Program-made: the position numbers and the translations under genes
Assembly (NCBI GenBank): GCA_937864175.1
Contig: CALMJH010000041.1
Coordinates: 1-64,000 of the forward strand
DNA: 64,000 nt
Source: an uncultured Burkholderiales bacterium
GTDB lineage: Bacteria > Pseudomonadota > Gammaproteobacteria > Burkholderiales > Burkholderiaceae_A
Reading direction: 5' to 3'
Shown here: one piece after another, positions 1-64,000 of the stretch
Position numbering within the stretch: position 1 is the stretch's first letter
How the letters are laid out: each line of letters begins with the position of its first letter
The notes under the pieces: model-generated
What the model saw: the letters and a program-made list of their open reading frames with translations, nothing else
The model's database searches: none
Told to the model about the DNA's origin: nothing

Positions 1-55
<55 letters not shown>

Positions 56-74
56 ATGCACCAAAGAATCCGAG

Positions 75-103
75 ACTCTAATGGAATTCAAAAGGCTTGT
101 CCA
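75..103 (-). promoter_or_regulatory. candidate sigma-70 promoter for tRNA-Ala
   Basis: On the minus strand TGGACA (98-103, five of six matches to TTGACA) is followed after 17 bases by TAGAGT (75-80, four of six matches to TATAAT). Transcription would begin about 13 to 15 bases upstream of the tRNA. Spacing and position fit a tRNA promoter, but this is a motif match only. No equally good promoter was seen for folD on the other strand. Confidence 0.4.
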
Positions 104-148
104 GTCGCGACAGCCGCCAAAAGCCCTGCATGCTAGCATCGCCACACC

Positions 149-1003
149 ATGACTGCTCAGCTGATCGACGGCCTTGCGCTGGCCCAAAAAACGCGTGCCC
201 AGGTTGCCCAACGGGCTGCCGCCTTTGAACAAAAAGCTGGCCGTAAGGCTGGCCTCACCGTCATTCTGGTAGGCGAGAACCCAGCCTCTCAGGTCTATGT
301 CCGCAACAAGGTGAAGGCCTGCGAGGCTGCCGGTCTAAAAAGCGAGCTTATTGTGCTGCCCGCCGAGACCAGCCAGGCAGCCTTGCTCACCAAAATTGAC
401 CAGCTCAATGCCGACACCAGCGTCGACGGCATTCTGGTGCAACTGCCCCTGCCCCCCCAGATCGACAGCCACAGGGTCATCGAGGCCATTGCCGCCGACA
501 AAGACGTCGACGGCTTTCATGTGGCCAATGCCGGCGCACTGATGACCGGTGCGCCTCAATTTCGGCCCTGCACCCCCTACGGCGTTATGAAGATGCTCGA
601 GAGCATCGAGACGCCCATTCGCGGGGCCCATGCCGTCATCGTGGGGGCCAGCAATATTGTGGGCAAGCCCATGGCCATGCTGCTGCTGGCCGCCGGCGCC
701 ACCATCACCCTCTGCAACAGCAAGACCCGCGACCTGCCAGCCATGACCCGCCAGGCCGATATCCTGGTAGCGGCTGTGGGAAGACCAAAACTCATCACCG
801 CCTCGATGGTCAAACCGGGTGCTGTGGTCATCGATGTCGGCATCAACCGACTCGACGACGGCAAACTGGCTGGCGATGTGGACTTTGAATCCGTCAAGCC
901 CGTGGCCGGCGCCATCACGCCAGTGCCAGGAGGCGTGGGCCCAATGACCATCGCCATGCTCTTGGTCAACACCATGGAATCTGCTGAAAGAAGACTCGTA
1001 TGA
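149..1003 (+). CDS. folD: bifunctional methylenetetrahydrofolate dehydrogenase / methenyltetrahydrofolate cyclohydrolase FolD
   Basis: FolD interconverts 5,10-methylene-, 5,10-methenyl- and 10-formyl-tetrahydrofolate in the cytoplasm using NADP, supplying one-carbon units for purines and formyl-Met-tRNA. The 284-residue length is normal. The [10 protein letters not shown] segment carries the catalytic lysine. The Rossmann signature [14 protein letters not shown] lies near residue 170, and [15 protein letters not shown] near the C-terminus is a family hallmark. The ATG at 149 begins the conserved [14 protein letters not shown]. The TGA stop overlaps the ATG of the downstream peptidase gene (ATGA), so translational coupling is likely. 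Confidence 0.97.
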
Positions 1004-3114
1004 ACGCACCCGTCCTTCGCCCCGAGATCGCCGCCCTGCTGGCCGTTGAGCAGCCTCCCCGCTACGACGGCCTCACCCCCGAAAACTGCGGCACCGCCAT
1101 TGACCACTTCATGGCCGCCGCCCGACAGACCCTTGAACAGGTGGTCGCGGCCGACACGCCCAACACCTGGGCCGCTGTCATGGCTCCGCTGACCAGCGCC
1201 ACCGAACAGCTCTCACGCACCTGGTCGGCCGTCCACCACTTAAACGGCGTGATGGACAGCCCCGAGTGGCGCGACCTGACCAACGGCAAGCTCGAGGCCG
1301 TCACCACCTTCTGGTCCGACCTGGCCCAAGACGAACGGCTCTTTGCCAAGATGAAGCAGGTGGCCAAGAGTGCCGATGTCGTCGGCCATGCCGCCCGCGA
1401 GCAGGCCCTGGCCCATGCCCTGCGAGACTTTAAGTTGGGCGGCGCAGAGCTGCCCGCCGACCAAAAGCCTGTCTTTGCCAAGCAGTCCACCCGACTCGCC
1501 CAGCTCTCGCAGAAGTTCTCTGAACAACTGCTCGACAGCACCAATGCCTCGGTCGTCACGCTGTCCGATGAGTCGCGCCTGGACGGCCTGCCCGAGCATG
1601 TCGTTGCGGCAGCCAAGGCCGAAGCCGACAAACGCGGAGTGGCCGGCTATGTGCTCACCCTGCAGCAGCCCAGTCTGGTGCCCACCCTGCAGTTCGCCCG
1701 CGACCGGGCCCTGCGTGAAGAACTCTATGGCCTGCAGGCCCGACGTGCCTCTGAGCTGGCAGCCGAAGGCCCGGGCCACGACAACACACCGGTGATGGGC
1801 GAAATCTTGGCCCTGCGCCAGCGTCAGGCCCGGCTGCTGGGCTTTGGCAGTTCAGCGGAATTGTCACTGGCCTCCAAGATGGCCGACAGCCCCCAGCAGG
1901 TCATCGACTTTTTAAAAGACCTGGCCAGACGGGCCCGGCCCAGTGCCGAGCAAGACCTGGCAGAGCTGCGGGCCTTTGCCGCCAAAGAGCTGGGCATTGC
2001 CGACCTGCAGCCCTGGGATGTCTCGTATGCCAGCGAGCAGCTGCGCCAGGCCCGCTACAACTTCTCAGAAGACGAGGTCCGCCAGTACTTCCAGCTGCCC
2101 AATGTCCTCAACGGCCTCTTTGGCCTGGTCAAGCGGCTCTTTGGTGTGCAGATTCAGCCGGCCTCCCAGCAGGCCCAGTCCGCCATCTGGCATCCCGACG
2201 TCCAGCTCTTTGCCGTCTACCGCGACAGCCGCTGCATCGGCCATCTCTTTTTAGACCTCTATGCCCGGTCCACCAAACGCGGAGGCGCCTGGATGGATGA
2301 CAGCCGAGGCCGACGCATCAACGGCCAGCAACTGCAGACCCCGGTGGCCCTGCTGACCTGCAACTTTGCTGCGCCCACCGGCGAGAACCCCACCACCCTG
2401 AGCCACGACGATGTCATCACCCTGTTTCATGAGTTTGGCCATGGCCTGCATCACCTACTCACCGAGGTCGACGAGCTAGAAGTCAGCGGCATCAATGGCG
2501 TGGAATGGGACGCCGTGGAACTGCCCAGTCAGTTCATGGAGAACTTCTGCTGGGAGTGGTCCAACCTTCAGGCCATGACCGCCCACACCAAGACGGGTAA
2601 GTCGCTGCCGCGCGCGCTCTTTGACAAGATGGTGGCCGCCCGCAACTTTCAAAGCGGACTCTTCATGCTGCGCCAGATCGAGTTTTCGCTCTTTGACATC
2701 CTGATCCACCAGACCACTGCCGACCTGGCCGACCTCAACACCGAAGACACCGACGCGGTGTTGGCCGCAGGCCAGCGCATCATGCAGATTCTGAATGCCG
2801 TGCGCGACGAAGTGGCCGTGCTCAAGCCCCCAGCGTTCAACCGCTTTGCCCAGAGCTTTAGCCATATTTTTGCTGGCGGCTATGCGGCCGGCTACTACAG
2901 CTACAAATGGGCAGAGGTCTTGTCGGCCGACGCCTATGCCGCCTTCGAAGAAGTCGGTGAGCAGGCCTACGACCAAGTGGGTGCAAGGTTCTTGGCGGAG
3001 ATTCTGTCGCGAGGGGGTTCTCGGCCCGCCATGGCCTCCTTCAAGGCCTTCCGGGGACGCGAGCCCTCGATCGAGCCGCTGCTGCGTCACAACGGCCTGG
3101 CCCAGGCTGCCTAG
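1000..3114 (+). CDS. prlC: M3 family oligopeptidase A (zinc metallopeptidase)
   Basis: A cytoplasmic thimet-type zinc oligopeptidase that degrades short peptides, including cleaved signal peptides in Escherichia coli. The product is 704 residues, close to the roughly 680 of E. coli OpdA. The zinc site HEFGH starts at about residue 477 ([12 protein letters not shown]) and is followed by the conserved [17 protein letters not shown] block. The C-terminal [20 protein letters not shown] segment is typical of M3 enzymes. The gene overlaps folD by 4 nt and is followed 14 nt later by queC, so folD-prlC-queC-xth are probably one transcript. A peptidyl-dipeptidase Dcp-like function is less likely from the length and motifs. 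Confidence 0.95.
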
Positions 3115-3128
3115 ACCCTACGGGCCGC

Positions 3129-3788
3129 GTGAAGCCTGCAGTCGTCTTGCTCAGCGGTGGACTGGACTCGTCCACCTGCCTGGCCCTGGCCAAGTCGCAG
3201 GGCTTTGCCTGCCACGCCCTGTCCTTTGACTACGGCCAGCGACAGCGCCAGGAATTAAAGGCCGCCCAGGCAGTGGCCAAGACCATCGGGGTAGCCAGCC
3301 ACCGCATCCTGAACCTGGACCTGCGGGCCATCGGCGGCTCTGCCCTGACCGACGACATCGAGGTGCCCAAGCACCGAAGCGCAGAGGAGATTGGCCAGGG
3401 CATTCCGGTCACCTACGTGCCCGCCCGTAACACCATCTTTCTGAGCTACGCCCTGGGCCTGGCCGAGGTCCTGAAAGCCAAAGACCTCTTTATCGGCGTC
3501 AATGCCCTGGACTACAGCGGCTACCCAGACTGCAGGCCCGCCTTTATCCAGGCCTTTCAGACCATGGCCAATCTGGCCACCGCTGCCGGGGTCAGCGGCG
3601 AGTCGCCCATGACCATCCACACGCCACTCATCAGCCTGACCAAGGCCCAAATCGTCACCACGGCTCGCCGCCTGGGCCTGGACATCGACCTGACCTTTAG
3701 CTGCTACGACCCAAGCCCACAGGGCCAACCCTGCGGCGCCTGTGATGCCTGTCTGCTCAGGGCCAAGGGCCTGGCGGAGGCCCTCTGA
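3129..3788 (+). CDS. queC: 7-cyano-7-deazaguanine synthase QueC
   Basis: QueC converts 7-carboxy-7-deazaguanine to preQ0 with ATP and ammonia, a step in queuosine tRNA modification. The 219-residue protein opens with the PP-loop SGGLDSST (residues 8-15). It ends with the four-cysteine zinc site [17 protein letters not shown]. The start is GTG at 3129, directly before [10 protein letters not shown], which is where the family begins. No other queuosine genes (queD, queE, queF) are in the window. The TGA stop lies inside the likely CTGA overlap with the next gene. Confidence 0.96.
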
Positions 3789-4612
3789 GCAGCCCCGCCC
3801 CCCGCATCCGGCTGGCCAGCTGGAACCTCAACTCCCTGAAGGTGCGGCTGCCCCACCTGCTCGACTGGCTGGCCACCGAACAGCCCGACCTGATTGGCCT
3901 GCAAGAGCTCAAGCTGGTGGACGAGAAATTCCCGCGCGATCAGATCGAAGCCGCTGGCTATGACTGTTACTTTGCTGGCCAGCCCACCTACAACGGCGTG
4001 GCCATTCTGACGAGACGACAGACCGTGGCCTCGGTTGACGACGTCAGGATCAATGACCCTCGGCTGCCCGATGACCAGAAGCGACTGATCGCGGCAACCG
4101 TCACCCTGAAGGCGGGCAACCCAGGCCCTGCCCAACTGCGGTTTGTAAACGGCTACATGCCCAACGGCAGCGAAGTCGGCAGCGACAAATACGCCTACAA
4201 GCTGGCCTGGTTCGCGGCCCTGACCCAGCGGCTGCAAGACGAGCTGGCCCAACACGCCCACCTGGCCCTGGTGGGGGACTTCAACATTGCGCCAGCAGAC
4301 CTCGATGTCCACGACCCTGCGGCCTGGCACGAAAAGATCCTCTGCTCCACTCCGGAGCGGCAGGCCTTTCAGACCCTGCTGGGCCTGGGCCTTGCAGATA
4401 GCTTTCGACACCAACACCCAGACCTGGAAAAAGCCTTTAGCTGGTGGGACTACCGCATGGCGGGCTTTCGTCGAAACCTGGGCCTGCGCATCGACCACAT
4501 TCTGCTGTCGGCCCCGCTGCTGGCGCAGTGCTCTGCCACCGGCATTGACAACACGCCCCGCGCGCTCGAGCAGCCCTCGGACCATGCCCCAGTCTGGGCC
4601 GATTTGATCTAG
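3785..4612 (+). CDS. xth: exonuclease III (AP endonuclease), probable CTG start
   Basis: A DNA repair enzyme of the endonuclease/exonuclease/phosphatase fold that cleaves at abasic sites and degrades 3' ends. Conserved blocks are [14 protein letters not shown] (active-site Asn), LIGLQELKL (metal-binding Glu), LVGDFNIAP, and the terminal SDHAPV with the catalytic His. The first ATG/GTG/TTG in frame is GTG 3842, which would remove the essential SWNLNS strand. The reading frame stays open upstream, with CTG at 3785 overlapping the queC stop as CTGA and preceded by GGAGG at 3776-3780. I therefore place the start there, giving 275 residues. The function is secure; the start codon is inferred. Confidence 0.85.
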
Positions 4613-4652
4613 ACCAAGCCGCAGGCAAAGGCCTGACCGTACACTGCGGTCT

Positions 4653-5423
4653 GTGAACTTTCCTGTCTCTGCCCTGTTAATCGGCCTGTGGTCCTCGGCC
4701 CACTGCCTGGCCATGTGTGGCGGCCTAGCCGTGGCGGCTGGTCAGGCCGCAGGTCATGTCGCAGGACAGGGTTCAGGACCAAGGCCCAGAGGCCAGAGCG
4801 TGGTGCTGCTCTTTTGGCAGCTGGGTCGGGTCACGAGCTATGGCCTGATGGGCCTGATCGCAGGAGCCTTCGGGGCCTTTTTCCTGGCCTTTGGGCCGTT
4901 GGAATGGACCCAACGCATGGCCATGGTCCTGGCCAACCTTCTGCTGCTGGGACTGGGCTTACACCTGGCCCGAGTCTCCAGCTCCATTCTGCTTCTAGAG
5001 CGCATGGGCCAGCTGGTCTGGCAGTTTGTGGCGCCCCTGGCCCAAAAGACCCTGGTGCCGGTGCGATTCGATGGTGTGCTGCCCGCACCCCCAGTCTGGA
5101 TGGACTGGCTGAAGGCCAGCCGTGCGGGACTGCTCTGGGGCTGGCTGCCCTGTGGCCTGACCACCAGCATGGTGGTCACCGCTGCGGTCTCGGGCTCGGC
5201 CTCCTCTGGTGGGCTCTGGATGCTGGCCTTTGGGCTGGGCACCATTCCGGCCTTGTGGGCCGCCTCCATGGCGGGCTCCCGGCTCGCGGCAGTCATCGCC
5301 AACGATGGCTTTCGGCTGGCCATGGGCTGGCTGATGATCTTCTTTGGCCTCTGGGGAATCGCGCGGGCCCTCAACCTCATCTCGGTGCCCTGGCTCGATG
5401 CCTTCTGCATCACCACCCACTAG
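4653..5423 (+). CDS. TauE/SafE (UreH-like) membrane protein of the cbb3 oxidase locus
   Basis: A 256-residue polytopic inner-membrane protein of the sulfite exporter TauE/SafE-like group often found beside ccoI. It has about six hydrophobic segments and the hallmark SSAHCLAMCGGLAVA near residues 14-28, where a His and two Cys sit at a membrane face. A second conserved segment, GLLWGWLPCGLTTSM, is near residue 160. The start is GTG 4653. It lies 12 nt before ccoI. Context and the His/Cys motif suggest a role in copper or other metal handling during oxidase assembly. That is inference; no transported substrate is shown by the sequence. Confidence 0.85.
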   Translation: MNFPVSALLIGLWSSAHCLAMCGGLAVAAGQAAGHVAGQGSGPRPRGQSVVLLFWQLGRVTSYGLMGLIAGAFGAFFLAFGPLEWTQRMAMVLANLLLLGLGLHLARVSSSILLLERMGQLVWQFVAPLAQKTLVPVRFDGVLPAPPVWMDWLKASRAGLLWGWLPCGLTTSMVVTAAVSGSASSGGLWMLAFGLGTIPALWAASMAGSRLAAVIANDGFRLAMGWLMIFFGLWGIARALNLISVPWLDAFCITTH

Positions 5424-5435
5424 ACCACCAAGCCC

Positions 5436-7886
5436 ATGAGTCCACTGCGTTGTTTTCACTGTGGCGAGCCCGTGCCAGACAAGACCAACTGGACCGCCCG
5501 CATCGACGGCATCGACCAGCCCATGTGCTGCCTGGGTTGTCAGGCAGTGGCCCAGGCCATTGTCCAAGCCGGCGCCCAGACCTATTACAAGCAGCGAACC
5601 GTTCAGGGCGTCGACCCAAAAGTCCTGGCTGATCTCTCGCCCTGGGCCAGCCTGATTGAAGACCCCGCCTGGACGGTACGCCATGTGCAGACCGACACCG
5701 CCGCGGCCACACCGCAGGCCAATGCGCAGCGGTCCACCACGACCCTGGCCATCGAGGGCCTTCGCTGCGGCGCCTGTGCCTGGCTCATTGAAAAAGTCCT
5801 CCACCAGGTGCCCGGTGTCCAGGCCGCCCAGGCCAATGCCACCACCGCCCGCCTGACGCTGAGGTGGGACCCTGCGGTCACCAACCTTAAGGCCCTGGGC
5901 CAGCGACTCCTGACCTACGGCTATGCCATTCTGCCCATTGGCTCCACGGCCCTTGAGCAACAGCGCCGCGAGCAGCAACGGCGCAGCAACCGCCGGTTCT
6001 TTGTGTCGGGCCTGGCAGCCGCCCAGGTCATGATGCTGGCCACCCCCGAGTACACCGCCTTTGATGAACTGGAACCCACCACCATTGGCCTGCTGAGACT
6101 GGCCGCGCTGCTCATCACCCTGCCAACCCTGGTCTATGCAGGCGGGCCTTTCTTTGGCTCGGCCCTTCGGGCCTTGCGCCTTGGTCGCGTGAACATGGAT
6201 GTGCCCATTTCGCTGGGCCTGCTGCTGGCCTTTGTGGGCAGCCTGGCGGCCAGTGCCATCCAGGCACGCCATGTCTACTTTGACTCGGTCTGCATGTTTT
6301 TATTTCTGGTGCTGGGGGCTCGGTCCATTGAGGGCCTGATGACTCGACGGGCCGTGGCCAAACGCGAACGCATGGCCCTGCAGAGCCCCTTGCTGGCCCA
6401 GCGCGTCGAGCCCGACCCTGGCCAGGTGCCCGCCTGGCAACTTCGCCTGGGCGACGAAATCCTGGTGGCCAGTGGTGCAGCCTTTGCGGCCGATGCCGAA
6501 CTCTTGGATGGCGCGACAGAAATTGACCTCTCCTCGCTCACCGGTGAGATGACGCCGGTGCCCAAAGCAAGAGGCGAGGTCTGCCCCGAAGGCGCCATTA
6601 ACTTGGGCGTGGGCGTGCGAGCCCGCGTGCTGACCGATCCGGCTGCCGGGTCACTGGCCAGGCTCTCGCAGCTGGCCGAGCAGGCTGCAGCAACCCGACC
6701 CCGATGGACAGACTGGGCCGACGGCGTTGCCGCCAAGTTCACCACCCGTCTGCTGCTGATTGCAGCCCTGGTGCTGGGCGTTTTGCTCTGGCAGGGCGCG
6801 GCCCTTGAAGTCTGGCTGCCCACCGTGGTGGCCGTCTTGGTGGTCTCCTGCCCCTGCGCCCTGTCGGTGGCGGGACCCGCCGCCTATGCGGCGGCCCTGG
6901 CCGGCCTGCTCGAGCGCGGCATTGTACTGGCCAACCCCGATGCCCTTCAGACTGGCTGGCAGCTCACCGACGTGGTCTTTGACAAGACGGGCACCCTGAC
7001 CCTGCCAGACCAGGCCCAGATTCTGGCAAGCAAGCCCGACCACTGGCCACTGCTCGCAGCCCTCACCCAAGACAACCACCATCCCCTGGCCCAGGCCCTC
7101 TACCGGCAGGCACGAGAGCAGCTGGCCAAGACGCCAGGCCAGGCGCTGCCCCAGCTCAAGGCCCTACAGTCGCTCGCCGGACTGGGGGTCCAGGCCCAGT
7201 GGCCAGACGCACAAGGCCAGGACCGGCTGGTCAAGCTGGGCTCAGCCTCTTTTGTAGGCCTGGCCCAGACCGCAGCAGCACCCAATGCCAGTGTCTTTCT
7301 GTCAGTCGATGGCGAACTGCTGGTCTGGCTGAGCTTTGTCGACCAGGCCCGCCCAGAGGCCCAAGGCCTCTTGCAGTCGCTGCGCGGCCGGGGCCTGCAG
7401 ACCTGGCTATTGAGCGGTGACACGCCCGACCGAGTCCAGCGCCTAGGGGCCGCCATGGGTTTCAGCCCCGACCAGGTCCGCGGAGGCTGCAGCCCACAGG
7501 CCAAGCGGGAGGCCTTGGCCAGCCTGCAGGCCCAGGGCCAGCGGGTGGCCATGGTGGGCGATGGCCTGAACGATGCCCCTGTCTTGGCCCAGGCCGATCT
7601 CTCGGTGGCGGTGGCAGGCAGCGCCCCTCTGGCCCTGCAACGGGCAGACTGCTACCTGCTGTCGCCAGGGCTGCAGGGCCTGGAAGACCTGCTGGAGATG
7701 GCCCGACGGACCCGACGGATCCTGCGCCAGAACATCGTCTGGGCGGTTGGCTACAACCTGACGGCCATTCCCCTGGCTGCGCTAGGCTACCTACCACCGG
7801 TCCTGGCGGCCCTGGGCATGGCCAGCTCGTCTCTGGTGGTCATACTCAATGCCGCTAGACTGCTGCCCAGAAAAGGGTCGGTCTGA
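5436..7886 (+). CDS. ccoI: copper-translocating P1B-type ATPase CcoI (FixI)
   Basis: An inner-membrane ATPase that delivers copper for the CuB centre of cbb3 oxidase. The 816 residues show an N-terminal cysteine-rich metal-binding domain (CFHCGEPVP...CCLGC, residues 6-35) and an HMA domain with GLRCGACAW (Cys111, Cys114). Next come the transport motif SCPCALS near residue 473, the phosphorylation motif DKTGTLT starting at Asp516, and the hinge motif MVGDGLNDAP near residue 706. The GEMTPVPK actuator loop is also present. It ends one base into ccoS (TGATGG), so ccoI and ccoS are tightly coupled. The position in a cco locus distinguishes it from the detoxifying exporter CopA. Confidence 0.95.
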   Translation: MSPLRCFHCGEPVPDKTNWTARIDGIDQPMCCLGCQAVAQAIVQAGAQTYYKQRTVQGVDPKVLADLSPWASLIEDPAWTVRHVQTDTAAATPQANAQRSTTTLAIEGLRCGACAWLIEKVLHQVPGVQAAQANATTARLTLRWDPAVTNLKALGQRLLTYGYAILPIGSTALEQQRREQQRRSNRRFFVSGLAAAQVMMLATPEYTAFDELEPTTIGLLRLAALLITLPTLVYAGGPFFGSALRALRLGRVNMDVPISLGLLLAFVGSLAASAIQARHVYFDSVCMFLFLVLGARSIEGLMTRRAVAKRERMALQSPLLAQRVEPDPGQVPAWQLRLGDEILVASGAAFAADAELLDGATEIDLSSLTGEMTPVPKARGEVCPEGAINLGVGVRARVLTDPAAGSLARLSQLAEQAAATRPRWTDWADGVAAKFTTRLLLIAALVLGVLLWQGAALEVWLPTVVAVLVVSCPCALSVAGPAAYAAALAGLLERGIVLANPDALQTGWQLTDVVFDKTGTLTLPDQAQILASKPDHWPLLAALTQDNHHPLAQALYRQAREQLAKTPGQALPQLKALQSLAGLGVQAQWPDAQGQDRLVKLGSASFVGLAQTAAAPNASVFLSVDGELLVWLSFVDQARPEAQGLLQSLRGRGLQTWLLSGDTPDRVQRLGAAMGFSPDQVRGGCSPQAKREALASLQAQGQRVAMVGDGLNDAPVLAQADLSVAVAGSAPLALQRADCYLLSPGLQGLEDLLEMARRTRRILRQNIVWAVGYNLTAIPLAALGYLPPVLAALGMASSSLVVILNAARLLPRKGSV

Positions 7887-8095
7887 TGGAAATTCTGGGT
7901 CTGCTCATCTTCATCAGCCTGGTGGTCATTGCGGTGGTGATCTGGCTGTTTTTTCGAATGTCCTCCTCGGGACAGTTCGATGACCTCGAGGCCCCCGGAC
8001 GCCGGATTCTGATGGACGACGACGAGGGTGTGCCGCCCAGCCTTAGGCCGGGCGGGTCTGACCCGAAAAGCCCTGGGGACCAAGACGCCCACTGA
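7886..8095 (+). CDS. ccoS: cbb3 oxidase assembly protein CcoS
   Basis: A 69-residue protein needed for cofactor insertion into cbb3 oxidase in model proteobacteria. It has a single membrane helix (EILGLLIFISLVVIAVVIWL), then the conserved FRMSSSGQFDDLEAPGRRIL segment and an acidic DDDEG patch, as in CcoS proteins. The ATG overlaps the ccoI stop by one base. It is followed by a 135-nt gap carrying the FNR-type promoter for ccoN, so ccoI-ccoS and ccoN-P need not share a promoter. Confidence 0.92.
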   Translation: MEILGLLIFISLVVIAVVIWLFFRMSSSGQFDDLEAPGRRILMDDDEGVPPSLRPGGSDPKSPGDQDAH

Positions 8096-8158
8096 CAAGA
8101 TTTTGTCGTGGACAACGGGCCCTCCTTACCCGCCTGCCTTACTCGGGTTTTCCCATAT

Positions 8159-8200
8159 TTGACCAAGATCAAGGCGAATATGCGGGAATCCACATAAATT
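8159..8200 (+). promoter_or_regulatory. FNR/ANR-type box and -10 element of the ccoNOQP promoter
   Basis: TTGACCAAGATCAA at 8159-8172 matches the FNR consensus TTGAT-N4-ATCAA at nine of ten positions. A candidate -10 hexamer TAAATT lies at 8195-8200 and predicts a start near 8207. That puts the box centre at about -41.5, the class II activator position. This is the expected control of a high-affinity oxidase under low oxygen. The rest of the 8096-8230 gap shows no gene. Confidence 0.78.
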
Positions 8201-8230
8201 AGCGGTACTCATTCTAGGGGGGTTGTATCC

Positions 8231-9709
8231 ATGGCCGCAGTTCTTGATCAGCTTGATCACGTCCAGACCCGCACCGGCGGCGCCCAGGACACACAAAACA
8301 TCTATAACTACCGAGTGCCAAAACTCTTTGCCTACGCCACCGTTCTCTGGGGCGTTGTGGGCATGTTCCTGGGAGTCTGGATCGCCGCCCAACTGGCCTT
8401 CCCCACCCTGGCCGAGGGCATCTCCTGGCTCTCCTTTGGTCGCCTGCGTCCTCTGCACACCAACGCGGTCATCTTTGCCTTTGGTGGCAACGCCCTGCTA
8501 GCCACCTCCTACTACGTCGTCCAGCGCACCTGCCATGCCCGACTATTTGGCGGCGGCCTGGCCGAGTTCACCTTCTGGGGCTACCAGGCGGTGATTGTGC
8601 TGGCAGCCATTACCCTGCCCATGGGCCTGACCAGCAGCCACGAATACGCCGAACTCATTTGGCCGATTGACCTGTTGCTCGCTGTGGTCTGGGTGGCCTA
8701 TGCCGTGGTCTTCTTTGGCACCCTCTACAAGCGCAAGATTGAGCACATCTATGTGGCCAACTGGTTCTATGGCGCCTTTATCCTGACCGTCGCCCTGCTG
8801 CACATCGTTCGCAGTGCTGCCATTCCGGTCAGCCTCACCCAGGCCTACCCCGTCTACGCAGGCGTCCAAGACGCCATGGTCCAGTGGTGGTACGGCCACA
8901 ATGCGGTGGGCTTTTTCCTAACCGCAGGCTTTTTGGGCATGATGTATTACTTCATCCCGAAGCAGGCCGAGCGGCCTGTCTTCTCCTACCGGCTGTCGAT
9001 CGTCCACTTCTGGGCCCTGATCTTCACCTACATGTGGGCCGGTCCTCACCACCTTCACTACACCGCCCTGCCCGACTGGACACAGTCGCTGGGCATGGTC
9101 TTCTCGCTTATTTTGCTGGCCCCCAGTTGGGGCGGCATGATCAACGGCATCATGACCATGTCGGGTGCCTGGCACAAGCTGCGCAACGACCCCATCCTAA
9201 AGTTCCTCATTGTCTCGGTCTCTTTCTACGGCATGTCCACCTTTGAAGGCCCCATGATGGCCATCAAGACCGTGAATGCCCTGTCGCACTACACCGACTG
9301 GACCATTGGCCACGTGCACTCTGGCGCACTGGGCTGGGTGGGCTTCATCTCGATTGGGTCGCTCTACTACCTCATCCCACGCCTGGTGGGTCGCACCAGC
9401 ATGTTCAGCACCAAGGCCATTGAGCTGCACTTCTGGATCGCCACCATCGGCATCGTGCTCTACATCGCCGCGATGTGGATCTCGGGCGTGATGCAGGGCC
9501 TAATGTGGCGCGCCCTGAATGAAGACGGCTCGCTCACCTACAGCTTTGTTGAGAGCGTGAAAGCCAGCATGCCCTATTACGTGATTCGCATGACCGGCGG
9601 GGTCCTCTACCTCAGCGGCATGCTGGTCATGGCCTGGAACGTCGTGATGACGGTCCGCAATCCTCAACCGGTGAACGCCAGCATTCCGGCCATCGCCCAC
9701 CACGCCTAA
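8231..9709 (+). CDS. ccoN: cbb3-type cytochrome c oxidase subunit I CcoN
   Basis: The catalytic heme b / heme b3-CuB subunit of the high-affinity proton-pumping oxidase, in the inner membrane. The 492 residues form about twelve membrane segments. Conserved His-bearing blocks are visible: [28 protein letters not shown], the CuB pair in WAGPHHLHY, and [10 protein letters not shown]. The ATG at 8231 is preceded by a purine-rich AGGGGGG ribosome site at 8216-8222. It is the first gene after the FNR-type promoter, and ccoO follows 17 nt later. Confidence 0.97.
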
Positions 9710-9726
9710 GCCCCAGGAGAATCCAG

Positions 9727-10344
9727 ATGGGATTTCGTCACGAAATTATTGAAAAGCGGCCAGCCCTGCTGATCGTCATGACCCTGATCGTCGTTGCGAT
9801 CGGAGGCCTGGTCGAGATTGCGCCGCTGTTTTTCCAGAAGTCCACCACCGAGCCCGTGGCTGGGGTGAAGCCCTACACCGCCTTGCAACTCGCAGGACGC
9901 GACCTCTACATTCGCGAGGGCTGTGTTGGCTGTCACTCCCAGATGGTCCGCCCCTTCCGGGCCGAGACCGAGCGCTATGGCCACTATTCGGTCGCAGGCG
10001 AGTCGGTCTATGACCGTCCCTTCTTGTGGGGCTCCAAGCGCACCGGACCCGACCTGGCCCGCGTTGGCCTGCGCTACTCCGACGAATGGCACCGGGTTCA
10101 CCTGATCAACCCACGCGATGTCGTGCCCGAGTCGGTCATGCCCTCGTATCCATGGCTTGAAGGCACCCCCCTGAACATGCCCGACATCCAGGCCCGCATG
10201 AAGACCATGCGCATGATGGGCATTCCCTACACCGACGAGCAGATCGCCAAAGCCCCCGAAGAAATCACCGGCAAGACTGAAATGGAGGCCATGATCGCCT
10301 ACCTGCAGTCGCTGGGCCTGGCCCTTCGAGACAAGCGGTCATGA
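9727..10344 (+). CDS. ccoO: cbb3-type cytochrome c oxidase subunit II CcoO
   Basis: A membrane-anchored monoheme cytochrome c that passes electrons to CcoN. The 205-residue protein has one N-terminal membrane helix ([23 protein letters not shown]). The heme-binding site CVGCH is at Cys66-Cys69-His70, within the family signature [21 protein letters not shown] candidate axial Met lies in ESVMPSYPW. An AGGAGA ribosome site precedes the ATG. The TGA overlaps the ccoQ ATG (ATGA at 10341-10344). Confidence 0.97.
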
Positions 10345-10514
10345 GCGACCTGCACGCAGCCCTGACCGTTCTGTTCTTCTTGGTCTTCATCGGCATCGTG
10401 GTCTATGTCTATAGCAAAGGCCAGAAGAAACAGATGGAAGAGGCTGCACAGATTCCTCTTCGAGACGACGAACCTGTCGACGCCCTCAACACAACCAAAA
10501 CGCATGAAGGCTGA
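10341..10514 (+). CDS. ccoQ: cbb3 oxidase small subunit CcoQ
   Basis: A 57-residue protein too short for ordinary ORF cut-offs. Translation from the ATG at 10341 gives [20 protein letters not shown], one membrane helix, then [16 protein letters not shown] and an acidic tail ending KTHEG. Size, single helix and position between ccoO and ccoP match CcoQ, which stabilises the complex in several species. It overlaps ccoO by 4 nt and is 5 nt from ccoP. Confidence 0.93.
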
Positions 10515-10519
10515 ACATC

Positions 10520-11425
10520 ATGGCTGATTTCACCAACAACTTCTGGAACCTCTTTGTCATCATCGCCTCCCTCGTCAGTATCGTGGCCTGCGGTGTCTTT
10601 CTGTACTTCTTGTCTCGCACCAAGATCCAGATCAAAGACGGCAAGGTCGACACCACCGGCCACACCTGGGACGAGAACCTACAAGAGTTCAACAACCCCC
10701 TGCCCCGCTGGTGGATGTTTCTGTTCTACATCACCGTCGCCTTTGCACTGCTCTACCTGGTGCTCTTTCCTGGCCTGGGCAATATCAAGGGCGTGCTTGG
10801 CTGGAGCTCAACGGGCGAGTACAACAAGGAAGTGGCCAAGGCCCACGAAAAGTACGGCCCCATCTATGCAAAATATGCGGCCACCGCAATTGAAGAAGTC
10901 TCCAAAGACCCTGCGGCCATGGCCATCGGCCAGCGCATCTACATCAACAACTGTGCCCAGTGCCACGGCACCGACGCACGCGGTGGCAAGGGCTTTCCAA
11001 ACCTGACCGACAAAGACTGGCTCTATGGCGGTGACAGCGCAGCCATTAAGACCACCCTGCTCGAAGGTCGCAACGGCATGATGCCTCCCATGGCCGATGC
11101 TGTGGGCGGACCGGCTGGTGTCGAAAACGTGGCCAACTATGTCCTGAGCCTGTCGGGTAGCGCCCACGACTCGGTCAAGGCAGCAGCCGGTAAAGAGCTC
11201 TTTGCAGCGTGCGCAGCCTGTCATGGTGTTGACGGCAAGGGCATGGCGGCCATGGGTGCACCCAACCTGACCGACAAAGTCTGGCTCTACGGCGGCACCA
11301 TCGCCAGCATCTCCGAGACCATCAACAAGGGCCGTGCCGGGGTCATGCCCGCCTGGAAGGACATTCTGGGTGAAGAGCGCGTGCACCTGGTCTCCGCCTA
11401 CGTCTACAGCCTGTCCAACAAGTAA
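10520..11425 (+). CDS. ccoP: cbb3-type cytochrome c oxidase diheme subunit III CcoP
   Basis: A diheme cytochrome c subunit that accepts electrons for the oxidase. The 301-residue protein has an N-terminal hydrophobic segment, a second helix in WWMFLFYITVAFALLYLVLFPG, and two heme sites: CAQCH near residue 145 and CAACH near residue 231. Each is followed by a GxPNLTDKxWLYGG block, showing internal duplication of the cytochrome domain. The TAA stop abuts the ATG of ccoG with no spacer (TAAATG). Confidence 0.97.
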   Translation: MADFTNNFWNLFVIIASLVSIVACGVFLYFLSRTKIQIKDGKVDTTGHTWDENLQEFNNPLPRWWMFLFYITVAFALLYLVLFPGLGNIKGVLGWSSTGEYNKEVAKAHEKYGPIYAKYAATAIEEVSKDPAAMAIGQRIYINNCAQCHGTDARGGKGFPNLTDKDWLYGGDSAAIKTTLLEGRNGMMPPMADAVGGPAGVENVANYVLSLSGSAHDSVKAAAGKELFAACAACHGVDGKGMAAMGAPNLTDKVWLYGGTIASISETINKGRAGVMPAWKDILGEERVHLVSAYVYSLSNK

Positions 11426-12883
11426 ATGGTCCAGGGACCCGTGGAGCCGACCGCCCAAACAAACGAATCACAGGTCGTAGAGCAGACGGTTCTGCTCTAC
11501 GCCGCGGGTAAAAAAATCTACGCCCGCAGTATTGCGGGTCGCTTTAACAACTGGCGCTGGGCCTTTGTCTTCCTGACCCAGGCGCTCTACTACCTGACGC
11601 CGTGGATCACCTGGAATGGCCGTCCAGCCGTTCTTTTTGACCTTGAAGCCCGGCGGTTTTACATCCTCGACCTGACCCTGGTTCCCCAGGACTTCATCTA
11701 CCTTACGGCTTTGCTCCTGCTGTCGGCCTTTGGCCTGTTTCTGTTTACCGCTGTGGCCGGCCGACTCTTCTGCGGCTATGCCTGTCCTCAGACGGTCTAC
11801 ACCAGCATCTTTATGCAGATCGAGCGCTGGATCGAGGGCGACCGACATGTCCGAATTCGTCGCGACAAGGAATGGTCATTGGGCCAGCGGCTGCCGCGCA
11901 AGCTTCTGAAATGGGCCGTCTGGGCGGCCATTGCCCTCTGGACCGGCTTTACGTTTGCGGGATACTTCACCCCCATCAGAGAACTGGCTGCTGGCGTGGT
12001 GGGCGCGGGAATTAGCCTGGGCTTTTGGCAGTGGTTCTGGATGCTCTTTTACAGCTTCTTCACCATGATGCAGGCCGGCTTCATGCGCGAGCAGGTCTGT
12101 AAGTACATGTGCCCCTATGCCCGCTTTCAGTCCGCCATGTTCGACCGCGACACCCTGATTGTCAGCTACGACACGGGCCGCGGAGAGCCACGCGGCAAGC
12201 GGGCCAAGACCGAAGACCACAAGGCTCACGGCAAGGGTGACTGCATCGACTGTGGCGTCTGTGTGGAAGTCTGTCCCACCGGCATCGACATTCGCGACGG
12301 CCTGCAATACGAGTGCATTGGCTGCGGCCTCTGTGCCGACGCCTGCAACAGCATCATGGACAAGATGCACTACCCCCGTGGACTGGTGCGCTACACCTCG
12401 ATCAATGCCCTGGAGAAGAACTACACGGCAGCCGAGGTCAAGCGTCACTTCTTCCGGCCACGCGTCATTCTGTACAGCACCCTGCTGCTGATTATTTCGG
12501 CCGCCGTCCTGACCTCGCTCTTGCTGCGCACGCCCCTGAAGGTCAATGTCATTCGAGACCGTGGCGCATTGGCCAGAGAGATTGAGGGCGCCTTTATCGA
12601 GAACACCTACCGGCTTCAGATCAACAACACCGGCAACACCCCCCATGTCTTTGTCATCAAGCCCTTGGGCAGCAAAGGCCTGGAGAACCTGCAGGCCCTG
12701 GGCGATACCAAGGTGGACATCGCCGGCGGTGCGGTCAAGACCGCCATCATCAGCGTGCAGCTGCCCATCGACCAGGCCAATGCCCTGCGCAAGGGGTCCC
12801 ACCCCATCCAGATCGAGGTCAACTCGCTAGACGATCCCGATCTGCGGGTGAGCGAGAAGGCCGTCTTCTTTACGCTTCAATAG
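11426..12883 (+). CDS. ccoG: cbb3 oxidase accessory Fe-S protein CcoG (FixG/RdxA)
   Basis: A membrane ferredoxin-like protein associated with copper reduction and maturation of cbb3 oxidase. The 485 residues contain several membrane helices, the motif CGYACPQTVYTSIFMQIERW, and two [4Fe-4S] cysteine clusters (CIDCGVCVEVCP and CIGCGLCADAC). A C-terminal periplasmic Ig-like domain follows (from about residue 370). Its start codon directly abuts the ccoP stop, implying translational re-initiation. ccoH follows after 7 nt. Confidence 0.96.
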   Translation: MVQGPVEPTAQTNESQVVEQTVLLYAAGKKIYARSIAGRFNNWRWAFVFLTQALYYLTPWITWNGRPAVLFDLEARRFYILDLTLVPQDFIYLTALLLLSAFGLFLFTAVAGRLFCGYACPQTVYTSIFMQIERWIEGDRHVRIRRDKEWSLGQRLPRKLLKWAVWAAIALWTGFTFAGYFTPIRELAAGVVGAGISLGFWQWFWMLFYSFFTMMQAGFMREQVCKYMCPYARFQSAMFDRDTLIVSYDTGRGEPRGKRAKTEDHKAHGKGDCIDCGVCVEVCPTGIDIRDGLQYECIGCGLCADACNSIMDKMHYPRGLVRYTSINALEKNYTAAEVKRHFFRPRVILYSTLLLIISAAVLTSLLLRTPLKVNVIRDRGALAREIEGAFIENTYRLQINNTGNTPHVFVIKPLGSKGLENLQALGDTKVDIAGGAVKTAIISVQLPIDQANALRKGSHPIQIEVNSLDDPDLRVSEKAVFFTLQ

Positions 12884-12890
12884 GCGCGAC

Positions 12891-13391
12891 ATGAACCCCG
12901 GCAACCCGAACCATAGCGGCCCACGAGAAATCTGGTGGAAGCAGCCCTGGCCATGGATCATTCTGGGCATGCTGGGGTCTGTGGTGGTGGCGAGCCTGGT
13001 CACTGTCTACATCGCCGCTACCACCCAAGACTCACTAGTGGTGGCCGACTACACCAAGGCTGGCAAGACTATCAACCTGCGGCTGGAAAAAGATCGGCTG
13101 GCCGAGCGGCTGGGCATTCAGGTGCAGCTTTCAGCCGAGGCTGGCCCAGATGGCATCACCCTGCTGACAGCCCGTTACAAGGCGGCAGACCCCGCTGCCG
13201 GCGTACCTAAATTCATGCGGCTGAACCTGTCTCACCCCACCCTGGCCAACCTTGACCTAAACATCGCGCTCATTTCACGCGGACCGTCCGAGTACCGGGC
13301 ACAGGTCAGCGACCTACAGCCTGCGCACTGGCATTACACAATTGAAGATCCTGATGCAAAATGGCGAGTAAAAGGACGCGTAAAAAACTAA
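12891..13391 (+). CDS. ccoH: cbb3 oxidase assembly protein CcoH (FixH)
   Basis: A 166-residue single-span protein required for cbb3 assembly. After a hydrophilic start it has REIWWKQPWPWIILGMLGS leading into one membrane helix. A periplasmic domain follows with the FixH-typical ADYTKAGKTINLRLEKD segment and a terminal HWHYTIEDPDAKWRVKGRV beta hairpin. It sits between ccoG and a small membrane protein gene. Confidence 0.93.
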   Translation: MNPGNPNHSGPREIWWKQPWPWIILGMLGSVVVASLVTVYIAATTQDSLVVADYTKAGKTINLRLEKDRLAERLGIQVQLSAEAGPDGITLLTARYKAADPAAGVPKFMRLNLSHPTLANLDLNIALISRGPSEYRAQVSDLQPAHWHYTIEDPDAKWRVKGRVKN

Positions 13392-13416
13392 GATGACGTC
13401 CACAGGAGACCAAGAC

Positions 13417-13731
13417 ATGAACCAGTCCATCGACATCATCGAAGGCGTTCGCGACATTCGCCAGACGCCCTGCATGGCCCGTGCAGCCATGAGCATTGCA
13501 TGGCCCTCGTTTCTTGCAGCAGCAGCCTTCACCGGCCTGTTCTTTTCGTCGGTCGACCCCAACGAGTTGGTCCTCTTTGGCCACCCCATCGACCTGGGCC
13601 GCCGCGAGACCTATGGTCTTGGCTTTATGATCTTCTGGGCCTTCTCGGCCCTGGCTAGCAGCATGACCTACGTCTTGGCCAGACCTCCCAAGTCAGACCT
13701 CATCTGCGGCTCTTCCAACGCCAATTCCTGA
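13417..13731 (+). CDS. small membrane protein at the end of the cco operon
   Basis: A 104-residue protein of unknown function, seen by me only as the distal gene of this cco locus. It has two hydrophobic segments (AWPSFLAAAAFTGLFFSS and [22 protein letters not shown]). Two ATGs are possible. I prefer 13417 because AGGAG at 13404-13408 is 8 nt upstream; the ATG at 13393 lacks such a site. The last 64 nt overlap the antiparallel 3' end of ntrC, so the terminal residues may be poorly conserved. Co-transcription suggests a role in oxidase assembly or membrane context, unproven. Confidence 0.75.
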   Translation: MNQSIDIIEGVRDIRQTPCMARAAMSIAWPSFLAAAAFTGLFFSSVDPNELVLFGHPIDLGRRETYGLGFMIFWAFSALASSMTYVLARPPKSDLICGSSNANS

Positions 13732-15194
13732 ATCTTTCGGGTAATGGTGTTTCGGCCCACGCCCAAGAGGCTCGCGGCCTCTAGTCGACGGCCACGGGTC
13801 CTCTCCAGGGCCGTGCCGTAGACCACCCGCTCGAAGTCAGCAAAGAGCTTGTCAAAGAGCAGGCCGTCTTGGTCCCCATTGCGCATGGCGATCACCAACT
13901 CGGCCCGCAGAGAATTTCGCCAGTCCGCCTCTGCTGATGCAGGGCCCGATGCAGGGCCGGATGCCCCCAGAGCCCCCGCAGGCTCGGGGCCTGGCTGGAG
14001 CGTTGGCAGGCTGGCCTGGACCACGGGCCGGCCGGCTGAAGGGTCTCTGAAATCGGGTGGCAGATCGGCCGGCGCCACAACTTTGGATGGCGCCATGACC
14101 GTCAGCCAGTGGCAGAGATTTTCTAGCTGCCGCACATTGCCCGGAAAGGGATGCTCAACCACCTGGGCCAGGGCCTCGGCCGAGAGCTGCTTGGGCTCAA
14201 CCGACAGGCTCTTGGCAGACCGCACCAGAAAATGCCTCACCAGTCCGGCAATGTCCTCGCGGCGCTCTCGCAGCGGCGGCAGCCGCAGCCGAATGACATT
14301 GAGTCGGTGAAAGAGGTCCTCGCGAAAACGGCCCTCTGCCACGCGTTGCTCCAAATCCTGGTGAGTCGCCGCAATGACACGGACATTGGCCTTGAGGGCC
14401 TGCTGCCCTCCCACCCGATAGTAGTGGCCATCCGAGAGGACCCGAAGCAGTCGCGTCTGAAGATCCAGCGGCATGTCACCAATCTCATCGAGAAAGAGCG
14501 TGCCGCCATCGGCCTGCTCAAAGCGGCCTTTGCGAGTGGCCTGGGCGCCCGTAAAAGAGCCCCGCTCGTGGCCAAAGAGTTCGGACTCCAGCAGGTCATG
14601 TGGAATCGCCGCCGTATTCAAGGCGACAAAGGGCTTGTCTGCCCTTGGACTGTGACGATGAAGAGCCCGCGCCACCAACTCCTTGCCCGACCCCGACTCA
14701 CCCGTAATCAAGACAGTGGCCGAAGACTGGGCCAGCCGACCAATGGCCCGAAAGACCTCTTGCATGGCTGGGGCCTGGCCCAGCATCTCCAAGGGCGTCT
14801 CGGACTCTTGGCTTGGTGCCGCGCCACCAGCAGACGACTGCTGGACAGCTCGTTTGATTAAGGCCGTGGCCTCATCGATGTCAAAAGGTTTTGGCAGGTA
14901 CTCAAAGGCCCCGCCCTGAAAGGCATTGACCGCACTGTCCAGGTCACTAAAGCCGGTCATGATAATGACGGGCAACTCCGGCAGTCTAGCCTTGACCTTC
15001 TCTAACAACTCCAGGCCCGAGTCGCCCGGCATTCGGATGTCCGAGACCAGGACCTGCGGAGTGTCTTGTTGAAGGGCCCGCATGGCCTCATTGGCAGACT
15101 CAAAGAGTCGAACCGGCAGGTGGGCCCGACCCAGTGCCTTTTCCAAAACCCACCGAATCGATGCATCGTCGTCCACCACCCAGACTGGTTTCAT
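13668..15194 (-). CDS. ntrC: nitrogen regulation response regulator NtrC
   Basis: A sigma-54-dependent activator of nitrogen-assimilation promoters. From the preferred start the protein is 508 residues. It has a receiver domain with VVDDD and phospho-acceptor Asp52 (SDIRMPG), then an AAA+ domain with Walker A GESGSGKE (165-172) and a GSFTGA sigma-54 contact loop (212-217, usually GAFTGA). A Fis-type helix-turn-helix ([16 protein letters not shown]) is at the end. An upstream ATG at 15215 overlaps the ntrB stop, but the ATG at 15194 begins the conserved [10 protein letters not shown] and has AAGGAAG just upstream. The 3' end overlaps the convergent cco-operon gene by 64 nt. Confidence 0.95.
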
Positions 15195-15211
15195 CAAGCT
15201 TCCTTTCGCGC

Positions 15212-16288
15212 TCATAGACGCATAGGGTCACCAAGAGGCAGCAGAATCTCAAAACTGGTTCCACTGCTATCGGACTTGCAATCAATGGCACCCCCATGCT
15301 GGTGCACGATGGTCTGAGCAATAGTCAGGCCAAGTCCATGGCCCTTAGGGTTTCCAGAGACCAGGGGGTAGAAAATTTCGTCGCGAATGGCCTGCGGAAT
15401 GCCGGGACCGTTGTCGCTAATGGTGAGGGACATGGCCAGCCGGTAGCGCTGACGGTGCAGCGTCACCTGCCTGGCTGCCCGGGTCCGAAGGACGACCTCA
15501 CCGGGGTGGTGCGGCCTGGGGGGATCCGAGAGCGCCTGGGCTGCATTGCGCACAATGTTGAGCACGAGCTGGATGAGCTGCTCCTGGTCGGCCTGGACCT
15601 CTGGCAGGCTGATGTCGTAGTCGCGCCGAATGGCCATGTCGCTGGGAAACTCAGACAAGACCAGGGTTCGGACATGCTCCAAGACCTCATGGATATTGAC
15701 CGGTGAGCGGGTCAGCCGGCACCGGACGGGCGCAAGCATTCGGTCGACCAGGCCCTGCAGGCGGTCGGACTCCTTGATGATGACTTGGGTGTATTCCCGC
15801 AACTCGTCGGTGGGCAGCTCTGAATTGAGCAGCTGGGCAGCGCCCCGAATGCCCCCGAGGGGGTTCTTGACCTCATGGCCCAGGTTGCGCAACAAGGACT
15901 GGTTCATCTGCTGCAGGGTGGCCTGCCGCTCCTCCCGGTCGATGCGAATCAGGGCGTCGTTGTCTCGAAGCTCGATGGAGGCCAGCAGCCCCGGCTCATC
16001 CAGGCCAAGTACCGTGGTCTCCAGCGGTTCATCGTCGGACTCGGGATTGGCCGACCGCCAGAGAACCTGCATGCGGCGCACCGTCAGGCTGCGGGACTGG
16101 GCATCGAGCAGCACCGCATCGACCTCGGACGGATTGGCCAGCAAGTCCCCCAGGGTCTGGCCCACCAAGACCTGGGCAGACTGTCCCAGCAGGGCCTCGG
16201 CTGCCGCATTGACACGCGCGACTCGACCATCGGTTGCGATCAACAAGACCGCAGTGGTCAGAAGGTCGAAGGGATGGGTCTTACGCAT
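15212..16288 (-). CDS. ntrB: nitrogen regulation sensor histidine kinase NtrB
   Basis: A cytoplasmic kinase/phosphatase that sets NtrC phosphorylation in response to PII. The 358 residues contain an N-terminal PAS-like domain, an H-box with NLGHEVKNPLGG (His138), an N-box region (IVRNAAQAL) and ATP-binding G-boxes (DNGPGIP, GHGLGL). The TGA at 15214-15212 overlaps a potential ntrC ATG. It starts only 13 nt after the glnA terminator and lacks a clear purine-rich ribosome site, as the leader is C-rich. Read-through from glnA is the likely source of transcript. Confidence 0.95.
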   Translation of the reverse strand: MRKTHPFDLLTTAVLLIATDGRVARVNAAAEALLGQSAQVLVGQTLGDLLANPSEVDAVLLDAQSRSLTVRRMQVLWRSANPESDDEPLETTVLGLDEPGLLASIELRDNDALIRIDREERQATLQQMNQSLLRNLGHEVKNPLGGIRGAAQLLNSELPTDELREYTQVIIKESDRLQGLVDRMLAPVRCRLTRSPVNIHEVLEHVRTLVLSEFPSDMAIRRDYDISLPEVQADQEQLIQLVLNIVRNAAQALSDPPRPHHPGEVVLRTRAARQVTLHRQRYRLAMSLTISDNGPGIPQAIRDEIFYPLVSGNPKGHGLGLTIAQTIVHQHGGAIDCKSDSSGTSFEILLPLGDPMRL

Positions 16289-16301
16289 GGGCTGGGGGCA
16301 T

Positions 16302-16329
16302 AAAAAAGGGGGCGATTGCTCGCCCCCTT
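16302..16329 (-). terminator. Rho-independent terminator of glnA
   Basis: On the minus strand a perfect 10-bp stem (16320-16329 pairing with 16306-16315) encloses a four-base loop and is followed by a run of six T. It sits about 50 nt past the glnA stop and just upstream of ntrB, so it should limit rather than abolish ntrBC transcription, as in enteric glnA-glnLG operons. Confidence 0.88.
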
Positions 16330-16380
16330 CGTTGGACTACAGAGCCAGGCGTCGAAGGCTGGCGAGCAGATCCGGTCTGG

Positions 16381-17793
16381 TTACAGGGAGTAGTACATGT
16401 CGAATTCAACCGGATGCGTGGTCATGCGGAAACGCGTGACTTCATCCATCTTGAGGTTGATGTAGGCATCGATCATGCCGTCGGAGAAGACACCACCGCG
16501 GGTCAGGAACTCGCGGTCCTTGTCCAGACACTCCAGGGCCTGGTCCAGCGAGGAGCAGACGGTGGGGATCTTGGCGTCTTCTTCGGGTGGCAGGTCGTAG
16601 AGGTTCTTGCTGGCGGCCTCACCAGGGTGGACCTTGTTCATGACGCCATCGAGGCCTGCCATAAGCAGGGCCGAGAAGGCCAGGTAGGGGTTGGCCGTGG
16701 GGTCGGGGAAGCGTGCCTCGATACGGCGAGCCTTGGGGCTGGGCACGTGAGGAATACGGATCGAGGCCGAACGGTTGCGCGACGAGTAGGCCAGTTTGAC
16801 GGGGGCCTCGAAGCCGGGCACCAGACGCTTGTAGGAGTTGGTGCCGGGGTTGGTGATGGCATTCAGAGCCCGGGCATGCTTGATGACGCCGCCGATGTAG
16901 AACAGCGCAAACTCGGACAGACCGGCATAGCCGTTGCCAGCAAACAGGTTCTGGCCGTCTTTCCAGACCGACTGGTGGACGTGCATGCCGGATCCGTTGT
17001 CACCGACCAGTGGCTTGGGCATGAAGGTCGCCGTCTTGCCGTAGCTAGCGGCCACGTTGTGGACCACGTATTTCAGAATCTGGGTCCAGTCGGCACGCTG
17101 CACCAGGGTGGAGAACCTGGTGCCGATTTCGCACTGTCCCGCACCGGCCACTTCGTGGTGGTGGACCTCGACGGGCACGCCCATCTGCTCAAGGATGAGG
17201 CACATTTCAGAACGGATGTCCTGGAACGAATCGACTGGGGGAACGGGGAAGTAGCCGCCCTTGACGGTGGGCCGGTGACCCAGGTTACCGCCTTCGTAGT
17301 CAATGCCGGTGGACCAGCTGGCCTCTTCGGACTTGATCTTCACGCCGCTGCCGGACATGTCGGCAAACCAGGTGACGCCGTCGAAGATGAAGAATTCTGG
17401 CTCGGGGCCAAAGTAGGCGGCGTCGCCCAAGCCAGAGGACTTCAGGAAGGCCTCGGCGCGCTTGGCGATGGAGCGGGGGTCGAGGTCATAGCCCTTGCCG
17501 TCGGAAGGCTCGATGACGTCACAGGTCAGGATAAGGGTGGACTCTTCGCGAAAGGGGTCCATGACTGCGGTGGAGGCGTCGGGCATGAGCAGCATGTCAG
17601 AGGCTTCGATGCCCTTCCAGCCCGCAATCGAGGAGCCGTCGAAGGCATGGCCAGACTCAAACTTGTCCTCGTCGACCTGATGGGAGGGCACAGAGACGTG
17701 CTGCTCCTTGCCGCGGGTATCGGTAAAACGGAAGTCGATGAACTTGACCTCGTTGTCCGAGATCATTTTCAAGACGTCTTTGGGTGTGGCCAT
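16381..17793 (-). CDS. glnA: type I glutamine synthetase GlnA
   Basis: Glutamine synthetase makes glutamine from glutamate, ammonia and ATP as a dodecamer. The product is 470 residues, the usual GSI-beta length. The adenylylation site NLYDLPPEE is present (Tyr399), so activity control by GlnE is expected. I chose the ATG at 17793, which begins the conserved [14 protein letters not shown] and has AGGAGAG upstream. A longer frame from 17868 adds 25 unconserved residues. The upstream region carries a sigma-54 promoter and three NtrC-like sites, and the gene ends at a strong terminator before ntrB. Confidence 0.97.
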
Positions 17794-17856
17794 CGCTAAG
17801 CTCTCCTGATCGTAAATAGACGAGACAAACATTGGAAATGGGTACGGCTTGGATAA

Positions 17857-17873
17857 TGCATGAAACATGCCAA
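17857..17873 (-). promoter_or_regulatory. sigma-54 promoter of glnA
   Basis: The minus strand reads TTGGCATGTTTCATGCA, with the invariant GG (-24) and GC (-12) exactly ten bases apart, as in TTGGCAC-N5-TTGCA. Transcription would start near 17846, leaving a leader of about 50 nt before the glnA ATG. The element depends on an activator such as NtrC, whose candidate sites lie just upstream. Confidence 0.82.
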
Positions 17874-17922
17874 CCGAAAACGACCCGCGAGTGTTCAGCC
17901 TGCGCTAGCCTAGAACGCCAAA

Positions 17923-17980
17923 AGCACTTTATTGGTGCGATAATGCACTATCTTAGTGAATTATGCATTTTATTGGTGCA
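17923..17980 (-). promoter_or_regulatory. three phased NtrC-like binding sites upstream of glnA
   Basis: Three 17-bp sites resemble the NtrC consensus TGCACC-N5-GGTGCA: 17923-17939, 17944-17960 and 17964-17980, the last ending in a perfect GGTGCA. Their centres are 20 to 21 bp apart, about two helical turns, so they fall on one DNA face. They lie roughly 85, 106 and 126 bp upstream of the predicted sigma-54 start. The distal site overlaps the hemW stop codon. Confidence 0.75.
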
Positions 17981-19139
17981 AAAACAAGGCTTGCAGGTCG
18001 TTTAAGAAATCGAGCCCTCTGGCAGTCGGACGCCAACATGATACATCCGCTTGGAGCAGCCCTTTTTGCACGGCCTGACCAATCGCGGGCAAGACCGTCT
18101 CGATGGGCAGACCAGTTCGCTCACGGAAAAGGGACGGGGGAACGCCCTCGACCAGTCGCAGCGCATTGAGCATGAATTCAAAGGGCAACTCCTGGGCCGC
18201 CACCAGCTGCTGCCGTCGGTGGGCGGCCTGGCCCGCCAGCGCCTGGTCCATGTAGTCCTGCGGCCTGCGAACGCAGTTTTCCCGCACCACCGTCGGCCCC
18301 TGGTTGTCGGCCAAGCCGGGGCGGGTGAGCTTGCTGTGAGCCCCCGCACCAATGCCCAGGTAGTCCCCAAACTGCCAGTAGTTCAGGTTGTGAGCGCAGC
18401 GCTGGCCGGGTCGTGCATAGGCCGAGACCTCGTAGCGATCCAGGCCCGCCCGGGCCAGCATCGCGGTGAGGCTCTGCTGCATCTCGAACACCAGGTCGTC
18501 GTCTGGCAGGACTGGCGGCTGATGGGCAAACCAGGTGTTGGGCTCAATGGTGAGTTGGTAGAGCGAGAGATGCCCGACGCCCAAGCCCAAGGCCATCTGA
18601 AGGTCTTGTTCGGCCAGCCCAAGACTCTGCCCCGGCAGGCCGTACATTAGGTCCAGGTTGACCCGGTCAAAGACGCCCACCGCCTGACGCACCGCCTGCT
18701 CGGCCCGCTCCGCAGTGTGAACCCGACCAAGCGCCACCAGGCTGGGGCCATGAAAAGACTGAACGCCAACCGAGAGGCGGTTCACACCCGCCTGACGATA
18801 GCCCTTCCAGTCGATCTGATCGGCCTGACCTGCCGCACCGGGGTTGGCCTCCATGGTGACTTCGATGCCGGCCAGCCAGGGCAGCCGGGCACGACAACCC
18901 GCCAGCAGTTCATCAATCCACTGCGGTGAGAAGACATTGGGCGTGCCACCGCCAATGAAGACCGCTGAAATCGACCGGCCCCAGACCGCAGGCAAGGCCT
19001 GCTCCAAATCCGCCAACAGGGCCTGCAGATAACGCTCGGGCTGACCACCGTCTTGCGGCAAGGCATGCGAATTGAAGTCGCAGTACGGACACTTCTTCAC
19101 ACACCATGGCAGGTGGATATAGAGGGTCAGACTCGACAT
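17970..19139 (-). CDS. hemW: radical SAM heme chaperone HemW
   Basis: A HemN-like radical SAM protein. Family members of this type bind heme and act as heme chaperones rather than as coproporphyrinogen oxidases. The 389-residue protein begins MSSLTLYIHLPWCVKKCPYC, giving the cluster motif CX3CX2C at Cys13, Cys17 and Cys20. The GGGTPNVFSP block follows. The short N-terminus before the motif argues for HemW rather than HemN. It is 9 nt downstream of rdgB in the order rph-rdgB-hemW. Its stop codon lies within the most distal NtrC-like site of glnA. Confidence 0.93.
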   Translation of the reverse strand: MSSLTLYIHLPWCVKKCPYCDFNSHALPQDGGQPERYLQALLADLEQALPAVWGRSISAVFIGGGTPNVFSPQWIDELLAGCRARLPWLAGIEVTMEANPGAAGQADQIDWKGYRQAGVNRLSVGVQSFHGPSLVALGRVHTAERAEQAVRQAVGVFDRVNLDLMYGLPGQSLGLAEQDLQMALGLGVGHLSLYQLTIEPNTWFAHQPPVLPDDDLVFEMQQSLTAMLARAGLDRYEVSAYARPGQRCAHNLNYWQFGDYLGIGAGAHSKLTRPGLADNQGPTVVRENCVRRPQDYMDQALAGQAAHRRQQLVAAQELPFEFMLNALRLVEGVPPSLFRERTGLPIETVLPAIGQAVQKGLLQADVSCWRPTARGLDFLNDLQALFLHQ

Positions 19140-19148
19140 GCGATCGGC

Positions 19149-19751
19149 CTATGACGACCAGAGACCCAGGTCACGGCCCTGCGCGATCAGGGCGGCAAAG
19201 GCCCGGCCCCGATGACTGCGGGCATTTTTCTGGTCGGCCGACATCTGGGCAGCGGTCTGCCCCAGTTCGGGGTCCAGAAATAGCGGGTCGTAGCCAAAGC
19301 CCTGCTCGCCGCAGAGAGACTGGGCAATCTGACCATGCCAGCGGCCCACTGCGAGCAGTGGGTCGGGGTCCTGCGCATGGCGCACAAAGACCAGGCAGCA
19401 GACGAAGTGGGCCGACCGATCGGTCGCTCCACCCAATGCATCAAGCAGCCCCTGGCAGCCGTGGGCCTTTAGAAAGCGGGCCGACTCAACACCCGGCCGC
19501 CCACCCAAGGCAGAGACCACCAAGCCAGAGTCATCGGCCAGGGCCGGCAGACCAGTCTGCTCGGCCGCATGCCGCGCCTTGCGAAGTCCGTTTTCGATGA
19601 AGGTCTTAAAGGGCTCATCGGTGGCCGAGACGCCAAGGTCGGACTGTGCGGTCAGCCGCAGACCTCTGAGTCCACTGCCCGCCAACAACGCCGAAAATTC
19701 CTGGGCCTTGCCGACATTGCCAGAGGCCAGGACCCAGTGCAGACCCACCAC
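19149..19751 (-). CDS. rdgB: XTP/dITP pyrophosphatase RdgB (HAM1 family)
   Basis: A house-cleaning enzyme that hydrolyses ITP, dITP and XTP to prevent their incorporation into nucleic acids. The 200-residue protein has the N-terminal WVLASGNVGKAQEFSALL motif, the ALADDSGLVVSALGGRPGVESARF block and the GYDPLFLDPELG segment near residue 155, all HAM1 hallmarks. It lies 2 nt after rph, so the genes are co-transcribed. Confidence 0.95.
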   Translation of the reverse strand: MVGLHWVLASGNVGKAQEFSALLAGSGLRGLRLTAQSDLGVSATDEPFKTFIENGLRKARHAAEQTGLPALADDSGLVVSALGGRPGVESARFLKAHGCQGLLDALGGATDRSAHFVCCLVFVRHAQDPDPLLAVGRWHGQIAQSLCGEQGFGYDPLFLDPELGQTAAQMSADQKNARSHRGRAFAALIAQGRDLGLWSS

Positions 19752-19753
19752 GG

Positions 19754-20554
19754 CTAGACGGCCGCCTGGAGCTGGTCCGGATGGGTCATGAGCTGCTGCT
19801 GGAGGTCGTGCAACTGCCGCAGACCAATCTCTCCCAGGGCCAGCATCTGGTCGAGTTCAGCCCGGCTAAATGCGGCGCCCTCTGCCGTGCCCTGAATTTC
19901 GATAAGGCCTCCCGAGGCCGTCATGGCCAGGTTGAGGTCGGTGTCGCAGCTCGAGTCCTCGTTGTAGTCCAAGTCGAGCAGGCCCTGCCCCTGGACCAGC
20001 CCAACCGAGACCGCTGCGACACGGTCGCGCAGCGCTGCGCGAAGTCGACTGGCCTGCTGCTCATCGGTCTGGCGAGAGGCCATGGTCTGCAGGGCATCAA
20101 AGACCGCCAGGCAGGCTCCCGTGACACTGGCTGTGCGCGTGCCACCATCGGCCTGCAAGACATCGCAATCCACCGTGATGGTGCGCTCGCCCAAGGCCTG
20201 CAGGTCGACCACAGCCCGCAGGCAGCGGCCAATGAGACGCTGTATCTCCATGGTGCGGCCGCCCTGCTTGCCCTTGGCCGCCTCGCGGTCGCTGCGGGTA
20301 TGGGTCGACCGCGGCAGCATGCCGTATTCGGCCGTCACCCAGCCGTGCCCGCGTCCCTTTAAAAAACCCGGCACACGGTCTTCGATGGAGGCACAGCAGA
20401 GGACCTTGGTGCGACCAAAACTGACCAGCACAGAGCCTTCGGCATGACAGGTGTAGCGGCGGTGAAGGGACACCCGACGCATCTGTTGGGCACTGCGAGC
20501 GGTGTTGGCCTCATCGCCAGCTGTTCGAGCCAGGGGTTTGGTCGACTGATCCAA
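19754..20554 (-). CDS. rph: ribonuclease PH
   Basis: A phosphate-dependent 3'-5' exoribonuclease that trims tRNA 3' ends. The frame is open far upstream, but the protein should start at the TTG at 20554, read as [17 protein letters not shown] lies six bases upstream, giving 266 residues. The RPH blocks [18 protein letters not shown] and [19 protein letters not shown] are intact, as is [15 protein letters not shown]. An ATG start further upstream would read through the antisense of yicC and is rejected. The divergent yicC starts 40 nt away. Confidence 0.95.
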
Positions 20555-20594
20555 GCGGTTCTCCTTGAGTTGTAGCCCGTACAATACCTGCACC

Positions 20595-22095
<1,501 letters not shown>

Positions 22096-22117
22096 CCCCA
22101 ACCGGAGCACCTGCCAC

Positions 22118-22324
22118 ATGGCCCGTATCACCGTCGAAGACTGCCTGCATCAAATCAACAACCGTTTTGAACTGGCCCTGGCCGCCACCTACCGCGCCCG
22201 CCAACTGGCCCAGGGTGCTACACCCAAGGTGCCCGACCACAAAGACAAGCCCACCGTCACCGCCCTTCGTGAAGTGGCCGCGGGCCAGGTGGGTCGTGAA
22301 ATGCTGCGCAAGGTGCCCATCTAA
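22118..22324 (+). CDS. rpoZ: RNA polymerase omega subunit
   Basis: The 68-residue omega subunit assists RNA polymerase assembly and contributes to a ppGpp-binding site. The ATG at 22118 begins [20 protein letters not shown], the conserved start; an in-frame upstream start at 22049 lies inside gmk and is not used. CCGGAGC is a few bases upstream. The [15 protein letters not shown] segment is also typical. spoT follows 14 nt later. Confidence 0.96.
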
Positions 22325-22338
22325 GCAAGACCCCACCC

Positions 22339-24639
22339 ATGGGCGACCATTCAATTCGTTCGCCTGTCGTGATTTCCCCGCGCGACCTCCTCGCGCGGGC
22401 GGCCTACCTGAGTCGGGCCGACCTCAAACGCCTCACCGAGGCCTTTCACTTTAGCGATTCAGCCCACCTGGGTCAGACCAGGCAGTCGGGCGAGCCCTAC
22501 ATTACCCATCCCCTGGCGGTTGCCGAGGTCTGCACCGACTGGCACCTCGATGCAGATGCCCTGATGGCAGCCCTGCTCCACGACACCGTCGAAGACTGCG
22601 GCGTCAGCCACCAAGAGATCGCCGAGCGATTTGGCACCACCGTCTCGGCCCTGGTCGATGGCCTGACCAAGCTCGACCAGATTGAATTCAAAAACCGCGA
22701 ACAGGCCCAGGCCGAGAACTTTCGCAAGATGCTGTTGGCCATGTCCGACGATGTGCGGGTCATTCTGATTAAACTCGCCGACCGTCTTCACAACATGCGG
22801 ACTCTGGGCGGAGTCTCATCGATCAAGCGCCAGCGGGTGGCCCGAGAGACCCTGGACATCTATGCCCCCATCGCCCACCGGCTCGGCCTAAACGAGGTCT
22901 TTCGAGACTTCGAGGACCTCTGCTTTGCGGGCCTCTACCCCGACCGCTACCGGGTGCTCCACCAGGCCCTGCAGGCTGCACGTGGCAATCGCAGGGAGAT
23001 CGTGGGACGGCTCGAGCAGGCCATTCGAGAGCATCTGCCTAAGTTTCGGATCAAGGCCCAGGTCATGGGCCGCGAAAAGAGCCTCTTTTCCATCTACCTC
23101 AAGATGCGGGAGAAGCGACTCAGTTTTGCCGAGGTCTTAGACATCTACGGCTTTCGGATTCTGGTCGACAGCCCCTCGGACTGCTACTTGGCACTGGGCG
23201 CCCTGCATGCCCTCTACAAGCCGGCGCCGGGCAAGTTTAAGGACTACATTGCCTTGCCCAAATCCAACGGCTACCAGTCCCTGCATACCGTGGTGGTGGG
23301 GCCACAAGGAACGCCATTGGAATTTCAGATTCGCACGCACCAGATGCACCAGGTGGCCGAGGCCGGTGTGGCGGCCCACTGGCTCTACAAAGAACCTGGA
23401 AAGGCTGGTGCCACCTCTCCCCTTCAGCGCAAGGCCCACGAGTGGATGAAATCACTGCTCTCGGTCCAGAGCACCGACCCGGGCGACTTTCTTGAACACG
23501 TCAAGATCGACCTCTTCCCCGATGTGGTCTACCTCTTTACTCCAAAAGGCGAAATCAAGGAACTTCCCCGAGGGGCCACGCCAGTCGACTTCGCCTACAC
23601 CGTCCACTCCGACGTGGGCAACCGCTGCGTGGCAGCCCTGGTCAATGGACAGGCCAAGCCACTGGACACCGAGCTGCGCAACGGCGATGTCATTCGCATC
23701 GAGACGCGGCCAGAGGCCACCCCTCACCCAGGCTGGCTTGGTTTTGTCCGAACCGCCAAGGCCCGGGCCGAGATTCGACACAACCTTAAGACCAACACCC
23801 GCGAGCGTGCCGTGGGCTTTGGCAGACGGCTGTTGGACAATGCCCTGCGGGCCATTGGTGCAAGGGGGGTGGACGACGAACAGCTCAACTGGACGGGCCT
23901 CTTTCACGAGACCAGGGCCAGCGACAAAGACGGCATCTACGAATCCATCGGGCTGGGCCACACGCTGGCTCACGTTGCCGCCCGTCGCCTCATGCCCACC
24001 GAGGCCCTGGGGTCCTCGGCCAGCCCGCAGAACACCGAGACCACCACGGCAGGGAGCAGCCGGCGTCGACCGACCCTGAGCGACGCAGCCACCAAGGCCC
24101 TGGCCCTGTCCGAACAACACCTGACCCACCTGGCGGTGGGCATCACCATCAATGGTGCTGAGGGCACGGCCGTGCAGTATGCCCACTGCTGCTACCCCAT
24201 TGCGGGAGACAACGCGACGGGCTACATGCGCGGCGGAACCGGACTTCTGGTTCACCGGGCCAGCTGCCCGACCGCACGTCGCCAGCAGGACAAGGACCCA
24301 GGCCGCTGGGCTGAGATTAGCTGGGGAGACCCCCTCTACCGGGACTTTGAGACCCATCTGGACATCGAGGTCCACGACAGCCCAGGGGTGCTGGCAAAGG
24401 TGGCCTCGGCCATCTCAGCCAGTTCAGCCAACATCGTTGACATCAGCATCGAGCAGCACATTGCTGGCTTTGCCCGGATTCGGGTGGCCATTGAGGTGAA
24501 ACACCGTCAACACCTGGCCGATGTCCTGCGAAGGGTCCGACACAATGCGGTGGTCACCAAGGCCATACGGGTCACCCGCGCCAAGGCCGGTGACCCCATG
24601 GCGGCCCGATCAGCTGCCCGCAATCGTCATTCGATCTAA
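22339..24639 (+). CDS. spoT: bifunctional (p)ppGpp synthetase/hydrolase SpoT
   Basis: Makes and degrades the alarmone (p)ppGpp. The 766-residue protein has an intact HD hydrolase site (ALLHDTVEDC, His81-Asp82), a synthetase domain (FSIYLKMREKRLSF, then PKSNGYQSLHTVV), a TGS domain (YLFTPKGEIKELPRGATPVDFAY, around residue 400) and a C-terminal ACT domain. It is the hydrolase-competent Rel enzyme of the window, complementing relA at 27714-29744. Its 3' end overlaps the convergent pmbA by 30 nt. Confidence 0.96.
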   Translation: MGDHSIRSPVVISPRDLLARAAYLSRADLKRLTEAFHFSDSAHLGQTRQSGEPYITHPLAVAEVCTDWHLDADALMAALLHDTVEDCGVSHQEIAERFGTTVSALVDGLTKLDQIEFKNREQAQAENFRKMLLAMSDDVRVILIKLADRLHNMRTLGGVSSIKRQRVARETLDIYAPIAHRLGLNEVFRDFEDLCFAGLYPDRYRVLHQALQAARGNRREIVGRLEQAIREHLPKFRIKAQVMGREKSLFSIYLKMREKRLSFAEVLDIYGFRILVDSPSDCYLALGALHALYKPAPGKFKDYIALPKSNGYQSLHTVVVGPQGTPLEFQIRTHQMHQVAEAGVAAHWLYKEPGKAGATSPLQRKAHEWMKSLLSVQSTDPGDFLEHVKIDLFPDVVYLFTPKGEIKELPRGATPVDFAYTVHSDVGNRCVAALVNGQAKPLDTELRNGDVIRIETRPEATPHPGWLGFVRTAKARAEIRHNLKTNTRERAVGFGRRLLDNALRAIGARGVDDEQLNWTGLFHETRASDKDGIYESIGLGHTLAHVAARRLMPTEALGSSASPQNTETTTAGSSRRRPTLSDAATKALALSEQHLTHLAVGITINGAEGTAVQYAHCCYPIAGDNATGYMRGGTGLLVHRASCPTARRQQDKDPGRWAEISWGDPLYRDFETHLDIEVHDSPGVLAKVASAISASSANIVDISIEQHIAGFARIRVAIEVKHRQHLADVLRRVRHNAVVTKAIRVTRAKAGDPMAARSAARNRHSI

Positions 24640-25971
24640 CAAGATAGAGCCGGTGGTCTTGGTGCCACGGGTCATTTCGTCGCTGCCCACAGCCACCAAA
24701 CCGGCATACATGTCTTTGAGATTGCCCGCGATGGTGACCTCTTCGACTGGGTGGACGACCTCGCCATTTTCAACCCAATAGCCAAAAGCACCCCGAGAAT
24801 AATCCCCGGTGAGTCCATTGACTCCCTGGCCCATCACCTCAGTGACCAGCAGGCCTTTGTGCATGGTCTTGATGAGACGGTCGAGCGTATCGGTGGGACG
24901 CGTCTTGCGACTGGTCAGCCGCAGGTTGTGGGCGCCACCGGCATGTCCAGTGGGCTCCATCTGGAGTTTGCGGGCCGTGTACATCGAGAGAAAATAGCCC
25001 TGGACCACCCCCGCCTGCACCAGCTGACGCGCCTGAACCGCAATGCCCTCGTCGTCGAACGGCGCACTGCCGGCGGCTCCCGGAATAAAGGGGTCCTCAT
25101 GGATGTCGATGTGTTCGGGGAAGATGGCCTGGCCTTTTGCATCGAGCAGAAAGCTGGCCCGCCGATAGAGGGCAGACCCACTAAGGGCATGGACCAGCGA
25201 GCCCATGAGACCAACGGCCAGGGGTGCCTCGAAGATGACAGGCCATTGGCCGGTGGGAATTTTTTTGGCGCCAAGTCGAGACAGAGCACGGCGGGCCGCA
25301 TACTGGCCCACCGCCTCGGGACTGGCCAGCTCGGAGGGCTTTCGGCTAGTGGTGTACCAGTCGTCTCGCTGCATGGCCTGTCCCCTCTGGGCAATCGGGG
25401 CCACCGAGAGCCAATGCCGGCTATAGGGATAGCCACCCGCAAAGCCACGGGTATTGGCATTGAAGAACTGACCATGGCTAACAGAGACACTGGCCCCCTC
25501 GGAGTTTTGAATGAGTGGACTCACCGCCCGGGCAGCGGCCTCTGCACGTAGCGCAAGGTCTGAGGCCTGGTCTGCACGGATCGACCATGGATGAAAGAGG
25601 TCGAGGTTGGGCTTGGACTTCGGCTGGTATTTGGCCTCTGGCAGGCCCGAAAAAGGGTCCTCCGCGGTATGACTCGCGATGTCTAAGGCCCGCCGAACCG
25701 CCGCCTGCAGGGCCTGATCGGAGAGGTCGGAGGTGGTGGCATGACCGCGGCGCAGGCCCTTGTAGACCGAGACACCAGCACTGCGGTCACGAGTCTGTTC
25801 AATGGTCTCTAAGGACCCCATGCGCACGCTGACCGACAGGCCTGCATGCTCGGAGACCTCAGACGACGCATCTGTGGCCCCATGGGCCTGAGCCATGGCG
25901 AGCAGCTTGTGCGCGATTTCTGCAAGGCCTGGCTGGTCGTAGTAAAAAGGCGTTTGTTTGGTCTTTGTCAT
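24610..25971 (-). CDS. pmbA: metalloprotease PmbA (TldE)
   Basis: The TldE subunit, which with TldD forms a protease that processes modified peptides such as microcins and degrades some antitoxins. From the ATG at 25971 (MTKTKQTPFYY) the protein is 453 residues. The ATG at 26037 would lie inside mog. Conserved blocks include GFAGGYPYSRHWLS, DGEAIFP-like DAKGQAIFPEHIDIHEDPF and the terminal TSRKTRPTDTLDRLIKTMHKGLLV. tldD is not in the window. The start codon is 16 nt from the divergent mog start, and the end overlaps spoT. Confidence 0.93.
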   Translation of the reverse strand: MTKTKQTPFYYDQPGLAEIAHKLLAMAQAHGATDASSEVSEHAGLSVSVRMGSLETIEQTRDRSAGVSVYKGLRRGHATTSDLSDQALQAAVRRALDIASHTAEDPFSGLPEAKYQPKSKPNLDLFHPWSIRADQASDLALRAEAAARAVSPLIQNSEGASVSVSHGQFFNANTRGFAGGYPYSRHWLSVAPIAQRGQAMQRDDWYTTSRKPSELASPEAVGQYAARRALSRLGAKKIPTGQWPVIFEAPLAVGLMGSLVHALSGSALYRRASFLLDAKGQAIFPEHIDIHEDPFIPGAAGSAPFDDEGIAVQARQLVQAGVVQGYFLSMYTARKLQMEPTGHAGGAHNLRLTSRKTRPTDTLDRLIKTMHKGLLVTEVMGQGVNGLTGDYSRGAFGYWVENGEVVHPVEEVTIAGNLKDMYAGLVAVGSDEMTRGTKTTGSILLDRMTIAGS

Positions 25972-25987
25972 AACTGGGAATAGTGCC

Positions 25988-26572
25988 ATGAACCCACACA
26001 GCAATACGCGAACCGCCCGCATCGGCATGGTCTCCATCAGCGACCGTGCGTCGGCCGGGGTCTACCAAGACGAGGGCCTGCCCGGTCTAAAGGACTGGCT
26101 CAGCCGAGCCATTACCACCCCCTGGCTGGCCATTGAGCGACTCATTCCCGACGACCAGTTCACCATCTCGCAGACGCTGGTGGACCTGGTAGACAAAGAG
26201 GCCTGTGACCTGGTGCTGACCACCGGTGGCACGGGCCCGGCCAGGCGCGATGTCACACCAGAGGCCACGCTAGCGGTCGCCGACAAAGAGTTACCCGGCT
26301 TTGCAGAGCAGATGCGTCAGATCTCGCTGCAGTTCGTACCGACTGCAATTCTGTCTCGACAGGTGGCGGTGGTGAGGGGCCAGGCCCTGATCATCAACCT
26401 ACCCGGCCGCCCAAAATCCATTCAAGAGACCCTCGAGGGGCTGCGCGGCCCAGACGGCCAGATGAAGGTACCGGGCATCTTCGCGGCCGTGCCCTATGGC
26501 CTAGAGCTGATTGGGGGGCCCAGCATTCACACCGATGAGTCGGTCTGCCGAGCCTTTCGCCCCAAGAAATAA
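25988..26572 (+). CDS. mog: molybdopterin adenylyltransferase (Mog/MoaB family)
   Basis: Adenylylates molybdopterin before molybdenum insertion. The 194-residue product starts at MNPHSNTRTARIGMVSISDRAS. It has the MoCF signature LVLTTGGTGPARRDVTPEA and LIINLPGRPKSIQETL. The ATG at 25988 is favoured over an in-frame start at 25958 that lies inside pmbA on the other strand. No other molybdenum cofactor gene is in the window. The last 46 nt overlap the convergent aminotransferase gene. Confidence 0.92.
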   Translation: MNPHSNTRTARIGMVSISDRASAGVYQDEGLPGLKDWLSRAITTPWLAIERLIPDDQFTISQTLVDLVDKEACDLVLTTGGTGPARRDVTPEATLAVADKELPGFAEQMRQISLQFVPTAILSRQVAVVRGQALIINLPGRPKSIQETLEGLRGPDGQMKVPGIFAAVPYGLELIGGPSIHTDESVCRAFRPKK

Positions 26573-27717
26573 CGCTCCAGACGATCGAGTCCCTCGGACA
26601 AGACCTCAATTGGCTTTGGAAACGAGACCCGCAGGTACCGTTCGGCCTGGTGATCGCTGAAGTCACGGCCCGGCGCCAGCAAGACCCCCAACTCGTCACA
26701 GGCCGTTAGACAGAGGTCGTAGCTGCTCTGGGTGAGAGCAGAAACATCACAGTAGGCATAGAAGGCTCCATCGGGTCGAGCGGGTACCAAGAAGCCCAGG
26801 GCCTCTAATCGCGGCAAGACAAAGGCAGCCTGGGCCGCATAGGCCTGCCGATAGGTCTCCACCACTGCCTGAGTCTCTGGCGTAAAGGCTGCCAGGGCGG
26901 CCTGCTGCGGCAGGCTGGCCGGCGAGATAAACCAGTTCTGTGCCAGACGCTCGACCACCTCGATGACCGCGGCTGGGGCCACCATCCAGCCAAGGCGCCA
27001 GCCCGTCATGGAATAGGTCTTGGAAAAGCTGTTGACCGAGATGAGGTGGTCGCCAAAGCTCAGCAGACTCTTGGGCTTGGCCTGGAAACAGAGCCGCAGG
27101 TAGATCTCGTCGGCAATGAACCAGCCGCCCTTCTCGCGGACCACCCGGTCGATGGCGCGGGCCTGCTCAAGTGGCAGCAGGCAGCCGGTGGGATTGGCCG
27201 GCGAGGCCAGCAGCAGGGCCTTGGTCCGTGGCCCCCAGGCGGCTGCGACCTGCTCGGCCGTTGGTGCGAAGTGGTGCTCGGGGCTCACCACCAGAGGCTT
27301 GGGCACTCCGCCCATGGCCAGGATGAACTGGCGGTTGCAGGGATAGCCTGGATCCGCGATGAGGACCTCGTCACCGGGATTGATCAGTGCCCCCATGATG
27401 AGCAACAGCGCAGCCGAGGCCCCGGCCGTCACGGCGATGCGGCCTGGGTCGATGGCCAGGCCATCACGGTCGGCATAGTCCTGTGCAATGGCCTGGCGCA
27501 GGGCCATAGACCCCAAGGCATCGGTGTAGTGCTGCCCCTGCTGAGCCAGTGCAGCCTGCGCAGCCCGGAGAATGGGTGCAGGCGTTGGGAAGTCGGGCTC
27601 CCCCACCACCATGCTCACAGTCTGAAGGCCCCGCGCCCGAACGGCATGGGCCCTGGCCAAGAGGGCCATGACATGAAAGGGGCGGGTCTGAAGGGCCCGA
27701 TCCGAGAGCGGGCTCAT
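26527..27717 (-). CDS. class I/II PLP-dependent aminotransferase
   Basis: A 396-residue fold-type I aminotransferase. It has GEPDFPTPAPI near residue 38, ASPANPTGCLLP, and the PLP-lysine motif SVNSFSKTYSMTGWRLGWM, followed by the C-terminal Arg region YLRVSFPKP. The subgroup resembles aspartate/alanine-type enzymes, but the amino acid substrate cannot be assigned from sequence alone. Its ATG overlaps the relA stop by 4 nt, making it the last gene of the long rimP-relA run. Its end overlaps mog. Confidence 0.88.
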   Translation of the reverse strand: MSPLSDRALQTRPFHVMALLARAHAVRARGLQTVSMVVGEPDFPTPAPILRAAQAALAQQGQHYTDALGSMALRQAIAQDYADRDGLAIDPGRIAVTAGASAALLLIMGALINPGDEVLIADPGYPCNRQFILAMGGVPKPLVVSPEHHFAPTAEQVAAAWGPRTKALLLASPANPTGCLLPLEQARAIDRVVREKGGWFIADEIYLRLCFQAKPKSLLSFGDHLISVNSFSKTYSMTGWRLGWMVAPAAVIEVVERLAQNWFISPASLPQQAALAAFTPETQAVVETYRQAYAAQAAFVLPRLEALGFLVPARPDGAFYAYCDVSALTQSSYDLCLTACDELGVLLAPGRDFSDHQAERYLRVSFPKPIEVLSEGLDRLERYFLGRKARQTDSSV

Positions 27718-29744
27718 TGGTCTCGGACCGCCAGACGAACGCCCGGAAGTCCCCGCAGGGCCGCCAGGCAGTGTTCAAGATGAGCCAGGTCCTGGACCTG
27801 GCAGTCAGCCGAGAGGCTCAGCAACTCACCCACCTGGTGGGTTCGCATCTGGCCCAGGCTGACCCGCTCTTTGATGAGCGTCTCGGTAAAGAGCCTCATG
27901 AAACCATCTCGACGATCGGCCTCGAGACGAATGTGTGCGGCATGGGTCGCGACCCCCGTTGGGCTTCCCCAGCTGGTCTCGATGACGCGATCGGGCTGGG
28001 CTGCCTGCAGGCCCGCCAGGGTCTTGCAGCTGGCCCGGTGCACGCTGACCCCACGTCCCTTGGTGACAAACCCCAGGATGGGATCTGGTGGCAGAGGATG
28101 GCAGCACTTGGCAAAGTGGGTGAGCATGCGGTCCACCCCCACCACCAAGACCTGCCCTTTGCTGGTGGTCGGTCGAACCCGTGAGACGCGGGCCAGCAAG
28201 GACTGCTCGAGCGCTTGGGCCTGCTCCTGAGACTCCGCCTGGGACAGCGGCGCCACGGCCGTTGATCCTGTCCCCTCTTGGGCCGCCGCGGCGGATTTTT
28301 CCTCGGCATCCAGGGCATTGAAATAGGCCCGAACCTTGGAGCGGGCCCGGTGGGTCTTCAGAACACCGAGCTCAGGCTGCAGCCAGTCCCGGCTGGGTGC
28401 CCCCTGCTTCACGGTCAACAGCTCGACCGTCTGGCCCGTCAGCAAAGGAGTCTGCAGTGTCACGATATGGCCGTTGACCTTGGCGCCCCGGCACCGATGA
28501 CCCAGTTCGGTATGCAGGGCATAGGCGAAGTCCAGGGCCGTGGCCCCGGCAGGCAGCTCAACAATGCGAGCCCGGGGCGTAAGGACATAGATTCGGTCTG
28601 ATGAGAGACGGACCTGACCCACTGCCTGGCCCCAGTCCAACATCTGCCGCAGCCACTGAATCTGGGCCTCGTGGCCAGAGGGGTCCCCACCAGCCTCTGC
28701 CTTGGAGCCCTTGGGCTTGGGGGCAGCCGACCCACCCGTCTCCTTGTAACGCCAATGGGCGGCAACGCCATACTCCGCCCGAAGGTGCATGTCATGGGTG
28801 CGGACCTGGACCTCAAAGGGACGGTCTTGGTCATCGAGCAAGACGGTGTGCAGCGACTGATAGCCGTTGGCCTTGGGCCTTACGATGTAGTCGTCGAACT
28901 CGTCGGTCATGGGTCGATAGGCCGCATGGAGTTGGGCCAGCACGTCGTAGCACTCTGCTTCGGTGCTGACCAGAATGCGAAAGGCCCGGAGGTCTCGCAG
29001 GCCATCAAAGGTCAGTTGTTTCTGACGCATCTTGTTGTAGATGCTGTAGAGGTGCTTGGGCCGGCCGGCCACCTCTGCGGTCAGACCCGCCTGGGCCATG
29101 AGTGCGCCAAGGTCCTGGATGGTATGGGACACAAAGGCCTCGCGCTCGACGCGCTTCTCGTCGAGCCAGCCCGCAATCTGCTTGTAGGTCTCAGGCTGGG
29201 TAAAACGAAAGGCCAGGTCCTCCATGGCCCACTTCAGCTGCCAGATGCCCAGGCGGTTGGCCAGCGGTGCCTGGACCAGCATGGTCTCCTGGCCCAAGGC
29301 ACGGGCCTCTTCGGACAGACCCTCCGGGGCGGGTCGCTGGTCGCGAAGCCTCTGGGCCATGTCTTCAAGACGAACCTGATGGACGGCCAGACGCGCAATG
29401 ACCACTCGGATGTCCTCGGAGAGGGCCAGAATCATGCGCCGAAGGGTCTCGACCTGGTCCTGCCGGCCAACCAGGCCTCGCATGGTCGCCAGCCGACCAA
29501 AGCCCTTGAGCAGGCCCACCAGGTCGTCTCCCCATCGGCTGATGAGGGCCGTCTCAGACGGGGCACTGCCAAGTACCGCTGGATAGAGCAGGCAGGCCGC
29601 CTGGGTGGTCTGGTCTAAGCCCAGCTGCGCGACCCACTGGGCAGCCCGGTCGGCTGCCAGAAACTCCTGCTCAGACGACCACCCTGCGCTGGCCCAGTCT
29701 TCTGCGGCCCGCCAGGCTTGAGCCCGTTGGAGCAAGTCTTGCAC
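27714..29744 (-). CDS. relA: RelA-type (p)ppGpp synthetase with degenerate hydrolase domain
   Basis: A ribosome-associated alarmone synthetase. The 676-residue product, starting at GTG 29744, has an intact synthetase domain (YSIYNKMRQKQLTF; RPKANGYQSLHTVLL), a TGS domain (IYVLTPRARIVELPAGATALDFAY) and a C-terminal ACT region. The HD hydrolase motif is gone: the aligned segment reads ACLLYPAVLGSAPS where SpoT has ALLHDTVEDC. It should therefore synthesise but not hydrolyse (p)ppGpp, the usual state of beta- and gammaproteobacterial RelA. It is 4 nt from gmhA and overlaps the aminotransferase. Confidence 0.93.
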   Translation of the reverse strand: MQDLLQRAQAWRAAEDWASAGWSSEQEFLAADRAAQWVAQLGLDQTTQAACLLYPAVLGSAPSETALISRWGDDLVGLLKGFGRLATMRGLVGRQDQVETLRRMILALSEDIRVVIARLAVHQVRLEDMAQRLRDQRPAPEGLSEEARALGQETMLVQAPLANRLGIWQLKWAMEDLAFRFTQPETYKQIAGWLDEKRVEREAFVSHTIQDLGALMAQAGLTAEVAGRPKHLYSIYNKMRQKQLTFDGLRDLRAFRILVSTEAECYDVLAQLHAAYRPMTDEFDDYIVRPKANGYQSLHTVLLDDQDRPFEVQVRTHDMHLRAEYGVAAHWRYKETGGSAAPKPKGSKAEAGGDPSGHEAQIQWLRQMLDWGQAVGQVRLSSDRIYVLTPRARIVELPAGATALDFAYALHTELGHRCRGAKVNGHIVTLQTPLLTGQTVELLTVKQGAPSRDWLQPELGVLKTHRARSKVRAYFNALDAEEKSAAAAQEGTGSTAVAPLSQAESQEQAQALEQSLLARVSRVRPTTSKGQVLVVGVDRMLTHFAKCCHPLPPDPILGFVTKGRGVSVHRASCKTLAGLQAAQPDRVIETSWGSPTGVATHAAHIRLEADRRDGFMRLFTETLIKERVSLGQMRTHQVGELLSLSADCQVQDLAHLEHCLAALRGLPGVRLAVRDQ

Positions 29745-29748
29745 GGGA

Positions 29749-30327
29749 CTAACGGCCGAGCAGCCGCTCCTCGATAAGGCCGCACAAGAGGTGTCCGATG
29801 ATCAGGTGGCCCTCTTGGATCTGGGGCGTCTGGTCAGAGGGCATGTTCAAGACGACAGTGCTGCGGGCGCCCAGGTCGCGTGGGTCTCGGCCCGTGAGCG
29901 CGATGGTCTGGAGCCCTTTTGCGTGGGCTGCCTCGAAGGCCAGCACCAGGTTCTTAGAGCGGCCTGAAGTCGACAAGCCAATGAGGACGTCGCCTGGATG
30001 ACCAAGGGCCTGGACTTGGCGGGCAAAGACCTGCTCATAGCCATAGTCGTTGCCAATCGCCGTCAGGGCCGAGGTGTCGGTATTGAGGGCAATGGCCGCA
30101 AGCGGCTGACGCTCCTTTAAGAAGCGGCCCACCAGCTCGGCTGCAAAGTGCTGCGACTCGGCAGCACTGCCCCCATTGCCTGCAAAGAGCAGCTTGCCGC
30201 CCTTTTGCAGAGCCTGAACACAGACATCGACAGCCTGTACCAGACGGTCTTGAAGCCCCTGGTCGGCCTCGAGATCGGCGGTGAGCTGTCGGCTCGCCGC
30301 AAGAGAGGTCTGTATGGCGGTACGCAT
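29749..30327 (-). CDS. gmhA: D-sedoheptulose 7-phosphate isomerase (SIS domain)
   Basis: GmhA makes D-glycero-manno-heptose 7-phosphate for the LPS core. The 192-residue SIS-domain protein has LFAGNGGSAAESQHFAAELVGRF, LIGLSTSGRSKN and the late QIQEGHLIIGHLLCGLIEE block, in which the histidines match the GmhA pattern. The related replication factor DiaA is the main alternative; the AAELVGRF and QEGH segments favour GmhA. The ATG abuts the typA stop (TAAATG). No other heptose genes are nearby. Confidence 0.82.
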   Translation of the reverse strand: MRTAIQTSLAASRQLTADLEADQGLQDRLVQAVDVCVQALQKGGKLLFAGNGGSAAESQHFAAELVGRFLKERQPLAAIALNTDTSALTAIGNDYGYEQVFARQVQALGHPGDVLIGLSTSGRSKNLVLAFEAAHAKGLQTIALTGRDPRDLGARSTVVLNMPSDQTPQIQEGHLIIGHLLCGLIEERLLGR

Positions 30328-32148
<1,821 letters not shown>

Positions 32149-32157
32149 AAAAACTCC

Positions 32158-33069
32158 CTAGTGAAGAATCGATTGCGCCACAAGGCGCAGTGGAATGAGC
32201 CGGCCGTCGGTGACTTGGCCAATGCCCAGGAAACGCTGGTGGTGATCATAGAGACGAAGCTTTGCAGCCAGATGGCAGGCCGAGGAATCGTCTGAGGCGG
32301 TCATGGAGCCCACCCAGTCCAGGGACCGGCCAAAGCCCAGGTCGGTGGCCTGGGCGGCGGTGAGGTCGACCCGGGGCCAGTCGGCGGCCAGAGCATCAAC
32401 CGGCAGCAGGCACTGGGGGCGGTCTTGCGGGGCCATCTGGTCAAGGTCTTCAAGACTGACCGACTGCCCAATGAGCAGGCCGGCCACGGCCGTTCTGCGA
32501 AGGCCCGCCAGATGGGCACCGCAGCCCAGGGAGCGGCCGATGGTCTGGGCCAAGACGCGAATATAGGTGCCTTTGGAACAATGGACTTCGATGGTGAGAT
32601 CGGGCGATGCAAAGGCCAGTCGGGTCAGACGAAAGATCTGAATCTGCCGCGCTGGCTTGTCGACTGTCTGTCCGGCCCGGGCGTATTCGTAGAGCGGACG
32701 GCCCTGGTGCTTGAGTGCGGAGAACATGGGTGGGGTCTGCATCTGCAGGCCCAGTTGAGCGAGCAGGACCTGATCGATCTCATCGACCGAGACGTCGACA
32801 GCCGCCGTGGCCACGACCTCGCCCTCGGCATCGCCTGTGGTGGTCTCTTGCCCAAGCCGAATCTGGGCCTGGTAGGTCTTTTCAGCATCCAGGCCTTGTT
32901 GGGCGAACTTGGTGGCCTCGCCGAAGAGGACCGGCAGGACCCCACTGGCCATTGGGTCCAGGGTGCCGCCGTGGCCTGCCTTGGCAGCCCCAAAGAGTCG
33001 GCGGGCCGCCGAGAGGGCCTGGGTAGAAGACGGCCCCACGGGCTTGTCCAACACCAGAATGCCGTTCAT
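32158..33069 (-). CDS. truB: tRNA pseudouridine(55) synthase TruB
   Basis: Forms pseudouridine 55 in the T-loop of tRNAs. The 303-residue protein has [13 protein letters not shown] at the N-terminus and the catalytic motif [14 protein letters not shown] (Asp38). The [13 protein letters not shown] and [15 protein letters not shown] blocks are also conserved. It overlaps rbfA by 4 nt, as expected for the rbfA-truB part of the nusA-infB operon. Confidence 0.96.
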
Positions 33070-33455
33070 GTGCGATTGGCCTCGTCGATGAGTTGACTGA
33101 GGGCCATGCCCTTGGCAACCGAGTCATCCCGAACGAAGTGGAGTTCGGGCGTGGAGTGAATCTTGAGTCTCTGGCCCAGTTGCAGACGCAGAAACCCTCG
33201 ACAGGCCTGAAGACCGGCCGCAGTCTTGGCCTGGGTCTCCTCGTCGTCTGGCAAGACGGTGTAGTAGACCTTGGCATGGGTGTAGTCCGGGGTGACCTCG
33301 ACTTCGGTGAGGGTCACCAGACCAATGCGGGGGTCTTTCACCTCCAGACGCAGCAGGTCCGCTAGGTCCCGCTGGATCTGGTCTGCTACGCGAAAGCCCC
33401 GGTCGACCGTGGCCTTAGAGGGTCCGCGCGATTTCCTGGATTTCGAAGACCTCAA
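33066..33455 (-). CDS. rbfA: 30S ribosome-binding factor RbfA, TTG start
   Basis: Binds the 30S subunit during 16S rRNA maturation. The 129-residue protein has [42 protein letters not shown] split across its KH-like fold. The start is TTG 33455, preceded by AAGGAGA with ideal spacing. Both the start and its ribosome site lie inside the last 41 nt of infB, indicating coupling. The basic N-terminal stretch [13 protein letters not shown] precedes the conserved core. Confidence 0.92.
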
Positions 33456-36213
33456 GCTGGTCTCCTTCTTGGATGTCGTCGTAGCCCTTAAGGGTCAGGC
33501 CGCATTCGAAGCCCTCCTTCACCTCTTTGGCATCGTCCTTGAAGCGCTTGAGCGAATCGAGTTCGCCTTCCCAGATCACCACGTTCTCACGCAGCAGTCG
33601 AATACGGGCACCACGCTTGATGAGACCCTCGAGCACCATACAGCCGGCAATGTTGCCCAGGCGGGAGACCTTGAAGACCTGCCGAATCTCGACGAGTCCC
33701 AGAGCCACCTCTCGCTTCTCGGGCGCCAGCATGCCCTGCATAGCGTTTTTCACATCGTCGACGGCGTCGTAAATGATGTTGTAGTAGCGCAGCTCGACGC
33801 CATTGGCCTCGGCCAGCTTGCGAGAGGTCTGATCGGCCCGGACGTTAAAGCCGATAATCACGCCCTTGGAGGCTGTGGCCAGGTTGATGTCGGACTCGGT
33901 AATGGCACCAACGGCTGCATGGACCACCTGAATCCTGACTTCGTCTGTCGAGAGTTTCTGCAAAGAGGCCGAGAGGGCCTCCTGAGAACCCTGGACATCG
34001 GCCTTGATGATGAGCGGCAGAATCTTGGCCTGGTCGACCATGTTCTCAAACATGTTCTCGAGCTTGGCAGCCTGCTGCTTGGCCAGACGAACATCGCGAA
34101 ACTTGCCCTGCCGGAAGAGTGCAATCTCGCGGGCCTTGCGCTCATCGCCCAGGGCCATCATCTCGTCGCCGGCCTGCGGGACCTCGGTGAGGCCCAGGAT
34201 CTCTGCAGGGATGGAAGGTCCAGCCTCGTCAATCTGACGACCGGCTTCGTTCAGCATGGCCCGAACACGACCAAAAGCACTGCCAGCCAACAAGATGTCA
34301 CCCTTGCGCAGGGTGCCCGACTGAACCAGGACGGTGGCCACAGGACCACGGCCCTTGTCGATCCGGGCCTCGATGACCAGGCCCTTGGCCATGGACTTCA
34401 CCGGCGCGGTGAGTTCCAAGACCTCGGCCTGAAGAAGGACGTTTTCAAGGAGCTCATCAATGCCCTGGCCGGTCTTGGCCGAGACCTGTATGAAAGGCGA
34501 GTCACCACCGAAGTCCTCGGGGACAACCTCCTCGGCCACGAGTTCACCCTTGACACGGTCTGGATTGGCCTCGGGCTTGTCGATCTTGTTGATAGCCACG
34601 ACGATGGGCACGCCAGCGGCCTTGGCGTGGGCAATGGCCTCCTTGGTCTGCGGCATGACGCCGTCGTCGGCTGCGACGACCAGAATGACGATGTCAGTGG
34701 CATTGGCACCTCGGGCCCGCATGGCCGTAAAGGCCTCGTGACCTGGGGTATCCAGGAAGGTGATCACACCGCGTGGCGTCTCGACATGGTAGGCCCCGAT
34801 GTGCTGGGTAATGCCACCAGCCTCGCCAGCAGCCACCTTGGTTCGACGAATGTAGTCCAGCAGCGAGGTCTTGCCGTGGTCGACGTGACCCATGATGGTG
34901 ACCACCGGCGGACGGGTGATGACCTCGGCCTCGTGGTCTTCGGCAGACTCCTCAAGAAAGGCCTCTGGGTCGTCGAGCTTGGCTGCATGGGCCTTGTGAC
35001 CCATCTCCTCGACGACGATCATGGCGGTCTCTTGGTCGAGCACCTGGTTGATGGTGACCATCTGGCCCATCTTCATGAGGGTCTTGACGACCTCGGCGCC
35101 TTTGACCGACATCTTGTGGGCCAGGTCAGCCACCGTGATGGTCTCTGGAATGTGGACGTCTCTGACGACGGGTTCGGTGGGCGCAACAAAGCTGGACTCA
35201 GCCTTGTCAGCCGACTTGCTGCGGACCTTGGGACCACCACGCCATCCGCCGGTGCCGCCGGTAACATCCCCACGGGTCTTCAAGGCGCGGCGCTTGGCGC
35301 CGTCCTCCTGCCAGGTGGACGAGAGCTGCGAGGACTTCACTGACTTCTCGTTTTTCTTGTCCTTGGGCCGGTCGGTCGACTCTTCGCCAGGCTTCTTGAC
35401 CGAAGGCTTGAGGGTGATGGTCTCGGCCTTGGCCTCGGGTTTGGCAGGCTCGGGGGCCTTGGCCGTCGCAGCCAGCTTGCCGTTTCGGGCTGCTGTCATC
35501 AGACGGTTAATCGCGGCCACCTCGTCTTCGACAGCCCGTCGGGCCTCGGTATTGGCCGTGGCCTGGGCGGCGGTGACCTTTCGGACCTTGGTTTTCTTAT
35601 CGCCATCCGTGGGCGTTTCGGCGGGGGCCTCCGATGGACTACTCGCAGCAGCAGCAGCAGCGGGCTCGTCCTGAGCGACGGCCTTTGACTTGGCCTTGCG
35701 AGAGGACTGGGTAGCCTTGGTGGCCTCCTCTGCGAGGCGAGCAGCCCGGGCCTCTTCCTCTGCCAGCTTGGCGGCTCGGGCCTCTTCTTGGCGGGCCAGG
35801 AGTTCTCGCTGGCGGGCGGCTTCAGCCTCTCGACGCTCGAGTTCAGCGGCATCGATGGCCGGTGTGGCCGGTGCCGCAGCTTCGACGGCGCCGTCGGTAG
35901 AGTCCGGCTCATCACGCTTGACGAAGACCCGTTTTTTGCGGACTTCAACCTGAATGGTTCTGGACTTTCCAGAGCCATCGGCCTGCTTGATCTCGGAGGT
36001 CTGACGTTTGGTGATGGTGATCTTTTTACGGGGCGTGGCCTCGCTTCCACCATGGGCCTTGCGAAGGGCCTCGAGCAGCTTTTCCTTGTCGGCCTCGGAG
36101 ATGGGGTCCTCTCCGGAGGCCTTTTTGACGCCAGCCGCCTTGAGTTGCTCCAGCAAGGTCTCGACCGGAAGTTTTAGCTCCGCAGCAAAACTCTGTACAT
36201 TTTTCGCAGCCAT
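33415..36213 (-). CDS. infB: translation initiation factor IF-2
   Basis: The GTPase that brings formyl-Met-tRNA to the 30S subunit. The 932-residue protein has an N-terminal IF2-N domain ([20 protein letters not shown]) and a long charged Ala/Glu/Lys-rich linker (roughly residues 60-360). The GTPase core starts near residue 438 ([24 protein letters not shown]), followed by the C-terminal fMet-tRNA binding domain. It lies 18 nt after nusA. The linker accounts for its length and for much of the shadow coding on the other strand. Confidence 0.97.
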
Positions 36214-36231
36214 CCAGTCCTCTGCCTCCCT

Positions 36232-37725
36232 TTAGTCCGCCTGGGTCTGCTCGTCGGCAAACCAGTGTTCACGGGCCTTCATGATGAGCGTGCTTGCACG
36301 TTGCTCATCGACGCCGGACATCTCCATCAGTTCATCTACCGCTAACTCCGCCAGGTCATCACGGGTGAAGACCTTCTGATCGGCCAGCTTGGCTGCTAGC
36401 TCGTGGTCCATGCCCTCGAGCGACAGCAGGTCGTCGGCGGTGGTCTCAAGCTTTTCTTCCTGAACAATCGCCTCGGTCAACAGGGCGTTGCGCGCGCGGT
36501 TGCGGAGTTCGTTGACGGTGTCCTCGTCGAAGGCCTCGATCTCGAGCATCTCGGCAATGGGCACATAGGCGATCTCTTCGAGGCTGGAGAAGCCCTCGGC
36601 CACTAGGACCTCGGCCACCTCTGCATCGACATCGAGCTTGTCGACAAACGTGGCCAAGACCTTGCCACGCTCTTCCTCGGATTTCTTCTCGGCATCTTCG
36701 CTGGTCATGATGTTGATCTGCCAGCCCGTCAGGTCGGAGGCTAGCCGAACGTTCTGACCTCCGCGGCCAATGGCAATGGCCAGTTCGGCCTCGTCCACCA
36801 CCACATCCATGGCATGACGCTCTTCGTCAACGACAATGGAACTCACGTTGGCTGGCGCCAGAGCACCAATCACAAACTGGGCAGGATCTTCGGACCAGAG
36901 CACGATATCGACCCGCTCACCGGCCAGCTCATGGGTCACTGCCTGGACTCGGCTGCCACGGACACCCACGCAGGTGCCAATGGGGTCGATGCGACGGTCT
37001 TTGGTGTGGACGGCAATCTTGGCGCGGACACCTGCATCGCGGGCGGCCGACTTAATCTCAAGGAGGCCCTGCTCGATCTCGGGGACCTCGAGCTCAAAGA
37101 GCTTCATGATGAATTCGGGAGCGGTCCTGGAAAGGATGATCTGGGGCCCACGCGGCGTGCGGTCGACGCGCAGCATGTAGGCACGGGCGCGATCGCCGGG
37201 TCGCAGATTTTCCTTGGGGATCATCTGGTCGCGGGGCAGTCGGGCCTCAATCTTGCCGGCCTCGATGAGCACGTCACCGCGCTCAAGCCGCTTGACCGTG
37301 CCGTTAATCACCGACTCACCACGCTCGAGGAAGTCTTTCAGAATCTGCTCGCGCTCCGCCTCACGGATGCGCTGGAGGATGACCTGCTTGGCCGCCTGGG
37401 CGCCAATGCGGCCAAAGGGAATGGGCTCGAGCTCTTCTTCGATGTAGTCGCCAACCTCGATGTCGGAGATCTGCTTCTGGGCCTCGGTCAGGATGATCTG
37501 GAGGTCGTGGTCCTCGAGTTCGCCATCGGGCACGACCAGCCAACGGCGGAAGGCCTCATGGTCACCCGAGTCGCGGTCGATGGTCACACGGACATCGACC
37601 TCGTCGGTGAACTGCTTTTTGGTGGCAGATGCCAAGGCAGTCTCAATGGCTTGAAAGACGATGTCCCGGTCTACGCTCTTCTCGCGTGCAAGTGCATCGG
37701 CCAACATGAGGATCTCACGGCTCAT
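36232..37725 (-). CDS. nusA: transcription termination/antitermination factor NusA
   Basis: Modulates RNA polymerase pausing, termination and antitermination. The 497-residue protein has the N-terminal polymerase-binding domain ([23 protein letters not shown]), an S1 domain with [23 protein letters not shown], two KH domains ([21 protein letters not shown]) and C-terminal acidic repeats. Its ATG overlaps the rimP stop by 4 nt, and infB follows in the conserved order. Confidence 0.97.
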
Positions 37726-38219
37726 CGCCTCTTCTCCTTGAAAGAAAATTCAGGCACCAGTCGGGCCTGCTCAAGATCAGACAACACAAAATTCAGGGCG
37801 GACTGCTGGTCCGCCTGGTCCTGCAAAAGTAGACGAAAGGCCGGCTCGCCGGCGTCGGCGGGCTGCTCCGCAGGAGCCAGCTGTCCCTCGAAGTTGCGGC
37901 GGTTGTTGAGGGGACGCTTGAGTCGCAGCTTGACCTGCTGCCCCATGAAACGCTCGAAGTGGGCCGGCTTGACCAGGCGTCGGTCGAGACCGGGTGACGA
38001 GACCTCGAGCCGATCGAAGTCAATACCCTCTACCGGCAGTTGGTGAACGAGCTGGTTAGAGACCTGCTCGCAGTCACGAATGTCGACCAGACGCTCTCCC
38101 GTAGGAACATCAATAAAGACCCGCAGAATGCCGCCTGGGGTCTGTTCGCAGTCGACAAGCTCGAACCCCAGGGCCATTACCCCGGACTCAATGGCCTGCC
38201 ATGTGCGGTCGGTCACCAT
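37722..38219 (-). CDS. rimP: ribosome maturation factor RimP
   Basis: Required for 30S subunit maturation. The 165-residue protein has the family pattern [22 protein letters not shown] near residue 15 and the [29 protein letters not shown] block. It is the first gene of the rimP-nusA-infB run. The promoter must lie in the about 40 nt between its ATG and the rluB terminator, or further upstream by read-through; I could not identify a convincing one. Confidence 0.95.
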
Positions 38220-38260
38220 GAAACTTCGCCTATTTAGTGGGCCCGGCCAAGCCGGGGATC

Positions 38261-38290
38261 AAAAAAAAATGGGCTCGATGGAGCCCATTT
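38261..38290 (-). terminator. Rho-independent terminator of rluB
   Basis: On the minus strand a perfect 10-bp stem (38281-38290 with 38267-38276) has a four-base loop and is followed by a run of nine T overlapping the stem base. It lies about 80 nt past the rluB stop and separates the scpB-rluB transcript from rimP-nusA-infB. Confidence 0.9.
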
Positions 38291-38372
38291 CGATGAAATC
38301 AGTTCTATGCGGATTATAGGCTGGACTGGCCCCTGAAGGCAAGCCACTTCCAGCCCCTGAAAAGGCCAGCCC

Positions 38373-39896
38373 CTAGGCCGCTGCGGGGCCCTTTTTGGGG
38401 CCTCGGCGCCGGTTGCCTCGGTTGCCAGACCGCGGACCGGCCGGTCCGCCGCCTGGGCCCGCACCTCCAACACCACCACCGCCACCCGACATGGGCGCCC
38501 CACCGGGCCGGCCGCCAGGCGCACCAGCGAATCCACCCGGCTTTTTGCGCCGCTTATTTGCGCCACCCGGTCGTTGGGGTGCCGAGAGGTGGCCTGCAGT
38601 GGGTTTGGCCGTGCCCCAGGTGGTCTGCAGCGGGTTGGGCCGCTTGGCGCCCTGCCGCTTCTTGACGGGGCCCGCCAGCTGAGACAGGTGGGCATCGGGG
38701 CCCGAAGGCTGCCATTCGTCATCCGTGCCGTGCTCCTCGTCCCAGTCCTGCTGGTCGAGGGCCCGGTCGTGGGGGTCTTGTTGTTGTCGGGAACTAGACG
38801 ACATGGGGCCTGAGAAGGCCTCGGGACCAGGTCGCTGCCGGGCCTGCGAACGGCTCTTCTTGGGGCCGGGCCGGCTGCTAGCCGCAGACTTCAAGCCGAC
38901 CGAGGCCATCAGGGTGGCCACAGACTGCTCGTTGAGATCGGCGGATTGGCCGCGCCGCAGCGTGGGCGGCAGCGTAACCAGCCCGTATCGAATGCGGATG
39001 AGCCGGCTGACCGTTCGACCGACCGATTCGAACATGCGGCGAACCTCACGGTTGCGGCCCTCGCGGATGACCACCTTGTACCAGCGGTTGGCACCCTCGC
39101 CGCCGGCTGGTTCGATCTGGTCAAACTGGGCCGGCGACTGGCCGTCTCCCAGGTCGATGCCGGTGCGGAGTTTGTCGAGTTGCTCCTCGTCGAGTTCACC
39201 CAGAACGCGGACTGCGTACTCGCGCTCGACCTCGTTGCGAGGATGCATGAGGCGGTTGGCCAGTTCACCAGAGGTGGTAAAGAGCAACAGCCCCTCGGTG
39301 TTGACGTCCAGACGTCCGACGGTAATCCAGCGACCAAACTTGACCGAGGGAAGTTTTTTGAAGACGGTGGCCCGGTGCTGGGGGTCGGACTTGGTCACGA
39401 TTTCGCCCGCAGGCTTGTGATAGGCCAAGACCCGAACCGGAGGGGGCTGGACCCGAAACCGAATCGGCTTGCCATTGACCTTGACCTGGTCGGTGTGGCT
39501 GATGCGCTGGCCGATGTGGGCCGGCGTGCCATTGACCGAGACCCGGCCGGCAAGAATCAGCTCTTCCATCTCGCGTCTGGAACCGATGCCTGCGTCGGCC
39601 AGCACCTTGTGGAGCTTGGGAGGATCGTAGTCATTACCGGCAGGACGTGCCTCGAGCTGCTTGGCAGTCTCGGCGTCTTGCGCCAGAAACGGCAGGGGCT
39701 CCTCGGGCGTCTCGTCCAGGGTAGGCAGCTGGTCCCGGTCCTGGTACTGGTCGTCGGACTGGTGGTCGAGGGACTCCTCGAACTGGTCTAGCTCGTCATC
39801 GAGCTGGTCGTCGAGCTGGTCGTCGAGTTGATCGTCATCGTCAAGCGGATGAGCCTGGTGGCTGGGTTTGTCCAACGGGGGATCCTTTGGTGTCAT
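38373..39896 (-). CDS. rluB: 23S rRNA pseudouridine synthase RluB-type with long low-complexity tails
   Basis: Modifies helix 89 region uridine of 23S rRNA in characterised relatives. The core, about residues 90-335, has an S4 domain ([19 protein letters not shown]) and the catalytic motif [15 protein letters not shown]. The N-terminal 90 residues are acidic, with repeated DDQL units. The last about 170 residues are Pro/Gly/Lys/Arg-rich, ending in [14 protein letters not shown] and [12 protein letters not shown]. At 507 residues it is far longer than E. coli RluB (about 290). RluE/RluF-type specificity cannot be excluded. It overlaps scpB by 4 nt. Confidence 0.9.
39793..39840 (-). repeat. short tandem repeat encoding DDQL units in rluB
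   Basis: Four near-identical 12-nt units (TCGTCGAGCTGG-like on the plus strand) encode the repeated Asp-Asp-Gln-Leu of the RluB acidic N-terminus. Unit differences are mostly synonymous, so recent slippage expansion is plausible. The length is likely to vary between strains. Confidence 0.7.
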
Positions 39897-40534
39897 TCGG
39901 GGTGAACAGTAGTGGACGGCGCCGAGCCGGCCTCGGGAGCCAGTTGCCCCTGGCCCTGCAGGTCCTGGCTGGGCTCTGGCGTGCCACCGGACTGCAGCAG
40001 CATGTGGGTGGCCGCCTCGGACCAGCCGTCTTCAAGGGGGGGGAGTTCCTGGAGCGAGCGAAGGCCCAGGTCGTCCAGAAACTGTCGGGTGGTGCCATAG
40101 AGGGCTGGCCGTCCTGGGGCATCCCGATGGCCAATGGCTTCAATCCAGCCGCGGTCCTCCAGGGACTTGATGACCGGCGAGGCCACGACCACCCCACGGA
40201 TTTCCTCGATATCCCCGCGGGTGACGGGCTGGCGGTAGGCGATGATGGCCAGGGTCTCGAGGACCGCCCGCGAGTAACGGCTGGGCTTTTCGGACTTGAG
40301 ACGGTCGAGGTACTCCCGCATCTCGGGCCGAGACTGAAAGCGCCAGCCAGAGGCCAGTGGAATCAGCTCCACGCTGCGGTCGTGCCAATCCCGACGAAGG
40401 TCGTCGAGCAGCAGACGAATGGTCTCCTCGTCGAATTCATCTTCGAATAGCCGCCTAAGCTGAGCAGTTGACATTGGCTCATTGCTGGTCAACAAGGCGG
40501 CCTCTAAAACGCGTTTAGCCTCGGCCGTGTTCAT
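39893..40534 (-). CDS. scpB: segregation and condensation protein B
   Basis: A kleisin-partner subunit of the SMC-ScpAB condensin. The 213-residue protein has tandem winged helices: [22 protein letters not shown] near the start, then [29 protein letters not shown] and [23 protein letters not shown], both diagnostic. The last 40 residues are a variable tail. No scpA or smc gene is in the window. It overlaps rluB by 4 nt and starts 17 nt downstream of tRNA-Ser. Confidence 0.95.
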
Positions 40535-40551
40535 ATCTAACTCAAATGGTG

Positions 40552-40642
40552 TGGCGGAGAGAGGGGGATTCGAACCCCCGATAGGCTATTAACCTATACA
40601 CGCTTTCCAGGCGTGCGACTTAAACCACTCATCCATCTCTCC
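40552..40642 (-). tRNA. tRNA-Ser(GGA)
   Basis: A 91-nt class II tRNA on the minus strand from GGAGAGAT to an encoded CCA. The anticodon stem CACGC/GCGTG encloses loop CTGGAAA, giving anticodon GGA for serine. A long variable arm (TAGGTTAATAGCCTA) and a T-arm with GGGGGTTCGAATCCCCC are present. It lies between acs and scpB on the same strand. Confidence 0.97.
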
Positions 40643-40689
40643 GCAGAGAGGACAACGGTCAGGGGAATTTCCTCTGACACAAGGGCGAG

Positions 40690-40698
40690 AGTGTATCA
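40690..40698 (-). promoter_or_regulatory. candidate extended -10 promoter for tRNA-Ser (and scpB-rluB)
   Basis: The minus strand reads TGATACACT, an extended -10 (TG-N-TACACT), about 48 nt upstream of the tRNA 5' end and downstream of the acs hairpin. No good -35 hexamer is seen, which extended -10 promoters can lack. If real, it may also drive scpB and rluB. Confidence 0.4.
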
Positions 40699-40719
40699 GC
40701 CACACCCCGAACGGGAAAG

Positions 40720-40743
40720 GACGGGACCCGTCAGGGCCCCGTC
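40720..40743 (-). terminator. hairpin downstream of acs
   Basis: About 15 nt past the acs stop, a 10-bp stem with one G-T pair (40734-40743 with 40720-40729) and a TGAC loop is followed by CTTTCCC. The stem is strong but the T-run is poor, so it may be a weak intrinsic terminator or a 3'-protecting hairpin. Confidence 0.5.
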
Positions 40744-40757
40744 TGGCCAAAATCCGC

Positions 40758-42743
40758 TTAAATCGACTGCTTAAGCTGCTCCAAGATGGCTGGGTTTTCG
40801 AGGGTGGAGGTGTCCTGGGTAATTTCCTCGCCCTTGGCCAGGGTGCGAAGCAGGCGACGCATGATCTTGCCCGAGCGGGTCTTGGGCAGGTTGTCGCCAA
40901 ACCGGATCTCTTTGGGCTTGGCGATAGGACCGATCTCTTTGCCCACCCAATTGCGCAGCTCATTGGCCATCTTTTTGGCGTCCTCACCTGTGGGGCGAGC
41001 GCCTTTGAGGACCACGAAGGCCACGATGGCCTCACCGGTAAGCTCATCGGGGCGTCCCACCACGGCAGCCTCGGCGACCAGGTGGTTGGCCACCAAGGCC
41101 GACTCAATTTCCATGGTGCCCATGCGGTGACCAGAGACGTTGAGGACGTCGTCGATGCGGCCCATGATGGTGAAGTAGCCCGTGTCTTTGTCACGGATCG
41201 CGCCATCGCCAGCCAGATAGAGCCTCCCGCCGAGCTCCTCGGGGAAATAGGACTTCTTAAAGCGGTCGGGATCGCCCCAGATGGTTCGGATCATGGAGGG
41301 CCAGGGCTTCTTGACCACCAGAATCCCGCCCTGCCCGTTGGGCAGATCGCCTCCAGCCTCGTCGACGATGGCGGCCTGGATACCTGGAAATGGCAAGGTG
41401 CAAGAACCGGGAACCAGTGGCGTGGCACCTGGCATGGGGGTGATCATGTGACCACCGGTCTCGGTCTGCCAGAAGGTGTCGACAATGGGACAACGGCCGT
41501 GGCCCACGTTGGTGTGGTACCACATCCAGGCCTCGGGGTTGATGGGCTCGCCCACCGAACCCAGCAGCCGCAGCGACTTCAGGTTGAAGTGCTGGGGGTG
41601 GAACTCGGGCGTGGTCTCGCCGGCCTTGATGAGCGAGCGAATGGCAGTTGGGGCGGTGTAGAAAATGCTGACCTTGTGCTTCTGGATCATGTCCCAGAAT
41701 CGGCCAGCATTGGGATAGGTGGGCACGCCCTCGAAGACAATCTGGGTCGCCCCGCAGGCCAGGGGCCCGTAGGCAATGTAGGTGTGGCCGGTGACCCAGC
41801 CGATGTCGGCGGTACACCAGAAGACATCTTCGTCACGAATGTCGAAGGTGTACTTCATGGTGAGCTTGGCATGCAGCAGATAGCCGCCGCTGGAGTGCTG
41901 AACGCCCTTTGGCTTACCGGTAGAGCCAGAGGTGTAGAGGATGAACAAGGGGTGCTCGGCCTCGACCCAGACGGGTTCGCAGGTCTCGGCCTGGCCTTTG
42001 ACCAACTCGTCCATGTAGATGTCTCGACCCGCCACCATGGGCACATTGCCGCCCGTGCGGCGATAGACCACCACATGCTTGACGCCCTCGCAGCCGCCCA
42101 TGCCAAAAGCCTCGTCGACGGCTGGCTTGAGGGGAATGTTTTTGCCACCGCGGCACTGCTCGTCAGCAGCGATGACCAGCGTGGCGCCCGCATCCACCAC
42201 CCGCTCCTGCAGGCTCTTGGCAGAAAAGCCGCCAAAGACCACCGAGTGAATGACGCCCAGGCGAGCACAGGCCTGCATGGCCACAACGCCTTCGACCGAC
42301 ATGGGCATGTAGATCAGGGCCCGGTCGCCTTTTTTGTAGCCCAGGGATTTCAGGCCGTTGGCCAGCGCACAGACCTTGGCATAGAGCTGCTTGTAGGTGA
42401 TATGGGTGACCTCACCGCCGTCGGCCTCAAAAATAATCGCCACCTTGTCGCCATTGCCGTTGTCGATGTTGCGCTCGAGGCAGTTGTGGGAGACGTTGAG
42501 CTGACCGTCATCGAACCACTTGTAAAAAGGCGCATTGGACTCGTCGAGGGTCCGGGTAAAGGGCTTGTGCCAGGTGAGTTCCTCGCGGGCCCGCTTGGCC
42601 CAGAAGCCGGCATAGTCGTCCTCGGCCTCTTTGCAGAGCGCCTTGTAGGCCTGGAGGCTGTTGATCCTGGCTTTGGCTGCGAAATCATGGGGGGGTTCAA
42701 ATACCCGGTCTTCGTGCAGGACCGATTCAATGCCACTGGACAT
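40758..42743 (-). CDS. acs: acetyl-CoA synthetase
   Basis: Activates acetate to acetyl-CoA through acetyl-AMP. The 661-residue protein has the adenylate-forming motif [26 protein letters not shown] and the C-terminal [14 protein letters not shown] block with the acetylation-regulated lysine. The long N-terminal ACAS_N region separates it from medium-chain ligases. AGGAGGAGA is an excellent ribosome site upstream of the ATG. It is divergent from the UPF0114 gene across a 133-nt gap in which I saw only AT-rich patches. Confidence 0.97.
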
Positions 42744-42876
42744 CGTTGTCTCCTCCTAAGAGATAATAGAAACCTGTTTTAAGGCGTTGCGGCCGATTTT
42801 TTATCGTCTAGGGCCTGCCGCGCCTGCCTGTTCCGGCTTTTCACTCAAATCTACGCCAAAAAACTGCACCTGTCAT

Positions 42877-43404
42877 ATGCGCTACCTCAAACCCCTGCCT
42901 CAATTTATCTTCGCCACCCGCTGGCTCCAACTGCCCCTCTACCTGGGCCTGATCGTGGCCCAAGCCGTCTATGTCTTTCACTTCTGGGTCGAACTGGGCC
43001 ACCTGCTGACCGGCGTTTTTGCCCCGGCCGAGGGCACCAAGTCCCTGACCGAGACGGCCATCATGCTGATCGTCCTAGGCCTCATCGACGTGGTGATGAT
43101 TAGCAACCTGCTCATCATGGTTATCGTGGGTGGCTACGAGACCTTTGTCTCCCGAATGAACCTGGAGAATCATCCTGACCAGCCGGAATGGCTCTCGCAC
43201 GTGAATGCCTCGGTCCTGAAGGTCAAGCTGGCCACCGCCATCATCGGCATCTCCTCGATTCACCTGCTCAAGACCTTTATCAACGCCCAGGAATACAGCG
43301 AAAAGACACTCATCGCCCAGACGATGATCCACGTGGTCTTTCTGTTCTCGGCGATTGCCATCGCCTATTGCGACAAGCTCATGTCCAAGCCCAGCAACCA
43401 CTAA
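42877..43404 (+). CDS. UPF0114 (YqhA-like) integral membrane protein
   Basis: A 175-residue protein of the UPF0114 family with about four membrane segments and no assigned biochemical role. The ATG at 42877 begins MRYLKPLPQFIFATRWLQLP, the conserved start. A start at 42787 would add 30 unconserved residues. Conserved segments include LIMVIVGGYETFVSRMNL and KLATAIIGISSIHLLKTFI. It lies 21 nt before the fumarase gene and is probably co-transcribed with it. Confidence 0.88.
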   Translation: MRYLKPLPQFIFATRWLQLPLYLGLIVAQAVYVFHFWVELGHLLTGVFAPAEGTKSLTETAIMLIVLGLIDVVMISNLLIMVIVGGYETFVSRMNLENHPDQPEWLSHVNASVLKVKLATAIIGISSIHLLKTFINAQEYSEKTLIAQTMIHVVFLFSAIAIAYCDKLMSKPSNH

Positions 43405-43425
43405 TTCAAACCACCGGAGCCCTCC

Positions 43426-44949
43426 ATGGCCAGCATTCGTCAGAGCGACCTGATTCAGAGCATTCGAGATGCCTTCCAGTTCATCAGCTACTACCATCCG
43501 AAAGACTTTCTCGATGCCCTGGCCAAGGCCTACGAGCACGAGCAGAGCCCAGCCGCCCGGGATGCCATCGCCCAGATTCTGGCCAACAGCCGCATGAGTG
43601 CCGAGGGCCACCGGCCCATCTGCCAAGACACGGGCATTGCCACCGTCTTTATAAAAGTTGGCATGAAGGTCCAGTGGACCGATGCCAGCCTGTCGGTCAC
43701 CGAGATGATCAACGAGGGGGTGCGTCAGGCCTACACCCACTCGGCCAACCCACTGCGGGCCTCGGTCTTGGCAGACCCCACTGGCACCAAAAAGAACACG
43801 AAAGACAATACCCCCGCGGTGATTCACTACGAGATCGTTGAAGGCGATGGCGTGGAGGTGATTTGTGCCGCCAAGGGCGGTGGCAGCGAGGCCAAGTCCA
43901 AGCTCCAGGTCCTGAACCCCAGCGACAGCATTGCCGATTGGGTTCTCAAGACGGTGCCCACCATGGGTGCTGGCTGGTGCCCACCCGGCATCCTGGGGAT
44001 CGGCGTCGGTGGCACACCCGAGAAGGCGGCTGTTTTGGCCAAAGAGGCCCTGATGGCCCCCATAGACATGGCCGAGCTAAAGGCCCGCGGACCCCGCAAT
44101 CGCGTGGAAGAACTGCGTATTGAAATCTACGACCGGGTCAATGCGTTGGGCATCGGCGCCCAGGGCTTGGGTGGCTTGACGACGGTGCTCGACGTGAAGA
44201 TCCTCGACTACCCAACCCATGCTGCCAACCTGCCGGTGGCCATGATCCCTAACTGTGCCGCCACCCGACACATTCACTTCCATCTCGACGGCAGTGGACC
44301 GGCGGTCTTTACGCCCCCAGCCCTGTCGGACTGGCCCGATGTCACCTGGACCGCCGATGTCCAAAAGAGCCGGCGCGTCAACCTGGACACGCTGACCCCA
44401 GAGGAAGTTGCCAGCTGGGCCCCAGGTCAGACGCTTCTGCTCAATGGCCGGCTCCTCACCGGCCGAGATGCAGCCCACAAGCGCATTGCAGACATGCTGG
44501 CCCGCGGCGAAAAGCTGCCTGTCGACTTCACCAACCGGGTGATTTATTACGTCGGTCCTGTGGACCCGATTGCCGGGGAGGCTGTTGGACCAGCAGGCCC
44601 CACCACCTCCACCCGCATGGACAAGTTCACCGAGACCATGCTGGGCCAGACGGGGCTCATTGGCATGGTCGGCAAAGCCGAACGCGGCCCCGAGACAGTC
44701 GCCACCATCAAGAAATACCGCAGGGCCTACCTGATCGCAGTGGGCGGATCGGCCTATCTGGTGAGCAAGGCCATCAAGAAGTCCAGGGTCCTGGCCTTCG
44801 AAGACCTGGGCATGGAGGCGATTTACGAATTTGAGGTGCAGGACATGCCGGTCACGGTGGCCGTGGACTCCCAGGGCAATTCAGTCCACGAGACGGGCCC
44901 GAAGGAGTGGCAGGTCAAGATCGCCAATCTCAAAACCCAGGCGGCGTAG
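43426..44949 (+). CDS. fumA: class I (Fe-S) fumarate hydratase
   Basis: Interconverts fumarate and malate in the TCA cycle using an oxygen-sensitive [4Fe-4S] cluster. The 507-residue single chain joins alpha and beta regions. Candidate cluster Cys residues lie in HRPICQDTGIA and IPNCAATRHIHF, and KGGGSEAKSKLQ is a hallmark. The C-terminal beta domain has TSTRMDKFTETMLGQTGLIGMVGKAERG. GAGCC lies upstream of the ATG. The gene symbol follows the class I archetype; fumB would be equivalent. Confidence 0.94.
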   Translation: MASIRQSDLIQSIRDAFQFISYYHPKDFLDALAKAYEHEQSPAARDAIAQILANSRMSAEGHRPICQDTGIATVFIKVGMKVQWTDASLSVTEMINEGVRQAYTHSANPLRASVLADPTGTKKNTKDNTPAVIHYEIVEGDGVEVICAAKGGGSEAKSKLQVLNPSDSIADWVLKTVPTMGAGWCPPGILGIGVGGTPEKAAVLAKEALMAPIDMAELKARGPRNRVEELRIEIYDRVNALGIGAQGLGGLTTVLDVKILDYPTHAANLPVAMIPNCAATRHIHFHLDGSGPAVFTPPALSDWPDVTWTADVQKSRRVNLDTLTPEEVASWAPGQTLLLNGRLLTGRDAAHKRIADMLARGEKLPVDFTNRVIYYVGPVDPIAGEAVGPAGPTTSTRMDKFTETMLGQTGLIGMVGKAERGPETVATIKKYRRAYLIAVGGSAYLVSKAIKKSRVLAFEDLGMEAIYEFEVQDMPVTVAVDSQGNSVHETGPKEWQVKIANLKTQAA

Positions 44950-44971
44950 AAGGCAGCCGCCGGCATTCGCT

Positions 44972-45032
44972 GGGGGCCTCGGAGGGAACCGCCGGCGCTT
45001 GCCGACGGCCCCGGGGGGCCCGACTCTTTTTA
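44972..45032. terminator. GC-rich inverted repeats between fumA and the GlcG-like gene
   Basis: The 80-nt convergent gap is very GC-rich and contains several overlapping inverted repeats, including GGCCCCGGGGGGCC at 45007-45020 followed by CTCTTTTTA. It could work as a terminator for fumA, but the hairpin to T-run distance is poor and the pairing is ambiguous. Confidence 0.3.
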
Positions 45033-45437
45033 GAGACCCAAGGCGGCTACACCGGCCTTGGCGATCTGGGCGTCCTCGGTGGACTTCACATTCGAGACTC
45101 CAATTGCACCAACACAAATGCCGTCGACCATCACAGGCACACCCCCCTCGAGCATGCCCTTGAGTTCGGGGGCCGAGAGGAACGAGGTCCGACCATTGTT
45201 GATGACGTCTTCGTAGATCTTGGATTCACGCCGACCAAGGGCCGCGGTTTTGGCCTTTTCTGGGGCGATGTAGGCAGAGATGGGGGGCGCGCCCTCTAGC
45301 CGCTTGAACCAGAGCAGGTGGCCGCCGTCGTCGCAGATGGCAATGCTCACGACCCAGTTGTTTTTCTTGGCCTCTGCCTCGGCGGCAGCGCCCATGAGTT
45401 CGACATCGGCCTGGGTCAGCATGGGACGTTGTTTCAA
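45030..45437 (-). CDS. GlcG/HbpS-like (DUF336) protein
   Basis: A 135-residue protein of the GlcG/HbpS family, small cytoplasmic or secreted proteins, some of which bind heme or sense redox state. The conserved core is LTQADVELMGAAAEAEAKKNNW, then AICDDGGHLLWFKRLEGAPP and GGVPVMVDGICVGAIGVS. I place the start at TTG 45437 (MKQRPMLTQADVE) because AGGAG lies 6 nt upstream. ATG 45422 is an alternative. No signal peptide is visible. It is divergent from an iron-binding protein gene, which hints at an iron or heme link, unproven. Confidence 0.85.
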   Translation of the reverse strand: MKQRPMLTQADVELMGAAAEAEAKKNNWVVSIAICDDGGHLLWFKRLEGAPPISAYIAPEKAKTAALGRRESKIYEDVINNGRTSFLSAPELKGMLEGGVPVMVDGICVGAIGVSNVKSTEDAQIAKAGVAALGL

Positions 45438-45518
45438 GTTGGACTCCTGGAGGAATGAAGTCGCACACTCTGCCACAGGCCAAGGGTTTCGGCCTCTGGG
45501 GCTAGCCCGGGGGTCTAT

Positions 45519-45547
45519 TTGCAAATAAGAAAAGTTCGTATTAATAT
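45519..45547 (+). promoter_or_regulatory. candidate sigma-70 promoter for the iron-binding protein gene
   Basis: TTGCAA (45519-45524) and TAATAT (45542-45547) are separated by 17 bp, each with four of six consensus matches. The interval contains AATAAGAAAAGTTCGTATT, a weak palindrome with only partial resemblance to a Fur box. The predicted start is near 45554, giving a leader of about 70 nt that includes the C-rich tract. Confidence 0.45.
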
Positions 45548-45566
45548 TCACACCAAGAGATCAGAG

Positions 45567-45600
45567 CCCTACCCTACCCCCCTACCCCATCCCCCAACCC
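45567..45600 (-). other. G-tract array (potential G-quadruplex) in the leader of the iron-binding protein gene
   Basis: The minus strand carries six G-runs of 3, 5, 4, 6, 3 and 3 bases separated by two-base linkers (TT, AT, TA, TA, TA), a telomere-like (TAGGG) pattern. The plus strand, and so the mRNA leader, is correspondingly C-rich with no G. The motif meets the usual criteria for an intramolecular quadruplex on the transcription template strand. Function is unknown. Confidence 0.75.
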
Positions 45601-45623
45601 ATCCAACCGAAGCCTTGCTCCCC

Positions 45624-46679
45624 ATGAAAAACCACCTCCAAGCAAAACCCCTCCGCAGACTCATTGGCCTGGCCGTCCTGGCTGCCCTGGCCAGCCCCCT
45701 GCTGCCCAGCCCAAGCGCCCAGGCGGCCAGCGAGCTCAACCTCTACACAGCCCGCCACTACAGCAGTGACGACGCCCTCTACGAGAAATTCACCAAAGCG
45801 ACGGGTATCAAGATCAATGTCGTCAGCGCCGGCGACGAGGCCCTTTTGCAGAGAATCAAAAGCGAGGGTGCAGCGAGCCCCGGTGATGTCCTGCTGCTAG
45901 CGGATGCCTCACGGCTGGTTGCAGCCGAGCAAGAAGGCCTCTTTCAGCCCACCCAGTCGACCTTGCTCGAAAAAAGTATTCCAGCGAGCCTTCGCTCAGG
46001 CACTCTCTGGTTTGGTCTGACCACGCGAGCCCGCGTCTTGGTCATTGACCCTGCCCGGGTCAAGCCAGACGCCGTGAAGACCTATGCAGACCTGGCGAGC
46101 CCCGCCCTCAAGGGCCTGGTCTGTACCCGCACCGCCGCCCATCCCTACATGATCTCGCTCATCGCCTCGCAAGTCGCCCACCAGGGCGAAGACAAGACCG
46201 AGGCCTGGGCCAAGGGGGTTGTCGCCAACCTGGCCATGAAGCCCAAAGGGGGTGACACCGACCAGATCAAGGCTGTGGCCTCTGGTCAGTGCGGCGTCGC
46301 GGTCAGCAACAGCTACTACTACGCCCGTCTCATGCGCAGCAACAACCCCGAAGACCAGGCAGTCATTGCAAAGACCAAAGTGGTCTGGCCTGACCAGGCC
46401 GGCCGTGGCACACACATCAACGTCTCTGGTGGTGGCACTCTGAAAAACGCCCCCAACAAAGACCATGCCAAGAAGTTTCTGGAGTTTCTTGCCAGCAAAG
46501 AGGCCCAGGCCGACTTTGCCAACGGCAACAACGAATGGCCGGTCGTGGCTGGCGTCAAGACCGAGAACCCTGCCCTGACTGCGCTCGGAAAATTCAAGCG
46601 CGATCCCCAGCCCATCGCAGACTTTGCCAAGCAGATTCGGACAGCCCAGCAGATCGCAGACAAGACAGGCTGGAAGTAA
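45624..46679 (+). CDS. periplasmic Fe(III) ABC transporter substrate-binding protein
   Basis: A 351-residue binding protein of the FbpA/FutA/AfuA type. From ATG 45624 it has a signal peptide (KPLRRLIGLAVLAALASPLL... AQA, cleavage near residue 35), then ELNLYTARHYSSDDALYEKF, which is diagnostic. A late NSYYYARL supplies the tyrosines typical of iron coordination. The leader lacks a clear purine-rich ribosome site before CCCCATG. No permease or ATPase gene adjoins it, so its partner transporter must be elsewhere. It ends 2 nt before the convergent ridA-like gene. Confidence 0.9.
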   Translation: MKNHLQAKPLRRLIGLAVLAALASPLLPSPSAQAASELNLYTARHYSSDDALYEKFTKATGIKINVVSAGDEALLQRIKSEGAASPGDVLLLADASRLVAAEQEGLFQPTQSTLLEKSIPASLRSGTLWFGLTTRARVLVIDPARVKPDAVKTYADLASPALKGLVCTRTAAHPYMISLIASQVAHQGEDKTEAWAKGVVANLAMKPKGGDTDQIKAVASGQCGVAVSNSYYYARLMRSNNPEDQAVIAKTKVVWPDQAGRGTHINVSGGGTLKNAPNKDHAKKFLEFLASKEAQADFANGNNEWPVVAGVKTENPALTALGKFKRDPQPIADFAKQIRTAQQIADKTGWK

Positions 46680-46681
46680 GG

Positions 46682-47035
46682 TTAGCGCTGAGCCGCGATG
46701 ACCTTGATTTCCACCTTGTAGGCGGGTGAGGCCATGGCCGCCTGGACCGTTGCCCGGGCGGGCGTGGCCCCTGGGACGACCCAGGGTTCCCAGACGCTGT
46801 TCATCTTGGGAAAGTCTGCAATATCAGCCAGAAAAACCTGGGCAGACAAGATGCGCGACTTGTCTGACCCGGCCTGGGCCAGCAGTCGGTCGATTGCAGC
46901 CAGGACCTGCTGGGTCTGGCCCACCACATCGGCTGTCGGGTCGGCCGCCACCTGACCAGCCAGGTAGACCACCCGATTGAAGATGCAGGCCTCTGACATG
47001 CGAGGACCGACCTCTAGACGCTGAATATCCGACAC
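46682..47035 (-). CDS. RidA family (YjgF/YER057c) deaminase-like protein
   Basis: A 117-residue RidA-type protein; archetypes hydrolyse reactive enamine/imine intermediates released by PLP enzymes. Conserved segments are FNRVVYLAGQVAADP, VFLADIADFPKMNSVWEPWV and PARATVQAAMASPAYKVEI, in which the Arg of PARATVQ is the usual substrate-binding residue. It may belong to a RidA subfamily other than RidA itself. It lies 30 nt downstream of the alpha/beta hydrolase gene and is likely co-transcribed with it. Confidence 0.9.
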   Translation of the reverse strand: MSDIQRLEVGPRMSEACIFNRVVYLAGQVAADPTADVVGQTQQVLAAIDRLLAQAGSDKSRILSAQVFLADIADFPKMNSVWEPWVVPGATPARATVQAAMASPAYKVEIKVIAAQR

Positions 47036-47065
47036 AGTGAACTCCTTTGAGCGAGGGTTGAAAAA

Positions 47066-47944
47066 TTAATGGGACTGCCGAACGATGAAGTCCTGAACAA
47101 GGTCGATCTGGTCCGCCGAGAGCAAGGAAGGCGCGTGACCGACATCGGGCAGGGTCGCAAGCTGGGCCCGCGGCCCGCGCAGGGTCATGGACTGAGCCAC
47201 CTCGGCGGTGAGAAGGTCACTAAGCGCCCCTCGCAGCAGCAGAGTCGGCACGCGGATCTGGTCGTAGACAGGCCAGAGGTCAAGGTCGGCCGCATGGCCA
47301 GCATTGGCCTCGATGGCCTTTTGAAACGGCACGGCAATGGCCGGATCATAATGAAACCGCCAGCCTCCCGCCGGGTCGTCCCTGACCACCACGCGCGTCA
47401 GAAAGGCCCACTGCTCAGGCGTGTGGCGACCGAAGCCAGCGAAGATCTTCTCCACCAGGGCCTGGGCCTGGTCGAATGTCTGAAAGTGTGGATTGGCCCC
47501 CAGGTATTGACCAATCCGATCAAGGGCCGGGCCACTGACCACCGCCCCAACATCGTTCAGAACCAGAGACTGAAATTCCAGCGCTGGCGTCGGCGTCCCC
47601 GCCAGCAGCATGCCAATAAGACCTCCCATCGAGGTTCCAACCCAGTGAAGGCGGTCTCGCTGGAGTTGTTGGGCCATGGCCAGAAGGTCCTGGGCATACT
47701 GACCGATGTGGTAGTGAGTCGGGTCTGCCAGACGGTCTGATTCCCCGCGACCCACCACATCGGGGGCCAGGACCCAATACCGGTCGGCCAATCGCTCGGC
47801 CAGGGGCGTGAAATCCAAGGAGACGCGGGTGAGGCCATGGACGCAGACCACCGTCTGAGAGGCGCTGGGTGACCCCCAACTCCGAACGGCCATGCGATGG
47901 GGACCGGCGGGACTGCGGCAGTCAATGGCGATTAGGTCGTTCAT
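47066..47944 (-). CDS. alpha/beta hydrolase
   Basis: A 292-residue alpha/beta-hydrolase fold enzyme with unknown substrate. The oxyanion segment VVCVHGLTRVSLDFTPLA is near residue 33 and the nucleophile elbow WVGTSMGGLIGM supplies the Ser. A late DVGHAPSLL supplies the catalytic His. It is divergent from 3-hydroxybutyrate dehydrogenase and upstream of ridA-like. A role in hydroxybutyrate or ester metabolism would be speculative. The leader has an eight-T run and no clear Shine-Dalgarno sequence. Confidence 0.82.
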   Translation of the reverse strand: MNDLIAIDCRSPAGPHRMAVRSWGSPSASQTVVCVHGLTRVSLDFTPLAERLADRYWVLAPDVVGRGESDRLADPTHYHIGQYAQDLLAMAQQLQRDRLHWVGTSMGGLIGMLLAGTPTPALEFQSLVLNDVGAVVSGPALDRIGQYLGANPHFQTFDQAQALVEKIFAGFGRHTPEQWAFLTRVVVRDDPAGGWRFHYDPAIAVPFQKAIEANAGHAADLDLWPVYDQIRVPTLLLRGALSDLLTAEVAQSMTLRGPRAQLATLPDVGHAPSLLSADQIDLVQDFIVRQSH

Positions 47945-48016
47945 GGCAAAAAAAACGAGGCGGGCCTGCTAATCTGAAAGGAGTCACATGCTAACAACTT
48001 CAGAAAGGAAGATCAG

Positions 48017-48805
48017 ATGGGCATGCTCTCGGGCAAAACCGCGCTTGTCACAGGCTCCACCAGCGGCATTGGACTTGGCATGGCCAAGGCCCTGGCCGCC
48101 CAGGGTGCAGACCTCGTTCTCAACGGCTTTGGCGATTCGGGCCATATTCAAGAGCTCCAGCAAGACCTCCAACGTCAATGGGGCATCAAGACGATTCACC
48201 ACGGCGCCGACATGTCCAAGCCTGCGGAGATTGAAGACCTGATTCAGACCGCCGAAAAGACCTTCGGAGGCGTGGACGTCTTGGTGAACAATGCAGGAAT
48301 TCAGCACGTCAGCCTGGTGGAAGACTTTCCTGTAGAGAAATGGGATGCCGTCATCGCCATCAACCTCTCGTCCGCCTTTCACACCAGCCGACTGGTTCTG
48401 CCAGGCATGAAGGCCCGAAACTTTGGACGAATCCTTAACATCGCCTCCGCCCATGGACTGGTGGCCTCTGCCCAGAAATCTGCCTATGTCGCAGCCAAGC
48501 ATGGCCTGGTGGGCCTGACCAAGGTCATCGCACTGGAGACAGCGCAGACCGGCATCACCTGCAATGCCATCTGTCCCGGCTGGGTCCTGACGCCTCTGGT
48601 GCAAAAGCAGGTCGATGCCCGGGCCCAGGCCGAGGGCTTGTCGGGGGACGAGGCCAAGAGGCGTCTGCTGCTGGAAAAACAGCCCTCGGGAGAGTTTGTG
48701 ACGCCCGAACAGTTGGCAGGCCTCGCTGTCTTTTTGTGCTCGTCAGCCGCTGACCAAGTCCGGGGTGTTGCCTGGAACATGGATGGTGGCTGGGTGGCCC
48801 AATAA
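48017..48805 (+). CDS. bdhA: 3-hydroxybutyrate dehydrogenase (SDR family)
   Basis: Oxidises D-3-hydroxybutyrate to acetoacetate with NAD, a step in polyhydroxybutyrate use. The 262-residue short-chain dehydrogenase has the cofactor motif TGSTSGIGLGMA, NNAGIQHV, a catalytic SAYVAAKHGLVG (Tyr-X3-Lys) and ITCNAICPGWVLTPLV. The GIQHV and the terminal NMDGGWVAQ match 3-hydroxybutyrate dehydrogenases. AGGAAG is 6 nt upstream of the ATG. No PHB synthesis genes are in the window. A generic SDR is the fallback call. Confidence 0.9.
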   Translation: MGMLSGKTALVTGSTSGIGLGMAKALAAQGADLVLNGFGDSGHIQELQQDLQRQWGIKTIHHGADMSKPAEIEDLIQTAEKTFGGVDVLVNNAGIQHVSLVEDFPVEKWDAVIAINLSSAFHTSRLVLPGMKARNFGRILNIASAHGLVASAQKSAYVAAKHGLVGLTKVIALETAQTGITCNAICPGWVLTPLVQKQVDARAQAEGLSGDEAKRRLLLEKQPSGEFVTPEQLAGLAVFLCSSAADQVRGVAWNMDGGWVAQ

Positions 48806-48812
48806 GCGGCCG

Positions 48813-51230
48813 TTAATCCCGCCTCAGGGCCAGTCGATCCAAGTGCCAGAACCGTCGGGTCTGGGCGTGGATCGACTCCATGGTCAGAGATCCCGCTTGC
48901 CAGTGAAGGACCAGCCCCCCTTGCAGGTCGGTTCTGGCGATAGCCGCGCCTGCCGCCTGGCCCCGGGCTAAGACGTCTGCATGGGGATGGCCAAACCGGT
49001 TGCGGTACCCGGCCTGGACCACCAGCCAATCTGGCCGCAGCTGCTGCAGCCAGACAGCGCCCGACGAGCCCTTGCTGCCATGGTGGGCCGCCAAGACGAT
49101 GGTCTGGTCGCCAGCGCGAGCCTGCAGCCAGGGCTGGCGGGCCAGGATGTCGGCCTCCTGTGCGGTGGGGATGTCCCCGGTGAGCAAGAGCCGCCGACCC
49201 GCCTGGTCCCGCACCTCGACCACACAGGAATCTTCATTGCGGCCCAGCATGGGCTCTGCCCCGTCGTGCGCAAAGGGATGGACCACTCGAAAGACCACCT
49301 CGTCCCAGGTCCAGCTCTGGCCCGCCTGGCAGGCCTCCCAGGCCTTGAGCCCATGGTCGGTTGGCAGACTGGCCAAGACCCACCGGGGCTTGAAATGGTC
49401 GACGATCCACTGGGCACCACTGGCATGGTCATCGTCTTGGTGAGAGAGGACCAGCCCATCAACAGTCCGCAGACCCAGCCCCACCAGCTGGGCCGTGACA
49501 ATCCGCTCCGCGGCATGGCTAGCCCCCATCGAGGGGCCCGTGTCAAAAAGCAGACTGCGTTGGGCTGTCCGAACCAGAACCGACGAGCCCTGGCCTACAT
49601 CGAAGAAGTGGACCTGAAACTGGCCGGGCGGCGGTGCACTGGCCTGGCCGACCAAGAGCCCACAGAGACCCACCAGCCCCCACCAACGGTGACGACCCAG
49701 GCCAGCCTGAACCAGCAGAGCGGCTCCTAGACAGGCCGCAACGCCAGCCCAGAGAGGCGGTGCGGACCAGCGCAGACTGGCCAGAGGCCAATCGGCCATC
49801 CACCGCATCACGGACTGGAGTTGGGCAAAGACCTCGTGGCCAAGCCAGAGCAGGTCTGGCCACCCAAGACCATTGGCAAGGGTGCCCAGAAACGCCAGCG
49901 GCGTCACCACAAAGGTCACAACCGGAATGGCCAGGGCATTGGCCAGGGGGCCCACCAAAGAGACTTGCTGAAACAGAACGATGGTGAGCGGCGCCAGCCC
50001 GATGCTGATCGACCACTGGGCCCGCAGGGCCCCACGCCAGCCCCCAAGGCCAGAGGGCTGGGCAAACAGAATTGCAACGGCGAAAAAGGACAGCCAGAAG
50101 CCTGGGGCCAGGACTGCAGTGGAGTCCCAGACCATGAGGACCAGCAGCGTCAGGGCCAGCATGGGCCAGGGCCGGCCCTGTCCGCCGAGAAGAAGGCAGG
50201 CCGACAGAACGACGACCATGACGGCGGTGCGTTGGGCGGGGATGTTAAAGCCCGCAAGCAGGGCATAACCCAAGGCCGCCAGAGAACCCCCCACTGCCTT
50301 GGCCAATGGCCCCGGAATCCAGAGCCCCAGCCGAAGGGGTGGCCGAGAGAGAAGGCGCCAGAGCAGGCCAATGAGCCACCGGGCCATCAGAGCAAACATC
50401 GTGACGTGCATGCCAGAGATGGAGACCAGGTGGGAGATTCCCGTCAGGGAAAAGACACGCCAGTCGTCTGCCGAGATCGAGCCCTGGTCCCCCACCGTCA
50501 GACCCGCCAGCACCCCCCAGTAGGGCGCCGGCTGACCCGTCTTCGGAGACTCCAAAGCCTGACGGAGGTCCTCTCGAATGTGAAAGCGAAGCGCATCGAT
50601 GCGCCCCTGAAGACTGGGGGACTGGTCGAGTCGCTTCGGGGAGGCGCGTGGCAGAACGCTGCCCGACAGCATGATGCCCTTCTGGAAGAGCCAGGTCTCA
50701 AAATCAAAGCCGTAGCGGTTGCGAGACCCCGTCAGATTTCTGAGGCGCAGGGGGACCGACCAGACCTGCCCAGGCACAAGACTTGGCCACGGGCCCGTCT
50801 CAACCGGCCAAATGACCCAGAGCCGTGCGCCACGTCTTGCACCCTCCACCACGACCGCCTCGAGTTGAACCCAACGACGCCCCCGCTCGACCTGGATCGG
50901 TAGGTCCTGAATCTCCAAGACCAGCGTCTCGTCCACCGGTGGCGACTGGGCCTCAAGGCGATGAGAGAGACGGCCTTCCGACTGGACAGTGCCCCAGCCG
51001 ATGGCCAGAGGGGCCGCAGCCAGGGCGAGGCAAGACAGTGAGAGGCCAACACGGCCCGCGACGCCAGCCCTCGCCTGCGGCCATCGACGGCCTCGCCAGG
51101 CCACCAGAGCCATGACGGCGACCAGGGCCAGGCCTGCGGTAAGAAAGCCCATCGGATTGGGCAGACTGGTCTGCCCAAAGAGCCAGACCAGACCCAGCAG
51201 CCAGCCAAAGGCCAGTGCAAACCAGACCAT
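48813..51230 (-). CDS. comEC: ComEC/Rec2 family DNA-uptake channel protein
   Basis: An inner-membrane protein that passes single-stranded DNA into the cytoplasm during natural transformation. The 805 residues have an N-terminal DUF4131 region, a multi-span competence domain (ISHLVSISGMHVTMFALMARW, FNIPAQRTAVMVVVLSA) and a C-terminal metallo-beta-lactamase domain (VHFFDVGQGSSVLVRT, DTGPSMG, SHQDDDHASGA). It appears intact. It ends 8 nt from the convergent bdhA and starts 12 nt after tatD. Other competence genes are not in the window. Confidence 0.93.
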   Translation of the reverse strand: MVWFALAFGWLLGLVWLFGQTSLPNPMGFLTAGLALVAVMALVAWRGRRWPQARAGVAGRVGLSLSCLALAAAPLAIGWGTVQSEGRLSHRLEAQSPPVDETLVLEIQDLPIQVERGRRWVQLEAVVVEGARRGARLWVIWPVETGPWPSLVPGQVWSVPLRLRNLTGSRNRYGFDFETWLFQKGIMLSGSVLPRASPKRLDQSPSLQGRIDALRFHIREDLRQALESPKTGQPAPYWGVLAGLTVGDQGSISADDWRVFSLTGISHLVSISGMHVTMFALMARWLIGLLWRLLSRPPLRLGLWIPGPLAKAVGGSLAALGYALLAGFNIPAQRTAVMVVVLSACLLLGGQGRPWPMLALTLLVLMVWDSTAVLAPGFWLSFFAVAILFAQPSGLGGWRGALRAQWSISIGLAPLTIVLFQQVSLVGPLANALAIPVVTFVVTPLAFLGTLANGLGWPDLLWLGHEVFAQLQSVMRWMADWPLASLRWSAPPLWAGVAACLGAALLVQAGLGRHRWWGLVGLCGLLVGQASAPPPGQFQVHFFDVGQGSSVLVRTAQRSLLFDTGPSMGASHAAERIVTAQLVGLGLRTVDGLVLSHQDDDHASGAQWIVDHFKPRWVLASLPTDHGLKAWEACQAGQSWTWDEVVFRVVHPFAHDGAEPMLGRNEDSCVVEVRDQAGRRLLLTGDIPTAQEADILARQPWLQARAGDQTIVLAAHHGSKGSSGAVWLQQLRPDWLVVQAGYRNRFGHPHADVLARGQAAGAAIARTDLQGGLVLHWQAGSLTMESIHAQTRRFWHLDRLALRRD

Positions 51231-51242
51231 TGAGCGACTCGC

Positions 51243-52055
51243 TCAGTGGGTGTTGGAAGGGAGGGCGGAAGACGACGACCAGAGGCCGCCTGGTGGGCCC
51301 AGGACACGGGCTGCGTTTTGGCTAGTGGCACAGGCGAGCTCGGCAAACTCAAGGCCTCGACTGCTGGCGACAAACCGGGCGATCCGGGCTAGCTGGTGAG
51401 GTTCGTTCTGCTCGCCTTTGGCTAGCCAGGCCGGTGCAATGTCGGGACTGTCTGTCTCGAGCACCAGGCCCTGAAGAGGGAGGGTCTTCACAAGAGACTG
51501 CAGACGAGTCGCCCGAGAAAACGTAGAGGCGCCCCCAAACCCCAGACAGAGCCCCTGGTCGATGAGCCGACCGGCCTGGACGAGGCTGCCATTAAAGGCA
51601 TGGGCAATGCCGCGGTGGATGCCAATGCGTCTGAGTCCAGCACTGACTTGGTCGACCGCCGAGCGGACATGCAGGACGACGGGTCGGTTGAGGTCTCGGG
51701 CCAGCTTGAGTTGGGCGATGTAGAGGTCTTGCATACGGTCTCGGTTGAGATTGGGCACAAAAAAATCCAGCCCAATCTCCCCAATGCCAAGAAACTTGGG
51801 GTCGTCCTGGGCTGTCCAAGCCGCAGATTTCAGGATCTCCAAGGCATTGTCTTTCAGACAATCGACATAACAAGGATGCAGACCCAGGAGGTAGTAGACC
51901 GACGGATGGGCCCGAGCCAAGGCCGTCACCCGACCAAAATGCTCTGGACAGACAGCAGGCACCACAATTGCCGAGAGGCCTGCGTCCAGGGCTCTCTCAA
52001 CAGACCTTGCAGGGTCCGCTAGAAAGTCCAGATGGCAATGGCTGTCAACTAACAT
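51243..52055 (-). CDS. tatD: TatD family metal-dependent hydrolase
   Basis: A metal-dependent DNase-like hydrolase of the amidohydrolase superfamily. The 270-residue protein has MLVDSHCHLDFL (metal-binding His pair), IGEIGLDFF, VVLHVRSA, IAHAFNGS and the late LETDSPD, the metal sites of TatD/YcfH. It may belong to the YcfH rather than the TatD subgroup. Its ATG lies only 5 nt from that of the divergent DUF2062 gene. comEC follows downstream after 12 nt. Confidence 0.93.
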   Translation of the reverse strand: MLVDSHCHLDFLADPARSVERALDAGLSAIVVPAVCPEHFGRVTALARAHPSVYYLLGLHPCYVDCLKDNALEILKSAAWTAQDDPKFLGIGEIGLDFFVPNLNRDRMQDLYIAQLKLARDLNRPVVLHVRSAVDQVSAGLRRIGIHRGIAHAFNGSLVQAGRLIDQGLCLGFGGASTFSRATRLQSLVKTLPLQGLVLETDSPDIAPAWLAKGEQNEPHQLARIARFVASSRGLEFAELACATSQNAARVLGPPGGLWSSSSALPSNTH

Positions 52056-52060
52056 AACGA

Positions 52061-52642
52061 ATGCGCAAATTTATCAAAGCTCGTCTTCCAGATCAGAACA
52101 GTCTGGGCCAGGCCCGATGGTTTCGGTGGTTTGGGCCAGCCCTGCACCACCCAGGTCTGTGGAGACTCAACCGCCGGTCGGTCGCCGGTGGCGCATTTGC
52201 GGGACTCTTCTGCGGCCTGCTGCCTGCCCCGTTTCAGATGCTCTCGGCGGCTCTTCTGGCCTTGGTCTTCCACTGGAACCTGCCACTGGCTGTCTTCGTG
52301 ACCTTCTACACCAACCCGGTGACCTTTGTTCCACTCTATCTGATGAGCCTCTGGATTGGCCTGTGGATCTTTAGCGTCTTTGGCTGGCCTGTCGGAGAGT
52401 CCACCGCCACCACCAGCAGTTTCCCGCCTCCGCCAGATTTCGCGCTGAGTGCACCGGTGGAGTCCCTCCTGGCGCTGGCCAACTGGATGCTGGGCCTGGG
52501 ATGGCCACTGGTGGTTGGTGTGCTGGCCCTGGCCATGGGATTGGGTCTGTTGGGCTACCTGCTGGTCTGGTCTGTCTGGCCGATGATGGTTCACCGGGCC
52601 CGTCGCAGACGCCTTCAGAGGCCTAGAGCCCCGTCGGCCTGA
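52061..52642 (+). CDS. DUF2062 membrane protein
   Basis: A 193-residue DUF2062 family protein with no assigned biochemical function. The conserved N-terminal part reads WFGPALHHPGLWRLNRRSVAGGAF, followed by membrane segments around FAGLFCGLLPAPFQMLSAALLAL, a TNPVTFVPLY loop, and a C-terminal helix before the basic tail RRRRLQRPRAP. The start 5 nt from tatD fits the family N-terminus. The last 20 nt overlap the convergent lolD. Confidence 0.88.
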   Translation: MRKFIKARLPDQNSLGQARWFRWFGPALHHPGLWRLNRRSVAGGAFAGLFCGLLPAPFQMLSAALLALVFHWNLPLAVFVTFYTNPVTFVPLYLMSLWIGLWIFSVFGWPVGESTATTSSFPPPPDFALSAPVESLLALANWMLGLGWPLVVGVLALAMGLGLLGYLLVWSVWPMMVHRARRRRLQRPRAPSA

Positions 52643-53303
52643 GTTCAATGAGCCGGTCACACCGGCTGGCCAGGCGCTGGTCATGGGTTACCAAGACCAG
52701 GGCTGCTGATTGGGCCCGTACATGGGTCATCAACAACTCAAAGACCTGTTGGGCATTGGCCGCATCCAGATTGCCGGTGGGCTCATCTGCCAAGACCACC
52801 GCGGGCTCGGTGACGAGGGCTCGGGCAATCGCCACACGCTGACGCTCGCCACCAGACAAGGCGCTGGGCAGGTGGGTGAGCCGCTGCGCCAGACCCAACC
52901 GGTCCAGCAAGGACGCGGCCCGGGACTGGGCCTCGGCCTGCGGCACGCGAGCGACTCGCAGTGGCATGGCGACATTTTCTAGGGCTGTGAACTCATTGAG
53001 CAGGTGATGAAACTGGTAGACAAACCCAATCGACCGATTGCGCAGGCTGGTCCGTTGGCTGTCCGAGAGCTGACTGAGGTCACGGCCCTGCAGCAGGACC
53101 TGCCCCTGGCTGGCCGACTCCAGACCGCCAAGCAGCTGCAAGAGGGTGGTCTTGCCAGCCCCCGAGGGGCCCGTGATGGCCACCGACTCACCAGCCATGA
53201 CGTCCAGGTCGAAGTCGGCAAAGGGCACCACCAGACGCCCAGCATCCTCAAACCGGCGGCTGAGCCCGCGACAGGACAAGACCGGACCCATGGGCTTATT
53301 CAT
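52623..53303 (-). CDS. lolD: lipoprotein-releasing system ATP-binding protein LolD
   Basis: The ABC ATPase that powers release of outer-membrane lipoproteins from the inner membrane. The 226-residue protein starts at ATG 53303 (MNKPMGPVLSCRGLS). It has Walker A GPSGAGKTT, the LolD-typical YQFHHLLNEFTALENVAMPL, signature ALSGGERQR and Walker B VVLADEPTGNLD. The long upstream extension of the frame lies in lolC and is not used. It overlaps lolC by 8 nt and DUF2062 by 20 nt. Confidence 0.95.
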   Translation of the reverse strand: MNKPMGPVLSCRGLSRRFEDAGRLVVPFADFDLDVMAGESVAITGPSGAGKTTLLQLLGGLESASQGQVLLQGRDLSQLSDSQRTSLRNRSIGFVYQFHHLLNEFTALENVAMPLRVARVPQAEAQSRAASLLDRLGLAQRLTHLPSALSGGERQRVAIARALVTEPAVVLADEPTGNLDAANAQQVFELLMTHVRAQSAALVLVTHDQRLASRCDRLIELRPTGL

Positions 53304-54540
53304 ACCGCAGGGCCTGGGCCGGCTGAGTGGCTGCAGCACGGTAACTGGGATAGAGGGTGGACAAGAACGACAGCAGAATCGCCGTGATGGAAATCTGAAG
53401 AACGTCTGCAAGCCTGAGATCGGAGGGCAGTCGGTCGATGAGGTAGATGCCTTTGGGCAGCACCTGGAATCCAAAGAGGCGCTCAAAAAAGCCCACCATG
53501 ACATCGATCTGAAGGGCCCCAACCACCCCCAGCAGAGTCCCCACCGCGACCCCAAGCAGCCCAAGGCAGAGCCCCTGGGTCATAAAGATCAGCAGAATGC
53601 TGCGGGGCTGGGCACCCATGGTTCGCAGGATGGCGATATCGCCGCGCTTGTCCATCACGGTCATGACCAGCATGGAGACCAAGTTGAAGGCCGCCACCGC
53701 AATGATGAGCATCAGAATGATGAACATCATCCTTTTCTCTAATTCGACGGCGGCAAACCAGTTGCGATTTTCTTGCGTCCAGTCGCGAACCAGCAGTCCG
53801 TTCTCGAGACGCGAGGAGAGTTCGGCCGCAAAGCCTCGAGCCGCCTGCATGTCCTTGAGTCCAATTCTCAGACCTTCAGTGGCCTGATCCCGCAGAAAGA
53901 CACCGGCATCGCGGCGGTTCACAAAAACAAGGCTGCTGTCGTACTCGTAGTGACCCGAGGCGAAGAGGCCAGCCACCTGAAAAGATTTGGTCTTGGGCGT
54001 CAGACCGGCAGGCCCACCAGACAGATCGGCCACCACCAACTGAAACGAGTCCCCGAGACCAAGGCCAGTGGCAATGGCCATCTCTCGACCAATCACTGCC
54101 TGAAAGGCGCCCGGCTGCAGTCGCCCAATCTGGCCGGCCTGCAGATTGGCCAGCGTCGCGGTGACAGCGGGCTCGCTAGCCGGCTCAATGCCACGCAAGA
54201 GAACCCCTCGCATCTGGTCACCCACCGTTAGCATGGCCTGGCCGCTGACAAAGGGGGACACGGCAGATTGGAGGCTTGGCTGCGTCTGGGCCAGGGCCTG
54301 ACGAACCGACTGCCAGTCCCGGTTGGCATAGCCTGGAGACCGGACCTCTACATGCGGCAGCACGCCGAGCATGCGATCGCGGACCTCCGTCTGAAAGCCG
54401 TTCATGACCGACAAGACCATGATGAGCGCGGCCACGCCCAGGGCAATGCCCAGAGTCGCCAGGGCGGAGATGAAATTTACAAAGCCCCTGCCCCGACCCG
54501 CCCGGATGTAGCGCAAGCCCACTTGTATCTCGAAGATCAT
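53296..54540 (-). CDS. lolC: lipoprotein-releasing system transmembrane protein LolC/LolE
   Basis: A 414-residue permease of the Lol lipoprotein-sorting system. The N-terminal FEIQVGLRYIRAGRGRGFVNFIS leads into the first helix (TLGIALGVAALIMVLSVMNGFQ). A large periplasmic domain follows, then three C-terminal helices including IAVAAFNLVSMLVMTVMDKRGDIAILRTMGA. Only one LolC/E gene is beside lolD, suggesting it may pair with itself, as in species with a single LolC/E-type permease. A second copy elsewhere cannot be excluded. Confidence 0.93.
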   Translation of the reverse strand: MIFEIQVGLRYIRAGRGRGFVNFISALATLGIALGVAALIMVLSVMNGFQTEVRDRMLGVLPHVEVRSPGYANRDWQSVRQALAQTQPSLQSAVSPFVSGQAMLTVGDQMRGVLLRGIEPASEPAVTATLANLQAGQIGRLQPGAFQAVIGREMAIATGLGLGDSFQLVVADLSGGPAGLTPKTKSFQVAGLFASGHYEYDSSLVFVNRRDAGVFLRDQATEGLRIGLKDMQAARGFAAELSSRLENGLLVRDWTQENRNWFAAVELEKRMMFIILMLIIAVAAFNLVSMLVMTVMDKRGDIAILRTMGAQPRSILLIFMTQGLCLGLLGVAVGTLLGVVGALQIDVMVGFFERLFGFQVLPKGIYLIDRLPSDLRLADVLQISITAILLSFLSTLYPSYRAAATQPAQALRYE

Positions 54541-54646
54541 GGGCGCAGTGTGCCACAGGCCTTCGAGCCCTCCCTCAAGGGTCCTCTAGACCCCTCACGA
54601 GCGATGGGGACCACTGAAGATCGATGGGATTTGCGATACTCAATCC

Positions 54647-55828
54647 ATGGCAAAAATCTTGGCAAGGCTGCGACCCTCTGGCCCTACAAGGGCCCACGAG
54701 GAGTCCGACCAGGCCTGGTTGCAGGGTGAGGGCCATTGGGTCCTTGTCGCCGGAGCCCTTCGGCCCGCCCGACAGGCCCAACAGATTCTTCAGGTCCTCA
54801 CCAGACAAGGCTGGCTCCAAGGCCCCACGACACTGCCGGCCAGTGCCCTTCGCAGCATGGCCTGGATCCACCGAGAGGTCCGCCAGAAGGCGAGTGCCGT
54901 CGAATACACCAGCCTGCCCTATGCGGCTGGCCTCGTGCCGATCGTTCGAGCAGTCTGCAGGGCGAGACTCTGCCAAGGACTCACCGAGACCCATTTTCCT
55001 TGGGCTGCCTTGGCTGCTCTTGCCGACGGCCTGCAGCCCCAAGAGCACCAGACCGTGATTGCGCTGAGCCCTGCCCGGCTTGGCCTTGGCACCCAGCAGG
55101 TCGAGCTCCAGACCCAGGGCATTGGACTCGACGCAAGCCATCGGCCAGCCCTCGAAGACCTTGCGTCAGCCATGAACTCAGAGCTGGCCCTGGGCCGCAG
55201 TGGACAGCTCTATCTTCTGGCCAAAGACCCCCTGGATCTAGTGAGCTGCATGCCCGATCTGTTGGCAGGAGAGCATCTGCCCGACTTTGAGCCGTCGGGC
55301 CGTGATGCGAGCCTCTGGCGCCAGGCCGTCAACGTGCTTCAGATGTCCCTCTTTGAGGCCTCGCAGGACGATCCCCAGCAGGCCCAGACAGTCTGGCCCT
55401 GGGGAATCGGCAGCCTGCCCGCAGTCATGCCCACAGTCATGCCCGCGGTCTTGCCCCCTCCGACCGAGGCCCCACAGACCGGGCCCCTTGCCCTTCGAGG
55501 ACTTCAAGAGTGGCTTGCCAGCCTCGGCTACTCGCCGCGTCTTAGCCTTCAGAGCCCGCCAGTCCTGCAGGACCTCTGGCAGGAGACGTCTGTTGTTCAG
55601 TGGAGTCATGACTGGGCTAGCCTGATGACCCAGTGGGATGAGGCACAGGTCGACCGACTCCTGCTGGCAGATCGGTGGTGGTGCCGAAGCATTGGGCGAA
55701 CAAAGCACCAATGGTCCTGGCGTCGTCTCACTCAGGCTCGGCCCTGGCCGTCCCGAAGGCGTCCTGCCCGCGAGTTGGTAGAGGTCCTGCTGCAGTGCCT
55801 CTCGTTTGATGAGGACCTGGTGCCTTGA
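54647..55828 (+). CDS. uncharacterised protein translationally coupled to recJ
   Basis: A 393-residue soluble protein I cannot assign to a biochemical function. It resembles in position the poorly characterised, phosphoglycerate-mutase-like gene sometimes annotated upstream of recJ in betaproteobacteria; that link is from memory and not verified. Visible features are a central WPWGIGSLPAVMPTVMPAV segment with a 12-nt DNA repeat, a Trp-rich C-terminal half and no signal peptide or membrane helix. The TGA stop overlaps the recJ TTG start (TTGA), so the two are coupled. Confidence 0.72.
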   Translation: MAKILARLRPSGPTRAHEESDQAWLQGEGHWVLVAGALRPARQAQQILQVLTRQGWLQGPTTLPASALRSMAWIHREVRQKASAVEYTSLPYAAGLVPIVRAVCRARLCQGLTETHFPWAALAALADGLQPQEHQTVIALSPARLGLGTQQVELQTQGIGLDASHRPALEDLASAMNSELALGRSGQLYLLAKDPLDLVSCMPDLLAGEHLPDFEPSGRDASLWRQAVNVLQMSLFEASQDDPQQAQTVWPWGIGSLPAVMPTVMPAVLPPPTEAPQTGPLALRGLQEWLASLGYSPRLSLQSPPVLQDLWQETSVVQWSHDWASLMTQWDEAQVDRLLLADRWWCRSIGRTKHQWSWRRLTQARPWPSRRRPARELVEVLLQCLSFDEDLVP

Positions 55829-57594
55829 GCCAATTGCATTTTCGACGGCTGGTCGACCGCGAGGTCTGCGAGAAGAGCCAGGCTCAACTGCTTGCCGCGG
55901 GTCTGGATCCTGTGCTGGCACGCTGCCTGGCCAGCAGGCAGGTGACAGACGTGGAGTCCCTGGACACCAGCCTTGGACGACTGCCACCTCCTCGCCTCAT
56001 GAAACGACTCTCCACGGCTGCAGAGGCCATTGGACTGGCCATTGGCCAGGGGCAGCGGCTGCTGATTGCCGGGGACTACGATGCCGATGGCGCGACGGCC
56101 ACCGCACTGCTGGTCCAGGGCCTTGGCCGACTGGGCGGCACGGTGGACTTCGTGGTGCCCGATCGTTTTCGACTGGGCTATGGCCTGACGCCCGGGCTCA
56201 TCGATCAGTGGATGGACCAACGCCCCGACCGCCGTCCCGACTGGATCATCACCGTGGACAACGGCATCTCTGCCTTGGAAGGCGTAGCCCATGCCCAGTC
56301 TCTTGGCGTGAAGGTCCTGGTCACCGACCATCACCTGCCGGGAACGCAATTGCCAGACTGCCTGATCCTCAACCCGCAGCTCGGTGACGAGACCTTTCCC
56401 AGCAAACACCTCGCGGGGGTTGGCGTCGCTTTTTATCTGGTGATGGCCGTTCGGACCTGGATGGCCCAGCAGTCCCCAACGCCCCGTGAGATGCCCCGGA
56501 TTGATGACCTGCTGGCCCTGGTGGCTCTGGGAACCGTGGCGGACTTGGTTCGACTCGATGACCTGAATCGACGGCTCGTAAGCCAGGGGCTTGGCCGACT
56601 CCAGCGCGGCAGTTGCAGCCCCGGACTAACCGCCCTCTTTCAGGTGGCTGGGCGCGCTGTCGAGCAGGCCAGCGTCGACGACCTGGGCTTTCTCATTGGC
56701 CCGCGCCTGAATGCCGCAGGTCGTCTCACCGACATGACCGTGGGAATTCAATGCCTGTTGGCCAACAGCCTTGAGGAGGCCCTGCCCCTGGCCCACCAGC
56801 TCCAGGCCCTGAACCTTAGCCGACGCGAACAAGAGGCCAGCAGCCGAGCGCAGGCTATTGCCCTGGTTGAGCAGATGCCCGACCCCTCACAACGGTCTGG
56901 CCTGGTCCTCTTCGACCCGCGCTGGAACATCGGCCTGGTGGGGCTCATTGCCAGCCGCCTGAAGGACCAGTTCTACCGGCCCACCATCGTCTTTGGGCAG
57001 GCCGAGGAGGGCCTTTTGAGAGGATCTGGCCGCTCGATTCCAGGTATTCATCTAAGAGACGTCTTGGAACGCATCCATACCCAGCAGCCAGGCCTTCTGA
57101 TGACCTTTGGGGGACATGCCATGGCGGCTGGCCTGAGCCTGGCCAGCCAGAACCTGTCGGCATTCGAGGAGGCCTTTGAGCAGACGGTCCGCGATTTTGC
57201 CGATGAGCCCTCCCTCTTTGACAATGTTCTGCTGACCGACGGAGAACTGGAGCCCCATCACCACCAGCTGCGGACTGTTGAGCAGCTCAACCAGGTCATC
57301 TGGGGACAAGGCTTTCCAAGGCCTGTCTTTCGGAACCGTTTTCGCCTGGTCTCCTCCCAGCGACTCAAAGAAAAACACCTGCGCCTGGGGCTTCAGCCTC
57401 TTCAGAGTCCGGCCCACCGACTGACTGCCATCTGGTTTGATGCCCCCGCAAGCCTCGAGCAAGAACTGGAGCTGGCCTACGAACTCCAGATCAATGAATG
57501 GCAGGGACAGCGCAGCCTGCAACTGCTGGTCCGCGCTGCTCAGGCCCTGCCGAAACCCGATAAAATAACGGGTTCCCCGAATGAAGTGAGTTAG
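55825..57594 (+). CDS. recJ: single-stranded-DNA-specific exonuclease RecJ
   Basis: A 5'-3' exonuclease on single-stranded DNA in recombination and mismatch repair. The 589-residue product starts at TTG 55825. DHH-family metal motifs are present: GDYDADGATATALLVQGL, ITVDNGISA, VTDHHLPG and LALVALGTVADLVRL. The DHHA1 region has SGRSIPGIHLRDVL and TFGGHAMAAGLSL. It overlaps the uncharacterised gene by 4 nt and lies 6 nt before prfB. Confidence 0.95.
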   Translation: MSQLHFRRLVDREVCEKSQAQLLAAGLDPVLARCLASRQVTDVESLDTSLGRLPPPRLMKRLSTAAEAIGLAIGQGQRLLIAGDYDADGATATALLVQGLGRLGGTVDFVVPDRFRLGYGLTPGLIDQWMDQRPDRRPDWIITVDNGISALEGVAHAQSLGVKVLVTDHHLPGTQLPDCLILNPQLGDETFPSKHLAGVGVAFYLVMAVRTWMAQQSPTPREMPRIDDLLALVALGTVADLVRLDDLNRRLVSQGLGRLQRGSCSPGLTALFQVAGRAVEQASVDDLGFLIGPRLNAAGRLTDMTVGIQCLLANSLEEALPLAHQLQALNLSRREQEASSRAQAIALVEQMPDPSQRSGLVLFDPRWNIGLVGLIASRLKDQFYRPTIVFGQAEEGLLRGSGRSIPGIHLRDVLERIHTQQPGLLMTFGGHAMAAGLSLASQNLSAFEEAFEQTVRDFADEPSLFDNVLLTDGELEPHHHQLRTVEQLNQVIWGQGFPRPVFRNRFRLVSSQRLKEKHLRLGLQPLQSPAHRLTAIWFDAPASLEQELELAYELQINEWQGQRSLQLLVRAAQALPKPDKITGSPNEVS

Positions 57595-57600
57595 AGCGCC

Positions 57601-58705
57601 ATGGATGCCGAGTATTTAAATCAACTAGAGCAACGGCTTGGAGACCTGCAGTCCCGTGTCAAAGACCTGCGGAGGTATCTTTGACTTCGACCAGAAGTCA
57701 ACCCAACTAGCTGCTGTTCAGGCCCTGGCCGAAGACCCCGCCCTCTGGAATGACCCCAAAAAAGCCCAGGAGGTTGGTCGTGAGAAAAAACTTCTAGAGG
57801 GCGTTGTCCTCACCCTGACCGACCTCACTGCCGAGACCGATGATGCCGCCGCCCTCTTTCAGATGGGGCGGGATGAATCCGACGAGGCGACCATTGCGGC
57901 CATGGCCGGCGAAGCCGACCGACTCGAGGCCCGGGTGGCAGACCTGGAATTTCGGCGCATGTTTTCCAATCCTGCAGACCCGGCCAACTGCTTCATCGAC
58001 ATCCAGGCAGGTGCCGGCGGTACCGAGGCCTGTGACTGGGCCAGCATGCTGCTGCGTCAATACCTGCGCTACTGCGAACGCAAGGGCTTTAAGGCCGAGC
58101 TCCTCGAAGAGACCGAAGGCGATGTGGCCGGTATTCGATCGGCCTCGCTCAAGGTCACCGGTGACTATGCCTTCGGCTATCTGCGGACAGAGACCGGCGT
58201 CCACCGACTGGTTCGCAAGAGCCCCTTTGACTCCAGCGGTGGTCGTCACACGTCTTTTGCCTCGGTCTTCATCTACCCCGAGGTCGATGACTCCATCGAG
58301 ATCGAGATCAACCCGAGCGATGTCCGAACCGACACCTACCGTGCCTCAGGCGCAGGAGGCCAGCACGTCAACAAGACCGACTCGGCCGTCCGGCTCACCC
58401 ATGTGCCCACCGGCATTGTGGTCCAGTGTCAGAACGACCGCTCCCAGCATCGCAACCGCGATGAGGCCTGGAAGATGCTGAAGTCTCGGCTCTACGAGCA
58501 CGAGATGCGCAAACGCATGGCCGAGCAGCAGAAGCTAGAGGACAGCAAGACAGACGTGGGCTGGGGACACCAGATTCGCAGCTACGTCTTGGACCAGTCC
58601 CGCATCAAAGACCTTCGAACCAATGTCGAGATCTCGAATACCCAGAAAGTCTTGGATGGAGACCTTGATCCCTTTATCGAGGCCAGCCTTAAGCAAGGGG
58701 TCTAG
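57601..58705 (+). CDS. prfB: peptide chain release factor RF2 with programmed +1 frameshift
   Basis: RF2 terminates translation at UGA and UAA. The gene is split: frame one runs from ATG 57601 for 27 codons to a TGA at 57682-57684. The long frame continues +1 from GAC at 57683, giving 367 residues. The shift site is CTT TGA C with a Shine-Dalgarno-like GGAGG just upstream. Release-factor blocks are present: [15 protein letters not shown], the GGQ motif in [16 protein letters not shown] and the RF2 specificity region. A start at ATG 57638 would lack the conserved N-terminus. lysS follows after 27 nt. Confidence 0.96.
57670..57685 (+). promoter_or_regulatory. RF2 autoregulatory frameshift site
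   Basis: The 16 nt CGGAGGTATCTTTGAC contain an internal Shine-Dalgarno-like GGAGG, the slippery CTT codon and in-frame TGA followed by C, matching the classical RF2 frameshift element (AGGGGGTATCTTTGAC in E. coli). Low RF2 favours slippage and full-length RF2; high RF2 favours termination after 27 residues. Confidence 0.95.
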
Positions 58706-58732
58706 GCCCCAGCCACCACCAGAGAAACGCCC

Positions 58733-60295
58733 ATGAGCCACCAGACCCCCCCGTTCAATCCAGAGTCCCCCGAGATCGCCCAGAGCCAAGAGACCCAGGG
58801 GCCCGACGACAACCAGATTATGGCGGAGCGCCGACACAAGCTGGCCGACCTTCGAGCCCAGCAGGGACAGGCCTTTCCCAATGACGTCCACCCGACCCAT
58901 CGGGCAGAGCCACTGCACGACCGCTACAAAGACCACAGCCGCGAGAGCCTCGAGTCTGAGCATGTCCAAGTCCACCTGGCTGGACGCATCATGCTCAAGC
59001 GGATTCAGGGCAAGGCCAGCTTCATGACAGTGGCTGATGCCACCGGCCGTTTTCAGCTCTATCTCAATGACGAGGGAGTGGGTGAGGCGGTGCATCAGCA
59101 GGCCAAACACTGGGACCTTGGCGACCTTATTGAGGCCAAGGGTGTCTTGTTCAAGACCATGAAGGGTGAATTGTCGTTGCGGTGTAGCGAAGTCCGCCTG
59201 GTCGCCAAGAGCCTGCGGCCCATGCCCGACAAGTTCCACGGGCTGCACGACACCGAGATTCGCTACCGCCAACGCTACCTGGACCTCATGGTCAATCCAG
59301 AGTCCAAGCATGTCTTTCTGGCGAGATCCAAGGCCCTCAGTGCCCTGCGCCAGTTCATGGGCGAGCATGGCTTTCTAGAGGTTGAGACCCCCATGCTCCA
59401 TCCCATTCCCGGGGGAGCAGCGGCCAAGCCCTTCATCACCCACCACAATGCCCTGCACCAGGACATGTACCTTCGGATTGCGCCCGAGCTCTATCTAAAG
59501 CGGCTTCTGGTGGGCGGCTTCGAGCGGGTCTACGAGGTGAACCGAAACTTCCGCAACGAGGGACTCAGCCCCAGGCACAACCCTGAGTTCACCATGATGG
59601 AGTTCTACGCGGCCTACACGGATTACCGCTGGATGATGTCCTTTACCGAGCAGGTCATCCGGCACATTGCCATGGTGACGACGGGATCGGCCGTGCTCAG
59701 CTACGCCGGCCAGACTGTCGACCTTGAAAAGCCCTTCGAGCGGCTCACCATCGTCCAGGCCATCGCCCGTCATGCACCGCAGATTGCGGCTGCAGACCTC
59801 CAAGACAAAGACCGCCTGCGAGTCCTCCTGCGCGAGCATGGGGTCGATGCCAGCAAGCCCCCGCTGGCCCAGGCCGGACTCGGTGCTTTGCAACTCGCAC
59901 TCTTTGAGGAGGTGGCCGAGCATAAACTCTGGCAGCCCACCTTCATTGTCGACTACCCCGTCGAAGTCTCACCGCTGGCCCGGGCCTCCGATGCAAATCC
60001 CGAGATCACCGAGCGGTTTGAGCTCTTCATGACAGGCCGAGAAATTGCCAATGGATTCTCAGAGCTCAACGACCCGCAAGACCAGGCAGATCGGTTTAAC
60101 CGACAGGTCGCTGCCAAAGAGGCCGGCGATGAAGAGGCTATGTACTTTGATGCCGACTACATTCGAGCCCTGGAATTTGGCATGCCGCCCGCCGGTGGCT
60201 GTGGCATTGGCATCGACCGACTGGTGATGCTGATCACCGACAGTGCCAGCATTCGGGATGTCATCTTGTTTCCCGCCCTTCGCCGAGAGGACTAG
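58733..60295 (+). CDS. lysS: class II lysyl-tRNA synthetase
   Basis: Charges tRNA-Lys. The 520-residue protein has an N-terminal OB-fold anticodon-binding domain ([21 protein letters not shown]), motif 1 around [23 protein letters not shown], motif 2 [20 protein letters not shown] and motif 3 [19 protein letters not shown] variable 35-residue acidic/Gln-rich leader precedes the core. The prfB-lysS order is conserved among many proteobacteria. Confidence 0.97.
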
Positions 60296-60326
60296 CCGCC
60301 AGAGCAAGCCTGGAGGCCGCGGGCCG

Positions 60327-60665
60327 TTAGTGGTTCTCGCGGGCGTGGTTGATGGTGTAGCGCGGAATCTCTACCTGGAGGTCTTCGGACCCTACTGAGA
60401 CCTGACAGGACAGTCGTGACTGGGCAGTCAGACCCCAGGCCCGGTCCAGCAGGTCATCCTCATCCTCCTCGGAGGGTGCAAGACTCTGGAATCCCTGCCG
60501 AACGACGACGTGACAGGTCGTGCAGGCCTTGCTCATCTCGCAGGCGTGCTCAATGGCAATGCCTTGGTCGAGAAGACTCTGGCAGAGGTTGGTTCCAACA
60601 GCCACCTCGAAGACCTTGCCCTCTGGACAGATCTCGACATGGGGGAGGACTGAAATCTTGGGCAT
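60327..60665 (-). CDS. fdx: ISC-type [2Fe-2S] ferredoxin
   Basis: An electron donor to Fe-S assembly. The 112-residue adrenodoxin-type ferredoxin has the cluster ligands in HACEMSKACTTCHVVV with the fourth Cys in SRLSCQ, and the IEIP-like VEIPRYTINHARENH end. It is the last gene of the isc operon here, 11 nt after hscA and convergent with lysS across 31 nt that contain no clear terminator. Confidence 0.96.
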   Translation of the reverse strand: MPKISVLPHVEICPEGKVFEVAVGTNLCQSLLDQGIAIEHACEMSKACTTCHVVVRQGFQSLAPSEEDEDDLLDRAWGLTAQSRLSCQVSVGSEDLQVEIPRYTINHARENH

Positions 60666-60676
60666 TGCAGGTCCGA

Positions 60677-62557
60677 TTAGAGTTGGTCGATCGACTGGCC
60701 TGTGAGGGCCATGGCTACAGCCCTGTCCATTCGACGGGCGGCAAAGGGTTCGCTGAGCCTGGTGAGGTGAGCAATGGCCTCTTTGAGGTCTGTCAGCTGC
60801 TGAGCCCCACAGACCGCACGGGCCTGCTGCATCGCTACCTCGAGGTCTCGCCGCTCGTCTGAGCTCAGCAGGTCGGCGTCGGCCGAGAGGGCCTGGGTCA
60901 AGGACTCCAGCAACTGCTGAAGGTCGATCTGCTGCTCACGCAACGCACGGGCCTGCATGTCCTCTTGGGCATGGGCATAGGCGTCTTGCAGCATCTGCGC
61001 AATCTCACCATCCGACAGACCATACGAGGGCTTGACTTGGACACTCGCCGCAACGCCCGTGCTGGTCTCTTGGGCCGAGACCGAGAGCAGGCCATCGGCA
61101 TCCACCTGAAACGTGACACGAATTCGGGCTGCGCCCGCCACCATGGCCGGCATACCCCTTAGCTCGAACTGCGCGAGCGACCGGTTCTGACTGACCAGCT
61201 CGCGTTCGCCCTGGACCACATGAATGGCCATGGCCGTCTGGCCGTCTTTAAAGGTGGTGAATTCCTGGGCGCGGGCCACAGGAATGGGAGTGTTCCGGGC
61301 GATGATTTTCTCGGCCAGCCCTCCCATGGTCTCAAGCCCCAGACTGAGCGGCAAGACATCGAGCAGCAGCCAGTCCTCTGTGCCGTGTCCGGCCAGGAGC
61401 TGGGCCTGGAGTGCAGCGCCAATGGCAACCACCTCGTCGGGGTTGATGTTGGCCAAGGGGGGCCGCCCGAAGAAGGCCTCTACCGCCTTGCGGACATTGA
61501 CCAGACGGGTGGAGCCGCCCACCAATGCAACGCCCTGCAGGGCCCCCACCTGAAGACCAGCATCGCGAAGGACCTGACCGCAGGCCGAGAGGCTGCGTTG
61601 GACCAGATCCTGAGTCAGCTGCTCAAAGCCCTGCTGGTCAATGGCCAGAGACCGGGTCTCCCCAGACTCCAGCACAAACGACTCCTGAAGACGCTGATGG
61701 GGACTGGACTGAAGGGCAAGCGCCTCTTTGAGTCGGCGGGCCGTCTGCAGGAGCCCTCGCCAGTTCTGCGGAGTCAGCCTGGCGCGTTCAAGGCCCCACT
61801 CACCCAGCCAATGCTCGGCCAGTCGTTCGTCGAAATCATCACCACCCAGCTCTGCATCCCCACCGGTGGCAACGACCTCAAAGACCCCTTTTTGGAGACG
61901 CAGAATGGAGAGGTCGAAGGTACCGCCTCCAAGGTCGTAGACGGCATAGAGGCCCTCGGCCCCAGTGTCCAGCCCGTAGGCCAGGGCCGCAGCGGTGGGC
62001 TCGTTGAGGAGCCGCAGGACATTCAGGCCGGCCAGAGTCGCCGCATCTTTGGTGGCCTGCCGTTGGGCATCGTCAAAGTAGGCCGGCACCGTAATGACCG
62101 CACCCACCAAGTCGTCTCCCAGTGTCTGCTCAGCCTGAAGCCGAAGGACTCGGAGAATCTCGGAGGAGACCGAGACCGGTGAGACCGCGCCGGCAGCGGT
62201 CTGAAGCCGCACCTGACCCGAACTGTTCTGGTCTTGAATGACCTGGTAGGGGCTGCGCTGACGGAGGGCATCGGCCACTCCGCGGCCCATCAGGCGTTTG
62301 ATCGAGGCAATGGTGTTCTGCGGATCCTGGCTGATCTCTGCCAAGGCGTCCCAGCCCACCACTGGCGGGCCCTCGGCTCGGTATCGGACCACCGACGGCA
62401 TGAGGCGTCGGCCCTCGGCATCAGACAGAACCGCGGCCTCCCCCGATCGGACAGCGGCCACCAACGAATGGGTGGTGCCCAGGTCAATGCCAACGGCCAG
62501 CTGACGCTGGTGGGGGACCGGAGATTCACCGGGCTCGCTAATTTGAAGAAGGGCCAT
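60677..62557 (-). CDS. hscA: Fe-S cluster chaperone HscA (Hsp70 family)
   Basis: A specialised Hsp70 that with HscB transfers clusters from IscU. The 626-residue protein has the ATPase motifs [44 protein letters not shown] and [18 protein letters not shown], then a substrate-binding domain. Position between hscB and fdx identifies HscA rather than DnaK. Confidence 0.96.
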
Positions 62558-62561
62558 GGGT

Positions 62562-63089
62562 CTAGAGGGCGGTGAGTTCTTGCTCGAATTTCTTCACAAA
62601 CATGAGCTGCCGCACCAGCTGCGCAGCTCGGGCGAGATCCTCGCGGGAAGGCTCTGCGGACAAGGCGGCGCTCAGGCCTTTGAGGCCCGCCTGCCAGATC
62701 TCTAAGACATCCTGAAGAAGGCGGGCTCTGGACGCCTGGGTGCCTGCGCCCGGCCCTGCGGTCTGGATCTCTTCCAATTCCTCTCGCCAGGCCATCTGAC
62801 GAAGCAGAAAGTCCTCGGGCATGCTGGTGTTGGACTCCGCCTGGACGTCCACGCCCCAGAGGCCCAGGAGGTAGGTGGCCCGACCAACAGGCTCCCGAAG
62901 AACCTGGTGAGCCTCGTTGATCCGCGTGCTCCACTGCAGGGCCATGCGGCGCTGAAGGTCACCCCCACCGGCGAAGCGGTCGGGGTGGACCACTGACTGC
63001 AGACGTTTCCAGGCCGACTCGACATGGTCGGCCTGGAGGTCGAACTGCCTGGGAAGACCGAAGAGCGAGAAGTAGTCTTGCGTCAGCAG
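62562..63089 (-). CDS. hscB: Fe-S cluster co-chaperone HscB, start codon uncertain
   Basis: The J-domain partner of HscA that recruits IscU. The protein contains [12 protein letters not shown] at the start of the J-domain, the HPD tripeptide in SVVHPDRF, and a C-terminal helical IscU-binding part. No ATG or TTG lies just before the conserved DYF. The candidates are CTG 63089 or 63086 ([M]LTQDYF, with GGCGGGA upstream, 175 residues) or GTG 63128, which would overlap iscA by 20 nt. I give the CTG version; the function is secure. Confidence 0.85.
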
Positions 63090-63108
63090 GCTGGTTCCCG
63101 CCGGGGAC

Positions 63109-63432
63109 TCAGACCTGGAAGGATTCACCGCAACCGCACTCGTTCTTGACGTTGGGGTTATTGAACTTGAAGCCCTCGTTGAGGCCCTCTTTGGCAAAGT
63201 CGAGCTCGGTGCCATCGATGTAGGGCAGGCTCTTGGGGTCGACAAAGACCTTGACACCATGGCTCTGGAAGGTGAGGTCGGCCTGCTCTGGTGCATCGAC
63301 AAACTCGAGCTTGTAGGCCAGGCCCGAGCAGCCCGTCGTCCGCACACCAAGCCGAATGCCCTGCCCCTTTCCACGCTTCTCGATGAAGCGGGAGATGTGC
63401 TGGGCGGCTTTTTCAGTCAGCGTGATGGACAT
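63109..63432 (-). CDS. iscA: A-type iron-sulfur carrier IscA
   Basis: An A-type carrier that delivers clusters to apoproteins. The 107-residue protein starts at ATG 63432 ([16 protein letters not shown]) and has [13 protein letters not shown] and the C-terminal NECGCGESF, giving the three conserved cysteines. Its first 20 nt overlap the end of iscU in another frame. The long upstream extension of the frame is antisense-like and not used. Confidence 0.96.
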
Positions 63433-63805
63433 GTTTTTTCTTGTAATCCTCGACGGCCGCCTTGATGGCGTCTTCTGCAAGGATGGAGCAGTGGATTTTA
63501 ACGGGAGGCAGCGCCAGCTCGTTGGCAATCTCGGTGTTCTTGAGCGCCATGGCCTGGTCGAGCGTCTTGCCCTTGACCCACTCGGTCACCAAGGAGGACG
63601 AGGCGATGGCGGATCCGCAGCCATAGGTCTTGAAACGGGCGTCCTCGATGACCCCCTGGTCGTTGACCTTGATCTGCAGTTTCATCACGTCGCCGCAGGC
63701 GGGTGCACCCACCATGCCGGTCCCTACGTTGGGATCGTTCTTGTCCAGGGAGCCGACATTGCGAGGATTCTCGTAATGGTCGATTACTTTGTCACTGTAG
63801 GCCAT
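63413..63805 (-). CDS. iscU: iron-sulfur cluster scaffold IscU
   Basis: The scaffold on which IscS builds the [2Fe-2S] cluster. The 130-residue protein has the three cluster Cys in [22 protein letters not shown] and [12 protein letters not shown], and an HscA recognition region ([10 protein letters not shown], the LPPVK motif). An AGGAGC ribosome site precedes the ATG. It follows iscS after 42 nt. Confidence 0.97.
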
Positions 63806-63847
63806 CTTGAAATGCTCCTTGAAATTGAAAGGTCTGGGGGCCTAGTC

Positions 63848-64000
63848 CTAGTGGGCCGCCCACTGAATGGTGTCCAGGTCGACACCCTCTTGGACCAACT
63901 CCCAGAGGGGCGACATCTCGCGCAGCTTGGCCACCTTGTCTTTGAGCAGCTCGACGGCAAAGTCGACGTCCTGCTCGGTGGTAAAGCGTCCGACGGAAAA
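63848..64000 (-). CDS. iscS: cysteine desulfurase IscS, C-terminal part
   Basis: Only the last 50 codons are in the window. They translate as [20 protein letters not shown] followed by [20 protein letters not shown] and [10 protein letters not shown], the conserved C-terminus of IscS. Most of the gene, including the PLP lysine and sulfur-carrying Cys loop, is beyond 64000. It leads the iscUA-hscBA-fdx genes; an iscR regulator upstream would be outside. Confidence 0.95.

Follow-up and report, generated by a model that had tools for sequence, protein, structure and literature searches.

A statistically striking C tract next to a putative Fur-controlled promoter of an Fe(III)-binding protein gene in an uncultured Burkholderiales bacterium

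We analysed a stretch of 64,000 nucleotides (hereafter the window) from an uncultured Burkholderiales bacterium, in which a gene for an Fe(III)-binding protein is preceded by six clustered C-runs. This tract is real and very unlikely to be a product of chance. Judged from sequence, it appears to lie beside an ordinary gene and an ordinary promoter, and a functional role of the tract gains no support. We consider it probable that the gene is driven by a Fur-controlled promoter followed by an unstructured, G-poor leader that acts as a spacer, that the C-runs in this leader are recent and specific to the species, and that the opposite strand's potential to form a quadruplex is a by-product. A statistically extreme sequence of functional appearance can be the novelty of a single species beside an element that relatives keep.

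Results

The tract precedes a FutA/FbpA-type gene with a divergent HbpS-like neighbour

The gene at 45624-46679 on the plus strand encodes a substrate-binding protein of 351 amino acids of an Fe(III) ABC transporter, FutA/FbpA type. Its product matched the PDB entries 6g7n (E 2.8e-94) and 2pt1 (E 3e-94), which we take to be the FutA proteins of Trichodesmium and Synechocystis, as well as 2voz, all with E values of 1.1e-88 or better. Together with the Pfam families of substrate-binding proteins, these FutA-type matches support the assignment as an Fe(III)-binding protein made in a preliminary description of this DNA. No NCBIfam model scored above its cut-off for the protein. It was present in all 26 family genomes searched, and the best named protein matches, among the best 80 of 574 relatives, came from MAG records labelled Burkholderiaceae, Limnobacter, Burkholderiales and Rhodocyclaceae.

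Upstream and on the minus strand lies a divergent HbpS-like gene (45030-45422; PF03928, E 8.1e-32), whose likely ATG is at 45422 and whose frame stays open to a GTG at 45551. The same divergent pair was found in 12 relative loci, five in the genus and seven in a third genus of the family; this count is what remains of 15 of 107 rows when the window's own locus and the duplicates L031 and L032 are subtracted.

The tract is far beyond chance and has intrinsic quadruplex potential

The tract occupies 34 bases at 45567-45600 and reads CCC TA CCC TA CCCCCC TA CCCC AT CCCCC AA CCC on the plus strand, that is, six C-runs of 3, 3, 6, 4, 5 and 3 bases joined by the two-base linkers TA, TA, TA, AT and AA. 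The minus strand therefore carries six G-runs, GGG TT GGGGG AT GGGG TA GGGGGG TA GGG TA GGG, exactly as the preliminary description had claimed. A potential G-quadruplex calls for at least four G-runs of at least three bases with short loops; this strand has six, with loops of two. From the position of the promoter described below, we infer a 5' leader of about 70 nt (45554-45623, plus strand) that is C-rich, G-poor and nearly unstructured. The tract falls within this leader, so that its G-rich strand would be the template strand of the Fe(III)-binding protein gene, in agreement with the placement proposed earlier. Two further points of that description hold in part. The mRNA side had been called C-rich and free of G, which is true of the 34-base tract but not of the whole leader, which contains G; and the likeness to telomeres is confined to the CCCTA unit.

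When the window was shuffled 200 times with its dinucleotides kept, no array of six runs with loops of one or two bases arose. Markov models of orders 1, 2, 3 and 5 of the 260-kb contig (C41, which consists of the window plus L112-L121), each simulated 20 times, produced none either. The tract has a mean G4Hunter score of -2.56, and the lowest value among its 25-base windows, -2.76, is the strongest of the contig. With six runs and this contig-extreme score, the intrinsic quadruplex potential that had been proposed stands. The surrounding composition is extreme as well: in the 60 bases 5' of the ATG, C occurs 35 times and G 5 times, and at none of the window's other first-ATG starts (50 in all) does C exceed G by as much.

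We also considered the tract as one among many CCCTA repeats of the genome, and this was ruled out, as its core CCCTACCCTACCC is present in a single copy. Looser and stricter patterns were of little use here. A fixed five-run pattern with three-base runs and exact two-base gaps had no match in the bacterium's own genome and is uninformative, since it misses other run lengths, those of this tract included; a three-run pattern, with 565 and 620 overlapping hits there, is too loose.

Such a sequence on the template strand, at about +13 to +46 from the predicted start, might slow or block RNA polymerase and so tune the iron gene. The G4Hunter minimum of -2.76 over six runs with two-base loops speaks for this possibility, as does the folding of the bare G-strand tract at -12.6 kcal/mol when quadruplexes are allowed, a value obtained with RNA parameters only. 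There is also a precedent in the Deinococcales, where start sites are surrounded by an excess of potential quadruplexes on the template strand, including those of more than four runs (PMC6200779). Four-run sequences are, however, not clearly enriched in the contig, and the tract is missing from the sister species and from all other genomes searched, as detailed in the next section. We regard a quadruplex brake of this kind as unlikely.

The tract is absent from relatives

The preliminary description had suggested that the tract could stall or tune transcription, and it had named a comparison of the leader across relatives as a check, with absence from close relatives counting against the idea. 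Absence is what we found. The first 29 bases of the tract, with up to three mismatches, were missing from all 10 other genomes of the genus (75-99% complete), and the core CCCTACCCTACCC was missing from all 25 other family genomes. Several comparison genomes are just 70-90% complete, but 23 of the 25 nonetheless yielded a readable leader. In the sister species, the closest relative with 87% protein identity, the promoter is kept together with the palindrome described below, and the leader (C 0.34, G 0.10) has not one run of three C's. With the tract absent from the sister and from every other genome of the genus and family that was searched, the proposed regulatory role finds no support. A young, species-specific regulatory element would give the same comparative picture.

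We extended this comparison to 101 relative leaders, 23 from the family and 78 from wider relatives (drawn from the best 80 of 574). With the window's own leader they make 102, obtained from 104 rows by removing the duplicates L031 (the L001 leader) and L032 (the L004 leader). L010, L030 and L033 were excluded because they lack a leader, the first two accounting for the leader being readable in 24 of the 26 family genomes, own included; L012-L015, which are weak or partial matches, stand outside the set. At least four clustered C-runs were seen in one of the 101, L016, from another genus of the family (G014, 60% identity). Its five C-runs have longer loops, one of them GGG, and are either convergent or due to chance. 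Three clustered C-runs occurred in L036, L037 and L105, and at least three clustered G-runs on the mRNA strand in none of the 101.

Leaders that are rich in C and poor in G do exist elsewhere. The leader of the same gene in L008 (G008) has C 0.54 and G 0.10, with at most two clustered C-runs. The composition thus recurs and the six-run array does not. The broader idea that C-rich leaders are conserved at this gene proved to be only partly true: 15 of the 102 leaders fall in the top 5% of their own locus for C over G, and 39 of the 102 in the lowest 5% for G.

Could the tract be an error of assembly or binning? The genome is a 1.63-Mb assembly in 88 contigs, and low-complexity sequence is prone to misassembly. 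However, it is embedded in a 260-kb contig, 45 kb from the nearer end, and the promoter and the gene that flank it stand together in relatives. We consider such an error extremely improbable.

A Fur-box-like palindrome within a putative promoter is what relatives keep

The preliminary description did not mention a palindrome, AATAAGAA-AAG-TTCGTATT, at 45524-45542 (plus strand), which resembles a Fur box and sits between the Fe(III)-binding protein gene and the divergent HbpS-like gene. Scored with 19-column matrices built from relatives' sites, with the own species and the sister left out and the better strand taken at each position, it ranks first of the 260,056 positions of the contig. It scored 19.7 against 13.9 for the second-best position with 15 family sites, and 19.3 against 12.1 with 78 wider sites. 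The sites in these matrices are each leader's best match to an E. coli Fur consensus, poor matches included. To this consensus the palindrome itself matches at 11 of 18 positions (shuffle p 0.115; 0.075 for the duplicate row), and 72 of 104 leader rows have a site with a shuffle p of at most 0.02. The sister species retains the palindrome with one change, and the genome encodes Fur (PF01475, E 3.9e-46).

Read from the sequence, a sigma70-type promoter is proposed at 45519-45547 on the plus strand, with TTGCAA (45519-45524) and TAATAT (45542-45547) separated by a 17-bp spacer. By hand count the hexamers share 8 of 12 bases with the consensus; a sigma70 scan with a threshold of 9 of 12 found no promoter. 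Of the 17 leaders from the first two genera, 16 have TTGC at the palindrome or ahead of it and 10 have the full TTGCAA; an AT-rich block follows. Given that the palindrome is the best of the contig by relatives' matrices and that Fur is encoded, the conserved control is most likely a Fur box inside a sigma70-like promoter.

The location of the tract relative to this promoter bears on another possibility, that the C-runs are a slippage-prone switch which varies leader length and expression between cells (phase variation). Six C's in a row and a repeated CCCTA unit are indeed present in the leader of the iron gene. For high-frequency slippage, however, three to six bases make a short run, and the tract is found past the proposed promoter, outside the spacer between -35 and -10. 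A switch of this sort seems very unlikely to us. Neisseria fetA has a phase-variable promoter with poly-C, a single long homopolymer. Both cases have C-runs close to where an iron-related gene starts; the difference is that one long homopolymer lies in the promoter there, while here several short runs lie in the leader.

The leader RNA is predicted to be unfolded

The RNA of 45555-45640 folds at -1.48 kcal/mol (z 0.40), which is no structure beyond that of shuffles. An Rfam scan of 44900-46000 returned one match, with E 2.9 and far under the gathering score; there is thus no known riboswitch or thermometer in that interval.

The absence of a clear Shine-Dalgarno sequence before the iron gene had been noted as adding interest. 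The absence itself was borne out, but it is common here and adds none: of the window's 50 first-ATG starts, 15 have a Shine-Dalgarno match of at least four, leaving 35 of 50 without one, and the number rises to 26 of 50 when the start is picked for the best match. The gene starts behind these counts and behind those of C over G come from greedy open frames, which are rough and uncurated. An unfolded leader suits initiation without a Shine-Dalgarno sequence, and the modelled RNA, which is nearly unfolded, fits such initiation.

C-rich, G-poor and unstructured RNA of about 70-80 nt is also the feature on which Rho loads, and the leader has these properties in both composition and fold. The transcript of 45536-45657, the largest stretch of C over G in the 260-kb contig, might therefore be a rut-like loading site at which poor translation leads to early termination. 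Little RNA structure, a Rho gene in the genome and the similar composition of the L008 leader (C 0.54, G 0.10) point the same way. The order offers a parallel, as Bordetella belongs to the Burkholderiales. In B. pertussis the copper-responsive CruR operon, with its gene for a TonB-dependent transporter, is reported to be under Rho-dependent control set by copper (PMC9426467). The two cases share a metal-related uptake gene and, here, an encoded Rho and a C-rich, G-poor RNA; they differ in that a sensing upstream reading frame is central in the Bordetella operon (PMC9426467), whereas no such frame was noticed here and use of Rho is no more than a candidate. Against a Rho site, only 15 of 102 leaders reach the top 5% for C over G within their locus, and a C-rich leader is no proof of Rho loading. 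We judge this reading rather unlikely.

The contig shows two ordinary tendencies

An excess of C over G of at least 20 on the sense strand was found at 9 of 212 gene starts of the contig, the iron gene included, against 1.3 expected from internal positions; for the antisense strand the count was 1 against 0.5 expected. No clear enrichment is seen for potential quadruplexes taken together. The contig holds 20, compared with 16 to 17 in models of orders 2-5 and 34 in the order 1 model; three of the 20 show three long runs, one of those counted twice by the pattern. The window holds 4, compared with 10.2 in shuffles. Eighteen of the 20 lie on the minus strand, a bias in line with the G-C skew, which does not exceed 0.000 in any of the contig's thirteen 20-kb bins. 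Taken together, the excess of C over G at gene starts and the minus-strand bias of quadruplexes make the tract readable as the extreme tail of ordinary tendencies. It goes far beyond what composition predicts, so that simple drift would need a slippage step in addition. The tract is probably the extreme tail of these two tendencies plus slippage of a short C-rich unit.

A second and looser potential quadruplex, with five G-runs, lies at 45685-45720 on the minus strand, opposite signal-peptide codons of the iron gene. The two are separated by 84 bases on the template strand of this gene and make up two of the window's four. That two potential template-strand quadruplexes occur before and within one gene speaks against our preferred explanation, and so does the weak match of the bacterium's own palindrome to the E. 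coli consensus.

Discussion

The explanation we favour would work as follows. With iron bound, Fur would occupy the palindrome, which lies between the -35 and the -10 element, and so silence the iron gene and perhaps its divergent HbpS-like neighbour as well. When iron is scarce, the promoter would fire and yield the leader of about 70 nt, counted from the predicted start. This leader would be under little sequence constraint except to stay G-poor and unfolded, which would let ribosomes enter and start without a Shine-Dalgarno sequence. In one species it would have expanded into six C-runs, probably by slippage of CCCTA or poly-C units, and the capacity of the opposite strand to form a quadruplex would most likely be a by-product devoid of function.

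This arrangement resembles Fur-regulated FbpA/FutA promoters in its protein family, its palindrome between -35-like and -10-like elements and its short leader. It departs from them in a box that matches the E. coli consensus at just 11 of 18 positions, and in a C tract found, among the genomes searched, in this species only. The template-strand quadruplexes of the Deinococcales share with the present one a G-rich template near a start site (a predicted one here) and more than four G-runs. Their enrichment extends across the genomes of the order (PMC6200779), in contrast to the single case here, with no clear enrichment or conservation. Among the matches listed for open-licence PMC, by titles and abstract openings, none concerned a quadruplex in a Fur-controlled iron-uptake gene, which is not proof of absence.

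A more speculative reading makes the tract a new template-strand quadruplex with two spare G-runs, placed just past the predicted start and acting as a second, oxidation-sensitive brake on iron import, independent of Fur. Oxidative stress driven by iron would oxidise guanines, shift the folding and lower transcription. We draw this from a link between guanine oxidation in template-strand quadruplexes and lower transcription in mammalian cells, as given in the Deinococcales report (PMC6200779), and hold it to be highly improbable. Were the tract shown to have a role, the iron-regulated leader would contain a quadruplex or Rho element of recent origin, and the sister species, which lacks the tract, would serve as a natural control.

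Two other repeats were seen in the contig. At 7681-7711 of L114 there is a perfect tandem repeat of GGGGTTCCA with four G-runs, located within an open frame. At 39747-39836 of the window a 12-bp unit recurs in tandem about eight times, in degenerate copies; most of this repeat lies in a long minus-strand open frame (38373-39896).
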